Source: Parus major (taxonomy: Eukaryota; Chordata; Aves; Passeriformes; Paridae). Taken from it: DNA of 64,000 nt. The notes under the pieces were generated by a model. That model searched no databases. It worked only from the letters and a program-made list of their open reading frames with translations, and was not told the DNA's origin. Positions 1 through 64,000 of this stretch are shown here, in pieces. Position 1 is the first letter of the stretch. Each line of letters starts with the position of its first letter. The position numbers and the translations under genes were made by a program. The DNA lies in assembly GCF_001522545.3 (NCBI RefSeq), contig NC_031770.1, positions 23,296,296-23,360,295 of the forward strand, given 5' to 3'.

Positions 1-218
1 GGGAGTAGTTCGGCACTCGCTGCCGTGCTGGGGTCGCGGCGCAGGGACGGAGCCGGGCAGCGCCGGCCCCGCAGCAGCGCCAGAAGCAGCGGCGGCAGGA
101 GGAGGAGGAGGAGGAGCCGGAGCCGCCGAGCGCAGGGAGCCGCCGGAGCCGCTGCCCCGGGCGGCTTGTGAGCGCCGGGCTGCGGCGCCGCCGCTGCCTG
201 CCGCTGCTTCGCGGGTGA

Positions 219-314
219 ATGAACCTGTCCCGGCCGACCACGACGGCGGCTTCGCCTCGGGCTCCGGCACCAGCCTCCCCCCGTACAAGATGGACGGTTT
301 CGCCGGGAGTTTGG
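219..314 (+). other. Upstream ATG/uORF overlapping the EML4 start
   Basis: An ATG at 219 lies 71 bases before the main start in another frame. Its context is weak (T at -3, A at +4). It stays open across the start at 290 and to the end of the exon: exactly 32 codons, so in spliced mRNA its frame continues at the first base of exon 2. An overlapping uORF would lower initiation at 290 if used, but leaky scanning past this weak context is likely. It is probably regulatory at most, not a protein gene. Confidence 0.4.
290..314 (+). CDS. EML4: EML4 first coding exon (1a), partial CDS
   Basis: EML4 is a microtubule-associated protein of the EMAP family. It has an N-terminal coiled-coil trimerisation segment, a basic linker and a C-terminal HELP/TAPE beta-propeller domain, and it acts on interphase and spindle microtubules. 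Only the first eight codons and one base of the ninth are here: ATG at 290 gives MDGFAGSL, then G at 314 before the GTGAGT donor. Family knowledge: EML4 begins MDGFAGSLDDSISAAS, with exon 1 ending in this phase so that exon 2 completes Asp9. The start choice is supported by a strong Kozak context (A at -3, G at +4) and the exact match to the known N-terminus. The rest of the coding sequence, including the trimerisation segment, lies beyond the window. The sequence match is short, but residues, phase and CpG-island context agree. Confidence 0.85.
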
Positions 315-3300
315 GTGAGTGGCGGCGGGACGGGACGGGACGAGGTGCGGGCAGCCCGCCTGCGGCGGGGCCCGGGGCGCGCACCTGCGGCCGGCGGGGA
401 TGCCGGAGCCGCCGGCAGGGACTGCCCGGTGCCGGCCGGGCCGGTGCGTGCGAACACCGCCCGCGGCGGGAGGGGAGGGGATGCCAGCGCGAAATCTGGT
501 CAGCTTCAAACCATCTGTTGCGAGAGCTCCGGCTGCACTTGCCTTCTTTGTTCTTCGCTCGCCGTGGGTTTGCGCTTCCCCAGAGCTAGTTGCTTGGCTT
601 TGGGCTGATGGTTTGGCTCAAGCTGTTTGGGTTTTTTTAAACGTTATTTTGTTTTTTGTCTCTTCTTTTTGCTCCGAGCGGGAGAGACGCCGTCGGTCCG
701 GGTGCAGCGGGCCCGGTGTCGCACCGAGAGCCGCGGAAAGCTCTGCCCTGTCCCGGCTCAGAGCGGCTCCAAGGGGAACGCAGCACCCCTGGAAACCTGG
801 GGGCGCTGGCGGCATCCGCGGGAATGGTAACGGGGCAGTCGGCACCTTCCCGGTGTCCGAGCATCCGTCCGTGCGCCCGAGGCGCCCTTCGGGCTGCTTG
901 GGCGGCAGGTTCCTCTGCCGGAGCCCTGGCGTGAGCGAAAATATTAACTGCTTGTTTTTGGTGCCAGAAAACTGATAGGCTGCTCTGCCTTCAGTTTTAT
1001 GAAGGCTGCGGCAATTTCTCACCAGTTTCTTGAAGCAAAAATACTCCACCAGACCAGTTTTTGACTCGTTTGGGGGACAGATCGCCTGTGCAGCCAGGTT
1101 GTGCTGATTACAGGTGTCAATTGACCATGTATCCAAATGTAACACTTGTAAACCGTGTAAGTTTCCATTTCTGCAAATTTTAAGACCGTTGACTTCGAGG
1201 TGCTGCCTACCTGCTGCTCTCATCGTATTCAGTGCTGCTGCATCTATTGCAGGCATTTTGTGCTCAAACTCACTCCATCTTTTGTAGAATAATAAATCTA
1301 TGCCCCTTAAAAACAAGACTAATTTATTTTTACGTCACTCCCGTAAAACCTGTAGTAACAGTGAATAGTTCTCAATTTTCTGGAAAAATTGACTCATTTA
1401 AATACTTCTAAGTGTGATCCTAACCTTTCAGGTTTTTGAAATGTCAACTCCAGCATTTTGGGCATCTCTCCAAACCAAACCGGTGCACCATAATTAACAG
1501 TATGCTTTGGTAGTTTGGCTCTTTGCCAGATATACTGTCCTTGCTCAAGTAACTGCCATGGCCATTTTAGATCTGGTGATCAGAAAGCGACACATGGAGG
1601 AATTGTACGGGTTCTGTTCCCGGTTTTCTGAGGGAAGATTGTGCCTGTGGGTGACATATGTAAATGTGCCTTGGTTAATATTTATGAACCTCTTAACCCA
1701 GCAGAAGAACTGATCACCATATCAAAGCACACCGATATTGCTTTTAACTCGTGCAGTATTGGTCCCCTGAGGTCGATATTTAGAAATAACTGTTTTTTGT
1801 TGGAAGTAGGAAAAAACTCAATTATTATGAAATAATTAAGCTTTGCTTTCTGGCATGGAGTTTCTCAGTGGACAGTGGCATTGGATCATCGGGTGGGCCA
1901 GCACCTTGTGCTGTGGAGCCATGATGGGCTCATTGGGGCATCCCATGTGTCTTGTTAACGGGGGCTCCATCTGGATCTTTAATTTGTTTCACTGTTTGTT
2001 CAGGAACACGCTGTGATTTTATGTGAATTTAATGAGGATTAAGCTCAGCTCAACCTTTTAAAATGTGTATTATGATATTCACTGCTAGTTGGCCTTTGAT
2101 TTTGCTTTTGTGGCAAGCACTGATGCTCAGAGGTTTTCTGGACTTGGGCTGAGGGGAGGGCATTCCCAGAATCTTTTGCTTTGAAGTATGAAACTTTATG
2201 TGACTTTTTTGTTTCCAGGTTTGAATCATGCTGCTCAGTCCTCTTCTGTATTTTAATCACTTGTTGGCTTTTCTAGCTGCTAATGAGCACATAGTGTTCA
2301 CAAAGATGTGTGAATTGTTCTGAGACCTTTTTTTTTTAAACATCTCTAATTAAAATCTAATGGCTTGAATTTAATCAGCTGTCTGCTAAATGTCTTTTAG
2401 GAAGGCCATAAATTAATGTAATTTAGAATGAAATGTAAAAATTAATTAAAATTATTGTTGGCAAAACTGTGCTGTCTATGTATGTGCATGCTCAACCAGT
2501 CAAGCAAGCTTATTAGAGAGCAAGTTGTCCTTTTAATGCCTCCTGTCATTATCTGGAAGGCAAAATGTTATTACAGATTGTGCCCTCTAGCACAGGCAGA
2601 AATACCTTCTTGCATGTCTCTTGCAGTTGAAAATACTTTACGCAGCTGTTTTCTTTTGGCTTCCACATTGAAACTTTTATGAGAATAAACAGAGGAAAGA
2701 AACCATTTTATATGTAATTTAGAAAATTGTTTTGGTTATTGGCTTAGTAAGTGCTTATGTAGCACTCTACTTACAAGTATACAATTACTGTATACAGTAA
2801 AAAAAAACTCTATGTTATGAGTTAACTTGCACAGTTGAAATAGATATCGGTTATTTTGATAAAGCACTGAGTTATTTCCTGTTTGCTGTGACTTCAGTAC
2901 CTTTAGAATATCACAGTGATAACTGGATCCCATTTATTGTCTCATGTAGGACAGTTGTGTCTCACATTTGGCATTGCCAAAGTGATGGCTCTCAGAGGGC
3001 TCAATGGATTCTGGCCATCTGCTTTTTCAGATTCATCCCTCGAAGTCAAAGAATGTGCTTCTGAATGGGAACAAGAAGTCTGTGAACTTGGACTGGGGTG
3101 CCTGGGCTCTTGCCTTGTGCCCTGGCTGAGACAGAAGCACAGCATGGGTGTCTGGCTCTGATGCTGCCAAGTTCCCCTGCCCCTCAGGGTCCTCATCAAA
3201 ACAGACGTGCATCAGAGCAGAGAAAGCACTGCTGATTCTGCCAACGGAGTCAAGCAGAGAGTTCTAGCAAAAGGGAAAAATAAAAAAGGCAAATAAAAAA

Positions 3301-6300
3301 GCCCGTGTGGGAAATAGTGCAGCTAAGGCTGTCGGTAAGTGCTGTCCTGCTTCATCCCTCGCTCCTGTTTGTTCTGCACTACTGCCCTGCGTCTCTTCCC
3401 CTCTCACGCTGGTGCCTGCGAGCCCCGGGTGAGCTGATTCAGACATGCCCATCAGAGGGCTGCAGGACTGCAGAAGACTGATAGTTTTGCCATAAATAAT
3501 TTTGAGTTTTAGGTATCATTGGGGATTACATAACTTTTCTGCTTTGGTGCTTGCCCCTACTGTTTTGATGGGTTTCTACCTAAATTGTCTTGTTAGGGAG
3601 TAGGAGAAGCATGCCAGGAGGGAAGCAGTGGGAGCCTTCAGCTGAGGGTAGGTGGGACCAGGTGGGGCTGTGTGTAGCTGCCAGCTCTGAGAGTGACTTT
3701 GCTGGGTCTCGTCTAAGGTGTGAGATCTGTTAGATTTAGGGAGAGCCAGCCATGGCAGGCTGCCTGGGGCTGGTGAGGAGTGAGTACTCTTTGCTGGACA
3801 GTTTTCCATTGCTTTTAGCAGCTGCATTGTTTTCCCTTCTGAGAAGGCTTCTGCTAATTGAACTCTGTAACAATAACTCATGGTAAACAAAGATATGGAA
3901 ACATTCATCAGATTATATTAAAAAAATCACTACAGCCTTTTCCAAGTTTTTCACCAGTGTGTGTGATAACAATCTGGAATAAAGCATTTCAAAAGGACTC
4001 TCTCCATTATTGATGTCTGTGGCAGAATAGTAACTCATAGAAATATGGAGAAGTCTCAACTTCTGATTTCAAACCGGGGTTTTTGTGCAGCTGTGCAGGG
4101 TGCCCTGAAGGTTAGAAGGAATCTTTCTGAAGGATTCTCTATGGTTGAAAATAGTTTCACAGAGAAATTAAAATCACTCTTGTCTTGAAGTTTCAGGCAA
4201 GTAGAATAATTTAGGATTTTTTTATTTTTTTTTTTTAAGATTCTTTGAGCCTGTGCATTTTGTTTTCAGGGAAATAGAAAGCAAAGGAGAGCTGAAATTA
4301 CTAAGTGGAGACCAATGCTTTGCTCTGCCGTTGTTACTGGAAGAAGAACTGGAGACATAATAAAAAAAATTCTTTATTTATCATTTTGTGCAGTATCTAC
4401 CTTTTGTTCTGTGGCTGTATTGCTACTAACTGCAGTTTATATGCTAACCACTTACGGGAGGGGTGACGGTTCATATCATTTTGCTCCATTTCTTTTCCTG
4501 GGTATTGTGCAGAAGCTCTCTGTCTTCTGAGTAGGTTCTGAGGCAGCATTATGAGTATGTGCTGCTGCTCAGCCCTGGAGGAACCAGCAGTGTCTGTTGA
4601 ACCTGTGGCTTTGCTAGAACCCGGTAAGGCTTCTCCAGAGCCCCCCGTCTGTGTGGGCAGAGCTGCTACAGGGCTCAAGGTGGCTCAGGCAGAGAGGATC
4701 TTGTGGTCACTGGTGCTGTGAGCCTGGAAAGCGTGTGTGCATGATGATTCATCTCTGGCTGGGCTCACTACCGAGAAAAATGAGTGTGTGGGGTATTTGT
4801 CATTTATTTGGGCTAGAATATTAAGTTTTATCGTTGCCCGTCTAGACTGCAGAAGTGGCCGTGGTGCTGCAATGCAATTGCTCATAGCAACAGCGAGCTC
4901 AGCCTGATTCACAGGGCTCTGCTTGCTCGTGGGATTGCTGTGTGCTATTGTCACTGTGTGTCTTCTTAAAAATAAAAACTTTGGCAGGACATCATTCTCC
5001 CCTGCCTGAGAAGGATGGCCTTGGCTGGTGCCAGGGGAGATTAAACTCCAGCAGCAAGGAGGGAACAGGCTGTTTGCTTTAGAAAGTTGGTGGTGGCGGC
5101 AGCTCACCTTTTGCTAGAGGTCTTCAGTTCATGTGCAGTGAGGAGGAACCCTTTGCTCTCTAGCCAGCTGAAAAGCAAAGGATTGTGTGTTTAAAAAACA
5201 ATCCTGGTTTTGCACAGAGTAATTGGTAATATTTGGTCTCGTTGTGAGTAGTATCTCAAACACAGGAGCCTGTTAGAACTCCCTCTCAAAATTTCTCTCT
5301 CCCTTAGAAAAGCTATTATTAATGCTTGGGATGCTTAGAATAATTTCTGGCCTTACAATGGGTTTTTCATGTTCTTTAATACTTTTGATACTGCAGTAGA
5401 GTTATATGACAGGATTGTCTCTTGCCTGAGGAACCTACTCTGAAAGGATTTTTTCCTTCTATGCCTTATATCATGAAATATGCAAGAGGGAAAAAATTGG
5501 TCAAGAACGGTGTTCTTAGAAGTTTTTGAAGCAGTATTTTGTTTAGCAAGTATTATTATTAATAATAATTGTTTTGTTAGTAAGGGTGATCCACGCCAGT
5601 CCTTGCTCTTCAGAGCTGCTTCCCTTCTTGGTGTGGTTTGTATCAATTAGTGAGGTTTATTTTTGCCTTCTCTCTTCAGGTCCTTGCTAAACCTAATCCT
5701 TAATGAATGTGATCGTAAGGCCAAGAATGTTGTTCCTGTTTTACTCTCACATAATGTAATGGGAAGGGTGTTAGAGGATAATTAATTTTACAGCACGTGG
5801 CATGTACGATGACAGTGCAAGCCTCTCCGCTTTTGCTGGTGTTGAGCCTTTCTAGTAGGGACATTCTTCTGTTTAGGAGGTGAAAAACACCTGATAAAGA
5901 ACTTTCCATAAGCTTCACTAACTTCCTTTTCAAGAAATCTTTCTGCACTTACTTATGGGCTCAGGTGGAACCGCTGCTCACCTCACTTTTCCTTTCTGGA
6001 AACAAGTAAGCACTGGGAGTTTATATAGGAATTACTTCCCTCTTTTCCCTCATCTGCTTGTTTAAATTGAGGCAGAATTCTAGTTTTCTGGATTTTCCTT
6101 TAATTGAATGCTGAAGGATGGATAACTGGACACCACATGGTGATGTGCAATTTTTTTCTGAGAGTGTGAGTGCTCTTTAGCACACGTATGGGCATTCAGA
6201 TTGCAAAAGCTTGTGTCTGTGGGGCAGCTTGGAGTCTGAACTGATCATTCAGTCAATGAGAGTGGGTGGGTGGTGCTGATGGATGTGGAGGACAACACCA

Positions 6301-9300
6301 TCATCATTAAAAATATCAGTTTATTGCTAAATCTTGGAACATACAAACAGTTTTTTCTCATTTTGCGTTTTTCTTTTCTTCCTGCCTGCTCCCTTTCTTA
6401 TTTTTTGTTTAGCTTTTTTTTTGCTCCATGATGCAAGTATTCATGCTACAGACTATCAGTGAGTGCTACAACATTCTTAAGCATTCTGCCCTAAGTCTTC
6501 TTACTGGGTTCAATGAGCTAATGTTTTTTAATTAGTTTTTTGACTGTTTTGCCTCTCAGTGGGTTGCTTCTTTTTCTTATCGTCAGTAGTTTCAGCCTAA
6601 CTTGTTTACTAAATATAGCTGTGTCTTGTTGTTCTTTGACTGCTGGTTTCTTGATCCCTTTCCTGACTCTTTAATGGCTGCACTGCTCTGCATGACAGTG
6701 CTGTTGATAGGGAGGGACAGCTACTTTTTACCACGTTTTTGGGGAATCCAGTTTCTTTCTTTCTTTGGTGGTGTTCACTGCCTTTCTGCCCCATCTAGTG
6801 ATGTGGATTGCATGCTCTTGTACCTTCTTAAGGAAGGTATTTTTGAGTGCAAATCTGTCTTACTGTAGAAGTAGGCTTACTTTTTGTATTTAATACCAGT
6901 TCTTTCTGGAGCTGCTTGTACTTGTGAATGGCTCTTATGCATAATAGAAATGCAGTGTGAGGGACAAGAGAAGAAACAACAGCTATGCACTGTAAATAGA
7001 TATGATGTATTTTGGATGTGATATATTTTGTACAATTACATGGAATTTCCAGTGTATTAAACTGAAGAAAAATACTGCTGTCTGTCACCTGGTTCTCTCA
7101 TTTTGCTGAAGCTCCACTCAGAGCAGTAAATGCAATGTTCCAGCCCAGAGTTGTTCCCAATTCTCTGGCCAGTTTTGAGCTTAAAAAATATGGGAGGGGG
7201 ATGCTGAAACCAGACTGGTTTATATTTGATTGTATTTTGGATTTGTGTAAACAGTCTTAATGCATCAAGCTAAATTGGCAGGCTTTCATAATCCTCTGGG
7301 AAAACTGGGAGTTTGAAACCCAGTGGATAAATGAAGAAAAAAAAAAAAAAATGGTTCTAAGCCCCAGATTTGGCTCTCCAAAGGGATGCTGTAAATTAGT
7401 TAGATCTAGAAATGTGGTTTAGTTAAGGAAAATGAAAATGTGTTTTCATGAGAACATTACAACTTTAAAGACAAAAGAGTAGGATTTATTTATTTTGAGT
7501 TGAGACACAAAAGCGAGAAAATGGCTGTTGACAAGAAATTTATATTTGCTGTCCAAACAAAGAGGTAATGATTTCACCACTTTTTATGGTTTTTAATGAA
7601 ATGATGACATAAGGGTACTAGAAATTGTTTTAAAATGCTTAAATTCAGTCAGTGGCTGAGGTAAGCAAGCCTGCACATGCATAGCTAATTTTAACAATCC
7701 CAAACATATATAAGATGAATGGTAGAACTATTAGTTTCCTTACAGTTATATATGTTACTTTTTTCTCTTTTGAGAACAAAAGAAAAATGTTTTTGCATCA
7801 GGGTTCTGATGAGCTTTGTGCCCATCACTGTAGAGAAGAACAGCAGTAGGGTGGGCTCGAGTTTGTTTCCATTCCCCTTATTCTTGGTGACAAGCAGACC
7901 ATGCCACTTCCTCAAGACATTTCCTGCTGTGTGTGCATTATTTGGATCTTTCCTTCCTTAGAACTGAAGATTTGCATTGGCAAGCTCTGTTTAAACACAG
8001 CAGAGTAGAGCTCAGTCTCACAGGTTCAGTTTTTGAGGAAGGATATCACCTCCCCAGATTAATTTTTTTTTTAAATCTTTATTATATATCTTCCAGTACT
8101 TCTGGCTTCTGTAACTAATAGGCAAACTTTGGAGTGGCTTTGAATCGTAGATATAATTGTAGATATTGTAGACATAATCCTTCAGGTAGGACACAACTGA
8201 CTGAATTCCTTTCCTGGAGCAGTAGAAGTTGGAGACCTGGCCACATGGAATAGAAGGAAAAGGACTCCTGTTAAAGATTTTCTCGCACATCTCTGGTGTA
8301 GATGTGGTGAAACCACTCTTTGAGTAGGAACAGTTCTGAGGTGATTGCTCCACACATCCATTTGGGATCCTCTGGGAGGAGAGTCCACTTCAGATATGTG
8401 AACGTGCACTGCAGCCAGTACGGTTTAGGAGTTGTTTGGGTCGAATTTGATTGAATGGAATTTCAGAAGAGTATATCTAATAATGTGCTTTTTGGTATTT
8501 CCAAAGAGAGGCATGGAAAGGAGGAACCTCTAGGGGTAAGAACCATAAATTAAACTTTTTCAGCTGCAAGGTTCAGAGACATGGCAATACTCGTGTCTGC
8601 ATAGTATCACTTGGCTTCTTTAAACAAGAGCTCTAACAAGGAGGTAATTACAACTTTGTTTAACTGTGAAATTCTGCACTGAACTGCTATCCCCTCCTCT
8701 CCCAGCGTGTCCTGTGCAAATGCCATCAGAGAGACCTGGCAGGAAATCAGTGGTTTGTGTGGCTGTGGTGCTTGCTTTCTGAATTCTAAATGTGTCCATT
8801 AAACCCATGAGGCAAGAGGGACAATAACAGACAGTACAAACTCTGACAGGTGTTTTTTAAAATAATTTAAATTTTTTTTTAATACTCTGTCACAGGATAA
8901 GCATGAAGCAGCACTGAATCCATCTGCATGTCTATTTTCTAAGCATTTAATGATGGCATTTTCCCATGAAAATTATATGACATTTAAGAAAGATGACATG
9001 TTGGCAGTGCTGTTCTCCAGATCTGGAATTTTTTCTGTATTTTCTGTAATCTGTGACTAGTATTTTCTGAAAGATGCTTGGAGAGATGAAATGTTGGTTA
9101 TAAACAAAGAGTTGGGTGATTTGAGGTATTTTCAAAGGAGCTTTAAAAATAGAAATTGCTTCTCTTAAACATAGAGAAAAGTGGGTCTTAGGCATAGTTG
9201 TAGAAAACAGTAAACAATTCAGATTATTGGTAAAACACTTTGTTTTCCCCCTGAACACTTTATTTGGCTTATTAGTGGGTCATTAGAAATGATATTTCAG

Positions 9301-9694
9301 TGCTATTTGCTGGAATAACTAATTGTTATTGTCAGTACTAACTGAATTGTTGGTACAAACTCTAAATAGGAAGAAACAATTGCTGGCCCACAAGTGCTGT
9401 GGAGCTTTTGGTGGTGCATTTCCAGCATTTTAGGCAGTAACAGTGTTACAAACTGATGTACATTTTTATGATTCAATTGGAGAATTGTCCAATTGTGGAC
9501 ATAATTTCTGTGTGAGATTAACATGATGCCTCTAGCTTTTGCATGCTGGCTGGTTTAGGGGCAAAGAAAACAGATAGAACCTAGCAATCTTTAAATTTGT
9601 AAACTCTGAGGTTTAGAGCCACCCCAGACAAGCACTGAAAAACAATCCCACTTTATTCATGATGTGGAAAAATACAGAATAGAAGTTACTGTTT
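315..9694 (+). other. EML4: EML4 intron 1, first part; no gene seen
   Basis: After the CpG-island tail (to ~950) the sequence is ordinary AT-rich intron with scattered T and A tracts, including a 15-A run at 7337-7351. All open frames are short and shadow-like, without recognisable domains, signal peptides or conserved motifs. I found no convincing exon, RNA gene or mobile element in this stretch. Confidence 0.7.
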
Positions 9695-9805
9695 AATCAC
9701 AGAATGTTTTGTCTTGGAATGAACCTTAAAGATCACCTGGGTCCAACCCCCCTGCTGTGGGCAGGGATACCTTTCATTAGACCAGGTTGCTCCAAGCCTC
9801 ATCTG
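9695..9805 (-). mobile_element. CR1 LINE 3'-end fragment, minus orientation
   Basis: The stretch reads like the complement of the avian CR1 3' end: AATCACAGAATG, then TTGGAATGAACCTTAAAGATC, TCCAACCCCCCTGCTGTGGG and AGACCAGGTTGCTCCAAGCC. CR1 copies are usually 5'-truncated and keep this 3' end. About 110 bases remain and no reading frame survives. It is a strong marker for bird or other sauropsid DNA. Confidence 0.85.
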
Positions 9806-11213
9806 ATGACAAATTTAATTCTGAAATAGACTTCCATTTTTCATTTTTAGATGCCAAACTTTTAGATGTTAATAGTTGTAAGTTATTTAAACTTCGGAGG
9901 GGTTCAAGCTGTGGGCATCAGGTTGGTAGATGTTGCCAGTATTTGATCTTAGTGTCCTGCAGAATGGTTGATTATGGGTTAAATGTCATGGTGTGCATTA
10001 GCAAATGCAGGAAATATTTGTTGGGAGGAATCTTATGTTGCTTTTTCATTGGGATAATTTTTCAGTGAGCTGGTATGGGACTCTAATCTGGCACCCTTAC
10101 TGAACAGGAGAGAGGAGATCAGTTTTTCTTTATATCAAGGCATCTGAGTTTTGAACAGATTTTTGATCATTCATTTTGTGTGTGCATGCCAGGCTTGTGG
10201 CTCTGCTACAGGAATGTTTGTATGTGTGTATAATATTCTATTTGTAGAGAAATATGAAACTGGAAGAGCATTTAATTTGACTTTTAGTAGTCAAATGTTG
10301 AAGTCATCATTCACCTGAGAAACAAAGAATGCAAGCTGTTTACTACTGGATTAAGGTATTTGAAACATTGTTAGGGTAGAGATTTTACTTTGTTTCCCTC
10401 TGCCTATCAATTCAGTTATTACCTAGCTAAACAATACAGGTTTGTGTGTACAGATTCTTGCTAACATGCTTTTAATTATCTGCATTTACTTAATTATTAT
10501 TTGCGGTAGAAATTTCAATTTCCTGCTCCTATAGCTATGGCAGCTGTACTAGCAAAAGGGCTCTAACTTGGCTGCTGGCTTTTGTGAGTGGCAAAATTTG
10601 CTGTTTGTTTTCTGTAGATCACAAAGTGATTTTGTTTTTTTCCCAAAGCTATAGATAAAATGGCAGGGAATTGCTGGAAAGTGAAGGAGAATTGACAAGA
10701 AAGCTTGCATAGAGTATTTGAAGCCTAAATTGTATTTGTCAGTTTGTGCAGATTTGTGTTTGATAAGATCACTTACATCTGCCTTTCAGCCTTTAATTGA
10801 AGGTAATTTAAACATATAAAATTTTAATAGTCCTTATTTTAGTTTCCAGAACTAATTGGGAAATTTCCAGACCCTGGTGTCTGCATATGTATATATATAG
10901 TAACACACCCACTGATATCCTCCTACCCTCTCCCCCAGTTTCATTTAAAGGATTCAAAGTCTGGCTACCCTTTCAGTGAAGGAACTTCTCCCAGTATCAA
11001 ATCCAAACCTGTTCTGATGCAATTTCCTGTGTTGTATGACTTGTTCCCTGGGAGACTGACCCCCACATTATATATAACATCTCTCTTATGTAATATAGCC
11101 CTATCTGGACTTACTTTTTGTATGTTTGATTAATGCACTTTTTGGCTTCCTGTCAGTATTACTGGCTCCTGATTATCTTTTTGCATTGCAGTATGCATGT
11201 TGGTTTTGAAAGA

Positions 11214-11237
11214 CTTTAAGCTTTTTAAAGCTTAAAG
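11214..11237. repeat. Perfect 10-bp inverted repeat
   Basis: CTTTAAGCTT and its exact reverse complement AAGCTTAAAG are separated by TTTA. A TGGTTTTGAAA motif occurs just before (11201) and just after (about 11239) the palindrome. The function is unknown; replication slippage or template switching in AT-rich DNA could produce it. Confidence 0.8.
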
Positions 11238-13400
11238 TTTTGGTTTTGAAAAGCTTTGAAATAGCTTTTGTTTTTTTTGTCTTTGCCATGTTGCTATTTA
11301 CGGAGTCTTTTGCATACTGCATATGGGTTAAAACTCAAAATACCTTCAAAGTTAAACAAATTAGCAGGCAGAAGATAGAAATCTTTACTAGAAAGAAGCG
11401 ACTTGCCTAAGATGAGCAAGAAGCTGTATTTTGGCAAACGGCTCTTCTGTACTATCATACGATCTTTGGGTATGTATTTTTAGAAGAAAAATGGGTAGGG
11501 TTGATGTCATCTAAGAGTTGTCTGTTGACTCTTAACTCCAGTTTTCTTCATCAGCTTAATTACTCTGGGATTTAACCATCCCTTGAGTTGCAGTACTGGC
11601 TTAACAGCCTCAGGTACTGGCTTCTGCCTTTGATCTGCATCTTTCTTTGTTGAGAAACAGGGGTGCAGAAGCAGCCATTTCATAGTGATTTTCATCTGCC
11701 TCATCAGCTTTAATGTGTATGTGCTAACATTCCCCCTTCTCTGTCATGCACAGTTCATGCTGTATCCTACAGTCTCCTCCAAGTTCCACAAAGAGCAGCT
11801 GCTTGGTGGCCTTAAGCCATGTGCTGCCTGTGGGTGCTGTCATGCTGGGGAGCCGAGCCAGATCATGGGATCTGGGGTAAACCCTCTGGGGCAAGACCTT
11901 TGAGATGGAAACCATCTCTGCTTCTTTTGGTGATTCCCCTGTAGGTGTGGTCCTGAGTGATGTATAGGGAAGCTGGGGTAGTGTGACAGCAGAGACTTCC
12001 ATGTGGTTGTACAAAACAGGGGTAATGCTAATAATTACATATCACATGTAGTTTTGACTTTCCCTGAATAAGCAGTTTTGTAGCATGGAAGGGAAAGGAA
12101 AATGTCTGCCTTTGGAAGGAAGGCCTCTAATTTGAGACTGCAGGAGCCACTCTGGTGAACTCTCTGAGGGGTTTCATGGGGATGGTGACAAGCTACAGCT
12201 GCTGGAGGGATGCTCTGCAGAGCAACTTGTTTTTCTTCCTGTTGTGTTAGACTGCTGTGGCATGTGCTCCTCCCTATGAATACCTGGATTGTCCAACGCT
12301 ATGTAGCTTTGTAGAACCACCCATTCCCTCTCAGGTACTTCTGTGGGTGCCTTGTGATTATTTGGGGTTTTTAAAAACTTCTATTCCATGTAGAATATTA
12401 TTTTCTGTTTTTCGCTGAATGCCATTTAACTTCAGGTTTTTGCTGGAAAGTTTTTGAGGTGATATATGACACACTTGCCATGTTCACCATGCTTGTCATG
12501 GGCTACTTTGTGTCATGTCACCCTTTTTCTAATCTGTGCTTTCCTCAGATGCTGAAGTCTAGTGACTTTAGCATTATAGAAACAATTTTCAGTCTGTTGG
12601 AAACAGGTGTTGGAATAGGTTTTAGTCATTTACCTCTTGTGTTATGTGAACCAAGCACGCTGATGCTCTGATAGCTTGATGTCTTTCTGGGCCACTTCCA
12701 AGGATCTTGGAGAAGGAGGGTGCTGCAGCTGTTGCAATTTACTGGCTGTTCAGTCCACCAAGGTTCTGCTCCTCAATTCTCTTGTAACAAGAAACATCCC
12801 TCTAATTTAATAAGATAATGGCTGCCATATGCCTTTCTTCATTCCCTCTTTTCTTCTTCAAATTTTTCATGTGTGTTTATGTACTAAAAGGGGACCATCC
12901 TCCATGCTAGTAAAACACTGAAAGTAGGTAAGTTTCTGCTTATTTAGAAACATTTTAATGTATAGAAAATAATCTTAAAGGCATTTATATTAGTTTTTTA
13001 TACTGAGGTACATTCCACATATTTGTTAATCATTATTGGTTTGATTATTTTGTTTGACGTAACTTATTTTTCCAAGGACTTTTATTACAGCAATTACACA
13101 TGAAACTTAGAAGGAAGTACAACATCAGATCACTAGAGATTCTCTGCTGCTTTTACAGTTAATTTTTATGTTTTGTGGTATTAAAGTTAATGATTTCTGG
13201 CTGTGCTGGCTGTTTCACATGCGTAGTGTATATTGTATCTGCTTTATTACTGAGGGTATTTTTTTGAACCCACATGCGTCAATGTAATTGGTAGGAAACT
13301 TACCTTTGGTTTTGTAATTGAACACACAGTTGTATTTGGGTGCTTTCTAGTGCTGCCTCTTTTATTGATCTAGCAAGTGACTTGTAGCAGTCATATAAAG

Positions 13401-13469
13401 TATATAATTACCAAGAGGTAATTATATAAGTATATATTATATATATATATATAAGTACCGAGAGGTACT
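13401..13469. repeat. AT-microsatellite flanked by two perfect hairpins
   Basis: TATATAATTACC (13401-13412), loop AAGA, then its exact complement GGTAATTATATA (13417-13428) form a 12-bp stem. After a TA-rich run (13429-13453), AGTACC (13454-13459), loop GAGA and GGTACT (13464-13469) form a second perfect stem. Both loops are purine tetranucleotides flanked by ACC/GGT. The two hairpins look like diverged copies of one unit. Confidence 0.75.
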
Positions 13470-13921
13470 GCAGCTTTTGTGTTACATATTGTGATCTCTA
13501 TATTGCCATGTGTGCTGTTCTGCTCTCATTCTGCATTTCACTTTTCTACTCCCTTTTGAGTAAGCTGCATATCGAGCAGCTTACTACCTACCATAAAACC
13601 CCCTCCGTTTTAGTTTTGAGGCAGTAATTTGTAGTCCTTTAGTAGGTCAGTGTTCCTGTTTGTATAAAAACATTTGTGAAAGTGGCAGCAAGAGCAAATG
13701 AGATGGAGTCAAGCTCTGGTGGTGTTTTCACTGCATTCCCTGCTCAGAGGGTGGACAATGCACTGCTGCCTGTGGGAGCTGGCTTTGCTCTGTGTGTGCA
13801 AGCTCATCAGCATGGTACCTTGCTGTGCTGGGGAAAGAGCTGGACCCATCCCATGGCTCAAACCATGTGGTGCATGAAGCTGTGTTGGAGGACTGCAGGG
13901 GGCTGGTGTGAGACAGCTGTG

Positions 13922-13935
13922 GCAGTAGAGGGCAG
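13922..13935 (+). promoter_or_regulatory. Candidate CTCF core motif
   Basis: GCAGTAGAGGGCAG fits the CTCF core CCASYAGRKGGCRS at 13 of 14 positions (only the first base differs). It sits in a locally GC-richer part of the intron. Single motif matches occur by chance, so occupancy is unproven. Confidence 0.35.
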
Positions 13936-15593
13936 CTGAATGTGACTCTTCTGTCTTGGGAAGCAAAGACTTTTTTACTTTTTTTTTTTTTAGCCTCCTT
14001 TTATAATGCCTCTTCAGGGCAATACTGAGTATTGGCTGTATTTGTGCGCAGTAGGGTAAGGAAGACAAAGGGTGAGCACTTGAAGCCCAAATGATTTCTT
14101 GTATAAATTGTTTAGGATTAGTTGTGTGCCCATCAGCATGATAATGGGTCTGTTTCTGCAGAAAATCAGATAATTGATCCAAGTTACAGGCTAGATGGTT
14201 TATCTCATGGTAACCACTTCCTTGCATGTCCAGGGTGACTGCAATAGCTCTGTTCTTTTAGTCATGTTGGAGAAACCCTTGAGTCTCTCTGAGGAGTTTT
14301 GAGATGAGGAGCATTGTGGTCTCAGCTTTGGTGTCCTCAAGGAGCTCAGGGGCAGGGGTCTGTGCTGGCACCACACCTGCCTTTGACTTTGGTGGGTCAC
14401 TGAGTGGGAGGTCATTGGGAGGATCAGTTTGTTACTGTATCTCTGGAGGACGAGAGATGTGGGGAGGTGAGTGGGCAGATAGTGGTTTGGAAACTGTAAA
14501 GATAACATCGTGTAAAGAAGTTAGAGAAGGTGCCTGGCTGGTGTGTGCTGCCTGGTACAGCCAGCCTGTGGTCCAGTTCCCTTTGCAGAGGCCCATCTGT
14601 CTCTGTTGTGGAGCTCCTGTCTGCCAGCATGGTGGGTGGAGGTAGTTCACTGCACACCCCAGAGGTGAAAATAACTGCTTGATGTATTGTGCCTGCAGGA
14701 CAGAGGCTGTGAGGGAGGAAGAACAACGTGGTGTGGTAGTAGAGCAGTTGGGGAGACAGCTGGATGCTCTTGAACATCCCACTACTCTCCAAATCTCAGC
14801 AACTTTTTTCTTCCTCTGCTGCCTTTCCTCCATTTTTTCCTTTTTCCTGCCATTCTCAAAAAAGGTGTGTGAAAAGACAGAATGGATTTTCCTTTTCAAA
14901 GCCTCCTGAGAAAGCCTAACTTTTCACATCCACCTATGTCACTGTGTCTTCTCAAAAATCAAATATAAGCAAACATAGTACTGTTTTCTAAACCAAGCCA
15001 ATGCCACCCCAAACTTGAAATTAGCTAATGATATAATTATCCCGTTTAATTATCATTGTTTGTCTTGCTGTCCTTATTGAGGCAGTTTATGCATATGTTC
15101 TGGATGAGAAAATGTGTTTCAATTTTTTTTTTACAGTTGCTGTGTGCTAAAATGAAAAAATAAGCCAACCTAATTCCGTTAAAATGTATATTTTATAGAA
15201 AACACGTATTTCCTTAGAATGTAGGTTTTATGGAAATATCTGAAATTAAGGAGTCAATAATTTTAACTTAATACTTCATTTATAAGACTTGATTTTGAGC
15301 TTCATATTCTAAAGCTAGTATGTTGTGGAGCAGCTAATCATAGGAAAGGCAAATAAGTATCAGATTACAAAACTTTTCTACATTAAAAATATGACCATAT
15401 GTGCCTCTGAATAATTCCAGATGGAAGGCTGGTTTATAATTTATTTTATATTACATTTCTTCAGAATTCTTTGCTTCTTTTTTTCCTTTCTTTTTTTTTT
15501 TTTTGTTGTGAACATAGGTTGTGAATCCAGAGATATATTACAAGCAGAAAAAAAAATAAATAGAGAGAGTGCAAAATAATAGTTTATGCCAGC

Positions 15594-15811
15594 AGAGTTT
15601 TAGGCTGGACATTATGAAAAATTTCTATACAGAAAGGGTTGTAAAGCATTGGAATAGGCTGCCTGGGGAGAGGTGGAGTAACCGTCCCTGGAAATGTTCA
15701 GAAAACATTATGGCACTTGAGGACATGGTTTAGTGGGGAATGTGGTGGTGGGTTGATGGTCAGACTTGATGATCTTAAAGGTCATTTCCAACCCTAGAGA
15801 TCGTATTTCAA
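15594..15811 (+). mobile_element. CR1 LINE 3'-end fragment, plus orientation
   Basis: Sense-strand CR1 3' region: TTTTAGGCTGGACATTATG, AAAAATTTCTATACAGAAAG, GGTTGTAAAGCATTGGAATA, CCGTCCCTGG, GGACATGGTTTAGTGG, GACTTGATGATCTTAAAGG and CATTTCCAACC occur in the order of the avian consensus. The terminal ATTCTATG repeats are eroded. It is 5'-truncated and non-coding. Confidence 0.9.
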
Positions 15812-18800
15812 TTGCTAGGTGTGTAAATCCCATTCCCCAATGTTTTGGCTGTATACTTTAGCTAACAGGGACGCCAGCTTCCAATTGGTCACAGATACTT
15901 TTTAATACATTATGTAGTCTCTGAGTGATCCCATTTTAGAGTACTATTCTTTTTTAATATGTATTTTAAGAAGCATGTTCAGATGCTTATTGAGACAGTT
16001 CCCAGAGTGAATGTGAAACCTTTCAAATAAAAAGGGAAAAACTTGAGAGAGTTACAAACCTCTGAAGACATGAAAAAAATGTTATAGTAAAAGTGGTTTT
16101 GCAACCTTGGCTCTGTTTGCTGACAGTAGTGCAGCATGGAACTCCTTTGGAAAGGAACATACTCTTAAGAGCTTGTCAGCTTATTCTGTTTCATGAGACT
16201 TCTTTTAGAACAGCCTTGTGTTACAAAAAGAACCTTAGAAATAGGCATAGCTTGGTTCATCTTGTCAAAGGCAGCAGTTAAATATTTTGGCTCAGTAATT
16301 ACAGCTGCACTTTCATGCAAATGTGAGAAAAATGTAATTTTAGGTAATAGTCAATGAAGTTATAATTGTTCCTTTGTGGCAGGTCACTTGGGGCTCCCTT
16401 TGGGAGTGGGTTGTAGTAATCCTCTTACCCTCCTGCCCGGGGCAACTTGATCATTCTTCATCCCCAAGTGGAATGCCTGAATTGTGATTCTGGTCCTTAT
16501 TAGTCCTTGCTTGCTTTCTCTTTATCATAGTGCACTATCAAGTTAATTCAGGATGATCATTTCAATTCTTACTATCTGTGTCTATAGTGTTTTCCTTGCT
16601 TCTTTTTATTTACTAATTTCTCACACAGTTTGAACCATACAAGTCACCATTGTAGGAAATAATAACTGTAGCTTTGTTAATAGATTCTTTATGTTTAACT
16701 TCACTCAAACTTCACTCAAACAGGGTCCATGTGCAATGTATTAATAACACAAACTATGAGCTCTGCATAAAAAGTGCCTGTTCCAAGTTGCTTTTTCATC
16801 TGTATCCTCCTTGTTTTTATTTGTTTATTTCCCCACAATCAAATTTCAGGGCTTTAAGAAAGGCTATGTACTGTATTTACTTAATGGCAGAGGAAAGTAC
16901 GGTCTTTTGTTTTGGCCGTGACAATCACAAAGTCAAAATATCTGGAAAACTTATTTCCATGTCTGGAAACTTTATCCTTCTTTTACTACTTCTTGGGGCT
17001 AAATATTGATTAAATTACTGATTATTCAGGAGTCCTGTGAAATACAAAATGCTTCAGAGCCCCTTGGTTTTAAGCCTTTAGAACCTTGCCCCAATGCCTT
17101 TCAGTGGGCTGTGCAATTAAGGAGGTGTTCTTCGTGTGCTTTGCTGAGGTATTAACTGCTTGTTTCTGCAAAATTGGGATTTTCTTTTTGTAATGCATGC
17201 AAAGTGAGTTCTGTTGTGTGTGCTTTGTACAATAAGTGTAAATATATGTATTTTTTTAAAAAAAATCAGGTCAGGTTCAATGATGTTACAAGTATGTGCA
17301 GCTTAAGAGAAATCATCTTGATTTCTCAAAAAGCATCATTTTGTTGAAAAGTGCAATTTGAGTAAAATAGTTTCTGGAGTACAGAACCTCCTGTACAGTG
17401 CTATTTCTGAAATCCTGCTAGGAAAGAGGCCAGGGTTAGAAGGGGAGCAAAATTTAGCAGTATGGAAGACTGGGATTGCTAATGGTAAGCTTTTTCTCGT
17501 GCTTGTGACTGTACCATTTTTATGCAGGAGTCTTTGAAAGACAGATATTGTGATATTTCTCCTATGCTGAAGTACTTCTGTGGTCATCTTTTTTTGGTTC
17601 AAATTCTATACTTCAAGGGATTTTATCACTTTTCTATGAAACCTTTGCCCTGTGCTTTAGCATTTTAGATGAAAACCATCCTTTGCAGCTAGAAATTCCC
17701 ATTAATTGGCTTGTTTCTCACACAGAGTAAGTTTAAATGTATTCACAAGCCCTTGTGTATAAAGAGGAGGGTGTTTGCTTGCAGTTGCTTTCAGAAAACA
17801 GGGGAGTGAAGGAGCCTTTGCAATATCAGGCTTGTTTGCTCAGTTGCTATTGTAACAACCCCCTCAGAACTACTGCGTTGTAAATGACACCCTACCTACA
17901 GTTAATTATTTGAAATTCTAAAATTAATTATATTTGGTGAACATTTAACCTGGAGAACTTGCCTTGGCACGTCAGGCCGGTTAACTTGTGTGGTGTGGTG
18001 CTCTTTGCATGCATTTTTTTACTTCTTAAAGAGCTAATGTAGCAGTAGCGAGGCACTGTCTGGCATTTCTTAAGGTTTCTGATGATTCCTCTGCATTAGG
18101 GTTTCAGGAAGACACTGTCACCACACCCACCAGCAGCTCCCTCTTCTCTGGGGACTCCTTTTCCTGGTATTTCCTATGGTGCCTGTGAGATTCAGCCATT
18201 CAGAATTTGACTTGTTTTCCCAGCTGACCTGATTGTGCTCGGGAGTCAGAAGCCCATGAGAAAAGCCATTGCAAGCTGGCAAAACCTGGCCACCTGTGCC
18301 CTTGCAAGGGATGGAAGGCTGGGCTGGGGTGTGTGTGTCATGTCTTGGAGCTCATTTTGACAGAAACCGTATTTCGGAGCAGAAATGCGTAGGAACTCGG
18401 TTACATCAGCACCAATTTTCTGTGCAGAGCGCGAGGAAGATGTTCTGGGGTGGGTGCATAATCAGCTTAAAACATGACTGAATCGGTTCAGTCTTTCAGC
18501 AGGAATTCCCTTTGAATAGAAATCAGGCATGAAGAGCACAGCCCCACATGGAAGTGATTTGCTGCAAGTATGAAGATGTAAAATTTGAAAAAGGAGAGGG
18601 ATGCTGTAAATGGGAGGCATGATTGCCACCCCCAGCATATCCTTTCACACAAGCTAATGGTGTTTCTTCAGGTGAAATGTGGGCTGGCAGAAGACAGGAG
18701 ACAGCATTATATCTCAAGATAGATACTTAAATCTTTAATTAAAAGCAGGTGTTGGTGGGGGAGAGGATGCCTTAGGAGCACAGGCGATTGCAATAACCAA

Positions 18801-21800
18801 AATGTGTTGAAAGATAAGGTGATGCATAAAAATCTAGAGGATTGTTGAGTGTTAAAGCTCAGTGATACAGTTAATTTCTTCATAGAGAAGTTCTTCCACA
18901 TTACTCAAAAAAAACATGCTATGGCTTTAGGCATTGATATCTGTATAAATGGATACTTTTTGGTCTGAAAGTCACCTTTTGATCACTTTGCACTTTCTGT
19001 ATGAGTGAGTTGACATTTTTAGTGTGAGTGAAAAATAAAATGGTAGGTATGTTTGTAGTTCTGCAAAACATTGATGCTCCCTAATAAAACCACTAAGTAG
19101 GGGTTCTAACTGTTTAAAAATTCCCTTTACAGGTAAACACCTGGAAGTGGTTAAAATGCTTAAATATAAATGTTTCAGGTTTATGTTTCTATGACTAGAT
19201 AGATAATGGTTTCTCCAGCTCTTTTTGGTGGTCTAATCTGCTTATTTTAATTGTCTAAACCAGCAAATCTATAGTGACATGGAGATGACTGGATCAAGAA
19301 AGTGCAACTGTACAATTCAGTTTTCTTGTTATTTTTAATAGACATATAGACTTCTTATTTGTATAACCTTCCTAATTTAATGACCAGTGGTACCAATATT
19401 AGATGCAACTGCATTTGTTCAAATGTCTGAGTGATTATTCAGTTTTTCTGTATCTTATAAATTAATTACCCAGATATATCTGTTTAAATCCTATATTTCT
19501 GATGCTACACTATCTTGAATGATGGAGTCTCATTTGCCTGGGCTGAATTTTTGTAAATGGCGTTTGACAAGCCAGCAGACAGGAATTTAGAAACTGGTAA
19601 GTGTTGGCATCTTTAGTTACTCATCACATTGTGCCACACATGCCCTCACAGAAGGCTTATAGGTATGGGGTTTTTGTTTCCTCCCCTTGCATCTGTCCAT
19701 GCAGGGCTTATTCTTCACTTGTTGGCTGATTTTCAGACACGTGTTAGTTATTTTTGTGTTGTATTTCTTTGCAATCAGGGAGCTAACAAAAACTGTTCCA
19801 GTGCATGCGTGTTTGCATGTAGCTGAAACTATCTATGTAGATGGCTTTGCTTTGCAATAATGTAATGCATACCCAAAATGTTAATTTGCAGCTTGGCAAG
19901 AACGGTGAGGAGTTCAGTGCTTTGCATCTTTGCAGTGTTTTTTGTACATTCAAAATGCATTTGATTGTACTCCTTTCATCAGAAGTCTCCAGAATGTTTG
20001 GACCAGCAAAATAGGAAATCTTCTACTGAAACTGTTTCCCCTTCTTTTCCATCCTCTTTAAGATTTTTTTAATTTTTTTTGCATTTTCTTCTTCTTACAT
20101 GTATGATAGTATAAATTGCACTCAGTTCAATAGCTACTCGTACAGCTCATGAAGAAACTCTTACAATGCAGGCTGTTCTCCAAATGTCAGAAATGCATTC
20201 TTAGTAATGGCTGACTGTCTGCAACATGTCTCAACCTCTATTTTTAAATTACATATTAGTGCATAAATTCTCCAGTATTTTAGTGTAAGTTATTTTCACC
20301 CAAGTCCATTCACCTCATTCTTCAAGCTTGTGGGCTTGTTTGTAAATGCCCACAACTTTAACCACATGTAGCAAGTGTATTTTTTTTGGAGGTGTATATT
20401 GTTGGATGGGCTTGTTTTCTTTTGTCTCCATTCTTCCCCACAGGCCATCACTGAAAATTAAATTCTTCAAAATATTAGTTTTTCTTATGAAAATAGACTT
20501 TTCAATGAGTAGATGAGAGATGTTTTTGTGACTACATGAAGAAGGAAGATCAGTGTGAGGAACAGTTTATTGCTGGGTTTTATCTTGTTGGGTTCTACTA
20601 ACCTGCACTTGTCACCACTGTAGATTCTTCTTGTTCCACCTAGGTTCCAGCCTTCAAAGTTCAGTTAAAAGCCTTCTAAATTTCAGTTAGACTTCTAAAG
20701 TTAACTTAGACTTTAGACACACAGTATCTTTATTATATTTATTAGCAAAAAGTAATTTTTTCTTCTGTATTCCATGTATGTAGACTGGTTTCACATTTTT
20801 CAGAGAGGGGGCAAATTCTGTCAACCTCTGGCTTAAATGATCAGATACTGAAACAAGTAATAATCCCTTCCCCTGTTTTTAACAGACTCTCGGTCGGGGG
20901 GACTGTCCATCAACATAAATCAAAGTTATCACATCGCATTCTGCTGAAGGTGTTTCAACATATGCAGCTGAAGCACAGCAGGCCAGATCCCTTCTCCTTG
21001 ATGGGGTTCTGTTGATTAACATCAGCTGAATTTCTGGCCCAGCATGTCCAGGGGTCTCAATTCCCAAACACAGCCCTGCTGGCTCTGCAAGACGCCAGTG
21101 CCACATTTATATTGGAGGAAAGTTTGTTGTATCAGCTGTGTTACAGAAAATTGTTTTCCCCGGGCTGTTTGTTACAGACTATTCATTGTTACTTTAGCTG
21201 GATATCAGATGCTCCTGTTTAAACAAACAAATTTCTTCTCCTGGTTTTCTTCAAGATGTCATGCAGTGAAGTACCTCTGACTGAGACAAAACGAGTGACA
21301 CATATGTATTCAATAAGTGACATCAGGATTTGTTCAAACACATCAATAAAGCAGTCATTGAATTGTGACTTCAGAGTAGGTTCTAGTGGCAGTAAAACAG
21401 CAACCAGAATCTCTAAAAATTTCTATTTTCAAGACACTTACCTTTTGTCCCAGATGTTTCTTTTCCCCTTCACGCCAGATCAGTGCCACCAGCTTATGTA
21501 CTTCCTGTGTTGTTGCTCAATGCTGAGCCACAGAAAGGTATGATTTGCTATATTTAAGGCAGAAGTCCTTATGTACAGATAATGTCTAGGCAACTGTGTG
21601 TTTGCATTTCTGGATTTTTTTCTCTTTTTTTCTTTTTTTTTTATTTTTTTCTTTTTTTCCCCTTATGTTTCCCCTTATTCCTTGAGTTTTGACACAGCAT
21701 TTTGGAGCATCTGCTGACAAGAGTATGTCAAAAGAGCATAGAGTACTATCTTCTATTCTTGCATTTTGGCTGGCAGTGTGTTTTGGCTTGCTGCTATATT

Positions 21801-21832
21801 ACACTTGTAATCCTATACCAAGCATGCTGTCC
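15812..21832 (+). other. EML4: EML4 intron 1; no gene seen
   Basis: AT-rich intron. A short tandem (ACTTCACTCAA twice) lies near 16.70 kb, and a 50-base pyrimidine/T-rich tract at about 21.61-21.66 kb. The segment at 20.88-21.11 kb is less AT-rich than its surroundings and looks unique (see findings). Open frames are short and unremarkable. Confidence 0.65.
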
Positions 21833-21980
21833 TAGAATAGATCATAGAATCACTGAAAAATGTAGGTTGTCACCGCTGGAGGTCATCTGGTCCAGCACCC
21901 TCCAGCTCCAGCAGTGATGGCTTCAAAAGCAGATAGTGTTAGTCAGGGTCTTTCTCCAGCTGAGTTTTGAATATCTAGAA
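21833..21980 (-). mobile_element. CR1 3'-end fragment, minus orientation
   Basis: TAGAATAGATCATAGAATCAC, GGAGGTCATCTGGTCCAGCA, GTCTTTCTCCAGCTGAGTTT and TGAATATCT match, in order, the complement of a CR1 3' end of the subfamily carrying CAGCTGAGTTTTGAATATCTCC. It is diverged and non-coding. Confidence 0.8.
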
Positions 21981-22289
21981 TTAAAAAAAAAAGGTTACAA
22001 CTCAGGTTACAGAGGAAAAGAAATGGGTTGAGGGTGTTCAACAGGTAGAACAGGTGGCTGAGTCGGAGTTTCCTTTGTTGCCCCTTCCTTTTGCACTGCT
22101 GAAGAGAGTTTGATTCACTATTTTTCTGTAGTCCACACTAGTCCCAAGGTAGTGAAGGATTGAATTGGCTCCTGCTTTGACTTTTCGCACAGCCTCTGGT
22201 GTTCCGTGATGTGCTGCAGCCTCCCTACCACTGACTCTCTCCAGCTCTCTAATCTCCTCTGTACTGGGAGATACCAAGCTGGAGATGTG

Positions 22290-22600
22290 TCTAGCTTCCC
22301 CCCACCACAGGAATAATAATTTCTGCCAATGTGTTGGCTGCTATTCTGCCCAGACAGCTCAGTGAGTGGACAGCCTTGGCTGCTGCAAGGGTCCTTTGCT
22401 GACCCCCCCCAGTTCCTTCACCTGGATCTTCAGCTTCTTTGTGCTGGTCATCCCAGCCTGAATGGCTGTGTGGGATTTTCCTGCACTGCTGCAAGACTGT
22501 GTTTGTCTTTGCTGAATATTGTGAGACTTCTGCCAAATCAGTTTTCTAGTTTGTCCTGATGCTGAGGAGCAGCAGCCCTACACCCCACCATTTCAGTCCT
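22290..22600 (-). mobile_element. Diverged internal CR1 fragment, minus orientation
   Basis: On the minus strand I see, in order, TTCAGCAAAGACAAACACAG, TCTTGCAGCAGTGCAGG, ATTCAGGCTGGGATGACCAG, AGGTGAAGGAACTGGGGG and CAAGGCTGTCCACTCACTGAGC. They line up with the CR1 segment reading TTCAACAAGGCCAAGTGCAG, CAGGCTGGG, GAAGGACCTGGGGG and CAAGCTGTCCATGAGCC. Divergence is high and edges are approximate; it is older than the fragments on either side. Confidence 0.55.
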
Positions 22601-22622
22601 CCCCAAGGCTGATGATGTCATG

Positions 22623-22763
22623 GATTTATAGAATTCAGGTTGGAAAAGACCTCTGAGATCAAGTCCAATCATTGATCCAGCACCACCAGGTTCACCGCTA
22701 GACCATGTCCCTTAGTGCCACATCTGCATAGCATTTAAATATCTCCAGGGGTGGTGATTCAAC
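22623..22763 (-). mobile_element. CR1 3'-end fragment, minus orientation
   Basis: ATTTATAGAATTCAGGTTGG, AAAAGACCTCTGAGATCAAG, TCCAATCATTGATCCAGCAC and AAATATCTCCAGGGGTGGTG match the complement of the CR1 3' end. It directly follows the older internal CR1 fragment, which suggests insertion of one CR1 next to or into another. Confidence 0.85.
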
Positions 22764-22779
22764 CCAGGAATTATCTATG

Positions 22780-23010
22780 TAATGTGACCTGAATTCTTCC
22801 CTTAAACTGCATTAGGAGTGGAGTATTGATTACTCTTAACCAGGATGAGGTTCATCCCATGGGCCAGATGAGGCACTATTTACCTGGCTACTGACCCATG
22901 AGCAGGTACCATTGAGATCAGCCACCAGTAGGACTATTAGACCACAACCACTGCATTTGAAGCCTGATGACCTGGCCAGTTTTTCATCCCATGCCTAAAA
23001 ATGATCACAT
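22780..23010 (-). mobile_element. Old CR1-like sequence, minus orientation
   Basis: The order ATTAGACCACAACCACTGCA then GACCTGGCCAGTTTTTCATC resembles complement CR1 sequence (CATTCACCACCACTCT, then GGCCATCCAGCCAGTTTTTTACCC). Similarity is patchy; it may be the 5' continuation of the preceding copy or a separate relic. Confidence 0.4.
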
Positions 23011-23341
23011 ATCTTCTTCTCTCACCCAATCCTTACATTTGAACAATGCAGATTTAATTAGCAGGTTAGTGGAATGGAAATTATTAATATTGTACACTTC
23101 TAAAAATCCATTATTGCATTTAAGAAAGAATTGGAAATTGTTTGTGGAAAACTGAGAGCCCAGCAGAGGAATCTTTTTGTTTTTTCAACCAGTATAGATT
23201 TGTGAAAGTGTCACATTCAAAGTGATTTAAGCTGAAAAGAAACTAAAGGGAGAATTGCAATTGGTTTGAGTTAATTTATTCGGTACTAATTTACATTGTT
23301 TAAACTTTATTGCACTGGCTGCGTGTGGAGACCATTTATAG

Positions 23342-23480
23342 GAAAAGCAGCTGAGTAGTTTTAAGGAGAATGCATGACAGTAAAACTGCAAAGTATCAGG
23401 ATCCTGATTGATTCCTGAAAAGCAGCTGAGTTAGAGTGGTTTTAAGAGAATGAATGGCAGTAAAACCACAAATATCAGGA
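23342..23480 (+). repeat. Imperfect 75-bp tandem duplication
   Basis: GAAAAGCAGCTGAGT begins at 23342 and again at 23417. Both copies continue through GTTTTAA, GAGAATG, CAGTAAAAC and TATCAGGA with small indels (TAGAGTG inserted in copy 2, a base lost in each of two runs). It is a local duplication in unique intron, not a known element. Confidence 0.85.
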
Positions 23481-26400
23481 GCATTCAGCATATTGGAAAA
23501 ATTTTTACATCATTTTCGCTTTAAAGTCACTGAAGTTTTAAAACTGTTAAATGTACAACTTTTTTCTTTTTTTTCTTTTTTTTTTTGTTTTCTTTACACT
23601 TTGCGAGACTCTTTTCTGGACATGATGGCAAATTATTGTTTGTTATTCAGAATTCATTTTGTAAACTGTTCTTCTGAAAAGGAGCTCATGTTTGGCTTGG
23701 ATAAGCCCAGGAACTACAAGCACAATCATCCTGAACACTTAGGCACATCTGAGCCTCAAGATGCAGCTCTGGGCAGGGTTTGGTGGAGACAGGGGCAGGG
23801 GTCCTGTTTCATAGGGCAGTGAGATAACTTGAATGAGTGTTGGGAAGTCACAGCTGAACACCAGGGAGCTGTGAACTTGCTAGGGAGAAAACAGGGATGG
23901 GAAAGCGTGTTTCCAGCTCAGGAACAAGGGATGTCTGTGAGCTTTGTGGAGAATTTTCCCGGTGTGTCAGCGTGAGGAATGAAGTTGCAAATAGGGGAGA
24001 TGACTGTGGGCAGAAACAGGGCTTCTAGCTTTGCACAGCAACTTAAGGCAGGAATAATTCAGTCTAACATTGCTGTCAAAAAGGGGGATTAGTATGGTTG
24101 GTCCTGTGGTGTGGTGATTACACTGATTTTATACCTCTTTTTCTGCTCTTCCCACCTGATACCTCCCTCTCCGTTCCCTTTCCCTTGTCAAACTCACCCA
24201 GCACCCACCACAATCTGCTACATTGACAGACATGTTCAAACAGCTATATTGTATTTAAAATATATACTCATAGCTCTGTATTAGTCAGGTTAACCTTACA
24301 TCATGCCTTAGTGCAATGATTTTGCAAATCTCACTCCATTATTACTTACATGTTCTTTCCAATTCTTGTTTTGAACCTGAGAAGGTTTGCACAGCCAAAG
24401 ATGTTTGTTTGCCTCTTAATTAAGCCAAGCAGATTTGATTGTCAAAAAATATACAATTATGTTGACTGTGCTAGTGGATAAGTGTTTGGTAGATGACTTA
24501 ATTCCAGAAAATCTTTGGAAAGAAAAGTATCTTCAGTGAGGCACCTTGATGAATGAACATACATTTTCAGTATGCTGTGTAAGTGGTTTGTATTAGCAAA
24601 TGCAGTGGTCAGAATGTCACCTAAAAAAGATAATGTGGTGGTGGCAGAGATCAGATCTAGTGTGCTGGAAATGAGCAAAAAATGGTTCTTGAAAATTTGC
24701 ATGTGCTTGTTTTTTGTCCTAAGTGTTGATACAATGTTTTTGAAGGTTATATAAAAAAATAGCCTTTTTGCTGTTGTTGATGTATGCAAAATAAAAGCCT
24801 AAGAATTGCTGGAATGAATGTCAAAAAAATTCCAGCTATGAATTTATACAGCTGTGCATGGTACTGGAGACATTTACTTGTCAAATGTAAAGGAATATAA
24901 ATACAAATGGAGGTGCATTGCCCTTTTATTCTTAAACACTTGAGTTTGCTGGAAGCACAGAAAATAATGAACCATTTTTCAAGGTGCTCTATGTATAGAT
25001 GATGCCAGCAGGGGTTTTACAATAAAGAGAATACCTTCAGTTTTGAATGGAATTCATACCTACATTCACCATACCTTGAGTAGTGGTCACTCTTCTGAAA
25101 ATAGTCTGCTATCAAATACAGGGAAAAACTTGCAATCTAGTTTAACCTAAAGGAAGATGTTTATATTATTTTAATTTCTTTTTCATTGTTGACAGTGGCA
25201 AGTGGGTGATTTTTGTTTGTTTGTTTGTTTCCCCGCTCATTCTTTGTTTGTTTTTGGTGCCTTTTGGGGGAGCTTTTTTTCCCTCTCTCTCTACAGGTTG
25301 CCTGATACTCACCTTGCAGAGGTTGAATATGGAATTGAGCAGCAAGGTATATCTGCTGGAAGGGGCTGCAAGTTCACCTTAAACTGCTGCTTCAGTGAGA
25401 GAGGACTTGGGTGTTGGGGAAAATTGGGGCAGGGTTTTGAGAGGGAAAAGCTCATGTGCAGTTGGGATTTTCCCTTATGGTGCTGCAGGGAAGAAACACG
25501 TGTTCTGTTTTCACTGTATGCAATCACTGGAGATCTTGGTCTCTGCGGTGACCTAATCAAGATCATGTGCAATCTTTGAGTTTCTGACACAAGTCAGTAA
25601 CTTTAGTTCGGAGAAAACCACTAACTTTTAGGCAGTTCTGATGTTCCTCTCTGCCCCTGGGCACAACCTTACATTTGCAGTTATAAAGGTGATTCTTGGT
25701 CTGTCGGTCTGATCGAAATTCAACAATCTAATTAATTTTGGAGAATATAATTCCCTTTCTAATAATTACTAGTAATGTAGTCATTACTCACTGGTATTGA
25801 GCTGTTAGTTAATTTGCCTTTTGTGCTGTTAGCAATAAGCACAGAAAACTTGTGATTAAAATGTGATCCTGGTCTGTGAGTTTGTGAGATGGAATTAGTG
25901 GAGTTGAGTGGAGACAAAGCAATTCAACTTCAGCTCCCAAGATTCATCCAACTGACACTTCAGTCACCTCTGCCACAAAGCAAAAGAGAAATACAGAAGA
26001 AGTTCCCACTCCTTTCTTCAGTGTTTTTTCCCCTTGCAGATTTAAAGTGCAGACTTAAGTTTGAGCACAGGTCTATGTGTAACTGCCTATAAATAAAGTT
26101 CAGACTGCAAGTAATTTTTTGTACCATCAGAAATGAAGAGCTGGAAATGTCCTTCTGTGATGCACTGGCATTTTCTCCACCATCCTCTCTTGCTCTACTC
26201 CATCCCTCTGCTTATGTGGCTTGGCTGCTGCATTTTTTTTATTTCCCCAGGTGCAGGCAGGTACTTTAAACAAGCTCCTGGCAGGGACTAGCAGCTTTTT
26301 CCTCTTTGTTGGCGGGATTTGGGGAGGTCATGCGGGCACTTGCTCCAGGAGCTGGGAAATTGTGTTGCAGTCTGTTCCAGTTAGGTTTCATGAGTAATTG

Positions 26401-29400
26401 CAAGCTTCCCTTATCTGTATTGTCTTAAGGGTTTCTATTGTTAATTGATTCAGTTGCATGAAGCTGTGACAGCTGTGATAAACCTTACCATTTTTACTTC
26501 CAGTTAAAGATTTATAAAACGTGAATTTCACTGTATGTGGCTTGAAAGTCAGATGGGGAGCTTCTGAGTGTATTTGTTTAATTGTCTGTAGCCAAGTACA
26601 ATTAGCATGTACTGTACAGGCAGTGTAATTATCCTGTCTAGTAAGCATGCAGAATTATTCCTTACTAGATTATTTTATTATTCCCTTGGTGTAGTATGGG
26701 GCAGCAGCTGGATTCCTATGCTAAAAATAAGAAAGGAAGATGTGCATTTTGCATATTGCATCAGCTTTCAGCGAGCTTAAAATAATGTATTGTGCAAGAA
26801 CATGTCCTTCAGCTGTTTGCCTAAAGACTATTGACAAGTTTAACTTCTTTGAGACACACACACGCACACCCTGCCATGTATGGACACAGAAATAATACCA
26901 TTCAGCTTATAACCCATTCAGCTTATAAAATAACTCATCAATTTTTATCCATTGGTCTAAATTTAGGAGGAATTTGGATTGTTTGCATGGAAGAGAAGAG
27001 GTAGCATTAGCTTTAACTAAAATATTGTACTCTGACTGATTTGGCGTGAGTGCTGGTCTAATTAAGTGCTTTCTGGAAAGATTGTTTATGTGTCCATCTG
27101 ATTTCTTTGGTTTTGTTTCCCAGGGAGGGGAATTGGAGAATGAATGTGTCGTGTGAAACTTTTTTTCTTTAATGTGTGTGCGTTGATGCCTTTGTTTTTG
27201 TTTGTTTATTTGGATTTTTTTACAAGTGAAATCACATATAGATATTTTGCAAAGTTAAAGCTTATTTTATTGGTTATTTTTGAAATTATGCAGTCTTGAT
27301 ACCTGTAAACTGGGCAGGACAAAAAAAAGTTAAGGAATTTGGTACAGGGTGGGGAAGAGATCACGATGACACTGAAGTTTGCTCTTTAGGGAGGAGAGAC
27401 CTTGTAAAAAAGCTTTTATTATAACTTTGCCAGATTGAGTGGGTGCTTGCACTTGTTGATGTTTGAATCAATGCTGAGATAACAACTTCTAATGTTTTTT
27501 ATACTGGCATTGGAGCAGAATGAGCCTGTTTCATGGAAAGACTCACTGAGATATTCTTTGTTTTAACTTACTCTAGCAGAAATAATCTGAAATCATGTCT
27601 CTATAATTCTGTATACTAGAGACTATCTCTCAATTGCAACTCTTGGAGAATCAGCAATAAATGCATCCCAAGTACCAGTTATGCATTACTGCTTGTATGT
27701 GCTCATAAGTTGGCTAAACTACTGCAGTAATATATGTCATATCTTGTACAACAGAGGTGTATTTCTAGCACGGAGATGCTTAGAAATAACTTCACATTCC
27801 TCTTCTGTCTTTCACTTTAGCTGTAGAATAATATTTTTTTTCTCTGCTTTGGTGGTTTTTTTTGTGTTGCCTCCATATAGTTAATACTTAAAGAGAGAGC
27901 AATATGGTTGTTCCAGTAGGCTAAGTAGCTATTGACCTAAATGTTTAAAGCCTATTTTGGAGATGTGAGATGAAAGTATAACTTTTGTAAATGAACTTTC
28001 AGCTTCAGTGTTTGAGACTTCTATTCATTTTCTGCTCTGTTTCTCACTGTGTTTTTTTTTTACACTGTGTGTATAAATTAAAAGTAATGACATCTTTAAG
28101 AAGAGAAAGCAATGAAAATGTCATTCATATCTGTTAAGTTATGACAAGTTTGCTTGGGCTTCTTTCTATGCATGTATTTCCTTAGAGGCATTTATCCCCA
28201 AGGTTGGTGAAACATCACTGCTCATTCCAGTGCATCTCTCATTTCCTCTAAGACAGGTGGCAGCTAGCTCTAAACCATGTCTATGAAGTGCCAGTGTCCT
28301 TTTGTCTGTCCAGTACTTACTGGCATTTCTTGGGATGATGTGGATTTAGACATGTGTACAAATATCTGAATTCTGAATTGAGTGACCCAGCTGTTGGAAA
28401 TACACTGCAAACACGAGTTGCAGAGTAGAATAACTTTTAAAAGCATCAGTTGATAGCAGTGCCAGGTTGTACTGTATGTTACTTTTGGAAGGTACTGAAC
28501 TGTAGAATATGTGTGCTTGAATAAAAAGGATTAAATTTAAGTTGGAAGAAAAAAAAGAAGAAGCAGCTGATTGAAATGTTTTAGAGTATGATTCTAATAC
28601 TACTGAAGAGGCACAGTTGCAGTTTTACCCAGGTAGTTTATTCTGCCTTGGAATCAGGGAATAGGCAGCCATGAAGCAGGTAGTCTTCATCCACTAAAAT
28701 GTTAAAAAGAAACTAATTTTGAATAAGGTTGATTTTTTGGTGTGGTGTTTTTTAATTTGTTTATTTTTGGGGTTTTTGTTTGTTTTAAGGAAGATGTGTG
28801 TATGCTTTCAAAACTTGCAGAGAGAGCTGACATTTCTGTCTGAGCATTTGTAAAAGTCTGGCATGTCTAGCAAAGTGAATTGAGACAATGGATTGCAGGT
28901 ATTTGATGGTAATTATTTTCCTTACTTGAGTCAGAATTTCAACTTGAGTGTAGTCCACAGAATAGATTCAATTAATTGCAAAATAGGTTTTTGTCTCTAA
29001 ATAATTAAAAGTGTCCAGATACTGCCATACACAGGAGCCTGAAATTACCATTAGTACTCGGTTTAACTGTATTAAAACCAAATCCATGTATAAATGTGCA
29101 GATTAGAAATGATACTGCATCTAATTGGCTTTTGATATTTTCATGATCTGTACTAGCCGACAGTTAATCAAATGTTGATTAATATTAATTTAATTTTTGT
29201 TTTGTGGTTTGAATTTTACATCAAATTATATTACAAGAGGCTTAATCACAAGCCTGTTGATCTTTAACTCAATTTTTTAGTGTACAGTGCAGGGTCTTTT
29301 AAAAATAAATAAGTAACATTCATATACAAAATGAATGTTCTCAGCCTTAATTAGCTACTGAAACTGAAACGCAGACTATCAGACTCTATAATTAGAGCTG

Positions 29401-30498
29401 TATATTGTAGAGTTTGGGGTTCTTTTTGGTTTTGTTGGGGTTTGTTGTTTTTTTTTTGTTTATGGAAATGCTATTTTCTCATACTTAATTCTGGTTAGCC
29501 ATAGAATTTTAGAGCTCTTAATTTGGTATGACACTTTTCCTTTTTTTGTGTTCTGCTACTCTGTGTTTCTTAACACATGAGTATGAAGGAGCACTATATT
29601 TTGCCAGTATAAGAACTGTTTCATATAATCCTGCATTAAAAGGTATTTAGGGAATTTCAGCAGTATGTACTTAACTGGAAAGATGAGCTATAGTGCACAA
29701 CCTGCTTTAACAGGTTCCTGCAGTTTTGAATGCCTGCCCTTTGTGTACAGTAATACAGAGGCAGCTGATTAGGGTTGGCCAAGTTCTGCTACATTGACTG
29801 TAATTACCTAAACTTACACATGCCAGCTGTGATGAGGAAAAAATTAAGTAGGTCTTGCTCTTCTATCTTCTGTCCCTTATTTAAAGTAAAAGCAGATTAC
29901 CTCTGAGACAAAAATGTTTTTAAAACCTTTGTGGTAGAGGGAACTAAGCCATGATGTTTGTGGTTTTTACATGTGAGAGGTTTTTCCAGATATTTTCCCA
30001 AATAAAAGCTAAAAGAGTACTGCTGAAGTGATCACCCTGAGCTGATAACTCTGCCCTGCCCAAACAAGTCCAGTGAATTTGTGGAGGAAGGAGCATAATT
30101 CCTGTCTGCCTACCCCTCCAGACAGAAGTAGGCCATCAACAGTTTGACTTGGGAAGCAAAGAACTTTGAATAATTAAATTTAGGTCATAAAAGTTTAAGT
30201 AACATCCGGTTTCAGAAAGGATACCTATGTCTGGAGGGTGTAAAAAAAAAAAAAAAAGACAAAAGGGAAGCAGGAAGAGAGAGAAGTACACCAAAGTTGA
30301 GTCAACAGAGGCCCTTCAGAAAAGGGGAATTCAAGCCTGAGGAAACCAATACAGAAAGCCATAAAATGCATCAGGCAAATGTATGGGAAGGAAATCAGAA
30401 GGGTGAGAAGTCTATGAAGCAGATGGTCTACTTTGTAATGTGTCGCTTTACAAAAATAGGAAGTGAAATAGTTCCTTCTCCAATACATAGTTAAAGGA

Positions 30499-30618
30499 AA
30501 AAAAACAAAAAACCAAAAAAACCCTGGGGCTGTAGATAAGTAATTCTATGGAGGTGTCTTGTTTGGTTTGTTTGGTTTGTTTGGTGGTTTTTTTTGGTCT
30601 TTTTGGTTTTTTTTTGGT
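30499..30618. repeat. A/C-rich and T/G-rich inverted low-complexity pair
   Basis: An A-rich tract with ACC interruptions (about 30499-30524) is followed roughly 60 bases later by its T/G counterpart (about 30583-30618), with (GTTTG)n repeats between. The arms could pair imperfectly in an RNA copy. It may be coincidental low complexity. Confidence 0.5.
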
Positions 30619-32808
30619 CAGTGAGAGGGAAATACTGTCACACTTTAGGATGTTGAATAAAGCAATACTCAAGCTGGTGCCTTGAAACGCAGTGAACTAT
30701 TGTGACCAGTTGGATATGCCAAAGAATTCTGGGAGAAGTCAGGGATGATGAGATTGTTCTGTTCCAAATGTGCATTTTGCTGTCAATGTGAGCATGGTGG
30801 AAGGACAAAAAGAATAAGGAAAGTTAATTATTTGACTAAAACTAGACCAGTTGGAGATAATACAGAGTAACCTAATGAAGCAGCATGAGTGAGCAATGAG
30901 ACAAGGACAGCATGTTGGGCTAAGAGGATTTACTGAGGCTTAATTACTGTCTTAGTTTATGAAGCAAGGGAACAGGACAAACATGAGTTTACAGATTAAA
31001 GAGGACCTTGATGTAGATTCTAAATCCAGAACTGGGAAGCCAAATTTTAAGTACCTGGAGGAAATTAGAATGCTTTGTCTTAGTGCTTGTCTCCAAGGTA
31101 TCAAAAAAAAAAAGGAGGGGTGGGGGAAACATATGAGACAATGGAAAGGTAGAACATCTTCTGTGAACAATGAACACTCAGCAAAACTAAATCCAAGGAA
31201 AAGGAAATACTTCCACCCACTCTTTTTTCCTTATCCTTGTTCTCACAGAATCTGTGTTTACATTGAATAACACATCTCTTTCAGAGGCCACTGAAGCTGA
31301 GAAATCTTATGAGAAATCAAATGATTTAGACATTTGTATGAGTGGCAAGTAAGAAGTATTACAGTAAACAACATTTTGTTTTTAGCAAAGTGTAAAATTA
31401 TCATGGTTTTGGACATTGGCCAGTTTCAGAGGTGTGGTTTTTAGTTTTTCTGGTTCTTCCCCCTCACCCCCCTCCATAGTAAAGTATGTCTGAATGTGTT
31501 AGCAACATAAATGGAGAAGCAAATGCTTTCCCCTTTTCTGATACATGCTGTAGGATAGATTCACCAGTACTCTCACCAGATTGAATGTTCTTCTGAAGTA
31601 CAGCCCTATCACATGAGCATCTTCTGACTTCAGTGTATGTCAGGGGTGATGGAATGAACATTTCTTTACTTCTTTTTTATGAAAGAAACAATAAAAACAA
31701 TCAACCTTTCCCCCCTGCAACAAACAGACAAACAAAACTCCCAAATCAAATGCTTTGGTTTTTATCTTGTTTGACTCATGCTTGGGAAAGTCATTAGGAC
31801 ATGTTTATGAACATAGGAGTATATTCTCTCCAGTGTTTAACGAGCTGCTATGAGGCTGTAGCATCAATGGAGATGATGTGGGCTGTTATCTCTGGATATA
31901 GACAGAATTAAAAAGGAATTGCTCTGTCTGGAAATTGAACTCCCTTAGCAGTTCAAGTACTTCCATGTACTGGTGGCTGTAGGAGACACAATGTCTTTGC
32001 CTGCCCAATTCCATCTGCTTTGCAGCCACTGCTGTCACCAGGGAAAATACTTCTGAGGAGCTGAGATCTGCCCCATAACACGAGAATTTCCATCTCAAAT
32101 ATGCAAAGAAAAATCTGAGGGCTGAGGCGGTCTGGTGTAAGAGAGTCAGTCCTGAAGCTGTCAAATACAGCTGTTGATTTGTTTCTTTTTTTATTAAGAG
32201 AAATGCAAGTCAGTTGAAATCAGGCTGGACATGTTGGATCTCCTTGTCACTCCTTGAGATTTCCAGCTGATCTAGTGCAGATGGTGGCTGGTGGTCATGA
32301 CTCCCTCCTGTGGCACAGGGAGATCCATAATTCATGCTTATGAAATTAACCTTTTTTAAATTTTTTGATGGTCAGGCTAAATCTTATTAGTAAGCATCAA
32401 ATGCAATGAAATACTTTTTCAGAGGGGCTTTAAACTTTATAATGCACTTAACAAATATTCTTCTCTCGTTCACTGTGTGTTACCAAGAACATGTGCAAAG
32501 CAGTTTACATGCCTATTGCATTTATAGTGGATTTTTTTTTGATAGTTTTTTTATCTAGAGGGGCATGTGTAAATCCTTGATGTGTGAATGGCTTCTGCAG
32601 ATGTGTTCAAGTAGAAACCCCACATTTCAAAGTCTGTATGTTATGGATGTAAAGTACTTGGGGCAAGACGAGGCCCCGTGTCAGTGTTATCTCAATAAAT
32701 GTTTGAGGCTTGCGAAATGAAGGTGCTTTAACTTGGACTTTCCTGCTTGGGAGAAGAAACCTGTCTTTTATTACCGTTTGTGCTGAATTATGGGAGTTAA
32801 TCATTGTT

Positions 32809-32827
32809 TGTGTGTGTGTGTGTGTGT
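32809..32827. repeat. (TG)n microsatellite
   Basis: About nine uninterrupted TG units. Confidence 0.95.
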
Positions 32828-35800
32828 ATTGGGAGAGAATGTGTTCACTGAAGGCAGTAAATCTAACAGCTCAAGATGTTTTCTTCTACTTGGTGCACTC
32901 AGTGCAATATTCAATAATGCTTTTCCCATGTTAGGTGCTTTGAAAGGATTTTTAAATACAGTAATCACAGGTGAACAATGTCTTACAAAGAATGCTCTTG
33001 CAATGTTTGAGTAATTGGTGTGTAGTCTGAAGCACAGTAAAGCTGATATATGATTGTACACTCTGAAATACAATTACATCTATCATTAGACTTGACAACT
33101 CATACATTGGTTGAAGGCGAAATGCTCCCAGGGATCACATAATTTTCTTCATTTTCACTTAGTGTTCAGTTGATAATATTCAGTTTGTTGTAACTGAAGG
33201 ATGCAAAGGTAGGTAAATTAAAAGGAGGTGCTGTTTTTAAGCATAATGTGGTAAAGCCCATACTAATAATTTCCTCACACTTGCTGACCTTCAGTGTGAG
33301 AACATGCTGTTGTCTGTCTAGTACAGTGTCTTTTAGCTAACTTCAGGCATCAGCAGCCTATTTCAAAGTGGGTGTAAAACTTCTGTACCAGACAAATGTG
33401 GGATGATCTTCCTTCTCATTCTCAATGAAGTTGTTTTATCATGCTAAAGAAGAGTTGCATGCCATGTCCGTTTTTAAAACTGGCTTTTCTTTGTGTTTTG
33501 TTTTGTTTTTTTTTTCTTTGTGCTTATTTTTGTCAATGGTAATCCATTTATTAATGGTAATCCATTAATTGCCCTCCTGAAAAGAAAAAGTGACATTTTT
33601 AGGAATGGTTGAAACCTTTGATGTTACATTTTTTAGGGTAAATATTTGTATTAACTTAAATACAACAATACTTGTAATTAAAATGCTGTTGTGTTTTTAA
33701 GAATATTAATATAGCTTATATAGATTTGTGTTAACAAATACAAAAATATTTCTTTTGCAATAGAGTTCTGAAGAAAACTAAGTCCCTGTTTAACATTTTT
33801 CTCTTCTTAAAATCGTTTTGAAGGCAACATTTTCTTCTACCAAAGTCTTTAAAACAAGACATTTAATTTTATTTTGCCAAAGCAATAAAAACTAATTTTG
33901 GTTGTAATGAAAATTAAGAATTAGATGTAATAGAAAAGAATATGTACCTATGAAATATTAATTGCTTTTTGTAAGGGTATTTTTGTTCATGTCTATTTGT
34001 GGTCAGTTGGAAGGAAGTAAGCACTTGGTCTCCTGCTAAGTGTGGAAGGCTTTAAACATGCATTGCTTGGTGCTAACTTTTTTAAAGCATTACTTATGAC
34101 TGACACATCCTGGTGTAGTTTACTCTTCCCGCAAGTGACCTTGAAAGCATGTCTGTGCAATAATTGCTTATTGCTGGAACAAAAGATAGTTCTGTCTGTG
34201 ATTTGTTTGAATTCAGGAAGCTGTGTTTGCCAAAGTAAAATCTTGGTGACGCAACTATGTCAGGTTTCAGCAGCCACACCTCTGCTAAGCAGTTTCAAGT
34301 TTTCAGTTTTAACCTTTGTTCTTAGCCATATTCCTTTTCCAGCAAAACTTCTGAGGTGATTTGCTTTCTTCCTTTTGCTGAAGCTGTGCTAAAGAAATGC
34401 CAAGTTAGAAGGAAAAGCAGCAGCAGCAAGTACTATTGAGGTTTCCAGCCCCTCTGTGCTGAGGCAACTGGATGGTAGCAGAATAAATGGATTCTCTTCC
34501 TGATCATTGTGGTAAGGTTGACACACAGTATTCTCAAGTGCTGAATGGTATAAATGGTGTGGGTTTTGGAGAATAGGATTTTACAATGCTATGCTTGATA
34601 CCTGAAAAGTAATGCAGAACGTAATCACCGAGCTCCAGTTGCCTTCCATTGTGAAGGGATAGTGAATCCAATTAAATAGGTACTTCTTCACCACTGTAAT
34701 GCTGTTTTCAGCGTGGCTCTGAGGTATTGCATTAACATTTGTCTTTGATATTGGTGTTTAATGCAAGAATACATTTCTAATGAGCCAAGCTGCTGAAAGT
34801 GCTCCCTCTAGGACTGTGTGAATATGGTTTTCACTGCTTTATGATGAGGATTTGCCTTTCTGTAATTATGGATTTGTAAGAATCACTTCAAAATTAATAG
34901 GTTTAGGACAGCAATTACAGTTTTGCAGTGTGTTAATGTGCCAAGTTGGCCCCTGTGCTGTACTGGCGGTGTATACTGACCTCTGCTCAGGACCGAGTCT
35001 CTGGTGAGTGCAACTTCTCACCATTATCAAACTGCAAGCAAGCATTTAATTACAAATTAGCTGTTTTAACTGCTTTAGGGGAAAAACCCCCAGCAGAGTT
35101 TTGAAATTAAATCCTGAAGGATCAGCATTTCAAAAGCAGATCTGTCCATTTCTGCCTGGAGCCATCCATATTTATGCGCGTGCATACACACGGCCCTTAA
35201 TTATCAAATACCAAAGTTTCGTACTGAGATTTCTGGAATTTCACCCTTGGATGTAAATTCTAATTTTTGTCAGGCTCCAAAGTGCTTTAAGCATCATGTT
35301 TGAACGTTTTCTGAGTGTAGAGGGCTGAAATCAAGGATCATGGTCTTGGAGAGCATTCAGAGCTTTGTTAATACTGCTCCCCAGTCAGATGCAATGCCAG
35401 GGGTCAAATCTTTGTTTACAGCAGAAGTAAATGAAGCAGTCATTTTACAAATGACTTGTGAAGAAATGATAGTAGTGGTGTGTGGGGCCTCTCTAGACTG
35501 TTTGTTGCTTCATTCAGCCATGCCTCATCTTTGTCCTGCCTGATTTACTGCCAAATTATGGGACAACTCCCAAAGACCCTCACTGAAAGCAGTTTGTAAT
35601 CTTCTACCGTGCTGAGTACAATACTACATTCATCATCATGTCCCACTGCTTATGAGTTAAAATGGGCATGCAAAACTTTTCATTTACAAAAATAGACTTT
35701 TTTTTCCTCCCTTCTAACTTGCTAATACTGTTGTGTGTTTCTTGCTCTCCTGTGCCTTCTGACAGGACTTCCAGAGCTAATCAGCACCACTCCTTTCCCA

Positions 35801-38800
35801 AGTCTCTCGGAGGTGCTGGGGAAGGATTCATGCATATTCTGTACCTTGAGAGACTGAACTACTTTCCACTAGGCACAGGCTAGGAAAATAAACTTGCAAG
35901 CCCAGTTTTTTTTTATGGGCAGCACTTTCCAACCAATGCAGCGGTCACCAAATATAGAAAAACTTTTTTTTTTTAAAAAAGAAAAATTCTAATATGGCTG
36001 CTGAAGTATTTAGTGTGGTTTTTCATTAGGGGAAAAAAATTACATTTTCTCATTGAATGCATTTTCAGGCATTGATATATGCAGATTTTCCTGCTGCAAT
36101 ACAAATAAACATCATCTGTGTTCAGTGTGGTCTGGATAGGAGAGTGGGTGTTTGCAGGAAGAATAGCTTCAGCTTTACTTGAAGTAAAGTTATGATAGAC
36201 ATAATATATCTATATATATCATGAAACTGAGAGATCCAGATGATCAAGAGCAGTTTATCCTTAATGATAAACAAAAGAAAACTGTGTGTGCCTCAGAAGA
36301 AGTTGATGAATGTAATTCCATCAAGAATTGGGGATAGTTGTTCGAATATTTGACTTTTACTGAGAGTTTCCTCGAACAATTTTTTTTCTTGTCTCTGTAA
36401 TATGTAGTCTTCAAATTGAAATGAATTTTTAAAAGCTTGCTGGAGAAGGCAAGAGGTATACAACAGCTGTTGTAGATGAAAAAAGGTCTTTCAGCTTCCA
36501 AAGTAACTAAGTAAGTGGTGAATGCTAAAGTAGTGTGAAAATGGGATGGTAAAAGACTTGGAAAAAAAACATGAAAAAAATGTAATTTAAGAATGTTTTA
36601 GTTGAGGCCTGGTTTTCTGGCTGCATTTAGATATAAATGATACCCTTTCATTTGGTATGTGATGACCTCTGATAAAGGGCTGGGACGTGCACTGGGATTT
36701 TTATTGCTTTGTTAGGAAATAGGTAAATTTAAAAGTGTTGATAATTGAGTACCTAACGTTATTTTATGCAGAGATGAACCTTTTACTTGAAGACAGATTT
36801 ACATGATATTCACAGCTCATAAATCATTCTTGCATTGCCTCCCTGCTAGACTGTTGGCAGTAGAATGCATTTCTCAAAATATGCCTGTTTTCAATTAGCT
36901 CAAGGAAAATTCTCTAGTTACAGCGAGAACATCCATCTCTATTACCTGCCCCAGGAATTAACACCCAAATACATTTGCATGAAGATTACCAAAGCTTACT
37001 GTGTGTAAGTCATGATTAGGGCTGATTTTTGAAAAGGAGAGGACAGGAAGATTTTACCCAACTGCCTCTGAAATGTTTCTAGTCCTGAGATTCAGTTGTC
37101 ATGGGTTGTGGAACAGCTCCTCAGGAATGGAGACGTGCAGCCCAAAGCATTTTGGGCTTGGAAGGCAGGAGGATTTGAGAGAGCCAGCGTGGTGTGAGCT
37201 GGAGCTGGTTGGGCTCTGGTTCATGGGGGTAATGGAAAGGCAGGATGCTGCCTCGCTGGCCCAAGCTGCTCTGCTCTCCTGGGCAATTGTGCTGTTTGTT
37301 GTTTTTCCTCTTTAGCAGCAGTTTTCTGTACACTCTGTATACAACCTTCCCCTGTTTTATCTCTAGGCTGAGGTAATTGAGAGCTTCTTAGTTCTGTTTC
37401 ATTGTGTCTTCTCTGAACAGCCTTCAGACGCCCTCGCCTTTTGTTTGCAATTTGCCCACTTCATTGTGCTTTGGTTAAAAAAGGTGCTTGTGTCCATGCA
37501 ATTACAGATCTTGGCTAAACAGTTTGTTCTGTGCTCTCACAGTATTTCTTGCATGGTGAGTTCTACCTCTCCTACATCGACTTTGTTCTCTTAACTGAAG
37601 AAAAGGCAAGTGACACTGCCAACTTGTACAAAAAGCTTATTTTCTTCCAAGGAGAATTGAAATGGTTTTAGTCTGTGACTTTTTCTATTGAAAACCAGAT
37701 TTGTGTGAACTGGTGTACTTGGAATGAACAGTGTCCCATTAATGTGGTTGATCCAAAATCCCTTTTTGAAGGCAAAGTGGGTGATCTTGATTTGTGTGAG
37801 GTTGCCAAAGTAAATGTCACTTGAAGTCATTGGCTTGCACTTAGCTGGAACAATATACCTGGCTTTTAAATAAAGATTTTTTTTTCGCTGCCTGATCGTG
37901 GGTGAAGAGCTAATTTCACTCTGTTTTGCTTCTAGTGAGCGGATTTCTAAGGTACTGTGTTAATTAGAACAAGTATTCCCTGTTTTTCCAGGGAAAGAAG
38001 CGTTTACTTCAGCACGTACATTTCCATGTGTAAAATGACAGAGACAATGTTTCTAGGAGTATCTTGTCTCCTCAGGTGGAGAGGGCGGGTTGCTTGAGAG
38101 CATATGTGTGTGTATACATTTGGAAAATCTGTGTGAACATATGTCTGCTGCTTCTACACAGTGAACATTTCCATAAATTTATATGGATATGAGTGTCTAG
38201 ATTAAAATGATGCTGGTGTGTATTTGGACTGATAGGGCAATGCTAGGCATCTAATAATTAAGATAGTCACCTTTTCATTGTGGTCAAAAGAAGTAGATCG
38301 TTTTACAATGTGTGTACAAGAAGAAGTCTCTGGCATAGACTGTGACACATTATTCTGCTACTTGTTGTGGTGCACTGGGGCTTGGTGCTCAGGCACACAA
38401 AAGACAATGCTAAGGAAATGCTTTATATATACTCTATATTGGGAATTCTTGACATTTGTGTTAATAGCATGTAAGTCTGTGTTTACAAGACTTGGAAAAC
38501 ACTTGAGAGGTCTTCACAGTTTGTGGCCATGTCAGTATAAAACTGGGCTTTTATTAAAGACTTAGTGGACAGTTCTGAAGTGGCTGTAGTTTATCATGTC
38601 CAGAAGTGTTCAACAGGAAGACCTGTTCTGATCAATATACCTATTCAGGGCTCTTTGTCTGCTGGCATTCCATGTGTCAAGATGCAAAATGTTCTCTAGC
38701 AAAATTAAAAAGAAACTGACTGTGGGTTGAATTCAGTATTTGGGTGAAGAGCATCTTTTTATCATATTTTTCAGCTGGAAGGTGAGAACGGGAGAGAAGG

Positions 38801-39243
38801 AGGAAAGCCCTGGCCATGCTAAGCTAACTTGTGTAGGTCATGAGTCAAGGGGTAGCAAGTACCATTTTGTCCCTACTTTTTAAAAATTTTTATTTAATAT
38901 ATCTGTGGTCTCAGGCTTTTGAAGGCCTAAGGAAACCAATGCCCAGTTTTCATGAATTCATGTAGTAGATGCCTATCTCTTTGCCATAGGGCTTCTGGAA
39001 AATGTTATTTCTCCTTTACTTGCATAACAATTTTTTAAAATTTGGGAAGAGATAATTTATTACTTAGCTATAAGTTCTATGCTTTAATAAGAATAGTATG
39101 CTTTCCCATGACTCTTGTGTCCCACAATGTAACCTTTCACTCGAAAGTCTCCAACTTCCAAAAACCCACAAGTTGAGGCAGGAATAGGAAGAGATTATTT
39201 TAAAGCGAGACCTTACATTGTTCTTTATAGTAATACCTAATAA

Positions 39244-39305
39244 TATATATATATATATATGATGCATATATAAAATGGATAATTATATATATATATGTAT
39301 ATATT
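39244..39305. repeat. (AT)n microsatellite, interrupted
   Basis: Two ATATAT runs (39244-39260 and about 39284-39305) are separated by a short GATGCATATATAAAATGG-type spacer. Likely length-polymorphic. Confidence 0.9.
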
Positions 39306-42300
39306 TATTTTATGAGATATTTATATACATGATTTTTTTGCCAGTAACACTTTTTTTTTTTTTACTCCAGTAACAATTAAGAATGCCTTTTGTTGGTATT
39401 AAACCATTTTTATAAAATTTGAGGAGAAGCAGCATTAAGGTTACCTCTATCTTTGAGGAAGCCATGGTAGGGAACAGAGGGGCTGTGTCTGAGCAGAGCA
39501 CAGAGAAGAGGGAAACACCATCAAACACAAGGTGCCATTTGTTTCACCAGGTTGTTGTAGTGCCAGTGGTCAAACCTGCTTCAGTTTTAGTAACAGTGTT
39601 TGAGTTGAGGCTAAGAATGAGAGGTCCTGCTCCTTTTGGAGTTTTACCCTTGATTTCTAGGAAGGAGGATGGGAGAACTCCTAGAATAATTGTCATAATA
39701 TTTTCTTGCTGTCAGAAGTATTTTCTAGAAAAATTTTTTTGAGGGATTGCTGCGTTATCACCACAGCCTGAAATGAAAGTTGCTTAGAATGAGCGTTAAA
39801 CTGAAATGCTGCACAGAGAAGCATGCCTGTCAGGAAAAATAGGAAAAGCTAGTATAATGCATTGGGTTGCTTTTCAGAGACAGATGATGCTCTTGGGGTC
39901 ATTGGTTTATGGGCCTGGCTCCTAGGAGAGAGTAGTTTGGTTAAAACCATGACACTAATCAGGCTGAGAGGGAGATGCTCAGCAGCTTCACTAATAGGAT
40001 GTTGACTCTTGTCAATACCGTCTCCCAAGTCCACTGAGTGGGGGCTTCCTGGTGTTACTTGGCTTCCCTAGGTGGCACATGAGAGCTCTGAGCTTTCTGT
40101 GTGCCTGGGCTGGCTGTATTTGACAGGAGCGAAGGACCTGCGCATCCCTCAGGGTTCAGGCTGGAAGGCAGAGGGTCCTCACTGAGGTTTCGGGATTTGA
40201 GATGGTGCTTTTTGAAACTCAGTTTCCTTAACTCTGTCTGCCAAATCCAAATTGAAAGGATGCTTCATTTTGTTGGTGGAAGAAATGGTGGGAGTGGTGG
40301 CTTAGATTGAATTTTAGATGTCTCTATATTTGAACAGTGGCGGTAATAAACCCCTTATTTAGCCCCTTGCATCCAAAGAAAACAATTCAGATAACAGTTT
40401 TCTGTGAAAACTTTCAGAGTATCAAGTGAATTTTTCTTCTCTTCCTACTGCTATGTGACACTAACAGCTTTGTTCAGAATGAGTTTTTTTGGGGGACAAG
40501 GGGCCTGGGGTTTGTGTAGTTGTCCCTTTTCCTTTTGCCTACGTACCAAATGAGCTTATCATCGTATATTTTCAAAGCTGCTTCATAGCAGCTAGAACAT
40601 ACTGACATGCTGTCCAAAATAACCACATCTTCCTTTGAAGAAAGAAAAGTAAGTAAAGGACAAAGTTCTTGTTAGCAGGTCTAACTGCTCTCTTATAAGG
40701 CAGAGAAGGCTGGTTAGAAAATAATATTACCCTGAGGCATTTTGATTAGGTTGCGTATTCTTATTTATGCCTTTCTGAATAAAAAACCAGCAAAGTAGCA
40801 CCACTGCTCTGTAAGTAAAGTTCTGTGAAACATTTCTAGTGCTTCTACTAAAAGGCAAAGAAAACAGTAAAAACTAATTCCTGCAGTCAGAAAGTCTTGA
40901 TTTTTTTTAATCTGCGTGTCCTGCAGAGCTGTTTTTCTTTGTGTGATTGCTTACTTGATTGGGTTTTGAACAGTAGAAATGTGACACAGAGGCAGATTTT
41001 GTCCTGCAAAAAGCAACACTTGAACATAAACTGAAATATAAGAGGATGCTAATTCTAGGACTGTAGTTCTGGGTTCTTATATGCACATTCTATCTTTTCT
41101 TATATGCTGTATACCAGAGCTTTTCAGTAAGGTTTATACCACATCATTCATACATGGGAAAGAATAAAAAACTTTTAAAAAAGCTAAAGTAGGCTTGATA
41201 TAACTTTTGCTCTTTCAGTTAGGTTTATTTTGTTTTTGATTGACTGTGAACCTGCCATGTAGCAGGGATAAAAGTCATAATCAGTTGTTCAAATCAAGAG
41301 CCCTTTCCTCCTTTCATAGCTCATCTTGCTGCTATAGATTTGGGAGTAGGCTGCTGCTTTTTTAAATGGGGCATGTTTGCCAGTTGGAGAAGGCAAGTTA
41401 TTTCAAAGGTTGAAATACTTTTCAAAACTCAAAAAAACTCCAAAACATTATAGGATACAGCAAGCTGAACTTGTCTTTAAAAAAAAAGAAATGCCAAGAA
41501 AGGTTGAAGAAGCGGGGTGGGGGAAAGATGGGTGGTTTGCCAGAATAGTGTCATGCTTCCAAGTAAAGGGAGAGACTGGAGATATGACACATGCAAAGTA
41601 ATATGTAAATTTGCTGAAAACAAGTTATTTTGGGCATGCATATGATTGCTGTTGAAGTATCCTGCGTAAATCCTATTTAGGTTTTAATGCCTGCTTTACC
41701 CAGAATATCAAAGCAAGTAATAGCATATATGCATAATCTAGCAATTTAATGATTAACAGTGAATTTTAAATAGTGCTATATTCTGTATTACACCCAGTGC
41801 AGGTAGTCCTGTTTGCTGGATGCCTTGCAAACTTGGGAAGAGAACAAAAGGCATCATGACACGTTTCTAATCAAAGAAATACAAAAGATGTGTACATTTT
41901 GTTGGTATTCCGGGACAGTTAAAAAAACCCAGAGTATGTTGCCTGTAAAATAGGATTGAAGTTCACTTTCCAACCTTTGAGTTTGTGTCTGTGAGTTCTT
42001 AGACTGTGTGAACCTGTTTTGCAGTGGGATAAGCTGGAGGGAATTTCAGTTTAATTTTGAAAATTTGAGTTTGAAACCAAAACCTAAATAAACATTTCTG
42101 TTTTTTCTTTTAGCACTGAGACTTTTAGCAGTGGGCGAACTTCTTGTCAAAATGCTTAGAGCATACCTTGTAATGGAAATTGTGGGAGAATGTGAATAGA
42201 ACAGAAATAGACCCAGCGTTTATCTGATAGTTCAACAAAAGTAAATATTGAGACTTGTTTCTTCTCTTGTAATGGACTATTAAAGTACAGCTGACTTTGG

Positions 42301-45187
42301 AATGGAGGGCTGAAGGGGACAATTTCCCCAAATAGTAGTGTAAAAAAGAAAAGTTGAAATCTAGATGGGCCTGTTGCTCCCACTCTCCCATTCTAACACA
42401 TTTAAAGCCTTTATAAAATGACAAAGCATGAATAAAGCATAGTGTGCCCTAGGGAGGGAAAAGAAAAGTTCAGAGATATTTTTTCTACATCTCTGTTATA
42501 GCAGGGAATGTACTAAATGTAAATGCCTGGCTAGTGGGGGAACACACCATACCTAAGCTACAAAAGTCTCACCCAGGAAAAATTAATTCAAACAGTAGTG
42601 AATATATAAATGAGGTACTGTGCAGACCCTGATGAAGTTTTCAAGTTTGTTGAAGTACAGCTTGCCAGTCCAGATGGAGTAATACCTCAAGCTTTGGGGC
42701 AGTGGGAGTGCTTCCACAAGCCTGTGCTTCCCCCTCACTCCCTTCCTTTTCCTGAGATCCATCCTGCCTTACATAAACATACCTACAGAGCTCTATTGCT
42801 TTCAGCTCTTAATTGCTAAGCTGGAGGATCCCAAGTGCTTTAGCTTCCCTTATAAAACAGTATTATAATTTTTTTTTTTCTGTGATCTGTCTTCTGAGTT
42901 GTCTTCTCTGCACCTGTTTCTGGTAAATTGGTTTTGGGAAGGGCGGATGATTTGGTTTCATTTTGATTTTGACTTGGTAGCTACAACTAAAATGACAAAT
43001 AATGGATTGCCAATACCTTATACAATTGATCATTCTGGTATTCTGTTGAAAATACCCATTTATTGTGTGTGCATGTGTAGAAGTACTGCAAATTATGAGT
43101 CTCAAACAGCAGTTGGTGCTTTCTTCTCCCCCTCATCTCCTGTTACTGGATCGTAGCAAAAGTTAATATTCAGTTTTCTTTCACTTTATATGCTTAAATT
43201 TCATTGCGCTAGTGTTGCTCCAAAAGACTGTCCAGCTTCTGAGAGACGCCTTTGGGAACAGATAATTCTCCAGGCTTTGGTTTCTCAGAAGTCATTGTTG
43301 TGTATCTGCTCTTTTTGTGTGGTTATTGTGTAACTCACATATAGCCCTGATGTCACAAAACCTAAGGAAATACATTTTCTCTTTGCCTGTCTTTTAACTA
43401 GTGCTTTGTTCATCTTTAAAATGTTATATGTCTATACTCTAAATACTACTGTTTATCTTGCATTAATTCTGGAATAAGTTCACTGGTGCAAGCTCTTTAT
43501 TCCTCTTTTTTGAGGAATAAATTACTCAAGTAAAATTTTCTTTATCTTCATTTCACTGCTCAATTACTTTTCTCTGATTTCTTTTGTTCAGATCTTGTCT
43601 TATCAAGATCATGCTTTTGCATGCACCAAGGTTGATCTTCCTTCACTCCCAAATTACTTCCTTTCCCTCTGCCTCTTGTAGTGATTTTTTGGCATATCTG
43701 TCACTGTTGTGAGTGCCAGTTATTTCAGTGTTGTGGAATGGAGATTATCCAGATCCCCTTATTTCTTTATTTGCAAGTGGTCCCATTTTGTCTCTAAACT
43801 GTATGTGGCAATAACCATTATCCTCTCCTCATTTTCAGTGTGTCATTTTGTTATCTTTTTTGAAATGGAAGGCAAAACATTTCTTTGGTGTATGTTCCTG
43901 CTTTTTTTTTTTTCTTTTTTCCTAAATGATCTCTTACACCTCAGCATGTAGTAGCTGTCTTTCTCCCTCTCCTTTGAAGCTGCAGTGCATAGCAACAGTG
44001 ATGCCCCAGGATTTTTTCTGCATGGTTCAGCTCAAGCAGGCTCCCAGTTGGTTTTAATCTTCTGTTGGTGTCCTGTAACCTCTAAAATATGCTTTTCTTT
44101 CTTAAGCTTTTTTTTTCACTTATGAAAAAAAAAATGTTTCTTGCTTATTTTTAGCATCACAGGTCAGGTTTTTATTAATCCAGGTAGTCTGGGTTCCTCA
44201 ACAGATTTGTTCCTTAGCTTGGAAAAGAAACTGAATACCCTCTGCCAGCCTTTGACTGTGTCTCTGGGAAGTGATCAGGAATGGTCAGGGCTGGGTTGTG
44301 GTTCCTTGAGCTGCTGGTCATCTCTCCTGTCCAGCAGCATGAACCAACTGGACAGCATCCCTGCTGACCTGTGACTGATCATGACCACTGAGCCAAGGAA
44401 TCCTTCAGCTCTTGTGTCCATGCCACTGCTATCATTCATGCTCGTTTGGGTTTTTTTAAAAATAAAATATGTTAGTGTCTCAGGAATTCACACTTTTCTT
44501 TGACTTTTTATGAGGGAGAATCTGTGGACCACAGATGTAAATGTCCGTAGGATGCCCTTATATTTCAGTATTTCTTTTCCTTCCTTCCTTTCTTCTCCCT
44601 CATCCATTACCCTACCTGGCAATTTTCGCCTTTGTGTGTAAGTGTTGGCCACCTCTCAAAGGTTATGTTTCTCTTAGCCTACTTCTTATGTTTCATAATG
44701 TGGCAAAGACTTGTTTTCCTGCGAGGCTAATACTTTTTCTTTTGAGTCTCTGAATTGTCAGCTGTGGTAGGACACTCTGGTGCTAGCATGTGGAAAACAA
44801 TGCATCATGCAAGAGAAATGTGTGGCCAAATTATTTGTGTGTGTGTGTTTATGAAAAACAACCTTTTCTGCAGGAGACTGTAACTTTGGGACTGAAGACT
44901 GCGTGGGAGAGCCGAAATTGCTGGAAACATGTTTATAGGGGAAATTCTGGCAAGTTTTTAACTGCCATACGAGGAATGTGGCTGTCTAAAAACAAGAAGT
45001 TGTATGATTCTTTTTCCAGATGTGATCCCTTTACCTTTAATTGCAATTTTAGGATATGAGAAGGTTTAGGAATGGAAAGACTGATATAAAATATCTGACA
45101 ACACCAATTATTGACTCAGTTTGTTTTCTAATTCCATGGTGCACAGTAATGCATCTACTTAAAGGTGCTTGTGCTGTATAGGCAAGT

Positions 45188-45313
45188 GTTTGTGGTTCCT
45201 CTCTGTGAAAGTGGGATGGCAGATGCTAATGGTTGTGAAACTGTGTAGGTTGTGGATGGTTCCTCCCTCTAAAAGAGGGATGATGGAAGTTAGTGGTGAT
45301 GTAAAACCATGTA
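45188..45313 (+). repeat. Imperfect ~63-bp tandem duplication
   Basis: Copy 1 (45188-45249) and copy 2 (45250-45313) share TTGTGG, GGTTCCTC, AAAG.GGGATG, GTTGTGA/GTGATG and the A-C-.-GTGTA/CATGTA end in the same order, with small indels. No known element was recognised. Confidence 0.65.
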
Positions 45314-45551
45314 AGCTTTGAATAGTTAAATTTTAATTGTATATCTGGATCTGTTACATACATTGTTGTATTGTTGAGATTGTTGCTTTCATTTAATTGC
45401 CCAGACCTTCTTCCATGCTTGCTGGGGTTTTGTGGCTTTGTTCTCTGTGTTTACTTTCTTTTTCCCTTTTTCACTTGCTTTTTTCCCTCCTTTTTTTCCT
45501 TTTTTTTCCCCCTCTAATTTTTGTTTGATTGGTTTTTTTGTTGTTGTGTGA

Positions 45552-45585
45552 GGGGATTTTTTTTTTGGGGGGGGAGGGGGTTGGG
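45552..45585 (+). repeat. G-run cluster in T/G-rich low-complexity DNA
   Basis: GGGG (45552-45555), eight G (45567-45574), five G (45576-45580) and GGG (45583-45585) lie within a T/G-rich stretch of about 150 bases. The last three tracts alone can supply four GGG runs with short loops, so a G-quadruplex is possible on the + strand and in the EML4 pre-mRNA. Confidence 0.6.
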
Positions 45586-48490
45586 TTTTTTTGTTTTGTT
45601 TTGTTTTTTGTGTGTGTGTGTTTGTTTAGCTTTAGTTGGGCTTCAGAAGGGGAAGACATTAGGTCTGTCTGCTGGTTATGGGTCTCTGTAGGTGAGGGTG
45701 TACAGAGGATGGGGGATTTTTTGCTTGACTCTTTTCTATTTTTATTTTTTTTTCCCCTTATGAGTTGATGATGAGGAGAGATGGGCAGAGGGAAAGCATT
45801 AGCAAGTAGTGGTGCCTAGCAGGGGTTGATTGCATTTGAAATAACTGGTTGTGATTTATGTTGTTTAGTTTTCAATGAGAAGGAAGAGGAAGTGGGACAC
45901 ATCCTGTCTAACAGCTTCTTTTAATGCTCCATGATTTATCTTTGCAGCATGTGCAGTAAGATTGTTCAGACTATTTTCTATGTGAAAAATGTTCAGTACT
46001 GTCAAGTCTTGAGACATCTGCCTAATACTGTATGTCTAATACAGACTTTAGTATTCAAGTAGCCCCAGGCATATTGTTGCTACTGCTTCCTTAACAGGTG
46101 AGCATGTTTTTAATGTTAATGTAATCGCCCCATGCCAGAGAAAGGATATCAAAACTTTCGAACCCCAAACCAGCTCATTAATAAATATCATCTTGTCGTT
46201 TCACTTGACACAGTAATTCCTTTATGGTCACTGAACAGGTGTGGCCCATGTTGAAACGCCGTTGAATTTTGCAGTAATCAACCGCAAAATATCTTGGTGC
46301 TGCTTTGTCCTTTATGACCCTCAGTGGGCAGTTCTGATGGGACATTGCCTGGCTCTGAGGGTCATGGGTGCAGGTTTGCATACAGACAAACCAATCTTCA
46401 AGGCCACCTTTTGGTCCTCTGTGCAGGTGGGATCTTGTTTGCTCCTGTCACTAAGAAACCTCTTAAGCCCACAAGCAGGTTGTTTTAAAGATGAATTCTT
46501 GTTGAGATCTAGGGAGTATTGTAATCAGGTCCTGTTTTGTCAAGAAAAGCCTTTAGCCTTTATTTGGAGAAGTGCAGATCTTGCTGAGTTCTATTATTTG
46601 CCACTCGACAAAAGAAGGATTAGTTACCAGATCTTTCAACTCTGTTTTTAGACTAAGGAAAAGAGAGAAAAACAAGAAATAAGAATTTGAAATTAATGTT
46701 TTTAATCTTTGCTGTTCCAGGGGTAGGTTTCATTTTTGTCAAGGTCCTTTTGGAGAGTGAAGTGTAAATTCTAAATTTGTTTTTTTCAGTCTTTTTAATG
46801 TGCAAATGGTACTGGAATTGTGTGTATTGTGGACTAAGATTATTTTTTTTCTAGGCAGAAATACTGGGAGAAATTTACTCGATTAAAAAGTAAAAAACAT
46901 TCTTTAGCGTAATAACAGCCTCAAAACAGTTCCTGTCATCAACAATTCATGCTTTAAATAGGCAAGAAAAGCAAAAACAGGATAAAAGGAAATATTTAAA
47001 GGAAATAAAGGTATTTTGTTGGCCATCTGTTCTCCCCTCTTTGCTAACATCCCTTAATTTTATTTCCTGCCTGGACCTTAGTGTCAAACATGCTGATATG
47101 ACACCTTCTCTGTTCCCAAACCTGTGAAATTAGCACCTTTGTGCATGTTGTCAAAGAGGAGTATACAGTTTTAATGTCATTATTTATAGGAAATCCATGG
47201 AAGAATTTAGAAATAGACCCTTTGTGCAAGGAATTTGTGGCTTTTCCTTCCATGTTTCCCCCAGGAGGTTGTCCTTGCTTTGGAGACACCATGGGGCTTC
47301 TGTGTGTCATTCATGTGTGCCACAGAGCTGGAAGCAGCTCTTGTCTTGTTGTGGCAGGAAAATCAATGCAGCCAAGGGTTCCTTAGGAGGGCCTTGGTCA
47401 GTGCGAGCTTTGGGGAATAAAACACTGGCCAAAGTAAAGAAACCCATCCCATCACTAGGAGAGTGTGCAGGGTGGTCTGTGTTCATGTGGCTTGTGTTTG
47501 GTTTTCAGTTTGTGTGTCTGGAACCCTGTTGTAGGCCTTTGATTTGTTGAGCATGGCTAATAAATTGCTACCTTGCTGGATTTTGCAGTTGATTGGAAAT
47601 TTGACTCTTACTATGGGAAAAACCCATGAATTTGTTTTCATTGATGTGCTTTATTTTAATAATTTACAAGGGAGTTATAAAACTGTATTGGGCACAAAAT
47701 TTCAGCTTACATCTAGAGGAATGAGTAAAAGCAAAAAATACAGTGTCTTTTCTGGCTTAAAGTGGAACTTTAGTAATTTTGCATTGATAATTCAGACATG
47801 TGGATTTGCTGTCATTGTGCAGCCCCTCCTAAATATGCTGGGAATAGTCCAGCAATGTCAGCAATGCCTAGAGCAAGGTTATGTGGTTATTTTTTTTTAT
47901 GAACCTAAAATTGTGTTAATCTTTGTAAAGGTTAGGAAGGCAAACTCATAATTCTTTTTTATCGCTTATGTGTTTTGAAGTGACTTTGATACTGGACCTG
48001 CCCATATATAACTGCAGGTTATTTTTCAGAAATGCACATGCTTCAGTACTTTCTGACACAGCCACTTGCAATTCACACAGGTTAAACAGAAAAGAGTTTT
48101 AAAGGCTTTCTGCTTAATGCTCCAGTGCAATTAAATCCTGCCTTTGTTTGTAGAAGATAGGATCAGAATGCATTGGAACAATCAATACGGCCCATAAAAT
48201 AAGAGGCTTTTGTTCATTTTTGTCATGAATGCTCAAGTAAGCCAAAGTGAAGTGAACATTACCAAGAGATGCATATCCAGGGATTTAACCTCCTGGTAGA
48301 GGAGGCTTTGTACAGCTCCAGATGTGTTGTTTTGGGGTGTTTTGGTTTTTTTACATCATCAGTTCTACTGCTAATGGATCCGGGACTGTTTTAAGGGTTT
48401 GGGTTTCTTTAAAGGCCATGCTTGAAGAACCTGTGAAGTATAAGGAAGAGAATTTGTGTGTTTTAGCAAAACTGGAAATTTAGCAAAAGG

Positions 48491-48516
48491 TTGCAAAAGG
48501 AAGTTGCAAAAGGAAG
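48491..48516 (+). repeat. 13-bp perfect tandem repeat, two copies
   Basis: TTGCAAAAGGAAG is present twice head to tail, preceded by a related partial copy (AGCAAAAGG). Confidence 0.85.
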
Positions 48517-49923
48517 AAGCATGAAAATCAGACATATGTGTGGGGGAAGTGATCCTGAATTAACTCACAAGGTCAAAAGAATTGCCTTTTTCCCAGTAAG
48601 TTGGGTTCTGAGGTTGGCTTCAGAACACAGTTTAAACAAAGATAGTTAATTTAACCTGACAGTGTCTGGCTGTCCTGTTCAAACTGCATCTCTGTGAACA
48701 GATCCTGCTACCTAGTGGCTCTGCCCAGCAGACAACTTCACTCCACTCAACTATGGGAGGCTTCACTCTCCTCCAGCTACACCAAATATTAAAATATACT
48801 TTGGCTGTTGTGGGGTAAACTCCCACTACCACCTCTTAATAGGAGGCTGAGATTCCTCCCCTACCCCTTCTCTTTTAACAACAGATCGTTTCAAAAGCCA
48901 ATCCAGTACTGTACACTAAAGCAATTTTTTGTCTGTAATTCAGTTAAGTCAGCATACTACTGTTTTTGTCATCTTTGTGAATTTATTAAACTTTTTTATT
49001 CCTAGCAAACCAGTATGGGAAATCAAAGAACTTGAATAATTTGGAAAAGCAATTTTTTTGACTGATGGAGTAACAATATTAATAGCCATTCATTTTACAA
49101 AAGTAGCTCTGATACTCAGTCACTGGGAACACGATGCCTTACATCAAGCAGTGAAAGCATCATTTAATATTTAATATAGCCCAAGTTGTCCAAATGCCAT
49201 TAGGTGTGTTTTGGATAAAATGTTGGTTTTCTAAAGACTTTTGTATCTGAGTATACCTACTGTAGTAACTCGTTGAAATTTGTCATGTTACGCTAAATTA
49301 TATCAGAGCATAGGGTATAATGGTCTGGAGGTGAGTCCTGGTTCCCTTTTCCATCAACTGGAGCTTCTCCCAGGTTTCTAGCCTGTCCCTCACCTCGCTT
49401 AGCAGGTCTGTGCTGAGAGCTGTGCCCTCTTCCTCCCAGGGCACAGCTGCCAGCCAGGCTCCTCCCTGCTGCTAAATCGTGCAGCAGCATCTCAAACCTT
49501 CTTACCAAATCAAATCTTCCAACATTGAATCCTGTTTAAACTGCAAATTTGCTAATGATCTAAGCCAAACTCCTGACTCAGAGATTTGTGCCAAGTACGT
49601 GCTATTTCCACTCTTAATCCTTTTAGTGGAGAGTGGTACCTTGCAAGCAGTTATCTGCAAGTGTTTTCTGGCCTGCTTTCCGAATGGTCGGCTCCATTCC
49701 CACAGCCACTGCCTGACTCCATCCTGTCTGCAGGAGAGTGGATCTGTGCTGGAAAGCCACTCTGCTGTCCCCACCTGCATCAAAGTTGCTCCACACCACA
49801 AGTGTGCATGGGGTACAGACAGCCCAAGGCATTGCTTGGAGTTGTGTTCTTGTAGACTGGAGGGTTTCATGGAAATAAACAGCTGTTTAACATTTAAACA
49901 TTATTGTGACTATAGATGAATGC

Positions 49924-49972
49924 AATTTTTATTTTTTAAAAAGGTGTTTTTATTTTTAAAAAAGGTGTTTGT
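49924..49972 (+). repeat. Imperfect ~22-bp tandem repeat
   Basis: The unit ATTTTTTAAAAAGGTGTTTTT occurs twice in slightly different form (TTTTTAAAAAAGGTGTTTG the second time). Confidence 0.7.
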
Positions 49973-51817
49973 TTTTTTTTAAGTGGACTCATCATATGTT
50001 GATGTTTACACGTGATGTACTTGTTCAGTGGTCTCAGGTGTAGCTTAATTGCAGGCCACTTTGTATGGCTCTTCAGGTGGGTGATTAAGATTGGATTACA
50101 AGCTGAGTTTACTGTTTGCTACTACATTCCTTCCAATGTTCCTTCCTATCCTGCCTAAGAATAACAATTGGTTTATAAATGAGAAAAGGAAGGAGACAAT
50201 GTGAATAACCCATGTTCTCTCATGTCCTTTTTAATGCCGTAGATCTGATTTCATCAGTGAAAACAGTAAGATGCTTCCTCCAAATTATTGTTTAATTTAA
50301 TTCTCCTCTTTCCACTTCTCCCGTGTTCCTCCAATGCACATATCCTCTCTGGGCTTTGAGGATGCTGCAAGAACAAACTTGATTTCATCTGATTGCAGGT
50401 ATGCTTGAAACCCTGTAATTTGCCTTAATGGAAGGTAGTGCTGACCTCTTGATAGCAATGAAGCATATAAAATCAGTTTCCTGATTACCCATCAAATGAG
50501 TTACTCATTAAATCGAGTAGCTCTCCTGTGGTGAGACAAAATGAGTGATTTGAATTCTGTCAAGAGCATGACAAAGAAAAATACTGAGGTAAAAATCTTC
50601 CATTAAGAAAATCTTGAAGGATATGAAGTATAGTCATTTACAGTCCTCAGATGCTCTCTCTTAAATTTGTTTTGAAAGAGCTAGGAGGAACTTCCTCCTT
50701 GTGAGCCACCTTGCAGGGTTACAGACCTTCAACGAGGTGGTTTTGAGGGTTAGTTTTGCAATACAAATGTGTCTATGTACATTTTTTAATATCTGGGCTT
50801 TGTAAATGTAGGAAAGCTGCACAAGTGATTTGCAACAAATTCATTAATACCTGATTGCTGTAGTAAACTTTTACACTTTATTTTCTTATGGTGTGGCAGA
50901 ATATTGAACAGTTTGACAGAATAGTGAAAAGCTGAGTATTTGATGGGGAAGAAGAACATGCTTCAAATCCGTTACACTGCCAGTAGGATGCATCTTCAAA
51001 TGATTCCTAGAGAAACATGCAATGTTTAGTGAAAACTTCAGAAACGGGGACTGGAATTTTCTCTGCATTTATGCCAATCCTCTCATTGATATATAATGCC
51101 ATTCCTTTTGTTCTGATGCCTTTGAATAAAGTTTGGTAATCCATGCTTTCCTGTAGAAGCCTTCTTTTATGTTGGAAAAAACCCTTAAAAACAAGCAACC
51201 CAACAAACCAACACATATTCATGCTGTAAATACAGGCCATGAAGCAACAGAATAAAATGCCCGTATCACAGGTTTGTTACTTTCAAGCAGATTTTCCTGC
51301 GGGCTGTGTTAAGATGGTAAGTCACTAGCAGTTGGTTGAAGGAAGTAACTGAGTCTTCCTGTTTATAGAGGTAGCAGGTGAAAACGTTGCTACTAAATAA
51401 AACTTAGACTGAAATTGTAACATTGTCTGGTACTCAGTGTCCTATGAGCTTCTGTGGTGATTACAGACTTGCAGATAAATAAGTCACCATAACTGTTTGT
51501 CTTCTTGTCTTGTTTTGACTAAAACCTCTTGAACACGCTATAAATTCTTTTGGTCTAAGGATGCTGTAATTCTCTGTGCAGTGTTTTCAGTCCATTTGTG
51601 GAGTGCTTTAAACATGGTGCAAGCTGATATGAGAGAGTATTTGCAGTCCATTTCATATCTTATATGTATTTCAAATGGAAGTTGTATGTTCAGAACTTAG
51701 TGTTAAAAAAGAAACACACAAATCCCCAAAACTTGGATTAAAAGAAGCTGTGTGTAAAGGTGTTTGTCAAGTTTCTGCCTAAAACCTTTTGGTAGAATTG
51801 TGCTCATTACTCCCTTT

Positions 51818-52185
51818 TGAGGAAAGGCTAGGTGATTTGGTATTGTTCAGCATGGAAATGAGAAATGTTTGGGGTGACATAATTGTAGCCTTCAAATCAC
51901 TGAAGGAAGCCTACAAGAGCAATGGAGAGAGGCTTTTGGTTCAAATTGAGAGTAGGTCAAGATATTCAGTATTAGGAAGAAATTTGTTACTGTGGGAGTA
52001 GTGAGGCACTTGCACAGGTTGCCCAGAGAAGCTGTGGATGTCCCATCCCTGGAAGTGTTCCAGGCCAAATTGGATGGAGTTTTGAGCAACCTGGTCTAGC
52101 GGAAGGTGTTGCTGCCCATGGCAGGGGGTTGAAACTAAATGAACTTTAAAGTCCCTTCCAACCCCCAGACCATTCTGTGATATTC
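51818..52185 (+). mobile_element. CR1 LINE 3' fragment, plus orientation (longest copy)
   Basis: About 370 bases follow the avian CR1 3' region in order: GAGGAAAGGCTAGGTGATTT, TATTGTTCAGCATGGAAATG, GGGGTGACATAATTGTAGCC, TTAGGAAGAAATTTGTTACTG, TGCACAGGTTGCCCAGAGAA, GCTGTGGATG, CCCTGGAAGTGTTCCAGGCC and CCTTCCAACC, ending near CATTCTGTGA. It is 5'-truncated and has no intact ORF. Confidence 0.9.
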
Positions 52186-55100
52186 ATTGTGTAAACATGC
52201 ATGTTACAGCTAGTTAGATGAAGCCTGTGAACTTCATACACTTGCATATTAAAAAAACCTAAATGTTTTGTAGTCTGTATTAAAAATTAAAAAAAAAAAG
52301 GCAGGACATTAAAATAGTTTTTATTAGTTTAGTTTATGTAGTATGCAAATATGTATAGTTTATTCCTTATCCTAACATGCTGGGAGGTTAGAGCAGTCAG
52401 TACTGTTGTCTTTTGCTAGCAAGGAAGTTGTTTTTAGTTGTAGCCCTATCACCCCTAGTATTCTATTCACTTAGCTCATGAACTTTATCCTTCTCAAGGA
52501 ACAGATGGGTAAACTCTTCATCTGAGCCTCAATTAAATGCCTTTAAAACTTGCAATTTCAGCGTGTTCTAGATTGTTCTCCTGTTTTTCAGCCCTTATTA
52601 CTTGACGATAACTAGGTAGATCTGTCGTACAGGAGTTTCTTGTGGTGAAGTAAGGACATAGTGAGCTTGATCATATGTTACCATAACCATCGCCACCTCG
52701 CAGTGGTGGTTCCACAGTGTGTGGAAATGCCTCTTAGGTAATATGGTACTACCAAACTCCTGCTTGCTTCTGACCTTTAGTTAGTGTCTGAATCTTTGGT
52801 AAGCTGGATTCTTGAAAAATATGACTGCATTTCTTAAAGCCATTAAGGGTCTTCTCCATTTCTTCTTGTGTGGTGTTTTTCCCCTGTAGAATGGTGTGTC
52901 CTTGTCTTGACACAGCTGTTTGGTCTGTCAGTTCTGCTACACCTCTACTGCACATCACAGTTCTCTCTCTCTTTCTCCCTCTTTGAAATTAGCCTCTTTG
53001 TTCCTTGCTTTGACCTTTAGCTGTCACAATAGGATTGGTGATCCAGAGGAAGAAATTATTTTTTCTGACCTATCGAATGTTTATTTTCTGGCAATACCAA
53101 CACAATTCTGTAGACAAAAGTTGACCCTGGTCTTGACTTCTGTGAAAGAGCTGGGAGTTAAAATGGTGGGGTGCTGGTTTCTTGCTGTTCTTTGGTTACC
53201 CTCCAGAGAGAGAGGCTGGCAAAGTTGTAACAGGTTTTTTGTAATACTACTAGTCCTACAGGAAGAAAAAAATGTTAGCGTCCATGTGTTAATGTCCATA
53301 GTGTTACTCAGACTTTCAAGTAAGCATGACTTCTAGTCTGGTAGATTTTATTTTTAACCTAGTTGAAAGGTCTCTTCTGGCTTCTGTGTGTGTATCAATG
53401 TGATTCCTTCTAAAGACAATTTTTTATCAAGCAATTTGTGGAAATAGTATGGCTTGTTCTTCCCATTTTATATTCACCAAGTTTTAGGATACTGAGAACA
53501 CTACTGAAAAATGAGAGAAGTAAACAGGAATTTCTATACCTGCCTTTTTGAAAAAACACTAATGTGTATCTTGTGTGTTTTTCCAATAGCATAGGTCCTA
53601 AACCCTGCCTGGGGATTTCACAATAGTTCAATCCTATATTTCTAAATTTGTAAATAAATCATGGTGTTTATTGTTGTGACCCATTTTCCTTCAGAGTACA
53701 AAAATCTGTTGTCAACTAGATTTAAAGGAATGACATAGATATAAAACTGTTTCTACAGATTCCCTTTAAACCACTTTGGTAGTCAGAAGGGTAATTAATT
53801 TGTGGACTGTACAGCTGTTGTATATAATATGTCAAAACTGTGTGGCTGTAAATGATCTTTTGATAAGGTCAGACTCTGAAGTGGAGTAATAGCTTAAGGT
53901 CTGACACCTATATTACATTTGCATGTACTAGGTAATATTTAAATAAGCAATGCTGTGTTTCTGCTGTGTGATCACAAATGGAGATGATCACCCCACCCCT
54001 TGGGTGGAAGATTTGGGTTATGCTGGCATATGCAGAAGTCTGGAAGCCAAAAGGTGTTCCTGTCCGTGTAGATGAAGCCAGACTGGCACCTGTGAGGCTT
54101 GTCCCTCATCTCCATGACTTACCATATGTCTGAGCCACTCTTTGGGATGGAGTGGGGTGATGGCAGTGCAGTCACATGTCACCCCAGTGCACAGCTGAGC
54201 AGGTCACCCACTGTGCAAGCCCTCTGTGCATCCACATCTTGTGTGCTTAATCAGAACTAGCTTTGTGGGAAAGATTGTGCTTTTTGGTGGGGGTTTTTCA
54301 TAAAGGCTTTTCTACCTCCTGAGCACTTCAGAGTGGATAGTAAACAAGAAATTTGTTGGTCTCTGTCATAAATAGTGTGCTCTTTCAAATTCTCTTGGGT
54401 TTTTAACGCTTAGTTTATTTTTTACTACTTTAAAAGCAGTAAAAATAGTCACCATTTCAGCAATGTGTTAATGGAAACAGCCAGCACATGGAAATGTTTT
54501 GACATGCAAGAATGACATTTAATCATTTTCTGAAAGGATGCACAACTCTTTAGCAGTGTTGTACTTCTAGAAATAGGTATTTTATTTTGAAAGTGCTTTA
54601 TTAAAATTTCTCTGCACTGCTGTTTCCCCAATTCTGCATGGCAAAAGCAATATTTGTCTTTCCGTTGGCATAAGCTAAATAATTAGACAGCAGTCATTTC
54701 ACCATAGCTGGTCCATAACCATAACTTTGATATAAGACCACCAGTTGTCATTATTAATTAAACTTTTGCTGATCACTTTCAGAGAATGGGAATGAGTCAT
54801 ATTGAACAACCCTGTGCAATTTTACCTGCACTTTTAAAAATACCACTTATGCAAATCTTGTCCAAATCTTGAAGCTTAGTTCTTGACCAGAGATGAAACT
54901 GATTATCTCCATAAAGATACAGACTGTATCTAACAAGGATGCTGCTCTTCAGATCTTTGTTCCTCATGCACCATTTCATGGGTGACTGCCTAGGTTATGT
55001 GGTCTGAACTACGGTCTGGAACATATGCCTAACACGAAATTTGCAGGAGGAACACCTTTTTGTGTTTTAGATTTAACACTTTTTCATCTTGTCTGCTGGA

Positions 55101-57016
55101 GAGGCAGGAAGGCAGCCGCAAGCAGTCTGCGTGCAAGTGCTGCAGGCTGGCAGCGGAAGGCGTGCTGCAGCTGTGGTTTGATGTTATGCTCAGTGAAATA
55201 CCAGCCTTACACAAAGCTACCCTTCCTACACTCCACATCAGCCTGCTGCCACCTCCATCATGTTGGTAGAGTTGCTGCAGCAGCAACCCCCCCCTGGCAA
55301 AAATAGACATTCCTGTGGTTATTCCTAAAGTATGTATTTGCATTTGGAGGGCTCTGTGTTGTTTGCAGGTTTTTTTCTTTTTCAAATTAGGCAATGTGTT
55401 TTTGGATCACTTTCCTAGGCCGGTTAACCTAGATTAGTTTAGTTCAAAGCTGATGGTTTAGTTTAAAGCTGAGTACAGTTTAGTTGCAGAGGACAGCCGT
55501 AGGACGATTTTTAAGATCCACTGTACACCTCTCTGTTTTATGTGTGCTATCTCCATCTGAGAAAAATGCCATAGGATGAAGGAGCTCAGTTTACAGTCTA
55601 GGAGGGGGGTGATGAGGGAAGGGGCTCAGGCACTGCTGTGTGCTCTCTGTCACATCCTGCCCGAGCACTGCTTGCCTGGGGACTTCACTCTCCTGTTTCA
55701 GTTCTTATTTTGCTCAGTTTTCTGGCAATGAAATGTGATTTACAAGTGTAGCTGTTTCACAATCTCCTTAAGTCATCCATGGGCAGAGCTGCTGTTGACA
55801 GACACGATTCCCACCACTCTTTCCAGAGGGTGCTGCCACTTCCCTTGCTGCTGCAGCGTGGCTCATTGTGCCATACACCATATGACTGGTCTGGTGAGTT
55901 TCCCTGTTTTGATATTGATGAGTTAAGTTTCATGCTGTTCAGTCTCCTGGTGTGCTTCCTTGTGCGGCCCCATGAGCTGTGTTGGCAAGAGCAGGATGAG
56001 AATGGGAAGGATGCAGGAGAAGGGCAGGGATGCTTATTTTAGCAGTAGTGCTGCTGTATGCCAAGTGTAAGTGACCTTAATCCTAGTCAAAGGTCCTGCT
56101 TTTCATTACACCTGGAATTAGTACTTTGGAGAATGGAACTTTATTAGGATTTATTAAAATGCCCAACACCTGGAGTGAAGAGGAGATAGCAGAGGCAGCC
56201 ACTTCCCACAGGTGTTAGTGGGAGCAGTGGATCCTGCTAGATTGTCCTTGTTCTTTTTACCTCACTAACCAACCTCTGAATACCTCACAAGTACTGCTGG
56301 AAGCAGGGTTAATGCAATGAGCATCCTTGACTGAAGTGTGTCTTGTAAAACTGTTTAATTACTTTGTCTCACCTGATGAGATGGTTTTGGTCTGTTGTGC
56401 TTGCCAAGTGATAGCAGATATAACTCGGGTTTAAAAACAAACTGATTTTTTTTTTCCCTAAAGATAAAGCAATAAAAGGCTTTAGGAATTGGGTGGTTAT
56501 TAAAGAAATTACTTTTATTCTCTCTTTTCTGTGGGGTAAAGCTAATGAATGCAGCTGCTGAGGGGTGATATTCTTGGCAGTGAGGTTAATTGCCAGCTGA
56601 AACATTGCTGAAGTTTCTTTTCAGAAAGAAGAAAGCAAAATAATTGAATGATCGTTTGCTAGTGGAAGCATGATTGATTTCATATATATGAGGAAACAAA
56701 ATTAACTAGTGCTGCCCTCTTGCAATTCAACAGCAAGACAGTCATTAAACTAGTGTCACTGCAGTTACCACTTTGTGATGCTTAGGTACAGTTACAGGTT
56801 TCATGAATAAAAGGTAGATAGGGAGAGTTTCCAGTAATCTTCTGGGTGGAATATAACACTGTGACTGCCTTGTATAGCAGCTCTTGGATCTGAAATCTCT
56901 TAAATCTGAAGGAAATTAAGAAACCCTAGTTCTGTGAAAACCAATTTCCAAATTTCATGTGGCAGGTACTTTCTTAGGAGCAGTATCACTTGCCAAGGAA
57001 GCTCAATAGATAATTT

Positions 57017-57021
<5 letters not shown>

Positions 57022-57066
<45 letters not shown>
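57022..57066. repeat. 45-base uninterrupted T run
   Basis: The run lies between TTTTCCTC and AAACTACTAAAG. It could be the poly(A) tail of a minus-strand retrocopy, but the sequence to its right resembles no known gene or SINE and no target-site duplication is apparent. Homopolymers of this length are also prone to sequencing and assembly length errors. Confidence 0.9.
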
Positions 57067-57071
<5 letters not shown>

Positions 57072-57809
57072 ACTAAAGATGTCCTAGGGACAAATGTCTG
57101 ATCTGCAGCTGGGGATGTGGTGACTTTAGTCACCAGTTAGCTCTGGGTAAGGTAATTTTTCAGGTATGGACCCATGGGGACCTGTTTTGTCCTGCTTTGC
57201 ACATGGAAGTGATGATTCCAAAGAGTTCATGCCTTCCTATGGCTGTCTTTAAAATCTGGAGGAGCCGTTTGCTCCCTTCTTTGAAGAAAAGGCACACTGG
57301 AGTGTTTTTTGACCCATGAAAACCTGAAGTATGTCTAAAATAATTCCTTTTCTACAGTCATAAACTGGTGCTGCTGCAGTCTTTGGGATATTCACAGTTC
57401 TGAACAACACCAGATGTGTGGTGTTCCTAAATATCTGTATGTTGGAGATAAACAAGCAATGAACTAATCTGTACTTGTACAGTGTACAGAGCTCCATTCC
57501 TGGTCTTTAACAGGCTTTATTTTGTTAGATTGAAGAGTGTTTATTTATTTTCTTTTCATGGTGTAGCAATGCACTTTGCACTGCTAATAATCAGAGAATT
57601 TTTTCCTAAGCAAAGGCTTACATTGTGTGTGTCTTTTATTTTGGTGTGTGCTGTATTTTAAGGTTTTTTTTCATTATTTGTGCCTATCTAAAATACTTAA
57701 AAAGAGCACTTCCTCATCACCCACCATTCATATTAAGTAACATCAGGGAAGAGGGACCTGAGATGGTGTTTCAGCTTGGATAGTGTAGAGATAGACAACT
57801 GCTGAAGAT

Positions 57810-57844
57810 AGGTGGCTTAAAAGGGCAGGTGGCTTAGAAGGGCC
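57810..57844 (+). repeat. 17-bp tandem repeat, two copies
   Basis: AGGTGGCTTAAAAGGGC is followed immediately by AGGTGGCTTAGAAGGGC, with one mismatch. Confidence 0.85.
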
Positions 57845-59049
57845 AGAGACAGAAGAGTGAAAAATCCTAACGAAGGAGATAAGGTGAGGGATTTAAAGGC
57901 AACTTGAGGAATTTTGATCAAATCTTCAGCTGAGGAAGGGAACAGGAGGTAAGTGAGTTGAGAGTGCTTCTGCCATTTTCAGGGTTAGAGTTCTGAGGGT
58001 CATTCTGATGGTGCTCTGATATTTGCTTTGGTTCCTGCTGCCTCATCCTGTCTGCTTTTGATGGAGCAGACACTAAGCTCTGTTTAAAATACCCAGAAAT
58101 AGCAGTGTTTCATACTCATTTTATAGTAAGACAGGCTAACTTTTTTAATATGATGTGCTTTACTTATTTCAAAATCGATATATTCTAAAATCAATTTATT
58201 GGTGTGAACTACATTGGATGCTTTTTTCCAGTTGCATGTAATGTGTCATTGTTCAGAGCGCTAATGGTGTCTTTAGGATAGCAAATCAAGCCTCTTCCTG
58301 CTCTTGGCATGGATCTAACCAGTGCATACAACGTCTCTTTGGCCTCATGGGGCATTTTGCCTGTCATTTCTTCCAAGGCTTCATAGTTGTATTGGGAAGT
58401 ATGTCGAGTTTGAAAGGATACCAAAGTACGTGTGTTAGATTATTCTGTCTGCCCAGCCCTCCTGAGATAAGATTCGGTGTTTCATCTTGCAATTAAGATT
58501 GTTTAATAACTTGATGCAACGTAGAGGTTGGGACGAGTTGGGAATGTGGGTTCTTGGTCAATCCCAGTATCACAGCTGTGTGTTGAGGCCCATGGCTTCA
58601 TTAGGGTCCTTAATTGTATGCCCTTGCCTTTTACGCTTTATCATCTTCCACCAGGCAGTTTCCTAGTCCTTTTCCTTTTTGTTAATCACAGTAGTTGTCT
58701 GGCTGACTTCATACTGCAGAGCTGTGTTCAGCTGACTGCCATCTCTTTTTTTAGATCACTGCAGAGGTCGATTCCTCCAGTCGATCAGGAACTGCTGGAA
58801 AAGAAATATACTACAGTAGTTATGTAGATTGTCAGTCCTGGGGAAAACACACAAAACCAATTGTGTGCTGTCCTAATTATATGTGTTGTTATGAACCTAT
58901 TAACCTTCTCATCAACCATTTCTGATGGTGGGAAAAAAGCGCTGCCCCTTCTTGTTTTTTAACTGGAGACACGGACTTCCACCCCCATCCTCCCCCCTTT
59001 TTTTAAAAAAAATCTCACTGTTGTCTGGAAATCTAAACTTTAATCCAGA

Positions 59050-59460
59050 CTTATTTAATATGCTTGAAAATCTCGAAAATAATAAACTATTTCAAGTATG
59101 ATAAAAGAGTCAAAATACATGCAGTACATATTCACAAATAGTTTTGTTTTGACATTTATCTTGCTGTAGTCATTCTGCCAATTGGCTTCAGGCACGGCTA
59201 CCAAAAGAATGAACACATGTTGCATTCATTAGTTCTCATCTGGCTGTGCTTCGTCTTGCAAGACAGACAAAATCATGATCACATTAAATAGATTGTAATG
59301 CATTTGTAATACGAGTTCCCTTCTGCTGAACGGAATGATAACTTTGCAAAGCTGATGCTTTTAAGCCATATTTTGCTTAGTTTTCATATAATGGATATGA
59401 GTGTAGTGCCAGTGATGTCATTGCTTTTTCGTCTCGAAACGATGTCATGTGAAAAATATT
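59050..59460. promoter_or_regulatory. EML4: Candidate upstream regulatory segment of the second promoter
   Basis: This non-repetitive stretch just before the second CpG island carries two GATGTCAT octamers (59414-59421 and 59441-59448), close to CRE/ATF sites, 27 bases apart. A small palindrome, TTTCG-TCT-CGAAA (59427-59439), lies between them. Its even base composition, lack of repeats and position suggest an upstream regulatory region. Function is inferred only. Confidence 0.35.
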
Positions 59461-59479
59461 CCAATATAATACTGAGCAA

Positions 59480-60830
59480 ACTGCTGCCGCCTTCTTCCCC
59501 CGCCGTGTGAACTCCCCGTGTCACTGCTCCTGTCACTCCTCATGTCGCGCCGTGGCTGACGATAGATGGGTGCCGTTTCTGACGGACAGACAGACATGCT
59601 TTGAAACAACAATGGTTTATCTGCATCTCCCGGTGGTATTGTCGTTAGTCCCTGGCGGTGGTTCTTTATGCCCCGAGCGCGGACAGACGGCTGGCTGTGG
59701 GATGTTTATGGCCCGTGCACCGCTGTGCCCCCGGCCGTGACACCGAGCGGCGCGGGGGTGTCTTTTCCCGATTGCTGCGCTTCCCTGTGGGGAGAGTGCA
59801 GGACCCTGTCCGTGCAGGAGCAGCTGCCGCTTTCCCGTTCGGGAGCAGCTCGGCGGGCTCCGCTTCCCTGCCGGGCGGGCTCCGCGTCGCTGCCGAGCAG
59901 GCCCCGGGGGCCGCGGCCCCCGGCCGGTGCCGCAGGGAGCGCGTGTCCGCCGCCTGCGGGCGGCCCCTCCCCGGGCCCCGGCCCGCCCCCGGCCTCCCGC
60001 GCTCGCTCCGGGGCAGGGGCTCGGGCGGCGGGGCCGGCCGCCGCCAGCAGGGCTCGGTGCTCCGGGACCGTGTGCTGGGCGCCCGCCGGCCGGGTCGCGG
60101 CGCGGGAGCTCTCGCTGAGGCGCGGCGGGGCCGGCTCGGCGGCGCTGGCGGCCGGAGGGATGGAGGAAAGCTTGTCCTGCCTGGCCGCAGCCTGCGACCC
60201 CTCGGCGCTCGCCACCTTCTGCACGGGTAAAGTACCGCGCTGCCCCGCGCAGGGAGGGCTCGCTCAGAGCCATCCCCGGCGCTCTCCGCCCCGCATTTCC
60301 CATCCCTGGAGGCGAGAGAAAGGGAAGCCTGTCAGCGCCGGGGTAGGCTCTGCCCTGCGAGGTGTGAGGCTGGCTGGCCCCGCGTCCCCGTCAGCAGCCC
60401 GCAAGGTGTGCCTGCCCAGGGGCTGGGGGGCTCGCTGCCGTGCGGCACCCGCACCGCGAGAAGGTTGGCAAAAAAGAGATAAACACATGCAACCGGGACG
60501 TGCGTGGGTAGCGGAGGAGGCTACAGGGTGACAAAGATGAAGTTAATGCTCGCTGGACGGGAGGTGCGGAGCAGCGTGCGTCCCGACGGCCCGGGGCTCG
60601 GAGAGGGAAGAGTTTGGTGCGAGGGACCTTTCGCAGCCCTCGTGAAAGGGCGGCTCTGGCGGGTCCAGCCTTTCCTTTGGACCTCTCGGTTTGACGCTCT
60701 CCGAAGGAAAAGCCGGAGGAAACCCCGCTGGGACTCGCGGGGCCTCAGGCAGGCGGCAGTAAAGGCTCGTTCAGCGAGGGGAGAGCAGAACTGCGCCTGC
60801 TGCAGCTTTCTCGGTCTGTCCAACCTGTAT
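59480..60830 (+). promoter_or_regulatory. EML4: Second CpG island; candidate alternative EML4 promoter
   Basis: CpG and G+C rise sharply from about 59.5 kb, peak at 59.85-60.25 kb and fade by about 60.83 kb. The island is about 60 kb from exon 1a and surrounded by AT-rich intron. A GC box (CCGCCCCC, within 59982-59990) and other C/G tracts lie 150-250 bases before the candidate start codon. No TATA box is evident. It is as strong as the island at the window start and contains a well-formed first exon (next entry), so I read it as a second promoter of the same gene. A promoter for an unrelated or antisense transcript cannot be excluded from sequence alone. Confidence 0.7.
60160..60226 (+). CDS. 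EML4: Candidate alternative EML4 first coding exon (1b)
   Basis: ATG at 60160 has a strong Kozak context (G at -3, G at +4) and encodes 22 residues starting MEESLSCLAAAC and ending DPSALATFCT. One more base (G) precedes the donor ACGG|GTAAAGT at 60226/60227. The splice phase is the same as in exon 1a, so joining to EML4 exon 2 gives ...FCT-DDSISAAS. No polypyrimidine-AG acceptor precedes it, as expected for a first rather than an internal exon. Family comparison, from memory: EML1 starts MEDGFSS and ends this exon with SLLQFCN before DDSASAAS. The two align without gaps at 22 residues with identities at M1, E2, S6, D13, S15, L17, F20 and C21. The isoform would replace MDGFAGSL but keep the trimerisation segment of exon 2. 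The frame is open upstream to at least 59668, but that Pro/Arg/Ala-rich extension is typical of CpG islands and probably untranslated. Transcription is unproven here. Confidence 0.72.
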
Positions 60831-63800
60831 TTGCCCTTCAGAACTAGGGGTGCTTTTCCCTTCTTCCTTTATTTTTACCAGTGTCGTAGTAAAAACGAAA
60901 TATTTCAATACATTTTCTTTCTATTTTAAACAGCTGCTATCAAAACAGCTTCTCTTGAGTGCAAATTAGGTAATTAATTATTCTGACTGTAGCTACAAAA
61001 ACTATATGGCCTTAACAAGACCTGCCAACCAAATAACCCTTGCCAAGAAATCCTATCAGAGATAAAGCGTGTTCCTCTCATACACGGAGTGGAAGTGTTT
61101 TACTGCGAATGAAACAGACGTCAGCGAGCTACCCGTTCTTTGCTTGCTGATTCATGCCATGCAATTTGGATACAAATGCAGCATCTCGCATGTAAAACCT
61201 TGCACTTATGGCCGAAAATACAATGGTCCACAGAAAAGTTTCCTTAAAAAAATAAAAAGGAGCAAGTGCTTAAAGCATAGATTTCTGTAGGCATTTAATG
61301 GAAGAAAGGACCTTGCTATAATGTACTTTGTTAAAGTGAGTACTGTACTTTATCTGCTTCAGAATTCAAAGCATTTGGTTTAGAATTCAAGATGTTGCAA
61401 CCCTCAAGAAAGAAGGGAGGGTAAATTGGAAACGTTAACATTTTAAGTGCTTTGTATGATTTTTTTGCAGGCTTGCAAGGATTTTTACTGTAGAAAAGAA
61501 AAGCTAATGTTTAGCTGTTTGTCTTCAGAAAAAAATTCAAAAGAAAAGCATTTTTTATGGCTATAGCTTGGAACTTTTTTACCAATATTTGAAGGTTTCT
61601 GTGACAACATTTCTACTGACTTAATGGATTGTAACAAAAGTTTCTGTGATTGTCCGTAAAAAATTTATCAGTATCTCAAACCTCAACTCAAGGCATATCT
61701 TGAAGTTCCAAACTGAGTGTGACATAATAGATTTACCTTTGAGGTTTGTATAGAAATCCGACAAAATAAGATGCAAGAAATGCATTCTTTTCTGAATGCA
61801 TATGTTCTATTTTTATTTTATTTTCTCTGTCTCTGGAAATTGTTTTTACTGAAATCTTGATACAAGTCTGAGCATTTTGCAGGATAAGAGCATTTGTAAT
61901 TAAAAGAAAATGTAGCTTTGGATATTCTTAGCAGGGTAGTATGTTTTGTTGATTTAAAACTTGATTCCTACTTGTATGGTTAAGCCTAATATTCCTTTAT
62001 ATCAGGTTTCCCAATGACAGTGTGTTGGCTTGTGTATAAAGTGAGTGATAAGAAACTGGATTGATGGGGAATCAACAAGTGCTTTGTTCCTGTGAAATTT
62101 CTAACTTCAGCCTTGAGGGCTTTTGCACTGGTAACAAGTATGGAAAAGCCTGAGATTAAGTTATAGAAAGTATTTATTTTTTTTTCTTCTTTTTGTTGGG
62201 CTATGCATGCTCATTCTCGCTTTATTTAAACGAGCTTAGGGCTTTATACTAACAGTAGAGTATTTCAGGTGAGGGTTTTGGGTATAACTTAATTTTTTTA
62301 AAAATAAGTATCCTAGTGTGATATATTTTTCTACAGAACTTTTCTACCTTTAATTGTGATTTGTTTTGCACACCTCTAATTGCCCATTTCTTGCCAGAGC
62401 TAAAAATTAATTCCTAATTCAGCAGTAAAGAACTAGCATTTCCTTTTAACATATGGCTGCTGATAGGCAGCTTAATCACATTTTTTAAAAAAGCTTGTCT
62501 GGTGTCAGTAGGAAAGACATCTTTTTTTCTTCTTTTTCTAATTAGCCTTTTATAATTAAAGCTAAGGCAATGACATGTCCCTTAGGAAGAGTGTAGCTAT
62601 CAAACTGGATATGGGCTGGAATTTATCTCAGACAATACTCATCAGGATAGAAATTTTCATTTTGACCAAGAGAATTATTTATCTGCAAACAAATCTTCAG
62701 TTGGCATGCTTCTAGATTAAATATTTACCTCCAGTGATACTTGGCATTGAAATTGGTATTTATAAACAGGGGAAGAAACAAACAAGCTCGAACATCCCAG
62801 TATTTTTAAGCTTGATTTCTTTCAGACTCTTGATTTGTATGCATTTGTCTTTAATGTTTAAGACATAGAGAGAGTTTGTTTAGGGTGTTTTTACAGTGTT
62901 TTCCAGTTGCTGGAGATATTGATGGCAGAAGTTGGGTTGTAACAGTGGCTCTGCAGGGTTTCTCAGAGGGTGACACTGGGTCTGCCTTAGGCTTGGTGCC
63001 AAGGGGCTGTCACTGTGCTGTGGAGGGCACCTCGACTGGCAGTGCCTGTGCCACCTGCCTCGTTGGCAGGCAGTGACAGTGGCTGGCACATTCTGCTATT
63101 CCTGCTGCCTTGCTTCCCTGCACAGGTGCTGGTGCAAAATTATTTAATTTGAATTAGTGTCTGACATAAGGGACTGTGCTGTGAGTATTTGGGTGTTAAA
63201 AGAGCCTTTCTCTTTCTAGTGCCTGCAGTGCTATGTGTACACAACATAAAATGGTACATACTGTAAATGTCGGGATAGGTTTTCATCTCATGCTATTTAG
63301 AAGGCCAGTACCTTGCCTCAATTGAAGTCTCGTTTTTTGACTTTGTAGTTACCTTCTAACACAGTAGTATCATTTTTGGGTAACATTTTTTCTGTTTTGC
63401 CAGTTCAGATCTCTAGCTGGGTCCTAACAGTTCTAGGAATACTTATTAGTCATCAGAAGGGAGTTGAGGAGATAGTAGTGACTTGTGCAGGGTAATCGTT
63501 ACCGTTTTTTAGCAGTTGCAGGAAGTAATTACAAGTTGAAGTAGTTGCAAGCCACACTTGCAAGTTGCTGAAGTATCAAAATTGGTGAAATGTCAGAGGT
63601 GGAGTTGACGCAGCAAACTTGTCATTAAAGGTCAGCTAGAAAGGTTCAGACTGCACACACTTTCTCAGCACCAAGTCTTTGCTGTCAAATGATGAACCCT
63701 ACCTCATACCCCTGCTTCTCACAGAGAAGTAAGTTCAGCCAGAAAGAGGTGGCATTGGAAACTTCCCTCTTGCAGCAGACTTCTTCAGCCTGCTCCTTCT

Positions 63801-64000
63801 GCATGGAGCCAGAGCAGCTTTGAGAGCAGAACTTACAAAGAAATACAGAAAAAGTGCTGGACATGCAGCTCCTGCCCTATGAGCAGGAAAGAAGGAATAA
63901 CCAGATATGACAGATGAGTCACAGTTCTTTATTGCATGATGAGAAGATGTCTTTATGCATCATAAAATCAGGATTTAGGTGATAGGTCTTCTTGCTTTGC
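60227..64000 (+). other. EML4: EML4 intron downstream of exon 1b; exon 2 not reached
   Basis: After the CpG island tail the sequence is AT-rich intron. An AT-rich homeodomain-type cluster (AAATTAGG then TAATTAATTA, about 60963-60980) lies shortly after the island. No sequence matching EML4 exon 2 (which should begin with the completion of Asp, then Asp-Ser-Ile-Ser) occurs before the window ends. No gene, RNA or mobile element was recognised in 61-64 kb. Confidence 0.65.

What the first reader, a model, noticed from the sequence alone, without database searches (positions are those of the whole stretch)
59480..60830. Second CpG island 60 kb into EML4 intron 1 marks an alternative promoter with its own coding first exon
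A CpG island as strong as the one at exon 1a sits alone in AT-rich intron. It contains ATG (strong Kozak), 22 codons and a consensus donor in exactly the phase needed to enter EML4 exon 2, with no acceptor upstream. Two promoters would allow tissue-specific EML4 isoforms with different N-termini directly before the trimerisation coiled coil.
Basis: partly seen in the sequence, partly recalled or inferred. Interest (0 to 1): 0.78.

Follow-up and report, generated by a model that had tools for sequence, protein, structure and literature searches.

The report
Second start exon of songbird EML4
This bird's EML4 gene, which encodes a microtubule-binding protein, appears to have a second promoter with its own short coding first exon, of a kind also seen in sharks and mammals and resembling the first exon of the sister gene EML1.

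Summary
A 1,430-base CpG island (59471-60900), one of two in the window, lies in EML4 intron 1. It holds ATG 60160, 22 codons (MEESLSCLAAACDPSALATFCT) and a phase-1 donor at 60227. EML4 exon 2 lies 18 kb on, outside the window, and restores DDSISAAS. Of 120 listed relatives, 66 by a set pattern and 13 more by eye begin with this exon type; they come from birds, turtles, lizards, mammals, amphibians, coelacanth and cartilaginous fishes. Two are whole proteins on 5.4-5.6 kb contigs, too short for the gene, so probably from RNA; neither is from this species. The exon matches EML1's first exon without gaps, at the same length, phase and junction. In this genome EML1 also has that long first exon in a CpG island, and a probable, not proven, short first exon 42 kb further upstream. 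Two start exons may therefore predate the EML1/EML4 split. Such EML4 isoforms already exist as database predictions; eight open-access searches gave no paper on the exon or the EML1 parallel. Use in this species, tissue specificity and function are untested.

The parts
59471..60900 (.). CpG island, presumed promoter 1b of EML4
   Evidence: GC 0.683, observed/expected 0.89; one of two islands in the window
59901..60159 (+). likely start-site region and 5' leader of exon 1b (inferred)
   Evidence: most GC-rich part (59900-60200: GC 0.85); no ATG from 59709 to 60159 and no TATA-like word in 59800-60200; start site itself not observed
60160..60226 (+). coding part of exon 1b: MEESLSCLAAACDPSALATFCT plus one base
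   Evidence: translation; same exon type in 66 (pattern) + 13 (by eye) of 120 listed relatives; homologous to EML1 exon 1
60227..60228 (+). splice donor of exon 1b, phase 1, to exon 2 at 78305 (window scale, outside the window)
   Evidence: CGG|GTAAAG, 5.8 bits, fair; exon 2 located
1..1057 (.). CpG island of exon 1a, reaching upstream to -375
290..314 (+). coding part of exon 1a: MDGFAGSL plus one base, donor at 315

Best explanation
The island is a second promoter of EML4. Transcription starts inside it, probably near 59.9-60.15 kb, and the first ATG met is 60160. The 22-codon exon 1b is spliced over 18 kb to exon 2, giving an EML4 whose first 8 residues (MDGFAGSL) are replaced by 22 others directly before the trimerisation coiled coil. 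Exon 1b is the EML4 counterpart of EML1 exon 1, inherited from the common ancestor of the two genes. Shown: gene, frame, conservation of the exon type, homology to EML1, and the 1b-to-exon-2 junction in proteins of other species. Inferred: start site, use in this species, tissue-restricted use, any difference in function.
For: Only two CpG islands in the window, each with a phase-1 coding first exon. Exon 2 of EML4 18 kb downstream in frame, with later EML4 exons following in order to about 145 kb. 79 of 120 listed relatives carry the exon type (66 by pattern, 13 by eye). P0028 and P0061, 992 and 1,015 residues on contigs of at most 5,443 and 5,599 bases, align from exon 1b on with annotated EML4 (88% and 89% identity). 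EML1 exon 1: gapless, 8 of 22 identical, 0 of 200,000 shuffles reach the score; seven of seven EML4 versions tested z 5.4-6.9. EML1 exon 1 in the same genome lies in a CpG island, same length and phase, 41 of 67 bases identical. Mouse Eml1 forms have unique first exons and differ in expression (PMC7101416).
Against: No expression data for this species. Many supporting proteins are automated predictions. The donor is only fair and stronger-scoring GTs lie downstream in the island. 27 of 120 listed relatives have yet other or partial starts. Exon 1b varies: duck and pangolin versions share only 6 of 22 residues with EML1, and parrot versions have 21 residues and lack the conserved F, which hints at relaxed constraint in some lineages.
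Confidence: 0.92

Rival explanations
1. The island drives a non-coding or antisense transcript or acts as an enhancer, and the ATG, 22 codons and donor are incidental.
For: Better-scoring donor-like GTs occur downstream in the island; long open frames exist on both strands, as is usual in GC-rich DNA; no expression data.
Against: The exon type recurs in 79 of 120 listed EML4 relatives; two full-length proteins on short contigs include it; 0 of 200,000 shuffles match EML1 exon 1 as well.
Confidence: 0.04
2. Exon 1b is real, but its likeness to EML1 exon 1 is convergence or chance, not common descent.
For: Only 22 residues; base-level BLAST of the two islands gives only 11-12 base matches, best E 0.2; identity falls to 6 of 22 in ducks and pangolin.
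Against: Same length, phase and junction, no gaps; z 5.4-6.9 in seven of seven versions, 0 of 50,000 shuffles each; chimaera and marsupial versions are among the most EML1-like (10 and 12 of 22); exon 2 is paralogous too.
Confidence: 0.05
3. The exon is a decaying relic in this lineage: annotated from homology or frame but hardly used in songbirds.
For: Parrot and duck versions diverge strongly; fair donor.
Against: Window and Vidua versions differ by one residue, frame and splice phase are intact; the island keeps high CpG.
Confidence: 0.12

Closest known systems
Predicted EML4 isoforms in databases, e.g. EML4 isoform X4 of Vidua macroura (P0002)
   Same: Same first exon (one residue different) joined to the same exon 2
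   Different: Unnamed among computed isoforms; the promoter, the conservation and the EML1 kinship are not described in the listing
Alternative first exons of EML1 (mouse Eml1-203 against -201/-202; human EML1 isoform 7)
   Same: A 22-codon exon homologous to EML4 1b, and a second, short first exon, joined to a common exon 2
   Different: In mouse Eml1 the long form is the ubiquitous one (PMC7101416); in EML4 the short exon 1a heads the form taken as full length (main form recalled)
Long and short variants of EML2 and EML4 (PMC12182296; outline and passages read)
   Same: N-terminal diversity of EML proteins with effects on microtubule binding
   Different: Those EML4 variants drop or add internal stretches or lose the first 79 residues; the passages read describe no 22-residue alternative first exon among six human EML4 variants

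Membership tests
Alternative first exon of EML4 | Lies within EML4, upstream of exon 2, same strand | tested here: met
   exon 2 at 78305 and later EML4 exons follow
Alternative first exon of EML4 | Donor phase fits exon 2 | tested here: met
   phase 1; joined frame open through exon 2
Alternative first exon of EML4 | Spliced junction to exon 2 seen in RNA of this species | not testable with these tools
   no read data; seen only in proteins of other species
CpG-island promoter | GC at least 0.55 and CpG observed/expected at least 0.65 over more than 500 bases | tested here: met
   1,430 bases, 0.683 and 0.89
CpG-island promoter | Start-site or H3K4me3 signal | not testable with these tools
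   no such data here
Paralogue of EML1 exon 1 | Significant gapless protein match at the same length, phase and junction | tested here: met
Paralogue of EML1 exon 1 | Same gene layout in both genes: short first exon, long first exon, exon 2 | tested here: inconclusive
   long exon of EML1 certain; short exon MSDCEGLPV at L026:9263 is the best of 1,138 candidates, but only just (19 against 18), 371 of 50,000 shuffles reach its score, and the CpG stretch around it is weak

The most novel reading that the evidence does not exclude
The ancestor of EML1 and EML4, before jawed vertebrates, already had two promoters: a distal one with a short first exon and a proximal one with a 22-codon first exon. 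After duplication the genes divided them reciprocally: EML1 kept the long-exon start as its main, nearly unchanging form and restricts the short one; EML4 made the short-exon start its main form and kept the long one as a faster-changing alternative. Both pairs still stand in the same order in this bird.
Probability: 0.45. Interest if true: 0.62.

Novelty: new member of a known kind. Interest (0 to 1): 0.45.

Why it matters
EML4 is a common fusion partner of ALK in lung cancer (abstracts in the listing); that breakpoints lie after exon 1, so that a promoter in intron 1 would sit on the fusion side, is recalled. Work that tags, depletes or counts EML4 by exon 1a would miss 1b isoforms. If both promoters predate the EML1/EML4 split, the pair is a natural test of how duplicate genes share out alternative promoters. 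Whether humans have exon 1b was not tested.

Tried and rejected
Rfam scan of the window: no match at gathering score. BLAST of the two islands at base level: nothing significant, so homology rests on protein, length and phase. A pattern for the human short EML1 exon (MSDGEGP) had no hit in the bird genome; the bird candidate differs at two of those seven residues. The query carried MDGFAGSL on an EML1 body: none of the 120 listed EML1 relatives starts that way; 5 of 120 carry MSDGEGPSA, most of the others look like partial or intron-derived starts. The genome search with the coiled coil found only EML4 and EML1 (2 matches), so EML2 and EML3 were not compared.

Literature: searches showed no paper on a second EML4 first exon or the EML1/EML4 exon parallel; others (20 of 32; 20 of 677) list only part. 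Passages of PMC7780684, PMC4176323 and PMC8752984 concern other things. PMC4438066 (passages) reports brain-specific skipping of an EML4 exon, not stated to be a first exon.

Caveats on counts: the protein listings show the best 120 of 696, 1,146 and 1,150; ranks by likeness to human EML1, so '119 of 120 hold the same 22 residues' overstates constancy. The database is clustered at 90% identity, so isoforms differing only in 22 residues can be hidden; absence of primates or rodents among the 1b rows is no evidence of loss. In one search, of 2,357 mini-exons those under 12 codons were dropped, leaving 1,289.

Full report
WHAT IS THERE. Window 290-314 encodes MDGFAGSL and one further base before a donor. 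This is the start of EML4: PDB chain 4cgc, named EML4, begins GSLDDSISAAS. EML4 exon 2 lies at 78305 on the window scale after TACAG, and further EML4 exons follow in order to about 145 kb. The finding therefore sits in EML4 intron 1, 60 kb after exon 1a and 18 kb before exon 2. The closest relative of the exon is in Vidua, one residue different, so the bird is probably a songbird.

THE ISLAND AND THE EXON. By a 200-base sliding criterion (GC at least 0.55, observed/expected at least 0.65) the window has two CpG islands, 1-1057 and 59471-60900. The second has GC 0.683 and observed/expected 0.89; the background is 0.39 and 0.146. ATG 60160 stands in a strong context, with no ATG from 59709 to 60159. 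It opens 22 codons, MEESLSCLAAACDPSALATFCT, plus one base, then CGG|GTAAAG. Joined to exon 2 it reads MEESLSCLAAACDPSALATFCT-DDSISAASTSDVQDRLS, open to the end of exon 2. The donor is only fair, and three GTs further on in the island score higher on a recalled matrix.

IS IT AN EXON? A search with the predicted 1b protein, scored over its first 90 residues, gave 696 relatives, of which 120 are listed. Of these 120, 66 begin with this exon type by a set pattern and 13 more by eye (parrot versions of 21 residues, duck versions with an extra insert, one frog, three cut short); 14 begin MDGFAGSL; 27 have other or partial starts. Carriers include songbirds, raptors, ducks, turtles, lizards, bats, horse, cats, marsupials, monotremes, axolotl, frogs, coelacanth, chimaera, a shark and a skate. 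In 16 versions compared, the window's among them, M1, E2, L5, L17 and C21 never vary, and S15 and F20 vary once each. Many rows are automated predictions. Two, P0028 and P0061, have longest contigs of 5,443 and 5,599 bases and yet hold 992 and 1,015 residues that align, from exon 1b on, with annotated EML4.

WHERE IT COMES FROM. The residues line up without a gap with the first exon of EML1, MEDGFSSYSSLYDTSSLLQFCN, which I first recalled and then found in database proteins (119 of 120 listed hold these 22 residues, a ranking-biased count). Mouse Eml1 forms have unique first exons, and the long-form primer LF1 translates to SYSSLYDT (PMC7101416, RT-PCR passage). The window exon scores 40 against EML1, 8 of 22 identical; 0 of 200,000 shuffles reach it; it is the best of 1,289 mini-exons of at least 12 codons on both strands, the next scoring 23. 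Seven of seven EML4 versions tested, from chimaera to bird, give z 5.4 to 6.9. Marsupial versions share 12 of 22 residues, duck and pangolin versions 6. In this genome EML1 exon 1 lies at C7:49997204-49997269, 27.5 kb before EML1 exon 2, inside a 1,577-base CpG island, in the same phase, with 41 of 67 bases the same as EML4 exon 1b. Base-level BLAST of the islands finds nothing significant.

TWO STARTS IN BOTH GENES? A third protein search showed 5 of 120 listed EML1 relatives, among them human isoform 7, with MSDGEGPSA before DDSASAAS: a short first exon of EML1. In the bird, L026:9263 (C7:49954966) reads MSDCEGLPV plus one base before GTAAGC, 42.2 kb upstream of the long exon, in a weakly CpG-rich stretch of a locus with 350 unread bases. 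It is the best of 1,138 candidates of 8-10 codons, but narrowly (19 against 18), and 371 of 50,000 shuffles reach it: probable, not proven. A stronger CpG island lies some 19 kb further upstream (L027:1-594 with L028:9649-10000) and may belong to another gene. If the short exon is right, EML1 and EML4 share one layout: short exon; 42 or 60 kb; long exon; 27 or 18 kb; exon 2; all in phase 1. The short exons are too small to prove kinship (3 of 7 residues after the start; 2.4% of shuffles reach the score).

HOW IT PROBABLY WORKS. Promoter 1b starts an mRNA whose first ATG is that of exon 1b. If promoter 1a starts before 219, its mRNA carries a 52-codon upstream frame, in a weak context, that overlaps the MDGFAGSL start, so the two mRNAs may also differ in translation. 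Both proteins keep the coiled coil and what follows. In mouse the Eml1 long form is ubiquitous and the short forms are limited in time and tissue (PMC7101416, section 5). By analogy one EML4 start is likely restricted; which one, and where, is unknown.

WHAT IS KNOWN AND WHAT IS NEW. The isoform is in databases as predictions. Eight searches of an open-access library showed no paper on it or on the layout shared with EML1; most subscription papers are not held there. The passages read of PMC12182296 describe six human EML4 variants and none with this first exon. Added here: the confirmation, the depth of conservation, and the EML1 parallel.

LIMITS. No expression data for this species; many rows automated; best 120 rows only; clustering hides isoforms; constancy of EML1 exon 1 overstated by ranking, although chicken and char versions are identical.

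Noticed in passing
window 219-314, continuing in exon 2: Exon 1a holds an upstream ATG (219, weak context) whose 52-codon frame overlaps the MDGFAGSL start after splicing; falcon predictions P0108 and P0110 also start MNLSRP.
   Followed up: partly
L026:9263 (G000:C7:49954966): Candidate short first exon of EML1 in this bird, MSDCEGLPV before GTAAGC, like human EML1 isoform 7 (MSDGEGPSA).
   Followed up: partly
L027:1-594 and L028:9649-10000 (G000:C7 near 49935350-49936300): A CpG island about 19 kb upstream of the candidate EML1 short exon; may be the promoter of a neighbouring gene.
   Followed up: no
P0038, P0040, P0068 (duck EML4 predictions): An extra insert (EQNSAEEKFLRLYLAS...) between exon 1b and DDSISAAS, suggesting one more optional exon in intron 1.
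   Followed up: no
P0029, P0032, P0033, P0035, P0036, P0037 (parrot EML4 predictions): Exon 1b has 21 residues and lacks the conserved F before the C-T end: faster change or decay in parrots.
   Followed up: no
window 57022-57066: A run of 45 T about 2.4 kb upstream of the island.
   Followed up: no
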